43,647 nt of DNA from a virus. Below are positions 1-43,647 of the stretch, piece by piece. Numbering within the stretch: position 1 is the stretch's first letter; each line of letters opens with the position of its first letter. The notes beneath the pieces were generated by a model. That model made no database searches and was not told the origin of the DNA. It saw only the letters and a list, made by a program, of their open reading frames with translations. The position numbers were made by a program, and so were the translations under genes. The DNA lies in IMG/VR virus record IMGVR_UViG_3300020202_000118, positions 1 through 43,647 of that record; one strand, written 5' to 3'.

Positions 1-2
1 CG

Positions 3-122
3 CCGATGGCGGCGGCGGAGTCGGCGGCGTGGTCGGCGAGGTCGGCGGCGTGGTCGGCGAGGTCGGCGGCTTATTCGAGATACGCAAAGGAGCTTCTTCG
101 TCTTTTAAGGTCTGCTAAGTAA
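3..122 (+). CDS. 3' end of wrap-around SA-repeat protein (partial)
   Basis: Only the C-terminus is present here because the genome was opened inside the gene; the full gene is at 43035-43634. The frame reads through Ser-Ala-Ala/Trp-Ser-Ala-Arg repeats and ends in YSRYAKELLRLLRSAK before TAA at 120-122. The first five codons (PMAAA) differ from the right-hand copy, where the corresponding residues are DESAA, so this end carries a variant of the repeat tract. Confidence 0.85.
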   Translation, partial: PMAAAESAAWSARSAAWSARSAAYSRYAKELLRLLRSAK

Positions 123-135
123 GAAAGGGCGGGGA
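10..135. repeat. left copy of 126-bp terminal direct repeat
   Basis: These 126 bases are identical to 43522-43647, the last bases of the window. Such an exact end repeat usually marks a circular contig; the repeat may be an assembly overlap or a true terminal redundancy. It runs through the 3' end of a repeat-bearing gene, its stop codon and the ribosome binding site of the next gene. Bases 1-9 do not match the sequence preceding the right copy, which suggests that the tandem repeat inside the gene differs between molecules or was assembled imperfectly. Confidence 0.9.
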
Positions 136-136
136 A

Positions 137-949
137 GTGGCTTGGATTGAGTCTCACACGGTTTTATTAAGGCATAGAAAAATAAAGGAGCTGGCGAGGG
201 CTTTAAGACTTCGACCCGCCTACGTTATGGGGCACTTGCACTCACTCTGGCATGCAGCCTTGGAACAGCAGGAAGATGGTGATCTTTCATCGTGGTCTGA
301 TGAATTGATAGCGGAATCTTCCGACTTTCCTGGCGATGCGCCTCAGTTTGTCCGACTGCTTCAAGACACGGGGTGGCTTGATGGCAAGCTCATTCATGAC
401 TGGCTCGATTATGCAGGGCGTTACCTGACCACAAAGTACAAAACCTCTAACCCTAAAAGATTAAAGGAGATATACAAAAAGCATAAGTTGGTCTTTAGTC
501 AGACTAAAGTCGAACCTAAGTCCGACAACCTAACCTTACCTAACCTTACCAAACCAACCGGACAAAAAGAAATAACCGGCATCGGCCCCTGGGATGAAAT
601 CTACGAGGCCTATAGGGACAAAATCAGGGCCGGGGCAAGAGAGGACGCGGTTAAAAGCATAAGGCGTTTGATCCAGGGCGGTATTGAGCCTGCGACGCTT
701 CTCGGGTGCGTGGAAAACTACGCGGATTATGTCACGGCCCAGGAGACAGAAACGCAGTTCAGGATACAGGCCAATAATTTCTTTGGGCGAGGGGCGCGGT
801 ACAAGGAATTTTTAAAGCCTGTGGTTTTGCAGGACAAGTCAGAAATTCGCCGGAAAAAAGTAAGTCAACAGCTAGAGGAAATCGACTATGCAGCAGGGGG
901 AATTTCAGAGAGCGGTAGCCCTGTTTTCGGAAGCCTTCCCGAAGCTTGA
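137..949 (+). CDS. phage replication initiator-like protein
   Basis: This 270-residue protein starts at GTG 137 behind AAGGGCGGGGA. Residues 1-105 are compact and helical (MAWIESHTVLLRHRKIKEL, then a GWL...WLDYAGRYL segment), like the winged-helix N-domain of phage replisome organiser or O-like proteins. A Thr/Lys/Asn-rich linker at about 125-145 leads to a second helical domain with YEAYRDKIRAG and NNFFGRGARYKEFL, a DnaD/primosome-like end. It would bind the origin and recruit the loader encoded next. The linker DNA holds a palindrome and direct repeats that could be origin elements. A general DNA-binding role is more certain than the exact family. Confidence 0.65.
   Translation: MAWIESHTVLLRHRKIKELARALRLRPAYVMGHLHSLWHAALEQQEDGDLSSWSDELIAESSDFPGDAPQFVRLLQDTGWLDGKLIHDWLDYAGRYLTTKYKTSNPKRLKEIYKKHKLVFSQTKVEPKSDNLTLPNLTKPTGQKEITGIGPWDEIYEAYRDKIRAGAREDAVKSIRRLIQGGIEPATLLGCVENYADYVTAQETETQFRIQANNFFGRGARYKEFLKPVVLQDKSEIRRKKVSQQLEEIDYAAGGISESGSPVFGSLPEA
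493..550. other. candidate replication origin repeats inside the initiator gene
   Basis: Seen directly: a perfect palindrome CTTTAGTC-A-GACTAAAG at 493-509, followed by two tandem copies of TAACCTTACC at 531-550. They lie in the linker-coding part of the replication initiator. In lambda and related phages the origin iterons lie inside the initiator gene, so an origin role is an inference from position and repeat structure. The repeats are short and could equally be low-complexity coding sequence. Confidence 0.35.
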
Positions 950-1238
950 GTTTAACCCCAAGCTTTGGTGGCCCGTGGTGGCAGACCTGGACGGAGAATG
1001 CTTTATTTTCTCGGTCGGTGAAGTGGTAAAAACCGTGAAAGAATTTTACCCCGGTTCAAACCCCCTGGCTGTCTTGATCGAGAAGCATGACGAGCTTGTG
1101 AGTGAGAGAAGAAAGTTTCAGCAAAAAAAGCTTGCGAAAGAAACGGACTTGGAGCGCATGGACCGGTGGAAATCGGAGGCAGTACCAATGCCCGCGGAAT
1201 GCAGGGAATACCTTCAAAAAAAGGGGCTTTTGAAATGA
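888..1238 (+). CDS. helicase-loader-like replication protein
   Basis: This 116-residue protein begins at ATG 888 with GAGGAAA upstream and overlaps the initiator by 62 bases out of frame. The order FQRAVALFSEAFP, LWWPVVADLDGE, SVGEVVKTVKEFYPGSNP resembles small helicase loader/inhibitor proteins of the G39P type, in which short helical repeats precede a flexible basic tail. The C-terminal third is highly charged and probably disordered. The position directly after an initiator supports a loader role, but no catalytic motif is expected or seen, so the call is an inference. Confidence 0.5.
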   Translation: MQQGEFQRAVALFSEAFPKLEFNPKLWWPVVADLDGECFIFSVGEVVKTVKEFYPGSNPLAVLIEKHDELVSERRKFQQKKLAKETDLERMDRWKSEAVPMPAECREYLQKKGLLK

Positions 1239-1606
1239 GAATCAAAATCGACCCCCTAGACCGTCTGTTTAGTCTCTACATCCGGACTCGAGCAGGGTGG
1301 AAGTGCGAAAGGTGTAGGGCTCAATACGTGCCCCCAACAACAGGGTTACAAAACAGCCACTTCCACGGCCGGCGCAAGCGTTCTGTGAGGTTCGATCCTG
1401 AAAATTGTGCGGCTCTCTGTCACGGTTGCCATCGGCACTTCACCGAAAACCCCTTAGAGCATACGGAATGGTTCAGGAAGAGATTGGGGGAGGAAAACTT
1501 TAACCGCCTGACTTTAAGGGCAAACACCCCAAAAAAACCGGACCGGGAAATGATAAAAATCTGGCTTAACCAAGAATTAAAAGGTGTTCAACGTGAAACA
1601 GCGTAA
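1235..1606 (+). CDS. NinG/HNH-like recombination protein
   Basis: A 123-residue protein. ATG 1235 overlaps the stop of the previous gene (ATGA), which favours this start over the longer in-frame start at 1166. Visible metal-binding residues are CERC near 24-27, HFHGRR near 43-48 and CHGCHRHF near 66-73, followed by a helical tail with RLGEENFNRL. This order is that of NinG/Rap-type proteins and small HNH-fold nucleases, which act on branched DNA in phage recombination. Location in the replication cluster fits. Whether it cuts DNA cannot be told from sequence. Confidence 0.6.
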   Translation: MRIKIDPLDRLFSLYIRTRAGWKCERCRAQYVPPTTGLQNSHFHGRRKRSVRFDPENCAALCHGCHRHFTENPLEHTEWFRKRLGEENFNRLTLRANTPKKPDREMIKIWLNQELKGVQRETA

Positions 1607-1715
1607 GAATCTTGAAGAAATCGTAAAGAGAAACCGCAAGGCCGCGAGGACTCGGAAGAGACTGAAAGAATCGCGGAAAGTGGAAACCGGAACCATTAAA
1701 GTCTGGATGAAATAA
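1593..1715 (+). CDS. small basic protein
   Basis: GTG 1593 opens a 40-residue frame that overlaps the end of the NinG-like gene by 14 bases, with AAAGGTG just upstream. The product is strongly basic (runs such as KRNRKAARTRKRLKESRK) and would be a nucleic-acid-binding peptide or an HNH-gene accessory. No family recognised. Overlap with the preceding stop, as in the rest of this operon, is the main support. Confidence 0.45.
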   Translation: MKQRKNLEEIVKRNRKAARTRKRLKESRKVETGTIKVWMK

Positions 1716-1716
1716 C

Positions 1717-2073
1717 ATGCACGACCTAACCAAGCGAATAGACGAGGCGTATACGGGCGGTTCCTTTGCCGAGGCGGCTGAGAATGTGATAAGGGCATGG
1801 CTTGAGGAGAAGGCACGGGAGCTTAACTGGATCGACGTTACGAGCTATGTTGATTATCACCATAAGCCGAGTCACGATCTTAGAAGTGCGGCAGATATTA
1901 GGCAAAATAAATCAGGCTTTGAGGAAGCGAAGTGCTGGGAGAATAACCTCCCTGTATTAGTGCTGCTGTCATGGCAGATACGGCAGTTTACGCCGGGCGC
2001 GTGCAAGGTACCCCACGCAGCAACCGTAAAAGCCCGCAAGGATGACGGACGGTTGCAGCCCGGCTCCATTTAG
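1717..2073 (+). CDS. hypothetical protein of doubtful 3' half
   Basis: ATG 1717 follows the previous stop by one base. The first 50 residues (LTKRIDEAYTGGSFAEAAE, then VIRAWLEEKARELNW) look like a genuine helical protein. The remaining part is encoded in DNA from about 1992 on that also forms tRNA-like stems, and its residues look less protein-like. The gene may be truncated or fused by the structured insert. Function unknown. Confidence 0.45.
   Translation: MHDLTKRIDEAYTGGSFAEAAENVIRAWLEEKARELNWIDVTSYVDYHHKPSHDLRSAADIRQNKSGFEEAKCWENNLPVLVLLSWQIRQFTPGACKVPHAATVKARKDDGRLQPGSI
1992..2068 (+). ncRNA. tRNA-like folded segment ending in CCA
   Basis: GCCGGGC at 1992-1998 pairs perfectly with GCCCGGC at 2058-2064, followed by T and CCA, giving a 77-nt unit with an acceptor-like stem. 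Inside are GCGTG/CACGC (1999-2003 with 2014-2018) around a loop holding GG, and an 8-bp stem GCAACCGT/ACGGTTGC (2020-2027 with 2049-2056). I cannot fit a normal T-arm or anticodon arm, so this is tRNA-like rather than a tRNA. It overlaps the 3' half of the gene above, which argues that one of the two is not functional. Confidence 0.35.
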
Positions 2074-2163
2074 AAGCGCTGGCGGTGTCCAACAGAATTT
2101 TGAAATGAAACCATTCGGCGTGATGTTGGCGAAGATGGCCGAGCGGTCAGCGCCCAAGATTGT

Positions 2164-2325
2164 GCTGGCGTGGCGGAATAGGTAGACGCTAGAAAGCCGT
2201 GAGATTGCCAGTCAAGATCGGCTATAACGAGCCCTGTAGCTCAACGGGTAGAGCGCAGGTGGCAACCTGAGGTTGACGTTTCGAGGCCGTCCAGGGCATG
2301 CGAGGTGCAAATCCTCGCCGCCAGC
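2164..2325 (+). tRNA. tRNA-Leu-like outer structure with an insert (probably decayed)
   Basis: GCTGGCG at 2164-2170 pairs perfectly with CGCCAGC at 2319-2325. The 5' part reads TGGCGGAATAGGTAGACGC, a textbook Leu-type D-arm, and the 3' part has a T-arm GCGAGG-TGCAAAT-CCTCGC with a 7-base loop. At 162 nt it is far too long for a tRNA because a second tRNA-like unit lies in the middle, where the anticodon and variable arms should be. I cannot identify an anticodon. Read as a tRNA remnant or a nested tRNA. Confidence 0.35.
2231..2297 (+). tRNA. inner tRNA-like unit (possible GGC anticodon), degenerate
   Basis: GCCCTG (2231-2236) pairs with CAGGGC (2292-2297). Next come TA, a D-arm GCTC-AACGGGTA-GAGC, an anticodon-like hairpin CAGG-TGGCAA-CCTG, and a T-arm GACGT-TTCGAGG-CCGTC with one mismatch. 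The D-arm and the TTCGA T-loop are typical. The anticodon loop is one base short and the first acceptor pair is lost, so function is doubtful; GGC in the loop would read Ala codons. Confidence 0.4.
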
Positions 2326-2341
2326 GCGTATTTGAGGAGGG

Positions 2342-2638
2342 ATGATGGAAGATAAGGGAAATAGCGCAGAAGAAGTTCTGATAAAAATAGAAAAAGTCCT
2401 ATTGGGGGCTTGTGTCAGTCTTGGAAAAGCGGATCGTCAAGAAATCAAAGAAATTCTTTCCGAGGCTAGCCGCGCCGCCTACGCCCACGGGCTGAGGAAA
2501 GCGGCGGAGATTGCGGACAATTCAGAATGCAAACAATGCGCTTCGGAATATGGTCCGGGTGAAAATAAAGATAAAATTGATTGCGATGAAATCGCCGAAG
2601 CCCTCCGCTCCGAAGCGGCCAGGATGGAGGGGGCATGA
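2342..2638 (+). CDS. hypothetical protein, paralogue of the gene at 6637
   Basis: A 98-residue protein behind GAGGAGGG. The C-terminal half carries AYAHGLRKAAEIAD, then a Cys pair (CKQC) and an acidic tail ending in IAEALRSEAARMEG. The same plan (AYAKGLLRA...C...IRAEAE) occurs in the gene at 6637, so the two are probably diverged copies. First gene of the small-gene train; next gene overlaps by four bases. Function unknown. Confidence 0.8.
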   Translation: MMEDKGNSAEEVLIKIEKVLLGACVSLGKADRQEIKEILSEASRAAYAHGLRKAAEIADNSECKQCASEYGPGENKDKIDCDEIAEALRSEAARMEGA

Positions 2639-2805
2639 CGAAGAAACGGGCAAAGGAACCCACGGACACGGAGCGGTTGGATTGGTTGCTTTCTCGTAAA
2701 GATTTAACGGTCCAGGTAATGAATAGATACTCCGCATTGGTTTATGTGCGGGACCGCCAAGCCATCGACGCCGCCATGAAGCGCCAGCGGAGGGAGGGGA
2801 AATGA
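2635..2805 (+). CDS. small conserved phage protein
   Basis: 56 residues, starting at an ATGA overlap with the gene before and ending in an ATGA overlap with the gene after. It has the plan TDTERLDWLL ... YVRDRQAIDAAMKR that I recognise from many small accessory proteins of tailed phages; their role is unknown. Confidence 0.7.
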   Translation: MTKKRAKEPTDTERLDWLLSRKDLTVQVMNRYSALVYVRDRQAIDAAMKRQRREGK

Positions 2806-2933
2806 GAACCGTGCTTCTACTTAGCATTGCCGCGTTTTTTCAGGGTCTTTCGATGGGTCGGGAATGGTACCAGTGCCTACTTGGATTGATCGCTTTCAAT
2901 ATCATGGCCTTTATGATTTTGGTGAAGTCGTGA
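2802..2933 (+). CDS. small membrane protein
   Basis: 43 residues from ATG 2802 (ATGA overlap). Two hydrophobic stretches, LLLSIAAFFQGL and CLLGLIAFNIMAFMILV, predict one or two inner-membrane helices. Unknown function. Confidence 0.55.
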   Translation: MRTVLLLSIAAFFQGLSMGREWYQCLLGLIAFNIMAFMILVKS

Positions 2934-3397
2934 TTCCGCTCGACAAACAAGTCGCAAGCCTTGAATGGTCGAAGAAACTGAAGGCGCTGGGAGTGAGGCA
3001 GGAGAGCGCGTTTTATTGGCTCGAAATTGAGGATGATGAAAGCGCTTGCGGCGCTTCTGATTGGGAGCTATCTGCAAACTGCCTTATCCCCGAACGCGCA
3101 GTTGACAAAGTTTCTGCCTTCACCGTCGCGGAGCTTTTAAACCGCATCCCAAAGATCATTGAAGGTCATGAGCCAGAGCGTCGAAGCAAACCGTCATACA
3201 ATCCCTCTTATCTTCACATTTTTACAGATCATTGCATTGCGTGGTGCGTTGCTCACAGGGGCATTGATTATGATATTTATTCTGATAATTCAGATGATGA
3301 AAACTTGGCAAACGTGCTCGCCAAGATGCTTATTCACCTGATCGAGAAAGGAATTGTGAAGGTCGAGGGCGTGAACGCGAGAGCAGAGCAGAAATGA
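2930..3397 (+). CDS. conserved phage protein with AKMLIHLIEKG motif
   Basis: GTG 2930 overlaps the preceding stop and has GGTGA upstream, so I prefer it to the in-frame ATG at 2864. The 155-residue product has LDKQVASLEWSKKLKALGV, ESAFYWLE, AFTVAELLNRIP and a terminal LAKMLIHLIEKGIV. That order is found in many phage and prophage proteins of unknown role that sit in early accessory regions. Cytoplasmic. The family resemblance is good, the function is not known. Confidence 0.75.
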   Translation: MIPLDKQVASLEWSKKLKALGVRQESAFYWLEIEDDESACGASDWELSANCLIPERAVDKVSAFTVAELLNRIPKIIEGHEPERRSKPSYNPSYLHIFTDHCIAWCVAHRGIDYDIYSDNSDDENLANVLAKMLIHLIEKGIVKVEGVNARAEQK

Positions 3398-3582
3398 CGC
3401 TTCGACATGCCAAAGAATTCAAATGCTGCGTGTGCAAGCGCCGGAAAGCGGTAGCCTTCTGGCCCTGCATTGATCCGGATATTCAGTCACATCCCTATTG
3501 CCGGAAATGTTTGGATGAGGCGAAGCTTCGGGTAATCACCGACATTGCATCTTTTAACAACGAAAGGACTAAGGGGGTATGA
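3394..3582 (+). CDS. zinc-ribbon mini-protein
   Basis: 62 residues, ATGA overlap on both sides. CCVCKRRK near the N-terminus and CRKCLDEAK further on form a four-cysteine zinc site, as in small phage zinc-ribbon proteins. Role unknown. Confidence 0.7.
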   Translation: MTLRHAKEFKCCVCKRRKAVAFWPCIDPDIQSHPYCRKCLDEAKLRVITDIASFNNERTKGV

Positions 3583-3800
3583 GTAGGCCAGAAGTTTACG
3601 AAATCAAGGGCAAGCGAGTGACGAAGAAAAAGTTTATAGAGTGGATGATGAAGGACAGAAAAATACTCGCTACTCAACCAATGCCAACTGACAGAGAAGG
3701 CGTTTTAGCTTCTAGGTGGTTAGCTACGAACGGCCATGAAATACGCGAATTTGTTGAATATCAAGATGCCCGTAAATTTGCGGAGCTTTTAACCAAGTAA
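3579..3800 (+). CDS. hypothetical small protein
   Basis: 73 residues from ATG 3579 in the usual four-base overlap, after GGGGGT. Basic N-terminal half (EIKGKRVTKKKFIEWMMK) and a helical C-terminus (EYQDARKFAELL). No domain recognised. Confidence 0.65.
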   Translation: MSRPEVYEIKGKRVTKKKFIEWMMKDRKILATQPMPTDREGVLASRWLATNGHEIREFVEYQDARKFAELLTK

Positions 3801-3819
3801 CGTCTGCGGAGGAAGGATA

Positions 3820-4083
3820 GTGGAAGTCTACGAAACGGCAATAAAGAAATGGGGCGAGGATTCGCAGATCGACATGATCGTTGAGGAGTGCGCCGAGCTT
3901 ATCAAAGCTATCCAGAAAATGCGGCGGAATAAAAGTCCCGAAGCACACCAAGCCGTTTTAGAGGAATTGGCCGATGTGCGGATAATGGTTGAGCAGGCTT
4001 ATTATATTTTTGGCCGTGAGGTTTGCGAGTACCAATACAAGCAGAAAATAAAACGGTTGATTGAAAGACTCATGCAGCAATGA
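3820..4083 (+). CDS. MazG-like nucleotide pyrophosphohydrolase
   Basis: GTG 3820 follows GGAGGAAGGATA. The 87-residue product has the MazG/all-alpha NTP-PPase signature: EECAE at 22-26 and EELAD at 48-52, supplying the two pairs of acidic residues that hold Mg2+. Enzymes of this fold hydrolyse NTPs or modified dNTPs to the monophosphate; phage versions may clear non-canonical nucleotides or lower alarmone levels. It is short but contains the complete core. Assignment to the superfamily is firm, the substrate is unknown. Confidence 0.85.
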   Translation: MEVYETAIKKWGEDSQIDMIVEECAELIKAIQKMRRNKSPEAHQAVLEELADVRIMVEQAYYIFGREVCEYQYKQKIKRLIERLMQQ

Positions 4084-4118
4084 TGCCCTTAACAATAACA
4101 AAACCCAAAGGATAGACT

Positions 4119-4370
4119 GTGAGTGATCGTATTCATATATACCCTGTGCATGGCCGCAACAAATCAGACCACTGGACGGGCAAGAAAGGCTTCTGCTGGT
4201 GCGATCCCGATGAGCGCAATGTCTGTCCTGAATCTGACGAAAAAGGCAACTGTAAGGCGGGCTGTTTTAGATGCGGAGGCTCTGGATTGGTCGAGATTTA
4301 CGACCCCGAACTTAACGTGCTGATCATCCATAAGCCGGGCCAACTAAACGACAACATCGGATGCCTTTAA
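4119..4370 (+). CDS. cysteine-rich zinc-binding protein
   Basis: GTG 4119 sits behind AAAGGAT. The 83-residue product has FCWCDPDE, NVCP and CKAGCFRCGGSG; the last resembles the CxxCxGxG element of DnaJ-type zinc fingers. Probably a metal-stabilised binding protein. No family name. Confidence 0.65.
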   Translation: MSDRIHIYPVHGRNKSDHWTGKKGFCWCDPDERNVCPESDEKGNCKAGCFRCGGSGLVEIYDPELNVLIIHKPGQLNDNIGCL

Positions 4371-4390
4371 AGAGCACTCAAAGGAGAGGC

Positions 4391-4564
4391 ATGAGCAAGA
4401 AGGAGTTTCAGAAAAACGAAGCGTGTGCCGGCAAGCATAGGCATGAAGATAAAAATAAAGCTCTCGCCGCCGCCTCGCATTATAGGAATAAATTTAAGGA
4501 CAATGTGAAGCCATACAGATGCAGATTTTGTGATGGCTGGCATATTGGCCATAGTCGATTTTAA
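4391..4564 (+). CDS. small CxxCxxWHxGH protein
   Basis: ATG 4391 directly follows AAAGGAGAGGC, so it is preferred over the in-frame ATG at 4361. 57 residues; the end YRCRFCDGWHIGH is the hallmark of a widespread family of short bacterial and phage proteins in which two Cys and two His bind zinc. Their role is unknown. Confidence 0.75.
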   Translation: MSKKEFQKNEACAGKHRHEDKNKALAAASHYRNKFKDNVKPYRCRFCDGWHIGHSRF

Positions 4565-4582
4565 CAGCCAAAGGATAGAGGG

Positions 4583-4774
4583 ATGAGCTGGTTCACTAAA
4601 CTAAAATGCAAGCTTGGGTTCCATTGGTGGTTACAGCATCAAGAAGAGATAGAACGAAATAATGAACTGGTGAAGAATGGAATCATCAACGAATATTATG
4701 TTCCGGGTATTTGTGGATTTTGTTTGAAGAGGTCAGCACCCCCTCGCGGAGGAAGTGATGGCGTCACTAGATGA
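4583..4774 (+). CDS. small zinc-site protein
   Basis: 63 residues behind AAAGGATAGAGGG. It has CKLGFHWW near the start and CGFC later, a spacing seen in small phage proteins of the KLGFH type. The 3' end overlaps the next gene out of frame. Function unknown. Confidence 0.6.
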   Translation: MSWFTKLKCKLGFHWWLQHQEEIERNNELVKNGIINEYYVPGICGFCLKRSAPPRGGSDGVTR

Positions 4775-4898
4775 GCTGCCGATAGTCTGTGAAATCTGCG
4801 GCCAGAAAAACTGGTCAGACTATGGAGCAATTCAGCACGCAGTAAATATGCACGGGCTTTTAAAGCAGTTACCGAATCGCGGAGGAAGTCGTGATTGA
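4758..4898 (+). CDS. C2H2-type zinc-finger mini-protein
   Basis: ATG 4758 follows GCGGAGGAAGTG. The 46-residue frame has CEIC, then after 12 residues an H, then HG after a short helix (IQHAVNMHG), which is the classical C2H2 finger spacing. It would bind nucleic acid or protein. Single C2H2 fingers are uncommon in phages. It overlaps both neighbours. Confidence 0.6.
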   Translation: MASLDELPIVCEICGQKNWSDYGAIQHAVNMHGLLKQLPNRGGSRD

Positions 4899-5088
4899 TT
4901 TAATTTGCCTTTGGATCGGGCGCGTCTTTTTAGGCTTAAGCGCAATTTGGCTGATGCTTTATTTGCCCTTTAAAATCGCGGAAGGAATTTACAGGTTAGG
5001 CGGGCACTATCCCTTACTTTTGGCCACTCTATTTGAAGTAGCGAAGAAAAGAAAATCCAAAGCAGTCACCGGAGGCCGTGATGCCTAG
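4891..5088 (+). CDS. small membrane protein
   Basis: GTG 4891 follows GCGGAGGAAGTC. 65 residues with a long hydrophobic segment (VFLGLSAIWLMLYLPF) and a second moderate one (PLLLATLFEV), then a basic tail. Probably an inner-membrane protein. Function unknown. Confidence 0.65.
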   Translation: MIDLICLWIGRVFLGLSAIWLMLYLPFKIAEGIYRLGGHYPLLLATLFEVAKKRKSKAVTGGRDA

Positions 5089-5233
5089 CTGTCACACAGA
5101 ACTACATCCGCTTAACAATGTTTATGGCATGAAACGCAGAGAATGCCCCGTATGCGGCGGCTACTACTACGAAAAAATGGAAGAAACTGTAATTTTGGAT
5201 GCTTTTAATGGAGGCCGTGATGGAGCGGAATGA
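5081..5233 (+). CDS. zinc-ribbon mini-protein
   Basis: 50 residues from ATG 5081 behind GGAGGCCGTG. CHTE near the start and CPVCGG in the middle suggest a Cys/His zinc site (C4, H5 with CPVC), typical of host-takeover mini-proteins. Overlaps the next gene. Confidence 0.6.
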   Translation: MPSCHTELHPLNNVYGMKRRECPVCGGYYYEKMEETVILDAFNGGRDGAE

Positions 5234-5792
5234 GCTTGTTTATGAAACGCTCAAAAAGTTCGCCGTGGCTGTTCTAAACGAAAAGGGCGCAAGAACAGCG
5301 CAAAAGGCTCAAGAGTACCAAAGGGAAATGAATGATTGTGTTGCGGCCATACTCGCCGAATTTAACGCCAAAGACGCCGAGATCGAGCGTCTTCGGAAGG
5401 ATTACGAAGAATCAGACAAGATTTACATGAAGAACATGAATGGTCTTAACGAAGAGATCAAGCGGTTGAGGGCGGAGCTTCAAGAGGCCAAGAAAGCGAA
5501 TATCAAAGCTGAGAGCTACATCGACACGCTGCATTTAAAAAGAAATGATCTTGAAGCGGAGCTTGCGAAGACGAATAAGGAATGGGGCGCGATATGTGAC
5601 AATGCCTACAAGAAGCACCGGGAGATTGAAGACCACCTGGAAAGGATGCGGGAGATCGTGGAGGCGGCAAGGGTCTACCTTGAGCAAAGCGAGGGCGGCA
5701 AGGCTTCAATGGACAGCTTTCTTGACGCATCGGCCTCATTAAGAAAAGCGCTTATGGCCTTCGACGAAGCCGCTAAGGGGGATGCGCGATGA
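5220..5792 (+). CDS. coiled-coil protein
   Basis: ATG 5220 lies behind GGAGGCCGTG. The in-frame start at 5199 lacks a ribosome binding site. The 190-residue product is almost entirely heptad-rich (EIERLRKDYEES, EEIKRLRAELQEAKK, LKRNDLEAELAK), a long coiled coil without transmembrane segment. Similar proteins in small-gene clusters of phages have no known role. The gene is much longer than its neighbours. Confidence 0.75.
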   Translation: MERNELVYETLKKFAVAVLNEKGARTAQKAQEYQREMNDCVAAILAEFNAKDAEIERLRKDYEESDKIYMKNMNGLNEEIKRLRAELQEAKKANIKAESYIDTLHLKRNDLEAELAKTNKEWGAICDNAYKKHREIEDHLERMREIVEAARVYLEQSEGGKASMDSFLDASASLRKALMAFDEAAKGDAR

Positions 5793-5953
5793 GATACGTT
5801 GCGTTATTGATTATGTTGTTGGTTTCGGGAAGTGCGTGGGCGGAGGAGGATTGCTCAAAGATTGATCGCTATTATACCTTTGGTCAAGGACCGCAGCAGC
5901 AATGCCGCATCGCAAACGCCCTTGAGAATATCGCGGAGGCGCTGGCGAAATGA
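5789..5953 (+). CDS. small exported protein
   Basis: 54 residues, ATGA overlap. MRYVALLIMLLVSGSAWAEE is a clear Sec signal peptide with cleavage after AWA. The mature part, about 36 residues, has two cysteines (DCSK and QCRI) that could form a disulfide in the periplasm. With the next membrane protein it may form a pair acting at the envelope. Confidence 0.65.
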   Translation: MRYVALLIMLLVSGSAWAEEDCSKIDRYYTFGQGPQQQCRIANALENIAEALAK

Positions 5954-6081
5954 AGTCCATCTGGTTATTTCTAATTTACTTCACACTAACCCTAATCTGG
6001 TTCACGTTGCTATCGGTCGGCAACTCGCTCGACAAGATCCACGACGATCTTTACGGGATCATGGTGGAGCTGGGGAGATAA
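5950..6081 (+). CDS. small single-pass membrane protein
   Basis: 43 residues, ATGA overlap with the exported protein. One hydrophobic helix (SIWLFLIYFTLTLIWFTLL) is followed by a short polar tail with LDKIHDDLYGIM. Likely co-translated with the gene before and possibly its partner. Confidence 0.6.
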   Translation: MKSIWLFLIYFTLTLIWFTLLSVGNSLDKIHDDLYGIMVELGR

Positions 6082-6125
6082 CAAAGTCCTCCATTCGGGA
6101 GGCGAAAAAGAAAAGGAGAAAAGAA

Positions 6126-6263
6126 ATGTTCAATCTACAGGATGCAATTAGGGATTTAATCAAGCACCTAAACGCTAATGCCGATTCTGGCGAAAACGGA
6201 CGGGCCAAAGCTCTTACGATTACGAAGCTCGAAGAAGCATTGATGTGGTCTGAGAAGATTTAA
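6126..6263 (+). CDS. Acb2/Tad1-hairpin-like peptide (possible anti-CBASS sponge)
   Basis: ATG 6126 follows AAAAGGAGAAAAGAA; longer in-frame starts lack a binding site. The 45-residue product is two helices, residues 4-16 and 27-43, joined by a Gly/Asn turn, with RAKALTITKLEEALMW at 26-41. The SREKSLAxTKLEEAxxW pattern is the hallmark of the phage Acb2/Tad1 hairpin family, members of which bind cyclic nucleotides from CBASS or Thoeris defence. Many relatives are longer by an N-terminal helix, so binding activity of this short version is uncertain. Resemblance to the family is seen; the activity is inferred. Confidence 0.6.
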   Translation: MFNLQDAIRDLIKHLNANADSGENGRAKALTITKLEEALMWSEKI

Positions 6264-6294
6264 CCACGCCAAAGGGAGGCGGAGAGAGGAAAAA

Positions 6295-6606
6295 ATGAGT
6301 GAAATTGAACTAGGCGATTTAGTCAGAGACGTTGTAACTGGATTTGAGGGAATAGCTGTTTCGAAGCATATTTTTTTGACTGGTTGTAACCGCTGGGGTG
6401 TTCAACCCTTGCCAGAACCCGCCAAAAAGGGCGGCAAAATCACGTTTAAAGTTGATTCTACGGCCTTTGACGAGCCGCAGCTTGTAATCGTAGAAAAAGC
6501 AAAGGTGAAACTGCCTGAAGCGAAAACCGAACCCGCAGCTCCGGCGCACCGCAAAAAGGGTGGCCCGATAGATTTACCGAAAGAAAAAAGCATTGAGAGA
6601 AGGTAA
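6295..6606 (+). CDS. conserved phage protein with SH3-like fold
   Basis: 103 residues behind GGAGGCGGAGAGAGGA. The start GDLVRDVVTGFEGIAVSKH, then GCNRWGVQPLP and FDEPQLVIVE, is a pattern I recognise from many phage accessory proteins, which look like a small beta-barrel (KOW/SH3-like). The C-terminal 30 residues are Pro/Ala/Lys-rich and disordered. Role unknown. Confidence 0.75.
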   Translation: MSEIELGDLVRDVVTGFEGIAVSKHIFLTGCNRWGVQPLPEPAKKGGKITFKVDSTAFDEPQLVIVEKAKVKLPEAKTEPAAPAHRKKGGPIDLPKEKSIERR

Positions 6607-6636
6607 CCCCCCACGCAGCCAAAGGGAGATGTGAAG

Positions 6637-6954
6637 ATGTTTGAGGATCAGGAACATATAGGCGAAGAAGCGCTACACCATATCAGGACTATGTATCCTG
6701 GCCTTTGGGAAAAGTTTTCAGAATCAGCTAAGAAGTCTTTAAAGAATCATATCAATAACAGCTCAAACCTTGACATCCGCACCGCCTACGCCAAGGGACT
6801 CTTGAGGGCGGTTAGAATCTGCGGGGATCATTGCTGCGATAAGAATTGTGACATGGACGCTGGCGGCGGCTGCTATAAATGCGATTCGGTTTTAGCCAAG
6901 ACCATCCGCGCCGAAGCCGAGTCTTTAACCAAGACCCAAAGGGAGGAAGAGTGA
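6637..6954 (+). CDS. hypothetical protein, paralogue of the gene at 2342
   Basis: ATG 6637 sits eight bases after AAAGGGAG, which fits better than GTG 6631. 105 residues. The C-terminal half has AYAKGLLRAVRIC, four or more cysteines (CCDKNC, GGCYKC) and AKTIRAEAESL, matching in order the protein at 2342. The extra cysteines suggest a zinc site that the paralogue has partly lost. Confidence 0.7.
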   Translation: MFEDQEHIGEEALHHIRTMYPGLWEKFSESAKKSLKNHINNSSNLDIRTAYAKGLLRAVRICGDHCCDKNCDMDAGGGCYKCDSVLAKTIRAEAESLTKTQREEE

Positions 6955-7175
6955 GCGACGAGAAGAAGAGGTTTAAACGCTATATGGTTTGGGAGTCAGA
7001 GCAATATTATCCTGGTGGTGGCCTTCAAGACTTTGAGCATAGCTTTGATACGTTGGAAGAAGCAATCGCTTATATTAAAAATTGCAAAAAGGAAATGTAT
7101 TCTCCCTGGCGTGGAATCTTTGACCGCATTGAAGGCGTAGAGGTTGACCTTAACCCCACCGAGGCTGAGAAGTGA
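6951..7175 (+). CDS. hypothetical small protein
   Basis: GTG 6951 overlaps the previous stop, with GGGAGGAAGA just before. 74 residues, mixed charge, with FDTLEEAIAYIKNCKK and RGIFDRIEGVEV, giving a likely alpha/beta fold. Similar short phage proteins exist without known function. Confidence 0.7.
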   Translation: MSDEKKRFKRYMVWESEQYYPGGGLQDFEHSFDTLEEAIAYIKNCKKEMYSPWRGIFDRIEGVEVDLNPTEAEK

Positions 7176-7291
7176 ATAGCACCTGGAAGCAATGGCAATG
7201 CCCTAAATGCGGGCCGGTAAATTCTGGATACTTTGGGACTTGTTTAAAATGCGGAAGTTTACTTAAGCCGGTAGAGGCTGAGAAGGAGTGA
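7172..7291 (+). CDS. zinc-ribbon mini-protein
   Basis: GTG 7172 in a four-base overlap. 39 residues with CPKCGP and CLKCGS 15 residues apart: a complete four-cysteine zinc ribbon. Confidence 0.65.
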   Translation: MNSTWKQWQCPKCGPVNSGYFGTCLKCGSLLKPVEAEKE

Positions 7292-7293
7292 GG

Positions 7294-7443
7294 ATGGAAC
7301 AACGAATCGGAAGTTGCTCAATTTGCGGAAGTGACGTGGTTGGTTGGAGGGGTGTGTGGATGTCGGTAAATCCTCCCCCGCCTCCAAAATGCACTGGATG
7401 TGGGGCAAAACCGGCTGGCGATGTAATCCCAATGGTGAGGTGA
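7294..7443 (+). CDS. zinc-ribbon mini-protein
   Basis: ATG 7294 behind AAGGAGTGAGG. 49 residues with CSICGS and CTGCGA, a zinc ribbon with a Pro-rich loop between (NPPPPPK). Confidence 0.6.
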   Translation: MEQRIGSCSICGSDVVGWRGVWMSVNPPPPPKCTGCGAKPAGDVIPMVR

Positions 7444-7446
7444 GGC

Positions 7447-7602
7447 GTGAAGACGCTAAGAGAACTAATCGAATATCTTGAGGCTGGCATTGATCGGGCC
7501 GAATCTGACGATTGGTGTGTCCTGTCTTTAAACGTCAAAGACGCAAAGGAGCTTCTTCCCGGTCTTTGCGCTGCTCTTAACCCCGAGGCTCCCGATGCGT
7601 AA
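7447..7602 (+). CDS. hypothetical small helical protein
   Basis: GTG 7447 with GAGG upstream. 51 residues, LRELIEYLEAGIDRAE followed by VLSLNVKDAKELLPGLCAALN. The segment resembles parts of phage proteins that carry VxLxxxDAxxLL. Unknown role. Confidence 0.5.
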   Translation: MKTLRELIEYLEAGIDRAESDDWCVLSLNVKDAKELLPGLCAALNPEAPDA

Positions 7603-7711
7603 GAAGGCCACGGGCGGAAAAAGGCCTGTTTTTGAAGGTTTTTTGATGCAAGCGCTTGAACTAAATGGACTTAGCCATGGCCAGAAAGCCGAGGGTTTAA
7701 AAGATGCGTAA
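7595..7711 (+). CDS. hypothetical mini-protein
   Basis: 38 residues; ATG 7595 overlaps the end of the previous gene by eight bases and its own end overlaps the next gene by eight, a repeated ATGCGTAA junction. Basic N-terminus. Little else can be said. Confidence 0.45.
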   Translation: MRKKATGGKRPVFEGFLMQALELNGLSHGQKAEGLKDA

Positions 7712-7850
7712 GCGGGTGCGGACTAAAAGAGTCGAGTCAAGAAAATTTCAGGTAGAAATTAAGGACGGTAAGGTTAAGACGTTTCGGTATCTGTGTCCGT
7801 ATTGTGAGCAACCCTACCCCTTTAAAAGTCGCCATAGGAAACCCCGTTGA
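7704..7850 (+). CDS. basic zinc-binding mini-protein
   Basis: 48 residues from the second ATGCGTAA junction. Arg/Lys-rich (KRVRTKRVESRKF), then CPYC and a terminal SRHRKPR, so probably a nucleic-acid-binding finger. Confidence 0.5.
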   Translation: MRKRVRTKRVESRKFQVEIKDGKVKTFRYLCPYCEQPYPFKSRHRKPR

Positions 7851-8008
7851 CCCCCCTCACCCGCCGCTACAGATGCCGGTCCTGCCGGAAGGAGTTTACG
7901 TTTAAGAGCTTTCACCCGCTGAAAGACTGCCCGAGGCCGGATTGCTTTGGAATGCTCGACATTATCGAGGTCTTGATGGGTGATAGTCAGGTATCAAAAC
8001 ATGAATAA
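7847..8008 (+). CDS. zinc-ribbon mini-protein
   Basis: TTG 7847 overlaps the previous stop. 53 residues with CRSC and CPRPDC, a four-cysteine site, then an acidic helix (MLDIIEVLMGD). The rare start codon lowers confidence; coupling to the gene before supports it. Confidence 0.45.
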   Translation: MTPLTRRYRCRSCRKEFTFKSFHPLKDCPRPDCFGMLDIIEVLMGDSQVSKHE

Positions 8009-8026
8009 AGTGGCTCATATTCAAAT

Positions 8027-8200
8027 ATGACGCGAGGAAATACCGTTTTAAGAGGACGAAAGTACGCTTTAGGACTCCTAATCTTAAAAGAAATCCTGCT
8101 TTTCGGGTTGGATCTTCTGCTTTTTGCACTTGTGACCGCAATCTATTACCTCCTATTTTTTATAAGCTATCTCTTTATCCCATCAAAGGTTATGCCATGA
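8027..8200 (+). CDS. putative membrane protein
   Basis: 57 residues from ATG 8027, no clear ribosome binding site. Strongly hydrophobic (LLLFALVTAIYYLLFFISYLF), probably two membrane helices. Another frame through the same DNA is also open and basic, so the real frame is uncertain. Confidence 0.4.
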   Translation: MTRGNTVLRGRKYALGLLILKEILLFGLDLLLFALVTAIYYLLFFISYLFIPSKVMP

Positions 8201-8400
8201 AAAAAGACTTTGGAATATGGTTTCTTATATTCTTAATGCTTTGGGTTGTCTGGATATGTTCAGTCGTAAACGACAGTTTCATGGAGGTAAAAGAGAAGTT
8301 CGAGAGAAGGGTCAATATGAGGATCACCGATTTCGTGTGGTATTTGGTGGAAAACAAAACCGTTCCGGAACAGGTAAGGGTGGCGTGTAGGAATCTATGA
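8197..8400 (+). CDS. small membrane protein
   Basis: 67 residues, ATGA overlap. MKKDFGIWFLIFLMLWVVW is a membrane anchor or uncleaved signal; the rest is a short charged domain with one Cys. Function unknown. Confidence 0.65.
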   Translation: MKKDFGIWFLIFLMLWVVWICSVVNDSFMEVKEKFERRVNMRITDFVWYLVENKTVPEQVRVACRNL

Positions 8401-8561
8401 CGGTCGCGCATTACAAGAGCCCTTTCTTTTTTGTTTGTGCGAATAAGTCCTGCGGCCGGCGCATGAACCAAAACATAAAATTGGGAGTCTCGCGTTACTG
8501 CAAGAAATGTAAAAAAAACATGAAAAAACGTTTGACGAGGAAAGCAATTCGCATAGATTAA
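8397..8561 (+). CDS. zinc-ribbon mini-protein, last of the train
   Basis: 54 residues, ATGA overlap. CANKSCGRRM and CKKCKKNMKKR form a zinc ribbon followed by a very basic tail. The promoter of the next transcription unit lies inside its 3' end. Confidence 0.65.
   Translation: MTVAHYKSPFFFVCANKSCGRRMNQNIKLGVSRYCKKCKKNMKKRLTRKAIRID
8532..8559 (+). promoter_or_regulatory. sigma70-type promoter for structured RNA
   Basis: TTGACG (8532-8537), a 16-base spacer and TAGATT (8554-8559) predict a start near 8566. The promoter sits in the 3' end of the previous gene, as expected for a new unit in compact DNA. Matches are 5 of 6 and 4 of 6. Confidence 0.5.
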
Positions 8562-8565
8562 GATC

Positions 8566-8706
8566 AAGTCAGCACAAGACTAAAATTTAAAACGCTCGAC
8601 TGTGCAGAGTTGAGCAGTGTTAGGGAGAATTCCCATAAATACTGTCTCTTCTGCACAAGAGACTTTAGCCCGTTCGTAGGTTAATCCCTATGGACGGGCT
8701 TTTTTT
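8566..8706 (+). ncRNA. structured leader or sRNA before the O-antigen operon
   Basis: About 140 nt without a gene. Hairpins: CAGTGTT-A-GGGA-GAAT-TCCC-ATA-AATACTG (8615-8644); GTCTCTT-CTGCAC-AAGAGAC (8644-8663); and the terminator. TGTGCAG at 8601-8607 is the exact complement of the loop of the second hairpin (CTGCACA 8651-8657), so a pseudoknot or alternative fold can form. The RNA would end in seven T directly before the ATG of the next gene, which has no ordinary ribosome binding site. It is either a free-standing sRNA or a riboswitch/attenuator-like leader. No known family recognised. Confidence 0.6.
8667..8706 (+). terminator. rho-independent terminator abutting a start codon
   Basis: AGCCCGT (8667-8673) pairs with ACGGGCT (8694-8700), with an inner TAGG/CCTA stem, followed by an unbroken run of seven T. 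The ATG of the next gene is at 8707, leaving no room for a binding site outside the hairpin. Confidence 0.75.
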
Positions 8707-9006
8707 ATGAAAAAAATCGCCGCGGCCGTCACCGTTTTGTTGTCGCTTATCGTTATTTACAACGTTGCTCTTTCGGTCCAGGCGAAAGTCATAGGGATTT
8801 TCAGCAACCTAGGGCTTTCATCGACTGATATAAGCGCCATGAGGAATTTTTTAGACCATTACGAGAAACGTCTAGAAGGCATGATGGGCGGGCCCTTGGA
8901 AGATATAGCCTATCTTGAGTTTCAAAAATTGCAGTATGAAAAAGAGATCATCGAAAAAGCCGAGAAGTTTGTAAGAAACCTTGAGAGCGTGAACCAAATT
9001 TCATGA
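8707..9006 (+). CDS. small exported or membrane-anchored protein
   Basis: 99 residues. MKKIAAAVTVLLSLIVIYNVALSVQA is a signal peptide or anchor, which fixes the start although no ribosome binding site precedes it. The mature part is helical with a coiled-coil-like end (EIIEKAEKFVRNLESV). It overlaps the O-antigen ligase-like gene by four bases and would be made with it, so it may be a periplasmic partner that modulates the host surface polysaccharide. No family recognised. Confidence 0.7.
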   Translation: MKKIAAAVTVLLSLIVIYNVALSVQAKVIGIFSNLGLSSTDISAMRNFLDHYEKRLEGMMGGPLEDIAYLEFQKLQYEKEIIEKAEKFVRNLESVNQIS

Positions 9007-10238
9007 GAATCCCACGGCTTGATTTGGTTTGTCTATTCCTTTTGTTTTCATCGTCATTTTATAGCGGCCTGCTTCAAAACTCGCTTATTCGGGAGCAGCA
9101 GCTTTTTGTCCTTTTGTTGGGCGTGGTGATTTTCGCGGCCGTCCACCACTTTAATAAAATCATCGGCTACGGGCTTCTTTATTGCGCGGCGCACCTAGCC
9201 TTATTCCAAGAGGCGGGATATGTAAACTCGATGTGCCAGGTCATGGCCCATGCCTTGATTTATCACTTCATCGCAAGTCATTACAAGGGCAATAAGTATC
9301 CCTGGGCATTGCTTGCGGTGCTGATTGTCAACGTGATCTTGGGCGCGCTCCAAATTTTAAAGCAGGATATTTACCTTCAGCTTGACCTTCAGCCGGCCGG
9401 CCTCCTAACGCTTCCGGTCTATATCGGGATATATGCCGCCATCGCAGCGCCCATTCTCTTTAGGATCCATCCTTTGACCCTGATACCCGTCTTGATTGGC
9501 CTATGGTTTTCAAGATCGAGCTTTAGTTTCGGGGCATTCGCCATTGCCATGACGTTTTACTTTTGGAAGACGAAAAGCAAACTCCTGATCCCGTTTTTAA
9601 TTGCCGGACTTATCGGGGGAGCTGCTTATGCGGGTTTTTACGACGCGCCGAGCGGGGAATGGGGCAGAAGAATAAAGATATGGCAGATGATCGGATCGCG
9701 TATTGCCGTGAACCCCTGGGGAGGATATGGGCTCGGGAGCTATAACTCGCGTATAAGATTTTGCGAATTAAGGGGCTTTGATAAAGAGGAATATTTCAAT
9801 TTTCGTGTAGTGCCCGAGAACGAAGAAGCGGTCTTTAAAAAACTGCGGAATTTCGCCGCGGAACTCTACGGAGAAACCGAAGCCAAAAAATTCGACACCG
9901 TAACCAATATGGCAGACGCAAGGTCATGGCTTCTTGAAAGGGGAACGTCTTTAAACGCCTGGCAAGACCCGCACAACGAATATCTCCTTGCTTGGTTTGA
10001 ATTGGGCCTTCCGTTTCTTTTGCTTATCTTTTGGTACCTTTATGACCTCTATAAGAGGTTCAGGATCCCTAGCCTTGAAAGCATTTCCCTTATGGCGTCC
10101 GCAATATCAATAGCCGTTGTATCCGTGGCGCACTTTCCTTTTGGGGTGGCGAGAATCAGTTTTTTATGTACGGCTATCCTTGCCATTTTGGACCGAAAAC
10201 TATCAATTACCGGAAACCGGAAAGGTGTGACGGCGTGA
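9003..10238 (+). CDS. O-antigen ligase/polymerase-like membrane protein (Wzy_C type)
   Basis: 411 residues with about ten membrane helices and one large periplasmic loop (about 245-330). The loop is bounded by the Wzy_C/WaaL signature: RRIKIW near 223, PWGGYGLGSY near 239-248 and DPHNEYLLAWFELGLPF with H324. The Arg and His residues are those needed by O-antigen ligases and Wzy polymerases, which transfer lipid-linked sugar chains at the outer face of the inner membrane. Phage copies, such as the D3 polymerase, alter the host O-antigen and block superinfection. Whether this one ligates or polymerises is unclear; fold assignment is good. Confidence 0.8.
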   Translation: MRIPRLDLVCLFLLFSSSFYSGLLQNSLIREQQLFVLLLGVVIFAAVHHFNKIIGYGLLYCAAHLALFQEAGYVNSMCQVMAHALIYHFIASHYKGNKYPWALLAVLIVNVILGALQILKQDIYLQLDLQPAGLLTLPVYIGIYAAIAAPILFRIHPLTLIPVLIGLWFSRSSFSFGAFAIAMTFYFWKTKSKLLIPFLIAGLIGGAAYAGFYDAPSGEWGRRIKIWQMIGSRIAVNPWGGYGLGSYNSRIRFCELRGFDKEEYFNFRVVPENEEAVFKKLRNFAAELYGETEAKKFDTVTNMADARSWLLERGTSLNAWQDPHNEYLLAWFELGLPFLLLIFWYLYDLYKRFRIPSLESISLMASAISIAVVSVAHFPFGVARISFLCTAILAILDRKLSITGNRKGVTA

Positions 10239-10678
10239 ATAGAAACGTAGAAAAATTTATTAGTTTATGGGTTGTGGTGATTTTGCTCGTTTTTATGGCG
10301 CATTTCCTAACCTCGGCAATGGGCGAGAAAATAAAGCAAGGAAGGCAAATTAAAATGCTCTCTGACTTGAGAGCGGAGAAGGCGGCTAAGTTTTCTCCGG
10401 AAGTAAAAGAGGCCATTAAATTTTTAGCCCAAACACCAGAAGGCGGGGAAAGGTTTTGGAGTATTGAACAGCCTGGCTTTGAAGAGATTCGGGTGCTGCT
10501 TGCGAAAATTAGCCCCTTAAGCAATGACAAAAATTCAAGACTCCGCGGGGTCTCAACAAAGCATGGAACTGTTTTTTACTGCCTTTCGGCTATCAACCAG
10601 AATACCGGAAAACCGGAGGATGAATACTTCGGCGCTGGATCGGTGGATTATCTCAGTCAAGAAGTGGGTTTGTCGTGA
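10235..10678 (+). CDS. single-pass membrane protein with extracytoplasmic domain
   Basis: GTG 10235 overlaps the stop of the O-antigen gene, so it is chosen over the in-frame ATG at 10166. 147 residues: one helix (FISLWVVVILLVFMAHFL), then about 110 soluble residues with Cys 126 and a GAGSVDYLSQEVG end. It is part of the same operon and may assist the O-antigen enzyme. No domain recognised. Confidence 0.65.
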   Translation: MNRNVEKFISLWVVVILLVFMAHFLTSAMGEKIKQGRQIKMLSDLRAEKAAKFSPEVKEAIKFLAQTPEGGERFWSIEQPGFEEIRVLLAKISPLSNDKNSRLRGVSTKHGTVFYCLSAINQNTGKPEDEYFGAGSVDYLSQEVGLS

Positions 10679-10797
10679 ACGGCAGAACCGCTAAAGCAAT
10701 CCGTCGAAAAGCCTTTTCCTTTTGGCTGAAGATCGGGAGGTCGGCCCCGTTACGTGCGATCTATAAGCGAATGAAGAAGATTTGGAAAGAAAAATGA
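10675..10797 (+). CDS. basic mini-protein
   Basis: GTG 10675 overlaps the previous stop. 40 residues with 14 Lys/Arg, amphipathic. Unknown; supported by tight spacing on both sides. Confidence 0.45.
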   Translation: MNGRTAKAIRRKAFSFWLKIGRSAPLRAIYKRMKKIWKEK

Positions 10798-11006
10798 GCA
10801 TCAAAAAAATAGTTGGAGCGATTCTGGTTTCGACTCCTTTCATACTGTGGTTGTGGTTATTTAAAATATCGCTTTTTGAAACATGGCGAGAAGCATTTAT
10901 AGCGATAATCGTAGCTGCTGTGATAGGAATTGCCCTTATTTCATTCCTGCATTTAACAATTGGCTTAGGCCTTCGGCTTTTAAGAGATGATCGAAATAGC
11001 CAGTAA
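10794..11006 (+). CDS. two-helix membrane protein
   Basis: ATG 10794 overlaps the preceding stop; the in-frame start at 10782 is less likely. 70 residues with two hydrophobic segments (VGAILVSTPFILWLWLF and FIAIIVAAVIGIALISFL) and a basic C-terminus. Last gene of the surface-modification operon; it overlaps the terminase small subunit by 20 bases. Confidence 0.65.
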   Translation: MSIKKIVGAILVSTPFILWLWLFKISLFETWREAFIAIIVAAVIGIALISFLHLTIGLGLRLLRDDRNSQ

Positions 11007-11526
11007 CGGAAACGGTCATCCAAAAAAAAGAAAGCTTCCCACCAAAAAGCAAGCGGCTCTTGTTAAAGCCCTTTCTGATCCTAACGTAAAGACGATTGCT
11101 GAAGCTGGGAAGATGGCCGGTTACAACACAAGGCAGCAAGCGCATGAGTCTTTACAATCCTTGACGGTACAGGAGTCTCTGAAAGGACTTATAAACGAAT
11201 TGAGGTCTTGCGGAATCGATCAAAAGCTTTATGCCAAGAAAGCAAAGGAAGGTTTGGATGCTGGGACGCCGGAAAAGCCAAATTTTAAAGAGCGCCGAGA
11301 GATGCTTGCTTTGTGTTTTAGGTTAGAAGGCTTTCTGAATCAAAAAGACGAAAAAAGCGATAGAGAAGCGCCGGCCCAAATACTGATCGTAAACTATGCA
11401 GATTCAAATCCCGGTCGAGGCATTCAAGCCTCTTCCTCCGGCCCTAACGGTTCTCAGGGACTCGTCAAGATTTCAGATGATTACCTGGCACCGAAGGGCA
11501 AGAAAAACAACTCTAACGGTCAATAA
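10987..11526 (+). CDS. terminase small subunit
   Basis: 179 residues. The N-terminal half has LPTKKQAALVKALSDPN, TIAEAGKMAGYNTRQQAHESL and a helical oligomerisation region with LRSCGIDQKLYAKKAKEGLDA, the plan of TerS proteins that recognise the packaging site with a helix-turn-helix and form a ring. The C-terminal 40 residues are Gly/Ser/Asn-rich and overlap the large subunit gene by 131 bases, so the tail is encoded in DNA that is also read in a second frame. Confidence 0.8.
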   Translation: MIEIASNGNGHPKKRKLPTKKQAALVKALSDPNVKTIAEAGKMAGYNTRQQAHESLQSLTVQESLKGLINELRSCGIDQKLYAKKAKEGLDAGTPEKPNFKERREMLALCFRLEGFLNQKDEKSDREAPAQILIVNYADSNPGRGIQASSSGPNGSQGLVKISDDYLAPKGKKNNSNGQ

Positions 11527-12751
11527 GCTTGTTTTGGAGGCTTGCCAGAGCCCCAAAAGAGTCTTCGCTTATATCGCCCCCACTTACAAACAAGCCAAGA
11601 GCATCGTTTGGCGTGACCCTAGGATGCTAAAGCAATATTGCCCCCGTGAGGTTCTTAAAAAAGACCCGAACGAAACAGAGCTTTATTGCCAGTTCTTCAA
11701 CGATGCGATTTTGCAAGTCTTAGGGGCGGACGATCCTGATTCTATCCGTGGTAAGGACTTTGCCGGGGTCGTGCTTGACGAGTTTGCGCTTATGAAGCCT
11801 GAGATATGGACGGAGATTCTTAGGCCGGTCCTTGCGGCAAACGGAGGCTGGGCTTGGTTCACGTTCACGCCAAAAGGCAGAAATCACGCTTATAAGCTTT
11901 GGCGGGATAGCGAGTCTTGGCCTGATTGGTCGAGGCATTTCTTATCTGCTGAGACAAGCGGGATCATCCCTTTGGAAGAATTAGAACAGGCAAGGCGTGA
12001 AATGTCCGAGGCCTTATATCGCCAGGAGTTCCTTTGCGAGTTTCTAGAGGGTGAAGGGACAGTCTTTCGGCGAGTTACGGACTGTGTTTTTGGTGATTTC
12101 AGAGATCCCGAGGAAGGGCATCAGTACATCGTTGGTTGCGACGTAGCAAGGACGCATGACTTTACGGTGATCTTTGTTTTGGACGTGACGGTTAGGCCTG
12201 TGCATGTGGTTCATTTCCAAAGGTTTAACCAGATTGATTGGGGATTCCAGAAGGAAAAAATAAGGTCGGTTTGCAAGAAATACAACGATGCATTCCTTTG
12301 GCTTGATTCAACGGGTGTAGGGGATGGCATCGAGCATGACTTACGAAAGGCCGGCGTGAGGGTTTGGGGATATAAGTTCACGAACCAGACCAAAAAAGAG
12401 TTGGTCGAATTTGCAGTTATCGCCATCGAACAAAAGCTTGTCACCTATCCTCATATTGAGCAGTTCATAAAAGAGACCCAGGACTTTACTTATGAGCTCT
12501 TACCAGGAGGATCGATCAGGTACGGAGCCCCGGAAGGGGAAAGCTATTTCGATGATTGCGTGATTGCCTTCGGCCTTGCCCTGCAGGGTGCGAAGCAGAT
12601 CATCTATAACCCTGAGAAGAAAAAAGAAGAGGATAGGCTCAAAGACTTACCGCTTAAGGATCAGGCCTTTTGGCAGCGCTGGAATGACGAAAGAGCACAA
12701 GAGAAGAGGCGAACCGGAATCCCTGGTCTTTTGGAGGATTTGGCAATATGA
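11396..12751 (+). CDS. terminase large subunit
   Basis: 451 residues. The ATPase has WHRRARKTT at 31-39 as Walker A (a deviant form in which the usual GGKT is ARKT), the Walker B VVLDEFA with D128-E129, and TFTPKGRNH as the coupling motif. The RNase H-like nuclease has D249 (GCDVARTHD), D304 (LDSTGVGD) and D386-D387 (YFDDCV). It packages DNA into the prohead and cuts it. ATG 11396 lies inside the small subunit gene; the residues from it are needed for a normal N-terminus, so the long overlap is probably real. Confidence 0.93.
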   Translation: MQIQIPVEAFKPLPPALTVLRDSSRFQMITWHRRARKTTLTVNKLVLEACQSPKRVFAYIAPTYKQAKSIVWRDPRMLKQYCPREVLKKDPNETELYCQFFNDAILQVLGADDPDSIRGKDFAGVVLDEFALMKPEIWTEILRPVLAANGGWAWFTFTPKGRNHAYKLWRDSESWPDWSRHFLSAETSGIIPLEELEQARREMSEALYRQEFLCEFLEGEGTVFRRVTDCVFGDFRDPEEGHQYIVGCDVARTHDFTVIFVLDVTVRPVHVVHFQRFNQIDWGFQKEKIRSVCKKYNDAFLWLDSTGVGDGIEHDLRKAGVRVWGYKFTNQTKKELVEFAVIAIEQKLVTYPHIEQFIKETQDFTYELLPGGSIRYGAPEGESYFDDCVIAFGLALQGAKQIIYNPEKKKEEDRLKDLPLKDQAFWQRWNDERAQEKRRTGIPGLLEDLAI

Positions 12752-12915
12752 ATAATCTGAAGCGTTATTTGCTTAGGCTTGCTTTTAAATCTAGAGTTTA
12801 CCCTATGCCAATTAGGCTGAAATTCGAGAACCGAAAAAGATATATTCGTTCTATCAGAATAGAAAAAATGAATAGTGAATTAGATGGTCTTTTATCAAGA
12901 CCGTACACATCATGA
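12748..12915 (+). CDS. basic mini-protein
   Basis: 55 residues, ATGA overlap with the terminase stop and the next start. Arg/Lys-rich (KFENRKRYIRSIRIEKM). No domain recognised. Confidence 0.5.
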   Translation: MNNLKRYLLRLAFKSRVYPMPIRLKFENRKRYIRSIRIEKMNSELDGLLSRPYTS

Positions 12916-13064
12916 GCCATACATTAAGCTTTTTATGTCCAAAGTGCGGGAATGCGGTTGCGTGGGTAGCGCCCAAAGGTGCAAGCGAAAATACCGTAAT
13001 AACGGCTGTTTGTAATGGCGTTAATCATAATGTCGAGTATGAGGGGTTAGTTATAAAAACATGA
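12912..13064 (+). CDS. zinc-site mini-protein
   Basis: 50 residues, ATGA overlap on both sides. CPKCGN near the N-terminus with a later C and H (VCNGVNHN) could bind zinc, as in finger proteins next to many terminases. Confidence 0.55.
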   Translation: MSHTLSFLCPKCGNAVAWVAPKGASENTVITAVCNGVNHNVEYEGLVIKT

Positions 13065-13210
13065 CCGAGAAAAGCCCTTTTCTTAAGTTTTGCCGGTTAT
13101 GTAAGAAAAAAAAGACTTTCGGACGGGTTTGTTGTCATTGCCGAAGGACTATAAATAGACTCGGAAGATTCACGGTCTCGGATTACAAAAAAATATCAAA
13201 AAATATTTGA
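13061..13210 (+). CDS. zinc-ribbon mini-protein
   Basis: 49 residues, ATGA overlap. CRLCKKK and CCHCRR form the metal site. The stop codon overlaps the -35 box of the late promoter. Confidence 0.55.
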   Translation: MTEKSPFLKFCRLCKKKKTFGRVCCHCRRTINRLGRFTVSDYKKISKNI

Positions 13211-13239
13211 CAGTGCATTAGTGTCGTTACACTAGCCTT
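13207..13239 (+). promoter_or_regulatory. late-gene promoter with palindromic operator
   Basis: A perfect TTGACA at 13207-13212 is followed by TACACT at 13228-13233 (15-base spacer). The spacer and -10 box are covered by the palindrome TAGTGT-CGTT-ACACTA (13219-13234), a probable repressor site. Transcription would start near 13240, the GTG of the next gene, giving a leaderless message. The capsid genes follow without another obvious promoter. Confidence 0.55.
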
Positions 13240-13464
13240 GTGAAAAGCGTCCGGTGCCAGCATTGCGGAAGGGTTTTGGGGAAGCTTGACGAAGACGGTT
13301 CGTTTCATGTCAGGATCGGAAAAGACGGACCGCAGATTTTTGTAAACCTAAAAGACCTAGCTGAATCGCACTTGATGCTTGTTTGTCCTAGTTTTGTGTA
13401 CACGCCGGCCGGGAAAGTAAAGTGCGGGACTAGGCACGCAATCGGGATTGACAGCTTAAATTAA
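13240..13464 (+). CDS. Com-like zinc-finger protein
   Basis: GTG 13240 has no ribosome binding site and lies at the predicted transcription start. 74 residues with CQHCGRVLGK and later CP and CG, resembling Mu Com and other short phage zinc fingers that bind RNA. The central part GPQIFVNLKDL is beta-rich. As first gene of the head operon it could regulate translation of those after it, which is speculative. Confidence 0.7.
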   Translation: MKSVRCQHCGRVLGKLDEDGSFHVRIGKDGPQIFVNLKDLAESHLMLVCPSFVYTPAGKVKCGTRHAIGIDSLN

Positions 13465-13500
13465 GCGCCTTTTGAGCGCGAGGAGAATTATGGTTCTTGA

Positions 13501-13770
13501 TTGCTTAAACGACTAATAGTTTTCCTGTTTGGGCCGATTGAAAAACCGCAGGCCCAGGCCATCCTCGAATCCGAAATATCCTTCCTCCGAGATCAAAACA
13601 AACTCCTTTTAGAGACCATTAAGGGCTTCCAGGCTCCTAAGCCTGTTACGTATGGTCCTGAGGCTTTCAAGCCTCGCAAATTCGATGCGAACTCAAAGTC
13701 TTTTATCCCGAAGACCGACGAAGAAATCAATCAAGACATGCAAGGCCTTAAAGAATTGGGGATCTTGTGA
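13501..13770 (+). CDS. hypothetical virion-operon protein
   Basis: TTG 13501 opens 89 residues that precede the portal gene in a four-base overlap. An upstream TGA blocks any earlier start. The best ribosome binding site (AGGAG at 13481-13485) serves ATG 13490 in another frame, which gives only eight codons and then stops inside this gene. Residues 20-45 are coiled-coil (ILESEISFLRDQNKLLLETI). Translation may rely on reinitiation. Function unknown. Confidence 0.6.
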   Translation: MLKRLIVFLFGPIEKPQAQAILESEISFLRDQNKLLLETIKGFQAPKPVTYGPEAFKPRKFDANSKSFIPKTDEEINQDMQGLKELGIL

Positions 13771-15782
13771 GCGCCCAAATAGACCTTCGCTTGTCAGAGG
13801 CAGACCTTAAAGACCCTTCGAGCATCGTTTCCATTCTCAACTCCTGGACCGAATCAGACATCCATAACCGGGAAGAACGCATTAAAGCCTTCTCTGAGGC
13901 GATCAACTTTTTTGTTGGGAATCAGTGGATCCGCTACAACCAAAGGGAGCACCGTTTTGAGCCTATTCCGGTCACGGACTCGAACCGGATCATAGACCGG
14001 CCGGTTACAAATCATATTTTGAGATGGGTAACGGCTGCGGTTTCGAGATTCACAAATAGGCCCTCCATCATCGTCGATCCGAACTCGGAGGAAATGGCGG
14101 ATAAGACCGCCGCAAAGCTTTGCGAAATCATCAATCAATATCTTTGGGAGGAGCAGGATAAGGACACGCAGTATTTAGAGGCTGCTCTTTGGGGCACGAT
14201 TTGCGGGACGGTGTTTCGGAAGTCGATCAAAAAATACACCGATAGGGTGATCGATATTCCGGGCGGGGATAAGGCCCCGGTTAGGTGCGTTGATGCGGAC
14301 ATCATCTCTCCTTTTCAGATCACCTTTGACGGTCTTCCCCAAAGATGGCGCGATGTAAACACAATCATGCACTGTCAGGTGCGAAGAATTGATGACATCA
14401 AGCGCCAGTTTCAGTTAGACGAGCCGGGATATTTCCCGGAAGCCGCCGAGAAGGTCGAGGAAGAACAGATCGTCTCGACGGCGATGATTTACAGCGAAGG
14501 CCTTAAAAGTATCGTTGACGGCGCTGGGTCTTATCATCCTTCCTCTGGACCTCAGAACGAACTAAAAGACTCCGCGATTTACAAAGAAGTCTATGCGAGG
14601 CCCACAAGAAATCATCCCAAAGGACTCATGATTTGCTCGGCCTCGAACCAATTGCTTTATTTTGGTCCGAGCCCTTACTACTACCTCGACGGGAAGATCT
14701 GGAACCCGTTCACGTCTTGGACCTGGGGAACCATGCCCGGCTCTGTTTGGGGCTTGGGACTTGTCCAGCAGTTAATCAAGCTTCAAAGGCGAATCAACAC
14801 GATTGATGCGCTCTTAGCCTACAACCGCAAAACCATGGCGGTTGGGATGGTCTTCGCGCCCCGCGGCTGCAATATCCCTGAAGGTTCATTTGTCGGAACC
14901 CCAGGCCTTGTCTTGCAGTACGACGAAACCCCGTTAGGCGGAAAGCCTATTAGGGATCCCGGCGTACCGCTTCCTAACCAAATCCTCGACGAACGAAACA
15001 TGATCCTTGCAGACGGGGATCGTATCGCATTGGCAGGCGATATTCGGTCTGGTGAAAACCCCAAAGGCGTTAATACCTTGGGCCAGCTCCAAATCCTCAC
15101 CGAGCAAGCAGAGCTTTCAAACTCCAAAACCGTTGAATCCTGGGAGAAGTTTATCGAAAGGAGCGAGACCCTTGACCTGCTCAATTTTAAGGACGTTTAC
15201 CAGGCGCCTGACCCTGCAATGGTTAAGAGTTTCAAAAAATATTCAAAGGACATTACGGAAAGCGACTGGCAGACGTTTACGGGAAACGAGATTCGGGACA
15301 ATGCCTCGATACGCGTGGAGAAGGGATCGACTATCGCCAAATCAAGAATTTTAAGACAGCAGATGATCCTAAAGCTTGCCGGGATGGGTTTCTTCCCGGA
15401 TATGTTCAACGACCCTTATCAGTACAAGAAATTCTTGGAAGAGTTCGGTATGTCAGAGATGTACAAAGACGCAAACATCGACGTGAAGTTTGCGGAAAAG
15501 GCCATCGAAATGATGCTGGCCGGCAAGTACCCGCCAGTACTTCCCGAAGTCCACAACGCAGATATTCAGCTTCCCGTCCTTCTCCGGTACATGAAAGACC
15601 CGAAGTATTTAGAACTCGATCCCAAGATCCAGCTTTTGTTTGAGCAAAGGCGCAAAGAATTAGTGGCCGCACTTGTCCAGGCCGGTCCCGTTGTTCCTCC
15701 TGAAGAACAAGCCCCGCCCATGAATAGGGCAAGTCAAGGGTCGCAAGGCACATTTTTACCAAATGAAAAAGAACTTATTTAA
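13767..15782 (+). CDS. portal protein (P22-like)
   Basis: 671 residues from GTG 13767 in overlap with the gene before. The N-terminus (REERIKAFSEAINFFVGNQW, then NRIIDRPVTNHILRWVTAAVS and IIVDPNS) and the mid-region LGLVQQLIKLQRRINTID are features of large podovirus portals of the P22 kind. A long helical C-terminal half ends in a Pro/Ala-rich tail. The portal forms the 12-subunit ring where terminase docks. Length and position after terminase agree. Confidence 0.88.
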   Translation: MSAQIDLRLSEADLKDPSSIVSILNSWTESDIHNREERIKAFSEAINFFVGNQWIRYNQREHRFEPIPVTDSNRIIDRPVTNHILRWVTAAVSRFTNRPSIIVDPNSEEMADKTAAKLCEIINQYLWEEQDKDTQYLEAALWGTICGTVFRKSIKKYTDRVIDIPGGDKAPVRCVDADIISPFQITFDGLPQRWRDVNTIMHCQVRRIDDIKRQFQLDEPGYFPEAAEKVEEEQIVSTAMIYSEGLKSIVDGAGSYHPSSGPQNELKDSAIYKEVYARPTRNHPKGLMICSASNQLLYFGPSPYYYLDGKIWNPFTSWTWGTMPGSVWGLGLVQQLIKLQRRINTIDALLAYNRKTMAVGMVFAPRGCNIPEGSFVGTPGLVLQYDETPLGGKPIRDPGVPLPNQILDERNMILADGDRIALAGDIRSGENPKGVNTLGQLQILTEQAELSNSKTVESWEKFIERSETLDLLNFKDVYQAPDPAMVKSFKKYSKDITESDWQTFTGNEIRDNASIRVEKGSTIAKSRILRQQMILKLAGMGFFPDMFNDPYQYKKFLEEFGMSEMYKDANIDVKFAEKAIEMMLAGKYPPVLPEVHNADIQLPVLLRYMKDPKYLELDPKIQLLFEQRRKELVAALVQAGPVVPPEEQAPPMNRASQGSQGTFLPNEKELI

Positions 15783-15867
15783 CGCGAAGTTCAGGAATTT
15801 TAAAGGGAACCTCTACAAAAAGCTGAAAGTTCCAAAGCTTCCCACTTTACCAAAGGTGAAAAAATGA
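15763..15867 (+). CDS. basic mini-protein overlapping the portal end
   Basis: 34 residues with 13 Lys/Arg, from ATG 15763 in another frame of the portal 3' end. A further 12-codon frame (15864-15902) links it to the next gene. May be only a coupling element. Low support. Confidence 0.35.
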   Translation: MKKNLFNAKFRNFKGNLYKKLKVPKLPTLPKVKK

Positions 15868-15891
15868 ATCTCAAAAAAGGAATGGTGAAAA

Positions 15892-16239
15892 ATGGGATTT
15901 AAGTGGAAAGACGCGCTAATGCACGGCGGGGCCATGGGATGGTCGCAGGACGTTTCTAAAAAAATGTTTGGCGATAAGCATTTTATTAACGATTCAGCGG
16001 ATACAGCCGCATCTGCCATGACCGGCATGCCTGTAGGTGGTATGCGAAATATGTTTTTTAGGGGTCGGAACGAAACGCAAGGAAGCCCTCGGGGCGGAAT
16101 GATGAACCTTTTTTCTCGCGGAGGATCCAGGGGTGGCGGGTCAATCGCCATGCCCGGATCTCCGGAAACGTCCGCGGGTGGCGGCGGGATTGATTTCGCC
16201 ACCATTTTTAATCTGCTCAAGATGAGCGGGCAAATGTAG
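15892..16239 (+). CDS. Gly/Met-rich virion-operon protein
   Basis: 115 residues. Gly, Met, Arg and Ser dominate the middle (RGGMMNLFSRGGSRGGGS), bordered by a helical start (WKDALMHGGAMGW) and a hydrophobic helix (FATIFNLLKM). It lies between portal and scaffold. It may be a minor virion or internal protein; no family recognised. Confidence 0.6.
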   Translation: MGFKWKDALMHGGAMGWSQDVSKKMFGDKHFINDSADTAASAMTGMPVGGMRNMFFRGRNETQGSPRGGMMNLFSRGGSRGGGSIAMPGSPETSAGGGGIDFATIFNLLKMSGQM

Positions 16240-16254
16240 GGAAGGAGGTAAAGC

Positions 16255-16521
16255 ATGGCTTTTACGTCAGCGATCACTGAGAGAGGCGTTCAAGGCAATA
16301 AACGCGTTAACAGGGGAACTTACACGAACACCGCTGGAAGCACAGGTGGAGACATCACGACGGGGCTTAATCGTTGTGATGAGTTTCGGTTAATCCCGAA
16401 TGACACAAGCGTGGAATCAAATGCAACGGTTGTGAACGAAACGTTGCCGGTTGCGGGCGGGGTTGTGACCATCGTTACCGATGCCAACCAGTCCGGGTAT
16501 TGGACCGCAGAAGGCGTTTAA
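16255..16521 (+). CDS. small beta-rich virion protein
   Basis: 88 residues after a strong site (AAGGAGGTAAAGC). The sequence (DITTGLNRCDEFRLIPN, VNETLPVAGGVVTIVTD) suggests a beta-sandwich like small head-decoration or head-fibre proteins. Location just before the scaffold supports a structural role. Confidence 0.6.
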   Translation: MAFTSAITERGVQGNKRVNRGTYTNTAGSTGGDITTGLNRCDEFRLIPNDTSVESNATVVNETLPVAGGVVTIVTDANQSGYWTAEGV

Positions 16522-16561
16522 ACAGTCTTAATTATCCCTAGAAAGGGAAATGGAGAACACG

Positions 16562-17368
16562 ATGAGCGAAGAAAACAATCAAGACAATAACGCAGGTGGA
16601 AATTCCGGCTCGCCCTCGTCAGGCGTAACAAACGACGTAAAGCCGGAAACACATTTTGCGGACAAAGATGGCGTCCCTTACTACAACCGCGTGCAAGAGC
16701 TTCAAAGAAAGCTCGACGGGTTTAAGGACGTGGATCTTGATTTGTACAGCCGGGCCAAGGAACTCGACCTTGACGAAGCGGAAGAAGCGCTTCAGTTCAA
16801 GCGAGAACTCCATTCCGACCCTGCGAAGCTTGCAAAAGTCCTAGAGATTTTGAAAGGACAGCAGCAGGCAGATGCCAATGCCGGAAAAGAAAAGAATCCG
16901 GAATTGCAGGCTGTCATCCAGGAATTGAACGCGATCAAGGCTCATTTGCAGGGCCGGGATCAGTCTTCTTGGATGAAGGAATACGACTCATCTATGGAAA
17001 ATTCCATCGCAGAATCTTTGAAGAATGAAGCCTTTAAAGACCTTGGCGGGAAACTCAGCGAATTTGAAAAACAGGCTGTCATGAAGTTGGTGGATGACAC
17101 GTTTCAAGCTGATGCCGCGAAGGGAAAAGCTGCGAAGCTCTCCATAAAAGATGTCCCGAATGTGGTTCAGAGCGTCCTAAAGATGGTTTTGGACAATCGG
17201 AAGGGCGCTTTGGGTGGGATGGTCAGAAAAGACACCAGCCCCGAGGCCATGAAGGGATCGGGCAGTACAGGGCAACCGAAACAAAAGCCCATGACTGATG
17301 AAGAACGAATCGAAGCAATGAAACAATTTGTAAAAGACGCGGACTCCGGGCGCGTCCCGGTCGCGTAA
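16562..17368 (+). CDS. scaffolding protein
   Basis: ATG 16562 has GGAG seven bases upstream; ATG 16550 is too close to its site. 268 residues, acidic and helical, with disordered Asn/Gly-rich start and a basic Pro/Lys-rich end followed by DEERIEAMKQFVKDADSG. No protease motif is visible. This is the usual place and composition of podovirus scaffolds, which guide coat assembly and then leave. The helix-turn-helix coat-binding end is plausible but not proven. Confidence 0.75.
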   Translation: MSEENNQDNNAGGNSGSPSSGVTNDVKPETHFADKDGVPYYNRVQELQRKLDGFKDVDLDLYSRAKELDLDEAEEALQFKRELHSDPAKLAKVLEILKGQQQADANAGKEKNPELQAVIQELNAIKAHLQGRDQSSWMKEYDSSMENSIAESLKNEAFKDLGGKLSEFEKQAVMKLVDDTFQADAAKGKAAKLSIKDVPNVVQSVLKMVLDNRKGALGGMVRKDTSPEAMKGSGSTGQPKQKPMTDEERIEAMKQFVKDADSGRVPVA

Positions 17369-17380
17369 AACGGAGGATTT

Positions 17381-18589
17381 ATGCCAGCTACTGAAAGTTC
17401 AACGCTGGATGGGCTGCTGAAACGCTTTTACGGTTCTGAGTTTACGGACCAGCAGCAGCTTGTCCCTGATTTTTTAGAAACCATTCCGAACGCTCCCGAG
17501 AAGCCGGGGGGTGAGGACGGCGCGGTGCGCTTCGGCGTCGGGATCCAGATTCGCCAGTCTGGCGGAGCTCAGAACCAGGACGAGCAGTTCAGGGCCAACG
17601 AGTCGGGCACCAAAAAGCAGTTCTCGATTTCCTCGAAAATCAATATCTGGCCGGTGGAAATCACGAACTATGCCATTGCCATCTCGAAAGGTTCGGAGCA
17701 TTCGTTCATGTCTGGTCTTGACCGTGAGATGAAAGAGGCTTTGACGGCTTTTAAGAAAGACGAAAATCGTCAGTGCTTCGGGCCTGGAACGGGCCAGCTT
17801 TGCCTGGTGAACGGCGCCATTACGAACTCCACGTCTCTTGTCGTGGATACCCCCGGTGGTCAGTATTTGCTGCCTGGGATGCGTATTGACATCGTGACGG
17901 CTCTTAACGGAACCGTGGAAGCGTCCAACGTGAAGATTAGCTCGATCTCCGATGACGAGCTGACGATCACGCTTGCGACCGCCGTTACGGTCTCGAACAA
18001 CTCTCTGGTCTTCCGCAGTGGCGTCGGTTCAAACGCACCTACGGACGGAAAAGAGATGATGGGTCTTGAGGGTATGTCCGATGACAATACGATCTTCACG
18101 ACTTTCCAGGGCCTGAGCCGTGCAACGTACCCGATTCTTAACGGATCGATTACGGATGCAAATTCCGCGTCTCTGACCGGGGATTTGCTTCAGCGTGCCT
18201 CAGACAAGGTTGAAAGGCGCTCTGGCAAGAACGTGGATATTGTGGTCAGCCATCGCAACCAGCGCAGGCAGTACCTTTCCCTGGTGACGCCTCAGAAGCG
18301 CTTCATGTCAGAAAAGCTGGATGCCGGTTTCCAGGTTCTTGAATGGAACGGTATTCCCTGGCTTGTCAGCCATGAATGTCAAAGGGCCAACGTGTATCTC
18401 TACAACAAGGCTGTGGTGCGGAAGTTTAACACCCTGCCCTTGAAACTGGATGATTCCGGAGGCTCGACGGTTCACCACATTCCGCGCACCGATACCGTGG
18501 AATGCTATTACAAACATTACGGCAATATTGGGACTTACCAGCCCAATGCTATCGGCCGCATCGAGAACCTTGCAACGCTTACGGAATAA
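17381..18589 (+). CDS. major capsid protein
   Basis: 402 residues behind GGAGGATTT. The pattern INIWPVEITNYAIAISKGSE, MKEALTAFKKDENRQCFG and later RQYLSLVTPQKRFM, GIPWLVSHEC, with repeated beta segments between, fits HK97-fold coats of podoviruses. A beta-rich stretch at about 145-210 (SLVVDTPGGQYLLPGM onward) may be an inserted domain like that of P22 coat. Position after the scaffold is decisive. Confidence 0.87.
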   Translation: MPATESSTLDGLLKRFYGSEFTDQQQLVPDFLETIPNAPEKPGGEDGAVRFGVGIQIRQSGGAQNQDEQFRANESGTKKQFSISSKINIWPVEITNYAIAISKGSEHSFMSGLDREMKEALTAFKKDENRQCFGPGTGQLCLVNGAITNSTSLVVDTPGGQYLLPGMRIDIVTALNGTVEASNVKISSISDDELTITLATAVTVSNNSLVFRSGVGSNAPTDGKEMMGLEGMSDDNTIFTTFQGLSRATYPILNGSITDANSASLTGDLLQRASDKVERRSGKNVDIVVSHRNQRRQYLSLVTPQKRFMSEKLDAGFQVLEWNGIPWLVSHECQRANVYLYNKAVVRKFNTLPLKLDDSGGSTVHHIPRTDTVECYYKHYGNIGTYQPNAIGRIENLATLTE

Positions 18590-18613
18590 GCGAAAGCAGA
18601 AATGGAGAATAAA

Positions 18614-19084
18614 ATGAAGAAATTAGGGTTTTTTCTGTTGGCGCTTATGCTTGTTAGTTCGCAGGCGTTCGCGTACACGATCACGAAGGAACTGACCGAA
18701 AGGCTGACCGACGCCGAGACCGGCGATTCTTATGTCAGGGTGACTGGCTATTTCGCCCTGGACACGTCTCACCCGGCCGAAGGCGAGACCTTGCTGCCTA
18801 CCCAGCTTGGTATGGCAAGCATTTCGCGTATTGAAATCGGTCCCGGTGCTCCCGGAACCAATACGTGGACGCCTTGCGGCAGCGGATCGAACTGTCGGAG
18901 CGTGCGGAGATTTGGTTTTGACCGCGTCAACTCCAGGTTTTTCGTGATTACGACCCGTCAGCAAGGCTCTGGTGCTGGAAACTTCGCAACGGTTTCCGTG
19001 GGTGTCGATATTTCGGGTGAAGTGACTTACGACCTGGAATATCTGTCCCGCGTTCCGTTCCAGGCAATCGGCCCGATTTCGTAA
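18614..19084 (+). CDS. signal-peptide-bearing head-associated protein
   Basis: ATG 18614 has GGAG nine bases before it. 156 residues. MKKLGFFLLALMLVSSQAFA is a clean Sec signal peptide with cleavage before YTITKEL. The mature part is beta-rich (SYVRVTGYFALDTSHP, MASISRIEIGPG) and resembles small decoration or head proteins that follow the coat gene in related phages, with two cysteines close together. A cleavable signal on a virion-operon protein is unusual and suggests a periplasmic or surface stage. Confidence 0.7.
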   Translation: MKKLGFFLLALMLVSSQAFAYTITKELTERLTDAETGDSYVRVTGYFALDTSHPAEGETLLPTQLGMASISRIEIGPGAPGTNTWTPCGSGSNCRSVRRFGFDRVNSRFFVITTRQQGSGAGNFATVSVGVDISGEVTYDLEYLSRVPFQAIGPIS

Positions 19085-19088
19085 GGTC

Positions 19089-19538
19089 ATGGAATTAAGC
19101 GAGTGGTTTCTTGCCGGGCTCAAGGAATACGATGAAAGTCTTTCAGCCCACTTTGATGATATTGAAGACACGATCCATCTGTATTATCACAAGTCCGGTA
19201 AGAAATCCCTCGCTTATTCCGTAAAAAGGCAGTTCGGGGAATTGTACCCTGAGCTTCAAAGGAGGATCTTAAAAGAGCTTCCGCTGCATGATGTGTGGAA
19301 GCGGTTCGGAGACGGAAAAGCTTACGATGATTGGCTTTACGAAGAGGAGAAAAAGCATCGTGAGGCCGCGCAAAGAAAGCTTGATAACGACCGCATGGAA
19401 AAGATGAAAGAAAATAAATGGGCTTTTAAGGCAGCGATTGAGAATGCAAGGCGTGGGATTTTAAGCGGGTCAGGCAAGGCAATAGAGATTCCGAGTGTTT
19501 CAATGTACATCCCCAAAGAGGGAGAGGAGAAGAAATGA
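19089..19538 (+). CDS. hypothetical virion-operon protein
   Basis: 149 residues, four bases after the stop before. Helical and charged, with KKSLAYSVKRQFGELYPELQRRI and a Lys/Glu-rich helix at 90-120. No catalytic motif. It may be a head-completion or regulatory factor. The next gene overlaps by four bases. Confidence 0.65.
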   Translation: MELSEWFLAGLKEYDESLSAHFDDIEDTIHLYYHKSGKKSLAYSVKRQFGELYPELQRRILKELPLHDVWKRFGDGKAYDDWLYEEEKKHREAAQRKLDNDRMEKMKENKWAFKAAIENARRGILSGSGKAIEIPSVSMYIPKEGEEKK

Positions 19539-20080
19539 TTCTATGGAACGTGGCATCCAAAAAAATTGAGGCTCGTTGCGCGGGTGAGGTTTTTGAGTTC
19601 GCGCCGAACGAGAGAAAGAAAATTTACAATCCCGACATCGTAAACCATCTTATTTTTAAATTGCGGGACAAGGGATTAACTGCGATTGATGAAGAAAATT
19701 CAGGTCCGGAAGCGGAGAAGAAAGCACTTATTGATGGCCTAAAGTCCAGGTGGAAAACGCTTGATCGAGTGGTGAGGAACTACCGCACCATGAACAAGGA
19801 ACGTGAGGCCAATAAGATGACTGCGGAAGCGCCCACGGAGCAAGTCCAGGAAGCGGCTGAAGAGGCATCCGACATCCTCGAAAAGCTTAAGACGTTGGAA
19901 GCGGAACGTTACCAAAAGATCGAGAAATACCTGAGCGACGAAAAGACCAAGCGGGCCGTTTCTGAAATTGAAGAGTCTGAAAAAATCGTAGAAACCAAAG
20001 GTTCCTTCGAGACCGAAATTAGGGCCAAGCGCCCTGGGCGGCCTCGGAAAGATGCTATTCCATCTCCCGGCAATTCGTGA
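19535..20080 (+). CDS. hypothetical protein with AT-hook-like end
   Basis: 181 residues, ATGA overlap. The N-terminal 65 residues look like a small beta-domain (NVASKKIEARCAGEVFEFAP). The rest is a charged coiled coil and the end has KRPGRPRKDA, an AT-hook-like DNA-binding motif. Could be a head protein that touches packaged DNA. Function unknown. Confidence 0.6.
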   Translation: MILWNVASKKIEARCAGEVFEFAPNERKKIYNPDIVNHLIFKLRDKGLTAIDEENSGPEAEKKALIDGLKSRWKTLDRVVRNYRTMNKEREANKMTAEAPTEQVQEAAEEASDILEKLKTLEAERYQKIEKYLSDEKTKRAVSEIEESEKIVETKGSFETEIRAKRPGRPRKDAIPSPGNS

Positions 20081-20945
20081 TTACGTAAGGTCTGAATTCA
20101 ATCAAGCTTCTGCTTTGGGTTTTATCTCCAATGATGAAATAGATCGTTGGGCGAACGAAGGTTATTACAAGTATGTCTTGATGCTAATGAAAGCGCATCA
20201 GGGCTATTTTGAGACCTCGGCGCTTTTAGACATCGTTGCTAATACCGAGACAATCGCCCTCCCTCAAAACTTCACGGCAAACGAAAAAAGCCTACTCGAT
20301 GTGGTTATCGTCGAGAAGGTTGTGTCAGGGGCAAGAATTCCGCTTCAATACCGGAAAAGATACGACCAGCCGAACCAGACCACCGGGGGCTCGGCGGGAG
20401 AAACCTACCTACCGACCTACGATTTTCGGGGGAACAATCTTGTTTTAGAACCTACTCCGGTTAGTGCCGAAACGGATGGTATCAGGATTATCTACAAAGC
20501 CCTCCCTCCAAGGCTAAGGTCTGGCACTGCATCGGCCGGCGCAGCTTCCACCATAACCCTCGATTCTTCAGCGGATCCGAGAAACGATTATTACAACGAT
20601 AACAGGATATTTATTTATTCCGGAACCGGCGCGGGGCAGATCCGCACGATTTCGGATTATGTCGGCTCTACGAAGGTTGCGACTGTAAGCTCTACCTGGA
20701 CCACAAACCCCGATTCCACCTCAGTTTTTTCGACGCTTATTCACGACGATTTCCCCGAGATTTTCCATGAGCTCATTCCTTTGTTTGCTGCTAAGAAGGC
20801 GTTTTTAAAAGAGAGGTCACATAACCAAAAAAGCAGCTATGACGCCTCCTGCCTAAAGGAATTGGAATCTCAGTTCATCAAGTTCGTAGACGAACGCACC
20901 CAGGGCCGTAAGTTCGTCCAGCCCTTCAATATCGAAATTTTCTAA
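20052..20945 (+). CDS. head-tail adaptor-like protein
   Basis: 297 residues from ATG 20052, overlapping the AT-hook gene by 29 bases. The start IRDYVRSEFNQASALGFISNDEIDRWANEGYY and the middle TIALPQNFTANEKSLLDVV, ending in a helix with LIPLFAAKKAFLKE, follow the plan of podovirus adaptor proteins (P22 gp4-like; DUF6682-like), which attach below the portal. Assignment by plan and position, not by a catalytic motif. Confidence 0.65.
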   Translation: MLFHLPAIRDYVRSEFNQASALGFISNDEIDRWANEGYYKYVLMLMKAHQGYFETSALLDIVANTETIALPQNFTANEKSLLDVVIVEKVVSGARIPLQYRKRYDQPNQTTGGSAGETYLPTYDFRGNNLVLEPTPVSAETDGIRIIYKALPPRLRSGTASAGAASTITLDSSADPRNDYYNDNRIFIYSGTGAGQIRTISDYVGSTKVATVSSTWTTNPDSTSVFSTLIHDDFPEIFHELIPLFAAKKAFLKERSHNQKSSYDASCLKELESQFIKFVDERTQGRKFVQPFNIEIF

Positions 20946-20956
20946 AAGGAGAAATT

Positions 20957-21244
20957 ATGCAGCCGTGCTCAATCTACAAATCCAAAGAAGGCGCAAGCGG
21001 AGTCATAACGGATACCGACATTACGACCGTTGCCGCATTCTCGGCACTATTTAACGACGTAAGAATCTCTAGAAACACGATCATACGAACGGATGCTGCT
21101 ATTACGGTCCGCCTTAATTCGGTGGACTCTGACGCAATTAGCCTAGCTGCGAATGAAAAGATGGAAATCGACTGGCTGATGGTTGCAAAGATTTTTGTCA
21201 CGGCAGCTTCCAGCGCAAACCTAAAAATTGTTGTCGCTAGATAA
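20957..21244 (+). CDS. small beta-rich virion protein
   Basis: 95 residues behind AAAAGGAGAAATT. Alternating hydrophobic segments and LAANEKMEIDWLMVAKIFV suggest a beta-sandwich, perhaps a head-fibre or decoration trimer like others in this cluster. No signal peptide. Confidence 0.6.
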   Translation: MQPCSIYKSKEGASGVITDTDITTVAAFSALFNDVRISRNTIIRTDAAITVRLNSVDSDAISLAANEKMEIDWLMVAKIFVTAASSANLKIVVAR

Positions 21245-21253
21245 GGAGAATTT

Positions 21254-21856
21254 ATGCCTAAGAAAACGAAGGAAAAGGAAATTACTAGCCCGGAAGCCGT
21301 GGAACCCGCGGCGCAATCGATAGCCGAACGCGAGGCCTTTGTCCGCAATTACAACATGGCCTTAAATGAGCGCGAGGAGCGAATCAAGAAAAAGGAAGAG
21401 GAGCTTAGAGCTAAAGAGATCGAGCTAAGGAACGCCGGTCCAGAGCTAGACAAAAAGCAGGGAATTATAGCTGCCAAGATCGCGCAAAGCGAGGAGCTTC
21501 TGGAAAGAATCGCAAAAGAAGAAAAGGAAATCGAGAAAAAGCGAGAAGGCTTGAGGCTGAACGCTGAAGTCAATGAGAAAAAGGAAAAGGAAGTTTCCGA
21601 AAAACTCGCTCTTTTAGCCAAAAGGGAAAAAGCGGTTGCGGACAAAGAAGCGGAAATAGAAAGCCTCAGAAAAGGATTCGACGTTACCAAGGAAAAGCTT
21701 TCCGCAAAGGAAAAGGAGCTAAACAAGAAGCAAGATGACCTTGATGCGATGAACAAGAATTTCAGGATTCAGTCCGAGGAATTCGAGTTGTATCAAAAAA
21801 AGGTCCAGAGACTTATAAGCAAGTACAAATTACAGGAGGAACTAAAGAATGCGTAA
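21254..21856 (+). CDS. long coiled-coil protein
   Basis: 200 residues behind AAGGAGAATTT. Almost pure heptad coiled coil from 25 to 200, Lys/Glu-rich, no membrane segment. It could form the shaft or assembly guide for the exported proteins that follow, with which it overlaps by eight bases. Function unknown. Confidence 0.65.
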   Translation: MPKKTKEKEITSPEAVEPAAQSIAEREAFVRNYNMALNEREERIKKKEEELRAKEIELRNAGPELDKKQGIIAAKIAQSEELLERIAKEEKEIEKKREGLRLNAEVNEKKEKEVSEKLALLAKREKAVADKEAEIESLRKGFDVTKEKLSAKEKELNKKQDDLDAMNKNFRIQSEEFELYQKKVQRLISKYKLQEELKNA

Positions 21857-22253
21857 GCTCCTTCTGGCCTTGTTATTGGTCTTTCCCCAAGTCCTGCACG
21901 CCAGCACGTTCGGAGACGGGACGTTTTCGAGCGACATAAATCCAGCCCCCGCGGCAGAGACTATAGCGGCAGGAGGAACGATAACGGCTAATGCCTGCGG
22001 GACGATTAAGCAGATTACGGCTGGGGGAGCAGTTACGACAAGCACGACGAATACATTTACGGCTCCGGCGTCTGGAAATAGCGGTTGCGTCATGTACGTC
22101 TGCAATGTCGGATCCAACGCAATCACCTTAGATAACAATGCTAATTTTAAGTCGGCGGCGGCTGGAAATGTTGCGGTCGGAGCTGATGATTGCCTGACTG
22201 TTGGATCGGTCGGTTCTGTTTGGTATCAATTAACGACCCTTTTAGACAATTAG
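21849..22253 (+). CDS. signal-peptide-bearing fibre-like protein
   Basis: 134 residues. MRKLLLALLLVFPQVLHA is a Sec signal peptide cleaved before STFGDG. The mature part is Gly/Ala/Thr-rich beta structure with four cysteines (NACG, GCVMYVCN, DDC), an even number that suits periplasmic disulfides. The TFTAPASGN and NVGSNAITLDNNANF pieces resemble tips of phage fibres. Confidence 0.65.
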   Translation: MRKLLLALLLVFPQVLHASTFGDGTFSSDINPAPAAETIAAGGTITANACGTIKQITAGGAVTTSTTNTFTAPASGNSGCVMYVCNVGSNAITLDNNANFKSAAAGNVAVGADDCLTVGSVGSVWYQLTTLLDN

Positions 22254-22261
22254 GGGAATTG

Positions 22262-23833
22262 ATGCGGTTTATTTTAACGGTTCTCTTGATTCTTTTGGGC
22301 TCAGCGCCAGCCCACGCTCAATTCGGAGAGACGTTTACTTCCGAGTCTTTTCTAGGCCTAAAAGATACGCCTGACTCTTATACCGGAGAGTCGGGAAAAT
22401 GCGTTGCCGTGAACGGGACCGAATTAGGGCTTGAATTCGCCGTTTGCGGTTCTGGCGGGGATTCGATAACGGTCAATGGTTCGGCCGCTACAAACGCGAA
22501 TTTCTTGGACAACATTTATTTCGATTTCAGCCTAGATACGAGCGCAACGCCCGATGACATCACTATAAAACCGAATTACAACGCCGCGTCCGGAAATATC
22601 GCACTTGCCGCCAATGAAGTCGCCTTTTCCTTAAATGGCCTTGTTTCCGAAGGTGCCACGGCAAACGACGTTGAAGGCCGTTTCGCTTTCCCTGATTGGT
22701 CTTCTTCGGATAAGGACATAACCTTCCAAGACGCTACGCACACCGTTGTTGGGCGAGATACGACGGATACCTTGACCAACAAGACCCTTGCGGCCGCGAA
22801 CAACGTAATCGGCGCGGATACGGCCGAGGCCATGAGCGGATCCGGGCAAATCGATGATGATGACCTTGCGGCTGCGGCAGTAGATGGTGGAACCGGCGGG
22901 GAGATTGCAGATAATTCCTTGACGCCGGCGGACATAGACGAGACTCAGGATTTTTCATACGCAACGCTTTCGGGAAAGCAGGATCGCAACAATACCGCTG
23001 TAAGCGATGATGACTGTAGCGGAGAGCAAGGGCTTTGGTGGTACGACACTACGGACTCGGCATTTGAATTTTGCAATTCAAATACCGGGACGCCTTCAAC
23101 GCTTGGCGGGGGATCCGGATCTCCAGGGGGTTCGGATACTCAGGTGCAGTTCAACGACGGTGGTACTTTTGGCGGGGATGCCGGACTTACCTATGACAAG
23201 ACCAACGACATCCTCCAAGTTGGCGAAAACGGACTGGATGGAGTTTTCAGAATTTACAACGAATCTGGTGCCACAGATTATCAGACCTCTTTTTCTCCGG
23301 GTGGGAACGCCTCGGCCAGCAACACGGTAAGCCATCCCGTGACCGTGGGCGGCATGCAGACAATCGTAATCGACCGTGACGTTACGCCGACAGCGTTTAA
23401 TACGAGTGCGGCCGAGAATACGATCTACACATACACCATTCCGGCAAACTCCTTAGACTCGAATAGCTGCTTGCGCCTGACCCTTGGCGGAACCTACCTC
23501 AATAACACCGGCGTCAACACGCCCGATATGACGGTGCGGTATAAGCTTGGCGCCTCGACCGTTTTCACGACGAGCTTCACGAACATCACGAACAGCGCAA
23601 ACCGCCGCCCAGTCTCTGTCGTTTGGAATATCTGCAACCAAGGCGCTACGAACGACCAATCTCACATTATCCGCGAATGGGATGTCAGGGACGCCAATAT
23701 GGACGTATCGGCCGGTTCGAGCGCGATTGACATGACCTCCGACCAAGCGATCACGATTACGGCGCAGCATGATGCCTCAAATGCGAACCAGGAGGTAGCC
23801 CAGGAAGACGCCTTTTTGGAGCTAATGCAATGA
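22262..23833 (+). CDS. signal-peptide-bearing tail fibre or spike protein
   Basis: ATG 22262 follows AGGGGAATTG; an earlier in-frame start at 22190 has no site. 523 residues: signal peptide MRFILTVLLILLGSAPAHA, then repeated fibre-type modules, including DTTDTLTNKTLAAANNVIG near 190 and DTQVQFNDGGTFGGDAG near 300, patterns common in phage tail fibres, and a beta-rich C-terminal head. Six cysteines may form three disulfides. Probably a receptor-binding or surface-displayed fibre. Confidence 0.75.
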   Translation: MRFILTVLLILLGSAPAHAQFGETFTSESFLGLKDTPDSYTGESGKCVAVNGTELGLEFAVCGSGGDSITVNGSAATNANFLDNIYFDFSLDTSATPDDITIKPNYNAASGNIALAANEVAFSLNGLVSEGATANDVEGRFAFPDWSSSDKDITFQDATHTVVGRDTTDTLTNKTLAAANNVIGADTAEAMSGSGQIDDDDLAAAAVDGGTGGEIADNSLTPADIDETQDFSYATLSGKQDRNNTAVSDDDCSGEQGLWWYDTTDSAFEFCNSNTGTPSTLGGGSGSPGGSDTQVQFNDGGTFGGDAGLTYDKTNDILQVGENGLDGVFRIYNESGATDYQTSFSPGGNASASNTVSHPVTVGGMQTIVIDRDVTPTAFNTSAAENTIYTYTIPANSLDSNSCLRLTLGGTYLNNTGVNTPDMTVRYKLGASTVFTTSFTNITNSANRRPVSVVWNICNQGATNDQSHIIREWDVRDANMDVSAGSSAIDMTSDQAITITAQHDASNANQEVAQEDAFLELMQ

Positions 23834-24036
23834 TTAGGAAGCTTGGATTACTTGCAGTTGTCTGTTGCGTATTCGTCTTGACCGGGGCTGAGAGCGCACA
23901 GGACTTCAAGATTCGCCAGCAGTGCGAAAACGATGTCATTAAAGCAGTGCTACTCGTTTTGAAGGAAAAGAACCCAACCCTATTTCTACCGACAGTTTCG
24001 GAAGTGGTCGCAAAGGTTAAGGAATTGAAGCAATGA
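23830..24036 (+). CDS. small exported protein
   Basis: 68 residues, ATGA overlap with the fibre. MIRKLGLLAVVCCVFVLTGAESA is a signal peptide; the mature part is a short helical domain with one Cys and EVVAKVKELK. No lipobox is clear. Position before the lysis-type genes suits an outer component of a spanin pair, but evidence is thin. Confidence 0.6.
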   Translation: MIRKLGLLAVVCCVFVLTGAESAQDFKIRQQCENDVIKAVLLVLKEKNPTLFLPTVSEVVAKVKELKQ

Positions 24037-24061
24037 AACTTTTAATAAAGGAGTTTTGAAA

Positions 24062-24346
24062 GTGAATTCAAAAATGCCGCCGTGGGTCGTGCCATTCCTA
24101 ATAGCTGCTTTAGGGGTCGCTGTCGCTTGGGGTCAGGCTAAGGCTGAAACGACTAATCTTAAATCTGAGAATAAAGAAATCAAGGAAACCATCAAGCCTT
24201 TGGTTTTAGCATTCGCCGAAATTCCTAGAATCAAAGAGGACATATCCGACATTAGGAATACGCAAAAGGAAATGCAATCCCAGCAGATGGCATTTCAATC
24301 TGAAATCCAAAGGGACATTAAGGCTTTATTGGCAAAGAGGAATTGA
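24062..24346 (+). CDS. membrane-anchored coiled-coil protein (inner-spanin-like)
   Basis: GTG 24062 lies eight bases after AAGGAG; TTG 24056 is too close to it. 94 residues: one membrane helix (VVPFLIAALGVAVAWG) and then a coiled coil (SENKEIKETI, IRNTQKEMQSQQMAFQSEI). This N-in topology is that of inner-membrane spanins or of membrane-anchored regulators of lysis. It overlaps the holin candidate. Confidence 0.55.
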   Translation: MNSKMPPWVVPFLIAALGVAVAWGQAKAETTNLKSENKEIKETIKPLVLAFAEIPRIKEDISDIRNTQKEMQSQQMAFQSEIQRDIKALLAKRN

Positions 24347-24588
24347 TGGGTTTTAAAAACTGGATTATCCAAAAAGTGATCGAGAGGGAGGCTAATAAGA
24401 TGCTCGAAAAAATGGACGGAAAAAAGACCTATCTTGTTATGGCGGCAGTAGTTATCTTCGGGGCTATTGATGCGTGGAACGAGCATTGCGGGTTTGCAGG
24501 ATGCAAGTTGATCGAGGTTCCGAAATGGATTTACCCGATTCTTGGGACGCTCGGAGTCTATACCAGAAGTGTCGCAAAGCCCAAGTAA
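24346..24588 (+). CDS. holin-like membrane protein
   Basis: ATG 24346 follows GAGGAATTG. 80 residues with two membrane segments (YLVMAAVVIFGAID and WIYPILGTLGVYTRSV). GKKTYLVMAA followed by a terminal LGxxTRS segment is a pattern I know from small phage holins. It would make the inner-membrane hole for lysis. The two cysteines between the helices are unusual. Confidence 0.65.
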   Translation: MGFKNWIIQKVIEREANKMLEKMDGKKTYLVMAAVVIFGAIDAWNEHCGFAGCKLIEVPKWIYPILGTLGVYTRSVAKPK

Positions 24589-24706
24589 GCCTTGGTATCT
24601 AAAGGTTATTGAGCTTTCAAGCGTGATCTCATTTAGCTGGGACGATGAACACGAAACATGGATTGTGAAAGTTAAGCCGAATTGGTTTCCGGGAGATAAC
24701 CCGTGA
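24569..24706 (+). CDS. hypothetical mini-protein
   Basis: GTG 24569 overlaps the end of the holin gene by 20 bases. 45 residues, SFSWDDEHETWIVKVKPNWF, probably a small beta-sheet. Unknown role; overlaps the next start by four bases. Confidence 0.5.
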   Translation: MSQSPSKPWYLKVIELSSVISFSWDDEHETWIVKVKPNWFPGDNP

Positions 24707-24804
24707 AGATTTTAGCGTTGATCCTTATCGCATTTTTCGCCGGGGCATGGTGGTTTAGCCATGAAAACCTTCCGACCCATAAAAAGAAGTGGTGGATGCC
24801 GTGA
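24703..24804 (+). CDS. membrane mini-protein
   Basis: GTG 24703 in a four-base overlap. 33 residues: one hydrophobic helix (ILALILIAFFAGAWWF) and a short basic tail. Linked by overlap to the membrane protein after it. Confidence 0.5.
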   Translation: MKILALILIAFFAGAWWFSHENLPTHKKKWWMP

Positions 24805-25274
24805 AATTCCTGTGGGTTTTTGATATTGACGCGGTCTGGACTCTAGCGCCAATTTGTGCGGTTCTTTGGGCGCTTGGGGGATCGGGCATCAAACTTCTAA
24901 GAAGGCTCGGCGTAGGGCTTATTTTATGCGTGAGTTCGCTATCTATGGGGCTTGTCTGGTGGATGGCTGGCTTAGAGACCTTAGCGATGTTCGCGGTAAC
25001 AAGCCTGCCTTACGGAGATTCTTTGAAGCGTAGGATAGGGGGCTTTTACTATTTGGCCCTTTTCTTTATCGGAGCAGCGTTCGGGGCTGCGCTCCTTCCC
25101 ATAGCTTTTTTGAAAGGGAAATGGCTGATCTATGGCCTGGCCCCGATCTTTACTGCCTGCGCGTTCGGACCCTTTGCTTTTAGCAGCCAGCAGTTCGGCT
25201 TTCCAATTTGGAAGTGGTGCGAAATGCTAACCGGTTTTACGGTTGGCCTCATGGCAAGTCTTTTAATGGTCTAA
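24801..25274 (+). CDS. polytopic membrane protein
   Basis: GTG 24801 overlaps the previous stop. 157 residues with five or six membrane helices and short loops; KFLWVFDIDAVW at the start. No enzyme motif seen. It lies at the end of the lysis-type cluster and may be an accessory holin or an envelope modifier. Confidence 0.65.
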   Translation: MKFLWVFDIDAVWTLAPICAVLWALGGSGIKLLRRLGVGLILCVSSLSMGLVWWMAGLETLAMFAVTSLPYGDSLKRRIGGFYYLALFFIGAAFGAALLPIAFLKGKWLIYGLAPIFTACAFGPFAFSSQQFGFPIWKWCEMLTGFTVGLMASLLMV

Positions 25275-25307
25275 ACGCTTTAAGCGTGCATGGTGACTTA
25301 TGAGTGA

Positions 25308-27182
25308 ATGAAGGCGATTGAAATTTCAAGTTTTTATGGACTGAACAGCAAGACCTCTAAAGCGAAACTCCCGCTTGGCTTTAGTCAGTCCTCTGACAAT
25401 TTCCATGACATCGATCTCTCCACGCCCGGCAGGGCTCGGGTCCGCGGAGGCATTGATACGATTGCCACGATTTCCGGAAATCCGACCATTCGCAGAATCC
25501 ATGATTGGTACAAGCCTTCAAACGATACCCATACGACCATTATAGGCGCCGGCACCAAGATTTACTCGATGACCGATGCCGGCGTGACGGCCGAGATCGA
25601 TACGGGCCTTACCAACGACCTTGTTCCGGACTTCCTTAATTTTAGAAATGAGCTTTTTTATGCGAACGGCACGGACAACCCAAAGATTTATAACGGGAGT
25701 TCAGCGAGAAGGTGGGGGATTGCTAAGCCCTCTGCTGCTAACACATTTGCTGCAAATTCCGGAACCGGCCTCACCGGAACTTTTAAGTACCGGTTTGCCT
25801 ATAAAAATTCTACCTCTGGCCATGTTTCGACGGCAAGCACAGCCTCCGCAGGTCAAACGGCCGCCAACGAGACGATCAACTTAACAGGCCTTACCGCCTC
25901 TGCGGATTCGCAGGTGGACAAGATTCGGATTTACCGGACCACGAACGGGGGGGCTATCTACCTTTTTCTGGCCGAAATCAATAACGGCACTACTACCTAC
26001 GCCGACAACACGGCAGACGCCAGCCTCGGCACCGAAGAAGCCCCTCTTTATAACGATACCCCGCAGACATTTCTTGGGATCGAGGAATGGGACGGACGGA
26101 TTTTTGGATTTAAGGACAACGATACGAAGGTCTATTTTTCAAATGACGAGTACTACACGGAAGTCGGAAACCCTCAAGAAAGTTTTCATCCAGATAATTA
26201 TGCCGAAATGAATGCGCGTGTTTTTGGGATAAAAAAATCGCCAAATTTTAATGAGATTTGGGTGCATACCTCAAAGGGACTTTACGCGCTAGTGCGGACC
26301 GAGCTCGACCAAGACCCCTATAGACCGGTTATCCGCAACTCAAACTGGCATTCGATCAATCATTACACGATCAAAAATTTATACACCGAGCAGTATTTCA
26401 TGTATGCGGCCGGGAAGTACATGAGCATCGATTCCTCCGGCAACGTGGGTTATGAGAGTTACCTAATTGAGCCCGACATATCGGCCGGAAACCTGACGCG
26501 ATTTGAAAACCTTCAGGCGGCAAATTACCGAAAGGGCACAAAGAATCAATACGTTTCCAATTTCGTGAGAAGCGGCCAGACGAACCCTGATCGTATCTTG
26601 ATTGCGAATTATCTATTAAGGACGCCCCCCGATGAAACCGGGAGAACCTACCCGGTTTGGGAATACCATCGGATTTCAAGCACTGCCCTTGGGGTTGTAG
26701 TCAATTCGAGCGGCGAAGACGTGCTTTATATCGGAACCTCGGACGGAAAGATCAAAAAATGCGATACCTCGGAAACTGACGATGACGGCACTGCGATTAA
26801 TTGGGCGTTTTCGCTGGGATGGATGCGATCAAGCGAGAAAGTGGATAAGTCCAACGTAGCGAGAAAGATCATTCAATACTTCAATCCGTTAGGTGATTGG
26901 AATATCAATCTTTTAACGAACATCGATCACGGCTATTCCGGGGGCCAGATTTACTCGGTAAATTTTACACAAGAAGGCGACTTGCTAGATGTAGATTTCA
27001 CGCTCGATGTCTCGACTTTAGGGGCTGAAAACTCTCTAAAACGTGTCACGACAGACATTGCCGGGGTCTACACGCATTTAGAACTTGTTTGGTATGGAAA
27101 TACCGCGAACCAGATCATGGAACTTCACACCGTAGCATTGATTTGTAGCGAAATTGAGGGATTCCGTGACTCCAATCGGTGA
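25308..27182 (+). CDS. P22 gp10-like tail stabilisation protein
   Basis: 624 residues without cysteine-rich or membrane parts. It starts KAIEISSFYGLNSKTSKAKL and has LRVRGGIDTI-type and DKIRIYRTTNGG, WDGRIFGFKDND, EIWVHTSKGLYAL blocks typical of the beta-propeller tail accessory proteins that close the portal channel in podoviruses. A weak start site (no strong Shine-Dalgarno) suggests lower expression. Order after lysis genes is unusual but the sequence plan is clear. Confidence 0.7.
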   Translation: MKAIEISSFYGLNSKTSKAKLPLGFSQSSDNFHDIDLSTPGRARVRGGIDTIATISGNPTIRRIHDWYKPSNDTHTTIIGAGTKIYSMTDAGVTAEIDTGLTNDLVPDFLNFRNELFYANGTDNPKIYNGSSARRWGIAKPSAANTFAANSGTGLTGTFKYRFAYKNSTSGHVSTASTASAGQTAANETINLTGLTASADSQVDKIRIYRTTNGGAIYLFLAEINNGTTTYADNTADASLGTEEAPLYNDTPQTFLGIEEWDGRIFGFKDNDTKVYFSNDEYYTEVGNPQESFHPDNYAEMNARVFGIKKSPNFNEIWVHTSKGLYALVRTELDQDPYRPVIRNSNWHSINHYTIKNLYTEQYFMYAAGKYMSIDSSGNVGYESYLIEPDISAGNLTRFENLQAANYRKGTKNQYVSNFVRSGQTNPDRILIANYLLRTPPDETGRTYPVWEYHRISSTALGVVVNSSGEDVLYIGTSDGKIKKCDTSETDDDGTAINWAFSLGWMRSSEKVDKSNVARKIIQYFNPLGDWNINLLTNIDHGYSGGQIYSVNFTQEGDLLDVDFTLDVSTLGAENSLKRVTTDIAGVYTHLELVWYGNTANQIMELHTVALICSEIEGFRDSNR

Positions 27183-27504
27183 AGAGGATGTCCGCAGGAT
27201 CGTTGGGGAAATGCTTAAAGATTATCTGTCCTCAAGCAAGGCAGATGACGGGTATGTGCAAAGAGAAACGAATGATTTTTTGATCGGCCATAAAGTGGAT
27301 TCTAGAAACATCGTAGACCACACCTTTTCAGGGACTACGGCAGAGAGTTTTGAGCATGAGCTGGGCAGGATTCCGAAAGGCCGGATTGTCCTAAACCAGA
27401 CCCAAGACGCACGAATATATGGAGATATGACCACATGGACAAGCAAGAGAGTGACGCTGCGCTCGACGGTAGCGAACAACAAAGTACGGTTCCTGTTCCT
27501 TTAA
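27166..27504 (+). CDS. hypothetical tail-region protein
   Basis: GTG 27166 has GAGGGA upstream and overlaps the tail gene by 17 bases; a TTG at 27154 is less likely. 112 residues: helical N-terminus, then a beta-rich end (TFSGTTAESFEHELGRIPKGRIV), the type of small domain found next to fibres. Overlaps the next gene by 70 bases. Confidence 0.6.
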   Translation: MTPIGEEDVRRIVGEMLKDYLSSSKADDGYVQRETNDFLIGHKVDSRNIVDHTFSGTTAESFEHELGRIPKGRIVLNQTQDARIYGDMTTWTSKRVTLRSTVANNKVRFLFL

Positions 27505-27827
27505 AGGGAGAGCCGCTTATTGGATATTGGAGGATCGAAAAGAACCCTCCGTTTGGTTTTGTGATCCGGAACATCCATCCCCAATATACGGAAACGGAAT
27601 ATCACTTTCATCATGATTCAAATGGATGGATTACGGGGCACGCTAAATCAGGCTCTAGCGTCATGAATCCGACCGGAAAGCTAGATATTAACCCGATCTT
27701 TGTGGACGAAGAATCGCTTAGGAAAGAAGAACGAATGGAGCAACTTAAAAGAATGGGACAAGCCTTAACGATTGAACAGGCGAAAGAGCTTCTAGAGCTC
27801 GCAGGACTTTTGAAGCCGGAGGCCTGA
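27435..27827 (+). CDS. hypothetical tail-region protein
   Basis: 130 residues from ATG 27435 inside the previous gene, with GGAGATATGACC upstream. The middle (GYWRIEKNPPFGFVIRNI, YHFHHDSNGW) is beta-rich with several His; the end is a helix (TIEQAKELLELAGLLKPEA). Could be a fibre adaptor. Unknown. Confidence 0.55.
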   Translation: MDKQESDAALDGSEQQSTVPVPLKGEPLIGYWRIEKNPPFGFVIRNIHPQYTETEYHFHHDSNGWITGHAKSGSSVMNPTGKLDINPIFVDEESLRKEERMEQLKRMGQALTIEQAKELLELAGLLKPEA

Positions 27828-27828
27828 A

Positions 27829-28638
27829 ATGGCATTAGTTACCTTAACCGCCCACGTCGCCAACACGGTTTTAACCGCTGCGGCACTAAACAACAATTTT
27901 AATGCAATCGTAAACCAGCTTAACGGAAACATAGAGGCTGCGAACCTTGCGAATCTGGCGGTTTCGACGGCGAAGATTGCTACAGGAGCCGTGACCGGAC
28001 CCAAGATCGCTATGGGATCAGATGCTTTAGGCGATCTTCTTTATCACAACGGGACAAACTACGCCCGTTTGGCCGGTAATACCACGACCGCAAAGAGATT
28101 TTTAACACAGACCGGGGATGGGTCAGCGTCCGCTGCTCCTGGGTGGAATGCGATCCTCTTTTCCGATCTCCCGAGCGGCGCAGTTGTGAAGGTGACGAGC
28201 ACGGTAACGGGGGCAACGGCAAGCGGGGCGACAGCCATCCCTTACGATGACTCAACCCCTCTCACGGATTCCGAAGGATTCAATTTCTCAGGGCTTGATA
28301 CTTCGCATACACCTCTTGCGACTACACACGTCCTTATCATCGAAGGGATATTTCACGTTGCGTCTTCCGCCGTGGCGGACGTGATAGCAGCTCTTAGGCA
28401 AGACTCGACCTCGGCTGCAATCGCTACAGGCATCGAGACGGCAGACATCGCAAATACTGAAATTTATCAAGTGAAGCTTTATCACAAAATGACGGCGGGA
28501 ACGACTTCGGCGATTTCGTTCAAGATTTATATCGGAACGAATGGCGGCGCCACGATCTACTTAAACGGAAATAGCGGGGGCAGGAAGATGGGCGGTATTC
28601 TGTTTTCTTCGCTTACCGTGACGGAGGTAAAGGCATGA
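27829..28638 (+). CDS. tail fibre protein
   Basis: 269 residues, one base after the previous stop. The beginning ANTVLTAAALNNNFNAIVNQLNGNI and LAVSTAKIATGAVTGPKI is the triple-helix shaft seen in many phage fibres; GDLLYHNGTNYARL and a beta-rich C-terminal knob follow. No signal peptide, unlike the fibre at 22262, so this one follows the normal cytoplasmic route. Confidence 0.72.
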   Translation: MALVTLTAHVANTVLTAAALNNNFNAIVNQLNGNIEAANLANLAVSTAKIATGAVTGPKIAMGSDALGDLLYHNGTNYARLAGNTTTAKRFLTQTGDGSASAAPGWNAILFSDLPSGAVVKVTSTVTGATASGATAIPYDDSTPLTDSEGFNFSGLDTSHTPLATTHVLIIEGIFHVASSAVADVIAALRQDSTSAAIATGIETADIANTEIYQVKLYHKMTAGTTSAISFKIYIGTNGGATIYLNGNSGGRKMGGILFSSLTVTEVKA

Positions 28639-28928
28639 TTACCAGGTTTCCAGCAGAGGCCTTAGAGCATTGGCTTAGGGGAAAAGGTAAGTGGCCGGCA
28701 AAAGTCGGCACTTTAGAAGTTGAGTTCGGGAAGTACCAAATCACGGTTTGGGAAGTGCCTGGCGTGCCGAAGCCGACCGATGCCGAAACGGAAGCGATTA
28801 TAGATCAGTTCTTAGCTTCCGAGACCACCAAGAAAGCGGATAAGGCCGCAAAACGAGCGGCCGTCCTTGAAAAGCTTAAAATCACCGAAAGCGAACTTGC
28901 GTTACTTTTGGAAAGGAGGATTGACTAA
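28635..28928 (+). CDS. hypothetical tail-region protein
   Basis: 97 residues, ATGA overlap. A Trp-rich beta start (LRGKGKWPAKVGTLEVEFGKY) then a long helix (ETEAIIDQF, KAAKRAAVLEKL). Position suggests a small structural or chaperone role. Confidence 0.6.
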   Translation: MITRFPAEALEHWLRGKGKWPAKVGTLEVEFGKYQITVWEVPGVPKPTDAETEAIIDQFLASETTKKADKAAKRAAVLEKLKITESELALLLERRID

Positions 28929-29620
28929 TGGGTCTATTTGATATTTTTGGCGGTAAAAAGAAATCCTCCTCTCCGGAACCGTATACGCCTCCGCCGTATG
29001 TGCCGAGTCAGTATGACGCAGGAAGTTCATCGGCTATTTACGGGTTTTACGAGCCTCGGGTAAGGGGTGAAAACTTAGGATTCTCAAAAGAAGACCTCGG
29101 GACGATGGAAAGCCAGGCGCAAGACCATAGCACCCGAATGATGAATGAGGCGATTAGACGGGGCGCTTCTGGTAGAAGGGCTGGGACCGGCGGGACGTGG
29201 ACTGGCGGCCGGGACACGATGCGGGACGAGGCGATCCGCGGCGGTCTTGAGTACCGGTCAAATGCCGTGCGAGATATTGCGGTCAGAAACGCCGTTTTAA
29301 AGCATCAAGACCAATGGAACGCAGCATCTGGTCTCGGAAACTTCCTCGGCAACGAACGGGCTCATGCCTTAGCGAAGTGGTCCGGGAACACGCAGGGAGC
29401 GCAGACGGCTTACCAATATAACCGGCTTTACCCGATGCTGATGGACCAGGAGAGTAACTTATTTAATCGGGCGGCAGGTTACGGCGCTAGTTCAGATATG
29501 GCTCAGATCGCCTTAAACCTCTTTAACCGTTACCAGGCATCTCAAGAAGGAAGCGGCGGGAGTTACGATCCTTCCACGGGTGCTTTTATTCCTAAATTCA
29601 AAACGAACGCGGGGGCTTAA
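28928..29620 (+). CDS. internal virion (DNA ejection) protein candidate
   Basis: 230 residues, start overlapping the previous TAA by one base. MGLFDIFGGKKK and a Pro/Tyr linker are followed by helical, Arg/Gly/Ala-rich sequence (RRGASGRRAGTGGTW, NAASGLGNFLGNERAH). Such proteins precede the giant ejection protein in related podoviruses, comparable to P22 gp7 or gp20. Assignment by position and composition. Confidence 0.6.
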   Translation: MGLFDIFGGKKKSSSPEPYTPPPYVPSQYDAGSSSAIYGFYEPRVRGENLGFSKEDLGTMESQAQDHSTRMMNEAIRRGASGRRAGTGGTWTGGRDTMRDEAIRGGLEYRSNAVRDIAVRNAVLKHQDQWNAASGLGNFLGNERAHALAKWSGNTQGAQTAYQYNRLYPMLMDQESNLFNRAAGYGASSDMAQIALNLFNRYQASQEGSGGSYDPSTGAFIPKFKTNAGA

Positions 29621-30046
29621 ATGGCTACAAAATCAGAATTAGACTACAGGGTAAAGGCTGCCGGAGGGCCTTTGGCGGGTATTCTTTCGGGATTGAATAA
29701 AGGCTTTGAGACAGAGAATAAGAATATGTTTAAACGCTCCGAAAAGATGGATGATAGGCGGTTTCAGATTGCGAAGATGATGGCTTCTGACATGCTCGCA
29801 AGAGAGAGGCAGGAAAGCCAGAATATGTTTGAGCGAATGACCAAAGACCGGGACGCCGACAGGACGCTTTCCGAAGATTTTCCCGACCAATGGAGTCCTA
29901 TTCGCTCGGTATCGCCGGCTGATTCTTCCAATAATTTTATGTCCCGGGAAGAATTGGAGAAGGTTAACAAGGTTTATGAGGCAATAAAAAATGAAAGGTC
30001 GAGACGGCTTAAAGTAAAAGAGAGTGGGTTTGGTTGGCCGACTTAA
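29621..30046 (+). CDS. hypothetical internal virion protein
   Basis: 141 residues, directly after the previous stop. Helical, Met/Arg/Lys-rich (KMMASDMLARERQESQNMFER). Probably another ejection or internal protein. No domain recognised. Confidence 0.55.
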   Translation: MATKSELDYRVKAAGGPLAGILSGLNKGFETENKNMFKRSEKMDDRRFQIAKMMASDMLARERQESQNMFERMTKDRDADRTLSEDFPDQWSPIRSVSPADSSNNFMSREELEKVNKVYEAIKNERSRRLKVKESGFGWPT

Positions 30047-30060
30047 TAGGTTGTCGTGCT

Positions 30061-30504
30061 TTATGTTTTAGGATAAGAAATCAACTGATTTAGGTCGCCA
30101 TAGAAAGGAAATGCAGCATGACAATTGGGGCAACCGAAAGATCCGCGAGTGAATCCGGGGTTGTTGTTGACAAGAGCGATTGGCATACGAACTTTGTTAA
30201 AACAGACGTTGCAGAAAAGCTCAGACGTGCCGGTGAGACGATAAACGAAAGTAAATTGACAAAGCTCGAACTTGTGATATTTCTTCTTTTCTTCCTCCCA
30301 TCTGTCGTAATCGGCTATTTTATTCTGGAGGGACACTATCGCCTTATCCTTTTCAAGAACCTTATCACGAAGATCAAATATTTGAGATTGAAAATCGTTA
30401 ATGGTCGTTTGAAGGTCGTTTATGAGAGAGACAGCTTGGAGCTTATCCGCGCCTCCAACGAACTTTTGAACAAGGTCGAGAAGTTTCTTGGCCGTATCAA
30501 TCAT
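30061..30504 (-). CDS. coiled-coil zinc-finger moron protein
   Basis: ATG at 30504 has AGGAG five bases upstream; a longer start at 30543 would place coding sequence in the attenuator hairpin. 147 residues: coiled coil (about 1-70, MIDTAKKLLDLVQKF, LRDKVLEKDKAIVSLQNKI) then FCNVCF and CPNCH for zinc. This plan is common in prophage and genome-island proteins of unknown role. It is the only minus-strand gene in the late region and has its own promoter and leader, so it is likely expressed in the lysogen. Confidence 0.75.
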   Translation of the reverse strand: MIDTAKKLLDLVQKFVGGADKLQAVSLINDLQTTINDFQSQIFDLRDKVLEKDKAIVSLQNKIADYDRWEEEKKKYHKFELCQFTFVYRLTGTSELFCNVCFNKVRMPIALVNNNPGFTRGSFGCPNCHAAFPFYGDLNQLISYPKT

Positions 30505-30513
30505 GGTGTCTCC

Positions 30514-30610
30514 TAAAATAAAAAGCCCCACGGAACCGACCAAGGAAACGTGGGGCGAAAGGGCATAGCCCTTTTATAAAGCAAGATTGTCTTTTGGTCG
30601 GTTCAAAAAC
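30514..30610 (-). ncRNA. pseudoknotted attenuator leader of the minus-strand gene
   Basis: On the minus strand the RNA would begin near 30610 and read GAACCGACCAA (30604-30594), a small hairpin AAGGGC-TAT-GCCCTT, then the stem GCCCCACG/CGTGGGGC (30556-30549 with 30532-30525) followed by TTTTTATTTT. The loop of the last stem contains TTGGTCGGTTC (30543-30533), an 11-base perfect complement of the upstream segment. The T-tract ends at the Shine-Dalgarno of the gene. Pairing to the loop could switch between termination and read-through. Confidence 0.6.
30525..30556 (-). terminator. terminator/attenuator hairpin
   Basis: Eight-base-pair stem GCCCCACG/CGTGGGGC with a 16-base loop and a following T-rich run on the minus strand (30524-30514). 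It stands between the predicted promoter and the gene, so it terminates short transcripts of the gene's own leader. Confidence 0.65.
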
Positions 30611-30616
30611 GATTGG

Positions 30617-30645
30617 ATAATATCAAATATGTCGAACATTGAAAA
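30617..30645 (-). promoter_or_regulatory. minus-strand sigma70-type promoter
   Basis: On the minus strand TTTTCA (30645-30640), a 17-base spacer and TATTAT (30622-30617) predict a start near 30610, just before the loop-complementary segment. It overlaps the start region of the giant plus-strand gene, whose own possible -10 (GATAAT, 30616-30621) uses the same bases. Confidence 0.4.
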
Positions 30646-33600
30646 GAAGAAACCGAGTCTTGAAATTGCAGCACCCGAAAAGGAAATCGGATTCCCTATA
30701 GAATCCGCAGGCCCCTTGCAAATTGGGGCCAACCTCTTTAAAAATCGGACACTTAGCGAAGGCGTTCCGTCAGGCGTAAAATCTGGTGGGGCGTCTTTGC
30801 TTCGCGGGTTTCTTGAGGGCGCCCCGATCCTCGCTAGGGGCACAGCTATGGGAGGATTTTCTCAGGCAGCGGCCGGGGAATTTTTACCAGCTCCCGACAT
30901 CCCCGACCCTTTGGCCGATTTTAAGGGGTTCCTGAAAGACGTAGAAGACTCAAACAACTATACCGCCAAGCATTACGAAGGCGAGAGCTTTCCTTCCTTA
31001 TTCAAGAAATTCGCCGAAACCAAATCGCCGGATGACTTTAATAGGTTCGTAGATTACACGGTAAACCGCGTTTCTCAGCAGCTCCCCACCCTAGCCGCGC
31101 TATGGGGCGCTGCTTCGGTTGGCGTTCCGGCCCCTCTTGCTCTGTCGATCCTCGGGACTTCTGCGGCCGGCAATCAATACTCCGAAGATGAAGATGCCGA
31201 TCTTTCGGAAAAAGACCGCATGTCGAGGGCGTTCCAATCCGGGCTTATGGAGGCCGGAACCGAAGGGCTTTCTTTTGGACTGAAAGGTGCAGCAATGGCC
31301 GGGAAATCCGCATTAGAAGCGATCCCCGGCATTAAACCTATCCTAGCTAGGGCAATCGCCAAGGGTGGGGCGGGGGTTTTTAATAAAGCAGCAAAGGCCA
31401 TAGGGGCAACTCCGGCACGAAGGCTCATATCAAATACGCTTATTAATATGTTCGGCGAAGGCTCTGAGGAAGTCGTGAACGAAATAGGTCAAATCATGTC
31501 TGACGAACATTATGGCGTCCGCATGTATTCGACCCAGGAAAAACTCTATGCCGCAATCGAGGCCTTTGGAATAGGTTCTATTGCAACTGGAGTTGTGGGT
31601 TCTCCCATGATCGCAGCCGTCGAACTTCAAGACCGCAGGCAAGCCGGAAACCTTCCGACACCCGAAGAACTTTTCACCATTTCAACGATCATCAAGGTCT
31701 ATAAAAATGGCCTTCCTGGTTCGGTAAATCCTGAGAACCAGATCCATATCGTAGACGGAGATGTGATTGTCCTCGAATCCCTAGTAGACGATATGATCCA
31801 AAAGCAGGAATGGCGAGACGACCAGGGTTCGGGAACACTTGAGGCTTTGGGCGGCGAGATGCTTAAAGCGGTTCAAAATGAGAGAGGTAGCATTCGCCTT
31901 CCTGACATTGATCCTGAGAAAGTTCAAGGGATCTATCAGGGTGTTATGAACCGCATGCAATCTATTGAAGATACGGTCAAGAAGGCGAAGAAGTTGGGTG
32001 CCGAAATCCTACCCGGGGAAGACCCTGCGCTTAGAGCAAGATCGTACTTAGGAATCGAGCAAAAGGTAAATACGATGCTCGAAGACAAAACTTTCCATAT
32101 TACTCGGGATGGAGAGATCCAGATTAGCGGAGAAGGCTTAAAGCCGATTCTTGAAGACTATGAGAAAACAAGCCCTATTAAAAACGAAAAGCGGCGGCGG
32201 CAAGACCTCAAGGATTATCTTATCTCCAAGCGAATTGTAGAGGACTTGCAGCGGGCAAAAAGCGAATTTGACGATGACTTTATAGCCTCCCCCCAGCAGA
32301 CGGCAGACGCAAAGCAAAAACTCGCCGAGCTACAATCAAGCTATGGCAGGGAATTTTCCGTTTTAGAGAATACAGCCAATAGGCTTTATTCATTCCAGAG
32401 AAGGGTCTTATACAACCTTGTTGATAGCGGAAATATGTCTCCCGAACAGTTCAACAAGATCGTGGCCTTGAACCCTCATTACGCCTCTTTCGAGCGCGTG
32501 CTTGACGAGCAGGAGAACGCAGGGACGCCGATAAGCCGGCGACGTTTCACCGGGGCAAAGTCGCCTATCAAAAGAATCAAGGGCTCAGAACGCGAGATTC
32601 ACGATCCCATTGAAAGCGTTATCAAAAACACTTACCAGATCATGGACCGGGCAGAAAGAAATTATGTTGCCCGCGGCATCGCCAATCTAGCAGATGTGCT
32701 ACCGGATGAAATTAAGCCAATGGACCCGAGGATGGTTCCGGTGGCTACGGAAGACTTCCAAGTGCAGGTAGACCCTATCCTAAAGGGAAAGCTGACCCAG
32801 GTTATTAAAAACCTTCACGGTAAGTTCGAGCAAAAATTTAATATTGGCGGCGCAAGGCTTGGGTACTACGTTCATCCCTCGAATGAAATCGTGACAAAGA
32901 TAGGCTCTAGAGAAGACGTATTGGCCCATGAGGTGGGCCATTTTCTGGACATGGTTTACGGGCTAGAGGAGAAGCTGGTAAACAACCCCGAAACCAATAA
33001 AGAACTTCGTATTATCGCGGACAAACGCTATGAAGGCGCAGAGGTCACGGAAGGCTATAAAAAATACGTTAGGAAGGGAAGCGAGAAGGTCGCTGCGCTA
33101 GTGGACGCTTTTATCACGAAGCCTTACCTAGTCGATGAACTCGCCCCAAAATCCGGGAAAGTCCTTAAAGACTTATTTGAACAGCATGAAGAATTAGCAC
33201 CATTGCGTGGTGCAAGACCTGGACTTGCCATTAGTACGGAAAAGTTTAGCAAAACCATATTCAGGCCGTCTCCGTTTGTTCCTAAAGGAAACGTGATCGA
33301 ATATTACGATAACGGGAACCGCCTTTTTGTAGAGGTTAGCCCTAATCTTTATAAGGCGATGACGGGCCTAAATGAAACCTCCCTTGGTCTTTTGACTAGA
33401 ATTCTTGCCGTTCCGGCGCAATGGCTTCGCAAAGGCGCAACGCTAACGCCTGAATTTATGGCAAGGAACCCCATTAGGGACCAATTCACGGCCTTTTTAA
33501 ATACGAACATAGGCTTCATACCGTTCGTAGACCCAGCATTCGCCTTAGCGGACATACTCGGCAAAAAGCAGGCTTATTACGATTGGATGCGTTCTGGCGG

Positions 33601-34900
33601 GGCCTACTCCGGATTTGTGGAACTCAACCGAAAAAGCCTCAAGAAGAGACTCGATAAGATCATGGATAAACCTGATCTCTTAAGGAGTCTTAATATCATC
33701 GCAACCGCCGAGAGCCTAAGCCAGCTATTCGAGCAAGCAACGCGTGTCGGTGTCTATAAAGCGGCCGTTCGTAAGGGGCTAAGTCCGGTCGAGGCCGGGT
33801 TTCAAAGCCGGGAGGCAACGACCGATTTTGCAAGGCGTGGTTCGCAGACCAAAGAAATCAATGCGGCCGTAGCCTTTTTTAATGCCGGTCTCCAGGGCGT
33901 CGATAAGGCGTTCCGAGCGGCTGCAGAAAATCCTATAGGTTTAACCGTTAAAGCATTGGCAACTATCACCTTGCCGTCCATTTTGCTTTATATGCTTAAT
34001 GCAGACGATCCCGACTATGAGGAAATCCCGCGATGGCAGAAGAACCTTTTTTGGTTAATCAAAATCCCCAATACGCGGACTTTTATCAGAATACCTAAAC
34101 CGTTCATGTACGGCCAGATTTTCGGAACCATGCCCGAGCGGTTCCTAGATTATATGAAAACTCATAACAAAGAGGAGCTTCTGAGCTTGGCGAAGTCATT
34201 GTATGATTCGGTGAGCCCCATAAGCGGGGATCCGGCAACCGGGCTATTGGCGACGGCAGTAAAGCCATTTGTCGAATATGGAGCCAATTGGAATTTCTTT
34301 CGTCAAAGGCCTGTTGTGCCTTATTGGAAGGCTAAACTACACCCATCAGAGCAATATGATTCTAAAACCACCGAAACAGCAAAGGTTATCGGGCGAGGTC
34401 TTAAATTTCCTCCGGCTCATATCGAAAACTTTACGCAAGGTTGGTTCGGTGGATCCGGAATGTATGCCCTTCAATTGTCTGACCAAGCCTTGAGGGCAGC
34501 AAAAAGGCTATCAGGCGAAGAAGTTGCGCCTGGCAAGCCCTTAGAAATTGCGGACATTCCTCTCGTTAAGGGGTTTTTAACTAAGCCGTCGGGCTCTCCT
34601 GAAAGCGTAGCGACTTTTTTCAAAAATTTTCGCCGAATCGAAACCTCTCATTTGACTGTTATGAAAATGCTCCGGGACGGTAGAGCTGAAGAGGCTAGGT
34701 TATTTGCCAAGAAGCATGGGGAAGGTAGATATTACAAAGCAGCAAGAAAAATTTCCCGAGCATTAAACCGGGTGGATCAAAGAATAGAAGAAGTTTCTAA
34801 ATGGCAAGCAAGCGACTTTGAGAAGAGAGCTGAATTGAACAAACTGAATAATTTCAAAATAGGCATTGCCAAAAAGGCGAATGAAATTTTTAAATTTTAA
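30629..34900 (+). CDS. giant virion ejection protein with metallopeptidase motif and LPD38-like region
   Basis: 1423 residues from ATG 30629; TTG 30587 would add 14 residues but lies in the attenuator region. Residues near 767-771 are HEVGH followed by FLDMVYGLEE, a zincin-type HExxH site (ligating His pair plus catalytic Glu). Near 943 MARNPIRDQFTAF, with PFVDPAFALADILG after it, resembles the large polyvalent-protein domain LPD38. Ala/Gly-rich helices (about 60-250) suggest membrane insertion. Such proteins ride in the capsid and are injected with DNA to cross the envelope. Domain names are inferred by eye. Confidence 0.75.
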   Translation: MSNIEKKKPSLEIAAPEKEIGFPIESAGPLQIGANLFKNRTLSEGVPSGVKSGGASLLRGFLEGAPILARGTAMGGFSQAAAGEFLPAPDIPDPLADFKGFLKDVEDSNNYTAKHYEGESFPSLFKKFAETKSPDDFNRFVDYTVNRVSQQLPTLAALWGAASVGVPAPLALSILGTSAAGNQYSEDEDADLSEKDRMSRAFQSGLMEAGTEGLSFGLKGAAMAGKSALEAIPGIKPILARAIAKGGAGVFNKAAKAIGATPARRLISNTLINMFGEGSEEVVNEIGQIMSDEHYGVRMYSTQEKLYAAIEAFGIGSIATGVVGSPMIAAVELQDRRQAGNLPTPEELFTISTIIKVYKNGLPGSVNPENQIHIVDGDVIVLESLVDDMIQKQEWRDDQGSGTLEALGGEMLKAVQNERGSIRLPDIDPEKVQGIYQGVMNRMQSIEDTVKKAKKLGAEILPGEDPALRARSYLGIEQKVNTMLEDKTFHITRDGEIQISGEGLKPILEDYEKTSPIKNEKRRRQDLKDYLISKRIVEDLQRAKSEFDDDFIASPQQTADAKQKLAELQSSYGREFSVLENTANRLYSFQRRVLYNLVDSGNMSPEQFNKIVALNPHYASFERVLDEQENAGTPISRRRFTGAKSPIKRIKGSEREIHDPIESVIKNTYQIMDRAERNYVARGIANLADVLPDEIKPMDPRMVPVATEDFQVQVDPILKGKLTQVIKNLHGKFEQKFNIGGARLGYYVHPSNEIVTKIGSREDVLAHEVGHFLDMVYGLEEKLVNNPETNKELRIIADKRYEGAEVTEGYKKYVRKGSEKVAALVDAFITKPYLVDELAPKSGKVLKDLFEQHEELAPLRGARPGLAISTEKFSKTIFRPSPFVPKGNVIEYYDNGNRLFVEVSPNLYKAMTGLNETSLGLLTRILAVPAQWLRKGATLTPEFMARNPIRDQFTAFLNTNIGFIPFVDPAFALADILGKKQAYYDWMRSGGAYSGFVELNRKSLKKRLDKIMDKPDLLRSLNIIATAESLSQLFEQATRVGVYKAAVRKGLSPVEAGFQSREATTDFARRGSQTKEINAAVAFFNAGLQGVDKAFRAAAENPIGLTVKALATITLPSILLYMLNADDPDYEEIPRWQKNLFWLIKIPNTRTFIRIPKPFMYGQIFGTMPERFLDYMKTHNKEELLSLAKSLYDSVSPISGDPATGLLATAVKPFVEYGANWNFFRQRPVVPYWKAKLHPSEQYDSKTTETAKVIGRGLKFPPAHIENFTQGWFGGSGMYALQLSDQALRAAKRLSGEEVAPGKPLEIADIPLVKGFLTKPSGSPESVATFFKNFRRIETSHLTVMKMLRDGRAEEARLFAKKHGEGRYYKAARKISRALNRVDQRIEEVSKWQASDFEKRAELNKLNNFKIGIAKKANEIFKF

Positions 34901-35094
34901 GCATCTCGCATATCTGCCGCCGGCAAATATCGCCCTTCGTGGATGGGATCCATTATAAGCTTAGCGAAAAGAATCATAAGGATAAAGAAAATTACAAATC
35001 CAACAACATTGACCATCCACCTGAATAGAGTCCCAGGCGCTGTTTCTGATTTATATAGCTCTATCAAATCCATCTTCCTATCGTTTTGGCCCAT
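34897..35094 (-). CDS. small membrane protein, paralogue of the gene at 35308
   Basis: ATG at 35094 follows AAAGGAG by eight bases. 65 residues. The start IELYKSETAPGTLFRWMVNVVG matches ILELYKSEATVGTLFRWAVNIVG of the gene at 35308-35514, so they are tandem copies. One long membrane helix (FVIFFILMILFAKLIM). Its stop overlaps the stop of the giant plus-strand gene. Confidence 0.65.
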   Translation of the reverse strand: MGQNDRKMDLIELYKSETAPGTLFRWMVNVVGFVIFFILMILFAKLIMDPIHEGRYLPAADMRDA

Positions 35095-35311
35095 TTTTTA
35101 CACTCTCCTTTAAATAGAACTCTACTTGGTTTATGAATAGCAAGATAAGCTTTCTGGCTTTTCTATAGAGGAAGAAGGCGCAGTAGGCCCATGCAATACC
35201 CGCGATAAGGTATGCTGGTTCTTCGGAGTTGTCATGCTTTATTGAAAGAGAAACCCATTTTTGGATAACAAGGAAAAAGAAAAAAAAGAAGTAATCGGCT
35301 TTGCTTTTCAT
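35078..35311 (-). CDS. small membrane protein between the paralogues
   Basis: ATG at 35311 overlaps the TGA of the upstream gene and has AGAGGAAG before it; a longer start at 35350 is less likely. 77 residues, a Phe-rich hydrophobic helix (YFFFFFFLVI) and a second segment (LIAGIAWAYCAFFLY). Part of the minus-strand operon. Confidence 0.55.
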   Translation of the reverse strand: MKSKADYFFFFFFLVIQKWVSLSIKHDNSEEPAYLIAGIAWAYCAFFLYRKARKLILLFINQVEFYLKESVKNGPKR

Positions 35312-35514
35312 TTGCCGCTTCCTCTTAAAATAAAACCAAAGATGAAACAAATTGTGCAGAGAATGGCCATGGCATTACGGTGGGAAAGCGAATCAAGCCA
35401 CGACGAAAAAAATAATACGCAAAAAAAGAACCCCGAAAGCCCCACAATGTTAACTGCCCAACGAAATAATGTCCCGACCGTAGCCTCAGATTTATAGAGT
35501 TCAAGGATGTTCAT
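35308..35514 (-). CDS. small membrane protein, paralogue of the gene at 34897
   Basis: 68 residues. ILELYKSEATVGTLFRWAVNIVG and two hydrophobic helices (SGFFFCVLFFSSWL, AMAILCTICFIFGFIL). No strong ribosome binding site. The repeated soluble motif suggests a binding role at the cytoplasmic side. Unknown. Confidence 0.6.
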   Translation of the reverse strand: MNILELYKSEATVGTLFRWAVNIVGLSGFFFCVLFFSSWLDSLSHRNAMAILCTICFIFGFILRGSGK

Positions 35515-35524
35515 TTTGATTGGT

Positions 35525-35815
35525 TTATTGCTCTGATGAATAGCGGATGCTTTCCCGATGCTCTTTGAATTGAGTTTCCAAAATCGTTACCTTCTTCTGA
35601 ACTGATGGGAGCCTATCATCGTAAAGAGAATTTATCCGGCCGTTCATGTAAAGAACCGCACTGCTAACAGCTGCCACAACTAGCGCTATAGCCCAAAGGA
35701 AAATGGCTAACGGCGTTTTCGCTTCAACCTTGGAATCGATCTTTTCGATCTTCTGCTCGAGTTCTCGGCGAAGATCGTCTTTATCGCTCGATTGCCGCGG
35801 GATATTTTCAGGCAT
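35525..35815 (-). CDS. membrane-anchored coiled-coil protein
   Basis: ATG at 35815 overlaps the TGA of the upstream gene. 96 residues: charged coiled coil (DDLRRELEQKIEKIDSKV), one helix (LAIFLWAIALVVAAVSSAVLY), and a further coiled coil (VTILETQFKEHRESI). The topology resembles spanin or exclusion proteins. Possibly acts in the lysogen as an envelope-exclusion factor. Confidence 0.6.
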   Translation of the reverse strand: MPENIPRQSSDKDDLRRELEQKIEKIDSKVEAKTPLAIFLWAIALVVAAVSSAVLYMNGRINSLYDDRLPSVQKKVTILETQFKEHRESIRYSSEQ

Positions 35816-36258
35816 CAAACGCTCTTAAAGTGCTGAGCTTGCATCTCGATTTTCCTAAAAAATACGTCTAGGTCCTTCGAGCTGCTAGGATAATGAAGCC
35901 CGAAACTATCATCTTTAAATTCAAAATTTATCGCAGCCATATTGTCCTGATCGACTTGGTTCGGAATGGTTCTATTTACACCCGTCATGTCCTTGAGGTA
36001 AAAGGTGAAAGCCTTTGTTTCTTTGGGGTCGATTTCAAGCTTTATGACCTTAGCATTCGTCAAGATATAGGCCAAAATTCCAATGCGATCTTTACTCAAA
36101 AATGCTTTTAGGGCAATGTGGTTGATTATTTCATCGCCATTGATGGCGCTTGAAAGGATGCTGGAAAGGCTCTCTCTTTTGATTGAGGAAATGCCCTCTG
36201 CTTTTGCGATGACATCGGCGACTATTTGATGGATGCTTTCTCTCTTGTCCGTAGCCAT
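35815..36258 (-). CDS. hypothetical protein, first gene of the minus-strand operon
   Basis: 147 residues. Helical N-terminal part (SIHQIVADVIAKAEGISS, LSSILSSAINGDEI) and beta-rich second half (FTFYLKDMTGVNRTIPN, INFEFKDDSFGLHYPS). No domain recognised. It is the gene nearest the control region and is transcribed away from the repressor and integrase. Confidence 0.65.
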   Translation of the reverse strand: MATDKRESIHQIVADVIAKAEGISSIKRESLSSILSSAINGDEIINHIALKAFLSKDRIGILAYILTNAKVIKLEIDPKETKAFTFYLKDMTGVNRTIPNQVDQDNMAAINFEFKDDSFGLHYPSSSKDLDVFFRKIEMQAQHFKSV

Positions 36259-36380
36259 TGGCGTCTCAGGTGCATTTAAAATACCATGCTTAGCCTGCTT
36301 TGTGGGGAGAATTTTACAAAGATTTGTTGTCCGCCAATGTCTGACATTGTGTTCCTTTAGAATCTGCCGTTTTTTAGGGT
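36259..36380. promoter_or_regulatory. control region with two palindromes
   Basis: Between the minus-strand operon and the Arc-like gene. It holds CAATGTC-T-GACATTG (36335-36349), a perfect 7+1+7 palindrome, and ACAAA-GA-TTTGT (36316-36327). On the minus strand TTGGCG and TAAAAT with a 15-base spacer could be a promoter for the operon. These are natural sites for the nearby ribbon-helix-helix protein. Also contains the left copy of an 11-bp inverted repeat (36304-36314). Confidence 0.5.
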
Positions 36381-36530
36381 ATGCGCTACCAGAAAAAGAC
36401 GGTAAGACATACCATACGGATGCAACCCGCTTTAAAGAAAAAGCTTACGTTAAAAGGAAAGAAGCAAAACCGCAGTTTAAGTGCTGAAATCCTCTATAGG
36501 CTTGAGAAGTCCCTCGAATCGGAAAAGTAG
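36381..36530 (+). CDS. Arc-type ribbon-helix-helix repressor
   Basis: 49 residues from ATG 36381. After a basic start, TIRMQPALKKKLTLKGKKQNRSLSAEILYRLEKSLESEK follows the Arc/Mnt plan: a short beta strand (residues 11-14, TIRM), a first helix (about 15-27) and a second with NRSLSAEI...RLEKSL (about 30-46). Dimers of this fold bind palindromes in DNA; in P22 Arc and Mnt control the lytic/lysogenic choice. The gene lies between the minus-strand operon and the integrase, beside several palindromes. No other phage repressor is visible. Family assignment is good. Confidence 0.75.
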   Translation: MRYQKKTVRHTIRMQPALKKKLTLKGKKQNRSLSAEILYRLEKSLESEK

Positions 36531-36716
36531 CACATTCTCCCGGATTTGCACCGCAAAATAGGCAGTTCTATTTTCCCGCACACCTAACCTTTTCGGCATT
36601 TTTTTAAATCGGTTCACGCTGTTTTTTGACCCCAAAAAATACCTCTTGAAACATTCCTTTCAAGCCTTACACTCCGCTAAAAACATTGAAAAATAAAGGA
36701 AATTCTCCCCGCAAAA
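36531..36716. promoter_or_regulatory. integrase control region
   Basis: 186 bases without a gene. TTGAAA (36646-36651), a 16-base spacer and TACACT (36668-36673) form a promoter for the integrase. The inverted repeat CTTGAAA-CATTCC-TTTCAAG (36645-36664) covers the -35 box and spacer as an operator. The right copy of the 11-bp inverted repeat (36700-36710) lies between promoter and gene. ATTCTCCC near 36534 is a further partial copy. Confidence 0.5.
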
Positions 36717-37631
36717 ATGAAAAGACCTTCTAAAATTAAACTCATGTCCGAACAGGAAAGCATGCTCGATAGGTATTTAAACTACCTTCATTACAACATG
36801 GGCTTTAAACGCGCCACGCTTCAGAATAAGAGGCAGCATTTAGGGCTTCTCTATTCCGTTCATGGCGGAGAAATACTTTGGATCTCGGACTACAACACGA
36901 TCCACGGTTTAATATTGAGGGCCGCAGAAAGGGGATGTAGAAAACCATGGGACCGGAACACCACGCATAAATGTTTCTGCTACATGAAAGACTATTATTG
37001 GTGGGCGAACACCGTAGCGAACGTCGTTCCGCACAATCCCATGGCGAACGGGTTTAAATATAGAAAGGCCCCTCGAAAAGAGCCGGTTGTTTTAAGAAAG
37101 GAATTGTGGACTAAGTTATGGGCCTCTCCGTTTATGACGGTAAGAGATATTGCGATCCATATTTTATTTGAAGCAACCGGAGTAAGAAAGGCGGAGCTTG
37201 TGAGTTTAAACGTGGGGGATTGTGATTTCAGGTCTGGCGCGAGGATGATTCACGTCAAATGCGGCAAGAGAGATAAGTTCAGGTGGATACCGATTAATAA
37301 AAGGTACTCCATGTATATGAGGATTTATTTGAACTTCCTAAAAGAGCAGGGCCTTGCAGGACCGGAAATGCCGTTATTCCCAAGAGAGGACGGAAAAAGG
37401 TTAAGCGGAAACCGCGTCCATAGGATGATCCGGGAACGAGGATTAGAACTCGGAATCCGCGCTTTCCCTCACGCCAAAAGGCACGGCTATATCACCGAAC
37501 GCTTGGAAGACGGCATGCCGATCGAAGCAGTTAGGGAAGCGGCCGGCCACGCGAATATCAGTCAAACCGCAGATTACACCCACCTCGCAAAAGAGCATTT
37601 AAAGAAAGAGTTAGACCGGGTATCGGCGTAG
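36717..37631 (+). CDS. tyrosine recombinase integrase
   Basis: 304 residues. N-terminal helical core-binding (SAM-like) domain at about 12-110. The catalytic domain has all active residues: R157 (GVRKAEL), K184 (CGKRDK), H252-R255 (PHAKRHG), H278 (AAGHANI) and nucleophile Y287 (TADYTHL). It integrates the phage by recombining attP with attB. The zone 37.9-38.15 kb nearby holds a tRNA-type 3' end, a likely attP. The start site is weak, as AAAGGA is 17 bases away. Complete and probably active. Confidence 0.92.
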   Translation: MKRPSKIKLMSEQESMLDRYLNYLHYNMGFKRATLQNKRQHLGLLYSVHGGEILWISDYNTIHGLILRAAERGCRKPWDRNTTHKCFCYMKDYYWWANTVANVVPHNPMANGFKYRKAPRKEPVVLRKELWTKLWASPFMTVRDIAIHILFEATGVRKAELVSLNVGDCDFRSGARMIHVKCGKRDKFRWIPINKRYSMYMRIYLNFLKEQGLAGPEMPLFPREDGKRLSGNRVHRMIRERGLELGIRAFPHAKRHGYITERLEDGMPIEAVREAAGHANISQTADYTHLAKEHLKKELDRVSA

Positions 37632-37662
37632 AAGCCTTGATAAATAAGGAAAAAATAACCCA

Positions 37663-37691
37663 TTGACTTTATGATGATCATCATTTAAGAT
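37663..37691 (+). promoter_or_regulatory. promoter with 14-bp palindrome in the spacer
   Basis: TTGACT (37663-37668), exactly 17 bases, then TAAGAT (37686-37691). The spacer holds the perfect palindrome ATGATGATCATCAT (37671-37684). It would drive the zinc-ribbon gene at 37731 from a start near 37698, under a repressor that occupies the spacer. Confidence 0.55.
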
Positions 37692-37730
37692 TTTACTTGT
37701 TCGGTCGATAACCTATTACAGAAGGGGAAT

Positions 37731-37844
37731 ATGAAGCCTTGCAAATGTAAGAAATGCGGACACGAATGGCCTTCCAGAACCAAGAAACCGAAGTCTTGTC
37801 CGCGCTGTAAAAGGTACGATTGGGACGTTCAAAAAAGTGGTTGA
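37731..37844 (+). CDS. zinc-ribbon mini-protein
   Basis: ATG 37731 behind AGAAGGGGAAT. 37 residues; CKCKKCGHEWPSR and KSCPRCKRYDWD match a family of short zinc ribbons common in bacteria and phages (CxRCGHEW ... CPxCKSxxWD). Its own promoter and operator suggest expression in the lysogen or a regulatory role. Confidence 0.72.
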   Translation: MKPCKCKKCGHEWPSRTKKPKSCPRCKRYDWDVQKSG

Positions 37845-37868
37845 TTTTTGATTTTAAGAAGGTAGAAT
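37841..37868 (+). promoter_or_regulatory. promoter for the pseudoknotted RNA
   Basis: TTGATT (37841-37846), 16 bases, TAGAAT (37863-37868); start near 37875. Lies directly after the zinc-ribbon stop and drives a region without plausible genes. Confidence 0.5.
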
Positions 37869-37874
37869 TTGGTC

Positions 37875-38010
37875 ATGAACTTGGCAAAACTTGCGGAATC
37901 TATAAAAGGCTTGAAGGCAAACCAACCCCTAATTCAGTCCACGGGTGCGGGCCGTTTCTTGTCTTCAAGCCGGGGACCGCAAGCCCTCTGCCACGGTTCG
38001 CACCCTTTTT
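37875..38010 (+). ncRNA. pseudoknotted structured RNA with terminator
   Basis: Six exact complementary blocks in the order A B C B' A' C': CTTGCGG 37890-37896 with CCGCAAG 37977-37983; GGCTTGAAG 37908-37916 with CTTCAAGCC 37963-37971; and GGGTGCGGGCCGT 37943-37955 with ACGGTTCGCACCC 37993-38005 (13 pairs, two G-U). The C stem is followed by TTTTT and acts as terminator, while its loop holds B' and A', which pair with upstream sequence. Nested A/B helices cross the C helix, so a pseudoknot or a two-state switch results. Any open frames across it look non-coding. No known family recognised. Confidence 0.65.
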
Positions 38011-38019
38011 CTACCTCAA

Positions 38020-38127
38020 GGGCTGCTAGGCCTTCCTATATATCGTATTTGGCGCAGTAGTACCCGTGTCGGCGGTTCGATCCCGCCTCCCGCCAGATAC
38101 ACAATATAGATAAAAGCCTAGCAGCCC
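38020..38127 (+). other. probable attP core / tRNA-like hairpin element
   Basis: A perfect 12-bp inverted repeat GGGCTGCTAGGC (38020-38031) and GCCTAGCAGCCC (38116-38127) encloses further paired segments: CTATAT/ATATAG, GTAT/ATAC and TGGCG/CGCCA (38050-38054 with 38091-38095). At the centre is GGCGG-TTCGATC-CCGCC (38071-38087), a textbook tRNA T-arm, followed by TCCCGCCA. Two readings: attP carrying the 3' end of the tRNA gene used as attB, beside the integrase; or an RNA with a tRNA-like top. No full tRNA can be folded here, which favours attP. Confidence 0.55.
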
Positions 38128-38151
38128 CCAGGGGATAAACCTGGGGGTTTT
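38125..38151 (+). terminator. rho-independent terminator
   Basis: CCCCCAGG (38125-38132) and CCTGGGGG (38140-38147) form an eight-pair stem with a 7-base loop, followed by TTTT. It closes the non-coding region. Confidence 0.8.
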
Positions 38152-38159
38152 GCTTTATC

Positions 38160-38197
38160 GGCCCCTTATTTCAGGTTTACCCCTGATTTAAGGGGCC
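38160..38197. terminator. second near-perfect hairpin, possibly bidirectional terminator
   Basis: GGCCCCTTA/TAAGGGGCC (38160-38168 with 38189-38197) plus TCAGG/CCTGA, separated by a symmetric TT/TT loop, then GTTTCTATTT. It insulates the RlpA operon that follows. Confidence 0.65.
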
Positions 38198-38225
38198 GTT
38201 TCTATTTGGGCCCAGAGGAGAAAAA

Positions 38226-38762
38226 ATGAAATGGGAAGGTTCAAAGGAATCCATGAAGAAAACGCAAGGATCGACTTACGAATCATGTGCGAAAAGCTCG
38301 AAGGGCTTTTCTCGGATTACGAGGAAAGCAAAAACCCGGCTTTGCTCGGAGAAATACGCCTATGCCTGGCGGCGTATGGTGGTTTTTGGCGTGGGGTTAG
38401 GGACTCTCGTTCTAGCGATGAATTTGAAGGGTTTCGCACAAACCATAAACGGGACGGCAAGCTGGTACTCAACGGAGGCGTGTCAGTTCAATCCGAACCC
38501 GGCATGTCCTACGGCTTCCGGCAGGAGCTTGTATGAGCTCGAAGAAAAAGGCGAGAGGTTCGCGGCAGCGTGGGGCTTTCCTTTCGGAACACGAATTCGT
38601 GTCTGTAATGTGCGATCTGGCGATTGTACGACTGTCCATGTGTCAGATCGAGGCCCAGCTAAAAGACTTGGAAGGGTCATTGACCTCAGCCGGAAAGCTT
38701 TTGATGAAATCGCAGAACCGGAAGAAGGACTTATCCAAGTGAGGATGGAGGTTTTGTCATGA
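38226..38762 (+). CDS. RlpA-like cell-wall protein
   Basis: 178 residues from ATG 38226 behind AGAGGAG; an internal ATG at 38376 would give a 128-residue form starting with its membrane/signal segment (MVVFGVGLGTLVLAMNLKGFA). The rest is a double-psi beta-barrel of the RlpA type: GTASWYS near 76, PTASGRSLYE, FPFGTRIRVCN, and HVSDRGP with D141, ending KAFDEI...GLIQVRMEV. RlpA proteins cut peptidoglycan strands lacking stem peptides. In a phage it could serve as endolysin or entry enzyme. Three of the cysteines may form disulfides. The first 50 residues look like shadow of another frame, so the real start may be 38376. Confidence 0.75.
   Translation: MKWEGSKESMKKTQGSTYESCAKSSKGFSRITRKAKTRLCSEKYAYAWRRMVVFGVGLGTLVLAMNLKGFAQTINGTASWYSTEACQFNPNPACPTASGRSLYELEEKGERFAAAWGFPFGTRIRVCNVRSGDCTTVHVSDRGPAKRLGRVIDLSRKAFDEIAEPEEGLIQVRMEVLS
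38231..38536 (+). CDS. overlapping hypothetical protein (alternative frame of rlpA-like gene)
   Basis: 101 residues from ATG 38231, 10 bases after the same AGAGGAG. Residues 10-55 (ENARIDLRIMCEKLEGLFSD, ESKNPALLGEIRLCLAAYGG) look like a real helical protein, better than the other frame at that place. Overlaps the RlpA barrel by about 160 bases if that starts at 38376. Its end overlaps the next candidate by four bases. Real coding in both frames is possible but unproven. Confidence 0.4.
   Translation: MGRFKGIHEENARIDLRIMCEKLEGLFSDYEESKNPALLGEIRLCLAAYGGFWRGVRDSRSSDEFEGFRTNHKRDGKLVLNGGVSVQSEPGMSYGFRQELV
38533..38742 (+). CDS. overlapping hypothetical protein within the RlpA-like gene
   Basis: 69 residues in a third frame, ATGA overlap with the frame above. 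Basic start, then DLAIVRLSMCQIEAQLKDLEGSL, a plausible helix. It lies entirely inside the RlpA barrel sequence. A small lysis partner nested in another frame (as Rz1 in Rz) would be a precedent, though no signal peptide is present here. Confidence 0.35.
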   Translation: MSSKKKARGSRQRGAFLSEHEFVSVMCDLAIVRLSMCQIEAQLKDLEGSLTSAGKLLMKSQNRKKDLSK

Positions 38763-39034
38763 AAATCAAAGTTACGTCAGAGCATATCTCCAAAGGGGTT
38801 TGTGGGGATGAAAAGAATTGCGCCATAGCCCTTGCCGTGATCGAGGCGCTTAACCTAGACCCTAGCTCGGTTGCGGTGGATACGGACGGCATCAGGTTTT
38901 ACGACGGCGAAGAGTTTTTCTGCCTTCGGAAAACCCCCGAATACGTCGCGGACTTCATCGACCAATTCGACGCAGACTTACCCGTGGGGCCTATCGAATT
39001 TGAATTAGAGCCTCCGGATTGGAGGGCGGCATGA
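38759..39034 (+). CDS. conserved phage protein
   Basis: 91 residues, ATGA overlap. KVTSEHISKGVCGDEKNCAIALAVIEAL then an acidic alpha/beta part (RKTPEYVADFIDQFD). The pattern CxxxxNCAIALA occurs in many short phage proteins without known function. Confidence 0.72.
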   Translation: MKIKVTSEHISKGVCGDEKNCAIALAVIEALNLDPSSVAVDTDGIRFYDGEEFFCLRKTPEYVADFIDQFDADLPVGPIEFELEPPDWRAA

Positions 39035-39144
39035 CCACCAAAGAGCAGAGAGAGGCGCGGAAGCTAAAGAACCGCTTCAAGGCTTTAAGGGATTTGAACG
39101 CCTGTCTCCAAAAGAGCATCAATGGCTATTGGAGGGAGTCATGA
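39031..39144 (+). CDS. basic mini-protein
   Basis: 37 residues, ATGA overlaps on both sides. Lys/Arg-rich helix (REARKLKNRFKALRDLN). Unknown. Confidence 0.5.
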   Translation: MTTKEQREARKLKNRFKALRDLNACLQKSINGYWRES

Positions 39145-39359
39145 AAGACGGAGGCCCGGCGTTTCCTTGCGCAAAGGAGCGACATGCGTGGTTTCCCGGC
39201 ATGACCCTCCGCGATTACTTTGCGGCGAATGCTCTGCAAGGCATGATCTCAGCAAATGTTGGGTTTTTTGATACCAACAAAGCAAGGGAAGATGCGAATT
39301 TGGCTGCTAGGTCTGCCTATGAATACGCCGACGCCATGCTGAAAGCGAGGGAATTATGA
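39141..39359 (+). CDS. GMTLRDYFAA-family phage protein
   Basis: ATG 39141 lies in a four-base overlap with GGAGGGAGTC before it. 72 residues: GGPAFPC, FPGMTLRDYFAANALQGM and AAR SAYEYADAMLKAR. This is one of the commonest small proteins in tailed phages; function unknown. Confidence 0.85.
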   Translation: MKDGGPAFPCAKERHAWFPGMTLRDYFAANALQGMISANVGFFDTNKAREDANLAARSAYEYADAMLKAREL

Positions 39360-39508
39360 TCCCCCTCGAAATCAATCTCAAAGAAGGCTATCCGGTGAAT
39401 GAACAAAAGTGCCGGAAATGCCTCCGGCCCCAAAGGTCACACGGAATGCTTTTGATCTGCCATGTGCCTACATGCGGGGGCTTCATGACCGCGCCGGTGG
39501 AAGTATGA
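39356..39508 (+). CDS. zinc-site mini-protein
   Basis: 50 residues, ATGA overlap. CRKCLR and ICHVPTC give three or four metal ligands. Unknown. Confidence 0.55.
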   Translation: MIPLEINLKEGYPVNEQKCRKCLRPQRSHGMLLICHVPTCGGFMTAPVEV

Positions 39509-39657
39509 GGCCGCATTATTTCGTCAGTGGGTCTACAAGGTGCCTTTCGTGCGGGGCGAACATTTTTGATTATTCGGAATGTGAACCTAACAGGGATTGG
39601 GCCGAAGACGAACGCGAAGAGGAAGCTTACGGACGCTTCCAAGATAGCGAGTTTTAA
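39505..39657 (+). CDS. zinc-ribbon mini-protein
   Basis: 50 residues from ATG 39505 (four-base overlap). CLSCGAN and a later C; acidic C-terminus (DEREEEAYGRF). Confidence 0.6.
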   Translation: MRPHYFVSGSTRCLSCGANIFDYSECEPNRDWAEDEREEEAYGRFQDSEF

Positions 39658-39828
39658 ATGTGGTACTGCGCTCATTGTAAATGGCCCAACAACGGACACG
39701 AAGGCAGTTGCACTTTTTGCGAGATTTTGAACCGGAATTCGGTCTCTCAGGTCTTGGAAAATGAAGAAATGAGGCAGAGGGTAAGAGAAGACCTGAACAT
39801 TCATCCGATGGTGAAGTTATGCAATTAG
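39658..39828 (+). CDS. zinc-ribbon mini-protein
   Basis: 56 residues, directly after the previous stop. CAHCKW and CTFC form a zinc site, followed by a helix (VLENEEMRQRVREDL). Confidence 0.55.
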   Translation: MWYCAHCKWPNNGHEGSCTFCEILNRNSVSQVLENEEMRQRVREDLNIHPMVKLCN

Positions 39829-39947
39829 AGAAGTATTACCGGGAGAGGAAAAAAGAACTTTTAAAACAGAGGTTCCGGATTTCAAAGGATTTTAAACCGG
39901 AATATTTTGATTCAACTGTCCGCGAGACGACGGACAAAGGAGAATAA
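39819..39947 (+). CDS. basic mini-protein
   Basis: 42 residues from ATG 39819, overlapping the gene before by 10 bases. Helical, KYYRERKKELLKQRFRI. It ends one base before the annealing-protein start. Confidence 0.5.
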   Translation: MQLEKYYRERKKELLKQRFRISKDFKPEYFDSTVRETTDKGE

Positions 39948-39948
39948 A

Positions 39949-40770
39949 ATGACGGATGATATTGTGAAGGAAGCCCAAAATGACCAGGTTGCACTAAGAC
40001 CGGAGGATATTGACTCACTTGCTGTAATCAGGCGCGTGGAGGCAATCACGCGCTCTATCGACGGTGCGGTAAAGGTCTCTCTACAAAGAACCAATGCCCA
40101 GGATTGGGTAAAGATGGGGGATAAATATTACCTTCAAGCCTCTGGCTGTCAAAAAATCCGCTCCGTTTGGGGCATCTATTTTAGGGACAAGCAAGTTGTC
40201 CGCGAAGAATACCATGACGGTTCTTATGCCTATTACGTCACCGGCTTGGTCGGAAGCCAGCTTCTTGACCGCTTTTACGGCAAGGAAATCACCGTAGAGG
40301 CTGATGGGGGCCGGTCCTCCAAAGACCCTTTCTTTACCGGTCGCGACGGAAAGAAGGAGCCGGACCCGATGGACGTGCGGAAAGCTGGGATTTCCAATTT
40401 CGAGGCCCGTGCAATTGCCGCCTTCTTAGGTCTCAAGAATTTTACCGCCGAAGACCTGACGAAAAACGGCATTGACGTTAACAAAATCCAAAAGGTCGAT
40501 TACCAAAAAGGCGCGGAAGGTGGCGGTCAAACAACCCTTATCTCCGAGCCCCAGCAAAAGCGTCTTTTCGCCATCTGTAAATCGGTGGGTATTTCGACGG
40601 ACTCCCTCAAGAAGTACCTAAAAATCGTCCATAAGATCGACTCTACGTCACAAATTCCCCGGGGCACCGTCTATGACAGCATTTGCAAGGCCGTGGAATC
40701 CAAGGCGATTGTGGACGTGCTTCTAGAATCCGAAAGCGAAAAGGTTATCGACGTTGAGAAGGAGGCCTAA
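39949..40770 (+). CDS. candidate single-strand annealing (recombination) protein
   Basis: ATG 39949 follows AAAGGAGAATAAA. 273 residues. The core has RVEAITRSIDGAVKVSLQRT, DWVKMGDKYYLQASGCQKI, RSVWGIYF and EARAIAAFLGLKN; the C-terminal 80 residues are a helical tail with SEPQQKRLFAICKSVGI, like helical tails of phage recombination proteins. The W.......YLQASGxQKI pattern occurs in phage proteins next to Cas4-like exonucleases, as here (four bases apart). An annealing role like Beta or RecT is inferred from this pairing; the fold is not one I can name. Confidence 0.55.
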   Translation: MTDDIVKEAQNDQVALRPEDIDSLAVIRRVEAITRSIDGAVKVSLQRTNAQDWVKMGDKYYLQASGCQKIRSVWGIYFRDKQVVREEYHDGSYAYYVTGLVGSQLLDRFYGKEITVEADGGRSSKDPFFTGRDGKKEPDPMDVRKAGISNFEARAIAAFLGLKNFTAEDLTKNGIDVNKIQKVDYQKGAEGGGQTTLISEPQQKRLFAICKSVGISTDSLKKYLKIVHKIDSTSQIPRGTVYDSICKAVESKAIVDVLLESESEKVIDVEKEA

Positions 40771-40773
40771 GCC

Positions 40774-41721
40774 ATGAATGCCCTTGAGAAAATCCATAAC
40801 TATCTCTTGAGCGAAAGAAGGTCTTGGGCTCCGGCTGCGAATTATGCCTATAACGCTGGGTTTCCGTGCGCCAGGAATCTTGTTTATCACCGCCTGAATT
40901 GGCAGGAAAAGGCGCTCCCTAGCACCGAAAAGCTTTTAATCTTTAGGGAGGGTGATTTACACGAAAAGTCCGTTATTCAGCTTTTGACGGACGCAGGGGT
41001 GGAAATCGTTGAGACCCAGCGGCCCTTTGAGATTAAGCAAATCCAGCTTCGAGGCAAGATCGACGGTCAGATCCGCGGGGACGATGACAAGCTTATTCCT
41101 TGTGAGATAAAGAGCTTAAATCCGTTTGATTTTGAAAAAATAAATAGCCTTGAGGACATGAAGAACTCCACGAAGGTATGGATTCGTGGCTATGTTAGCC
41201 AAATGATGATCTATCTCCTTGGGATGGAAAAAGAGGCTGGGCTTTTCATCCTAAAAAACAAGGTGAACGGGGAAATCAAGTTTGTCCCGTGCGCCCTTGA
41301 TTATGAGTACGCCGAAAAAGACTGGAAGAAGCTGGAATTGGTCAACGAGCATGTTGCGGCAGGAACGTACCCTGACCGAATTCAAGATCGCTCGGTCTGT
41401 AAATGGTGCGATTTCCGGCACATCTGTTTACCGGACGAGGTGTCGGCCGGCATCAACATCACCGAAGACCCGGAACTTTTAGACCTGCTTGAACGCCGGG
41501 AAGCAGTTTCGGCAAGCGCCTCGGAATACGAGAAGCTAGATAAGCAGATCAAGGACCATTACTTCAATGGAAAATCAGAGGGGGATTATCTCGTAGGAGG
41601 GAAATACCAAGTGAAGGTTTCCTTGAAGCCACGGAAAACCGCAAATGTCCCTGACGAAATCAAGAAGCAATACGAAGAAACCAAAATGATTACCTACGTA
41701 AACATTACCGCCCTGAAATGA
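40774..41721 (+). CDS. Cas4/RecB-like exonuclease
   Basis: 315 residues. PD-(D/E)xK nuclease: GDLHEKSVIQLL (helix with early acidic residue), GKIDGQI with D97, CEIKS with E111 and K113, and a later SQMMIYLL helix. C32 together with C209, C212 and C218 (CKWCDFRHIC) form a Cas4-type iron-sulfur site. Such enzymes resect double-strand ends to feed an annealing protein. It is the partner of the gene before and lies beside the replication genes. Confidence 0.82.
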   Translation: MNALEKIHNYLLSERRSWAPAANYAYNAGFPCARNLVYHRLNWQEKALPSTEKLLIFREGDLHEKSVIQLLTDAGVEIVETQRPFEIKQIQLRGKIDGQIRGDDDKLIPCEIKSLNPFDFEKINSLEDMKNSTKVWIRGYVSQMMIYLLGMEKEAGLFILKNKVNGEIKFVPCALDYEYAEKDWKKLELVNEHVAAGTYPDRIQDRSVCKWCDFRHICLPDEVSAGINITEDPELLDLLERREAVSASASEYEKLDKQIKDHYFNGKSEGDYLVGGKYQVKVSLKPRKTANVPDEIKKQYEETKMITYVNITALK

Positions 41722-41915
41722 CCCTCCCCGAAAGAATCAAATTTATTCGAGAGGAACGCTTTCAAGACCTCAACGATTGGGAACGGGACTTTATTCAGGA
41801 TATTTACGATTCAATGACGGCTGCTGGCGAAGTCACGGAAGAGGAAGTGAAAGAATTCTTCACGCGGCGGCAGGTGGAAAAAGTAAACGAAATTTGGGAA
41901 AACCTTGGACTCTAA
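41718..41915 (+). CDS. conserved small replication-region protein
   Basis: 65 residues, ATGA overlap. Helical and acidic (LNDWERDFIQDIYDSM, VTEEEVKEFFTRRQVEKVNEIW). Similar short proteins follow recombination nucleases in related phages. Unknown role. Confidence 0.65.
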   Translation: MTLPERIKFIREERFQDLNDWERDFIQDIYDSMTAAGEVTEEEVKEFFTRRQVEKVNEIWENLGL

Positions 41916-42000
41916 ATCTACGCTCGGCGAAAACGCGGCTTGGGAACCGGCTAACCGATGGGGCAAAGCTCCCATGCCGAGCGTGGAGTATAACCGATGA
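41905..42000 (+). CDS. possible leader peptide over a structured element
   Basis: TTG 41905 gives 31 residues and ends in overlap with ATG 41997. The DNA also folds into a multi-stem structure, so the frame may be incidental. Low support. Confidence 0.3.
   Translation: MDSKSTLGENAAWEPANRWGKAPMPSVEYNR
41920..41984 (+). promoter_or_regulatory. multi-stem RNA element before a translation start
   Basis: ACGCTCGGC (41920-41928) pairs with GCCGAGCGT (41976-41984), nine perfect pairs. Inside are ATGGG/CCCAT and CGG/CCG stems, so a three-way junction is possible. It is followed by GGAG and ATG 41997. It could gate translation of the DNA-binding/methyltransferase genes. No known riboswitch matched. 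Confidence 0.4.
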
Positions 42001-42302
42001 TGCAACTCGACTTCTTTTCCTCCGCGGCCTCTCACCACAAAGACAAGCTAGAAACCGCCAGGAACATCGCTATCGAACTCGCAAGGGTCAAGGGTAAGGT
42101 GAGCGTCGAAACGGTCAGAGAAGCTATTTTGACGCGAGGAATCAATATCTTAGAAGGCGAGTATAAGAACTGGATGGGGAGTATTTTTAGAGGAAAAGAA
42201 TGGGTCTCGGTGGGTTGGGAGGCTTCGAGGCATTCGGAGGCCCACGGCCGGCCGGTGAGGGTTTGGATGTTGAGGGATATGTACGAAAAGAGGGTTGCGT
42301 GA
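41997..42302 (+). CDS. conserved DNA-binding-like protein
   Basis: 101 residues behind GGAG. RNIAIELARVKGKVSVETVREAI, NWMGSIFRGKEWVSVGW and RPVRVWMLRD follow a pattern found in many phage proteins that look like a winged helix. Its last base is shared with the methyltransferase start, so the two are co-translated. Confidence 0.65.
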   Translation: MMQLDFFSSAASHHKDKLETARNIAIELARVKGKVSVETVREAILTRGINILEGEYKNWMGSIFRGKEWVSVGWEASRHSEAHGRPVRVWMLRDMYEKRVA

Positions 42303-42961
42303 TGGCGTACAACCTTTGTGACGGAATCGAATTTCTCCGCTCCTTACCGGATCAGTCAGTGGATGGCATTTTTACGGATCCTCCCTGGGGATCCGGACCG
42401 AACATTAAAGGTCAAAAGATTTGGAAAAAACTTATCCGTCAAATGGCCGGCGAATGCCTCAGGATTTTAAAGCCAGGGGCCCGGGTATTGATATGGGTTG
42501 GATCCCGGATGGTAGGAGAAACAATTTGGGCGTGCCGAAAATCCTTAGAGTATAAAACATTTTTAATTTGCCATTATATCCCGCCACGTTTTATCGGTTG
42601 TTTTTACAACGATCACGACGCAATCCTATATTTTTCCAGACAAGGCGAGAAGATGTTTTTCAGGAAAGGAAAACCAATTCTTCAATACTACGTGAACCCT
42701 TCAACTGGTCGACCAGACACAAAACATCCATGCCCTAGACCGATAAAGGTTGTTCGAAAACTAATCAATCAATTCTTTGAGCCTGGCGAATATGTCATAG
42801 ACCCTTTTGCTGGATCCGATACGACCGGCGTAGCGTGTAGAGAGCTTGGGCTTAAATACGACACCTGCGAGTTAGATCCGGAAATGTATCAGAGCGGTAT
42901 TGACAGGAATAGGCAAAGTTTTCTATTTGAAGCTTCTCAACAGTTATGCCCTCAAGCATAA
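42302..42961 (+). CDS. DNA methyltransferase (beta class)
   Basis: 219 residues. DPPWGSG at D26 (motif IV) precedes DPFAGSDT at D167 (motif I), the order of beta-class N6-adenine or N4-cytosine methyltransferases. RPIKVVRKLINQF lies before motif I. A long target-recognition domain is missing, as in small phage solitary enzymes. It would methylate phage DNA to evade restriction or regulate genes; no cognate nuclease is seen nearby. Confidence 0.88.
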   Translation: MAYNLCDGIEFLRSLPDQSVDGIFTDPPWGSGPNIKGQKIWKKLIRQMAGECLRILKPGARVLIWVGSRMVGETIWACRKSLEYKTFLICHYIPPRFIGCFYNDHDAILYFSRQGEKMFFRKGKPILQYYVNPSTGRPDTKHPCPRPIKVVRKLINQFFEPGEYVIDPFAGSDTTGVACRELGLKYDTCELDPEMYQSGIDRNRQSFLFEASQQLCPQA

Positions 42962-43041
42962 GCTGTTTACTGCATCTTTGCGAAGAGTGCGAAGTTGATT
43001 TTTGCGATCATCATTGTCACCAAAAGGAGGAAGGATGTTGA
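42946..43041 (+). CDS. Cys/His-rich mini-protein
   Basis: 31 residues from ATG 42946, overlapping both neighbours. HLCEECEVDFCDHHCHQKEE is dense in metal ligands. Short and without a clear binding site, so uncertain. Confidence 0.4.
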   Translation: MPSSISCLLHLCEECEVDFCDHHCHQKEEGC

Positions 43042-43634
43042 CCTATCAGAACGACAAGAAATTCAAAAAAGAAATGGTTTCCGAAATGGTTTGGCATCGA
43101 AAACAAGATAATTTAATCAAGGGAACTTATGCCAAAAACGGTAAATTTTGTGCGGTGGGCTGCGGTGTGGAGTCCTTAAACCGCAGGAAAGGTTTAGAAA
43201 TTAAGCATGACGATCATGCAGCCTACGCTAAGGCTTTAGGCATCCCCGAATGGCTGGCGAGGCTTGAAGACACGCTTTTTGAAAACCTTCCGAGCGAAGA
43301 ATCGAAAGAATTCCCCGTGAAATTTCTAAGGGCTATCCCGGTCGGGGTTGACCTTGAGCCGGTGAAATGGAGATTTTGCGCGTTTATCCTCAAGGAAAAC
43401 ATCGAGCGAGTCCTTGCCTTAAAAGACATTTCAGAAGACCTGAAAAAACAAGTTGTGGACGCGATCCGCGGCTGTCTCGCTTTACACGAACAGGCTGTTA
43501 AGTCTGGAAATTGGGACGAGTCGGCGGCGGAGTCGGCGGCGTGGTCGGCGAGGTCGGCGGCGTGGTCGGCGAGGTCGGCGGCTTATTCGAGATACGCAAA
43601 GGAGCTTCTTCGTCTTTTAAGGTCTGCTAAGTAA
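43035..43634 (+). CDS. wrap-around phage protein with Ser-Ala repeat tail
   Basis: ATG 43035 follows AAAAGGAGGAAGG; an earlier in-frame start at 43002 is weaker. 199 residues. The first 160 have SEMVWHRKQDNLIKGTY, CAVGCGVESL and helical repeats; the tail is a tandem of (E/W)SA(A/R)SAA units and ends in YSRYAKELLRLL. Phage proteins with such AAWSA repeats are frequent but of unknown function; some are labelled putative immunity proteins. The repeat crosses the contig junction. Confidence 0.8.
   Translation: MLTYQNDKKFKKEMVSEMVWHRKQDNLIKGTYAKNGKFCAVGCGVESLNRRKGLEIKHDDHAAYAKALGIPEWLARLEDTLFENLPSEESKEFPVKFLRAIPVGVDLEPVKWRFCAFILKENIERVLALKDISEDLKKQVVDAIRGCLALHEQAVKSGNWDESAAESAAWSARSAAWSARSAAYSRYAKELLRLLRSAK
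43518..43592 (+). repeat. in-frame tandem repeat, 12- and 21-bp units
   Basis: Two GAGTCGGCGGCG units (ESAA) are followed by two 21-base units encoding WSARSAA. The repeat keeps the frame, so copy-number change would lengthen or shorten the protein tail. The left copy near position 1 has a different upstream edge. Confidence 0.8.
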
Positions 43635-43647
43635 GAAAGGGCGGGGA
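43522..43647. repeat. right copy of 126-bp terminal direct repeat
   Basis: Identical to 10-135. See the left copy. It includes the stop of the repeat-bearing gene and the ribosome binding site of the replication initiator, which therefore follow each other in the circle. Confidence 0.9.

Follow-up and report, generated by a model that had tools for sequence, protein, structure and literature searches.

A possible RNA pseudoknot between the integrase gene and a probable attP site in a circular phage genome

The structure described here lies in a phage genome held as a single virus record of 43,647 bases in IMG/VR (IMGVR_UViG_3300020202_000118), the whole of which, positions 1 to 43,647, is the window that we have analyzed. 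Bases 11–135 recur as 43523–43647, and this terminal overlap shows the genome to be complete and circular. A 21-bp tandem repeat is found at the junction of the overlap, with ∼2.8 copies at each end (1–135 and 43523–43647), and may be the cause of the assembly break. The genome encodes replication, terminase, portal and capsid proteins together with a tyrosine integrase. The terminase and capsid proteins match those of known phages at 23–41%, and alignment of the portal protein reveals further relatives at 19–29% only. One viral contig has structural genes in common at ∼30–60%, including a relative of the capsid protein at 57%; neither the integrase nor the region discussed below has a match in its record. 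This is a phage with few close relatives in the collections searched.

On the + strand the region reads, in order, the integrase gene (int), a short zinc-ribbon ORF, the pseudoknot-like structure with its run of T, a copy of a tRNA 3′ end that is probably attP, terminators and the RlpA operon. The integrase (36717–37631) is a tyrosine recombinase of 304 aa resembling XerC and XerD (Pfam Phage_integrase, 8e-21; phrog_1, 2e-26), with XerC-like, XerD and XerA proteins as its nearest solved relatives. Its family matches begin at residue ∼10–16, so that an N-terminal arm-binding domain of the lambda type appears to be absent. The ORF that follows (37731–37844, 37 aa) has from its sequence the cysteine pattern of a zinc ribbon (CxCxxC...CxxC) and a good ribosome site, AGAAGGGG; its match to the HypA zinc finger is weak (4e-4), under the cut-off. 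The gene after the structure (38226–38762) carries a DPBB_1 lytic transglycolase (RlpA-like) domain. The neighboring 38759–39034 encodes an uncharacterized protein of 91 aa with relatives among the proteins of Gordonia phages (33–38%) and in phrog_19191, whereas the structural genes resemble other phages. A preliminary description correctly placed the structure between the integrase and RlpA operons, but overlooked the tRNA copy that lies in between.

The structure comprises six complementary blocks, arranged as A B C B′ A′ C′ and extending over 37890–38005 of the + strand and followed by TTTTT (38006–38010). A (37890–37896) pairs with A′ (37977–37983) to form 7 bp. B (37908–37920) and B′ (37959–37971) are an inverted repeat that forms 13 bp including one G-U; the 9 bp originally described (37908–37916 with 37963–37971) are present within this longer helix. 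C (37943–37955) lies inside the loop of B and pairs with C′ (37993–38005), forming 13 bp including two G-U. B′ and A′ together occupy 37959–37983, and C′ with the run of T provides a terminator-like end at 37993–38010. All six blocks, their pairing and the TTTTT after the last stem are borne out. The interval first proposed, 37841–38010, is indeed structured, but it is the left half only of a structured region that continues to ∼38198. The three imperfect helix positions are all G-U in the sense of the + strand, the direction of int. As evidence for a place in the int transcript this is weak, because no imperfect pair other than G-U is allowed by the helix search.

The summed helix score of A, B and C is −66.5 kcal/mol. 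Among 60,000 sequences obtained by dinucleotide shuffling the mean is −37.1 (sd 4.0) and the best is −62.0, so that none attains this value. With five T demanded behind the final helix, the shuffled sequences go no lower than −50.8. The pattern ranks first among 10,296 windows drawn from both strands of this phage and two others, and the second-best window (−57.3) comes from the same region; scores near −57 are found in another phage too. The structure is real, and far from chance.

How would such an RNA fold? The loop lengths of 22, 3 and 9 nt permit an H-type pseudoknot, in which the 9-nt loop would be tight if A is closed. Calculated without pseudoknots, the minimum-energy fold of 37870–38010 is −51.3 (z −3.0), and by ordinary folding this segment ranks 19th among 2,488 genome windows. 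In this nested fold A and B are paired with a probability of ∼1 and C/C′ with a probability of zero, half of C′ being taken up by 37876–37886. The alternative partner of C′ spans 37871–37886 on the + strand, with 37876–37886 pairing with 37989–38000, and 37871–37873 with 38002–38004. The product is a long hairpin that likewise ends beside the run of T, where its stem is weak. For the pseudoknot, a rough estimate that combines helix energies with penalties varied over a range lies at −49 to −54, so that within the error of the estimate the two folds are not distinguishable by energy. On these calculated energies the pseudoknot is possible, not proven, and the same holds for a switch between the two folds. 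During transcription the nested fold could be the first to form. As it too ends at the run of T, a transcript could have its 3′ end here in either fold.

The copy of a tRNA 3′ end begins ∼60 bases after the end of the pseudoknot, with the end of int ∼435 bp upstream, and starts just 5′ of the T-arm (GGCGG-TTCGATC-CCGCC, 38071–38087). An exact search of 11.3 million genome contigs with the 28-mer 38068–38095 found it in two species, where it forms in each case the 3′ end of a bacterial gene for tRNA-Met(CAT), and with one of these genes the identity covers 30 nt (38067–38096, + strand). At the DNA level, the genomes searched in two phyla (384 and 396) match the tRNA-like part of the region only, and the matched loci that were checked are tRNA genes, for tRNA-Met and in some cases tRNA-Phe. 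The attP of a tRNA-targeting phage is typically a copy of a tRNA 3′ end beside a tyrosine integrase in the circular phage genome. All of these elements are found here, and we therefore infer, strongly, that 38067–38096 is very probably the core of attP. A decayed phage tRNA was considered and set aside, as the 3′ part is perfect and the 5′ two-thirds are missing, for which attP is the better fit; GGCG and CAGTAGTA upstream of the copy bear a faint likeness to pieces of tRNA.

Unlike the usual attP of the tRNA type, the core is contained here within a 108-nt multi-stem palindrome (38020–38127, + strand), comprising 12 bp exact (38020–38031 with 38116–38127), 6 bp (38036–38041 with 38104–38109) and 10 bp including one G-U (38045–38054 with 38091–38100). 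The palindrome folds strongly on both strands, with the tRNA copy in its loop. The fold of 38010–38160 has a z of −4.2, and the stretch just downstream of the pseudoknot takes ranks 2 to 5, 7 and 8 among the 2,488 windows. The terminator scan finds an intrinsic-terminator-like hairpin just downstream of the probable attP (38123–38149, + strand), and a second hairpin (38159–38198, + strand), with 17-nt arms that are 88% complementary, lies 5′ of the RlpA gene.

Two other places in the genome are strongly structured. The top 140-nt window by structure is 8576–8715 (+ strand; score −7.8 versus mononucleotide shuffles), with a hairpin at 8594 carrying in its loop GTGCAG, which is able to pair with CTGCAC at 8651, and then a strong hairpin and TTTTTTT directly before the ORF at 8707. 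It has no match in phage DNA, its Rfam matches fall far under the curated thresholds, and it is a second candidate RNA of this genome. The other, 30451–30835 (+ strand), lies just 5′ of and at the start of a 1,437-aa ORF (30587–34900).

How general is the structure between int and attP? The opinion that the RNA is undescribed holds to the extent that there is no Rfam match above the gathering threshold and none in the collections searched. A blastn comparison with phages and plasmids gave no match to the region, nor did exact-pattern scans for relatives using the C/C′ stem with the run of T, or the tRNA end. The integrase, the terminase and the ORF at 38759, used as queries against viral contigs, returned no relatives usable for covariation. 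Integrase matches are present in 222 of the 384 genomes of one phylum, but these are weak, with an identity of no more than 41%, and resemble chromosomal XerC/D. As no relative was found, the structure is for now well supported in a single genome and does not make a family.

We consider that int transcription ends at the pseudoknot, which would be an elaborate terminator, give the transcript a folded 3′ end and insulate attP, and we give this reading a probability of about one half. Polymerase that has passed int and the zinc-ribbon ORF on one transcript would leave the A/B hairpin to fold, and the C′ stem would close right before UUUUU. The transcript would be let go before attP is crossed, and the fold might also protect the 3′ end of the mRNA. 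Together with the hairpin terminators after attP, the pseudoknot would insulate the insertion site from both sides. In the free phage this would keep transcription off attP. In the lysogen, where int and the pseudoknot would face the host at one end, int transcription would be stopped before it reached host DNA, while integration would rebuild the tRNA gene and the phage terminators placed behind it would end the tRNA transcript. The C/C′ helix is suited to such a role in being a G+C-rich stem of 13 bp with TTTTT directly after it. Its loop is not the short loop of a terminator; it is 37 nt long and contains B′ and A′, and the consensus terminator scan omits this end because its loop limit is 8. 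Such a loop, and a pseudoknot, are unusual for the intrinsic type, and there are only five T. If the ORF that runs through the region (below) is translated, ribosomes would open the structure.

The sib element of phage lambda lies beyond attP and is parted from int on integration; as a retroregulator it works through cleavage by RNase III, by which Int is lowered. Being on the int side of attP, the structure described here is not of the lambda sib type. Lambda sib is a site distal to int that is required for Int to be expressed differently from PI and PL, its two promoters (PMC2951348). The int–attP–tI/sib arrangement of lambda likewise has structured RNA at the int-distal end near attP that is able to influence int expression. 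Our segment 37871–38010 is similarly downstream of int on the same strand. It differs in the place of the pseudoknot, which comes after int and before attP, in having a second hairpin across attP, and in a stem that is pseudoknotted with its 37-nt loop; what integration would take away from int is no more than the right half of the palindrome at attP and the terminators that follow. By analogy, the pseudoknot would work like an int-distal terminator element. The resemblance to tRNA-targeting phages lies in the tRNA 3′-end copy, the neighboring tyrosine integrase and the circular genome.

An H-type pseudoknot with a Rho-independent terminator is also found in the type III antitoxin RNAs ToxI and CptI, which consist of a short unit repeated in tandem, placed ahead of a gene for an endoribonuclease (PMC5086642). 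The phage structure shares with them a possible H-type pseudoknot and a terminator-like end; it is a single large copy with no repeat array and no toxin gene, the next gene being RlpA-like, and we rejected this assignment. A pseudoknot is common to HDV-like ribozymes, riboswitches and tmRNA, and the downstream T-arm resembles a tRNA-like domain. The helix order of the HDV ribozyme differs from A B C B′ A′ C′, and an HDV-like ribozyme was dropped for this reason. The Rfam match to tmRNA comprises just 17 nt of the T-arm (10.6 bits), and no reverse transcriptase that would point to a retron was found among the proteins scanned, in a scan that was not exhaustive; both were set aside.

The alternative that survives best, which we nonetheless think rather unlikely, is a two-state switch in which C′ pairs either with C, giving the pseudoknot and a strong stem at the run of T, or with 37876–37886, giving the nested fold and a weak stem, so that a protein, ribosome or small molecule sets the balance of stopping and read-through. 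The earlier suggestion of a two-state switch holds in that there is a stable A/B stem and that C′ has two mutually exclusive partners of similar calculated energy, which makes it physically plausible. The energies are however a draw, as is common within error for strongly self-complementary sequence, the same run of T ends both states, and there is no ligand, partner protein or homologue to set beside it.

Two further alternatives we judge slightly less probable than the switch, and on a par with each other. The first is a free small RNA acting in trans, transcribed from its own promoter at 37841–37868. A compact fold of 116 nt ending in a run of T, in an intergenic position and with no Rfam relative, is what might be expected of one. 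The promoter that had been proposed for it, TTGATT-16-TAGAAT, scores 9/12, and six such matches occur in 5 kb compared with 6.2 expected from shuffles; this is the chance level, and a free RNA is consequently left without sequence support of its own. It has neither target nor homologue. The related idea of a decision-making RNA was based on position, and a place beside the probable attP would explain the structure better. The second is a small gene. An ORF of 63 aa (37869–38060, + strand) runs through the whole pseudoknot from a TTG start, with AAGAAGG ahead of it at good spacing, and could be a third gene of the int operon, with the pairing a by-product or a brake on ribosomes. Its codon score (0.046) falls between the coding and non-coding ranges: the first ∼30 codons score like the genes of this phage, but the remainder score like non-coding frames, and there is no Pfam match. 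The pairing is moreover far beyond that of shuffles. By eye there is no in-frame slippery heptamer before the pseudoknot, for which reason a −1 frameshift pseudoknot was also rejected.

Less probable again is a sensor of integration. The int transcript of the circular phage would fold the 38020–38127 hairpin across attP, preceded by the pseudoknot, exposing the transcript to cleavage or stopping it; integration would split the arms and so alter int expression in the lysogen, and the choice between pseudoknot and nested fold would set the transcription that reaches attP. A role of the inverted repeats as DNA, in binding the integrase or accessory factors in the left arm of attP, is improbable. 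The probable attP core, itself inside a large palindrome, is no more than 180 bp away, but where the repeats are imperfect the pairs are G-U in RNA and mismatches in DNA, the integrase seemingly has no arm-binding domain, and there is no convincing repeated motif of the arm type. Chance complementarity of no function, for which one might cite the similar scores in another phage and a conservation that is not demonstrated, is very improbable given the shuffles, the correctly placed run of T and a region among the most structured of the genome.

The means by which temperate phages guard recombination and host genes from transcription of int are understood in detail for few models. If our reading of the pseudoknot as the end of the int transcript is true, this phage would show a compact variant of such protection: a pseudoknotted end next to an attP enclosed by an RNA hairpin of its own, with integration as the event that would alter the RNA.
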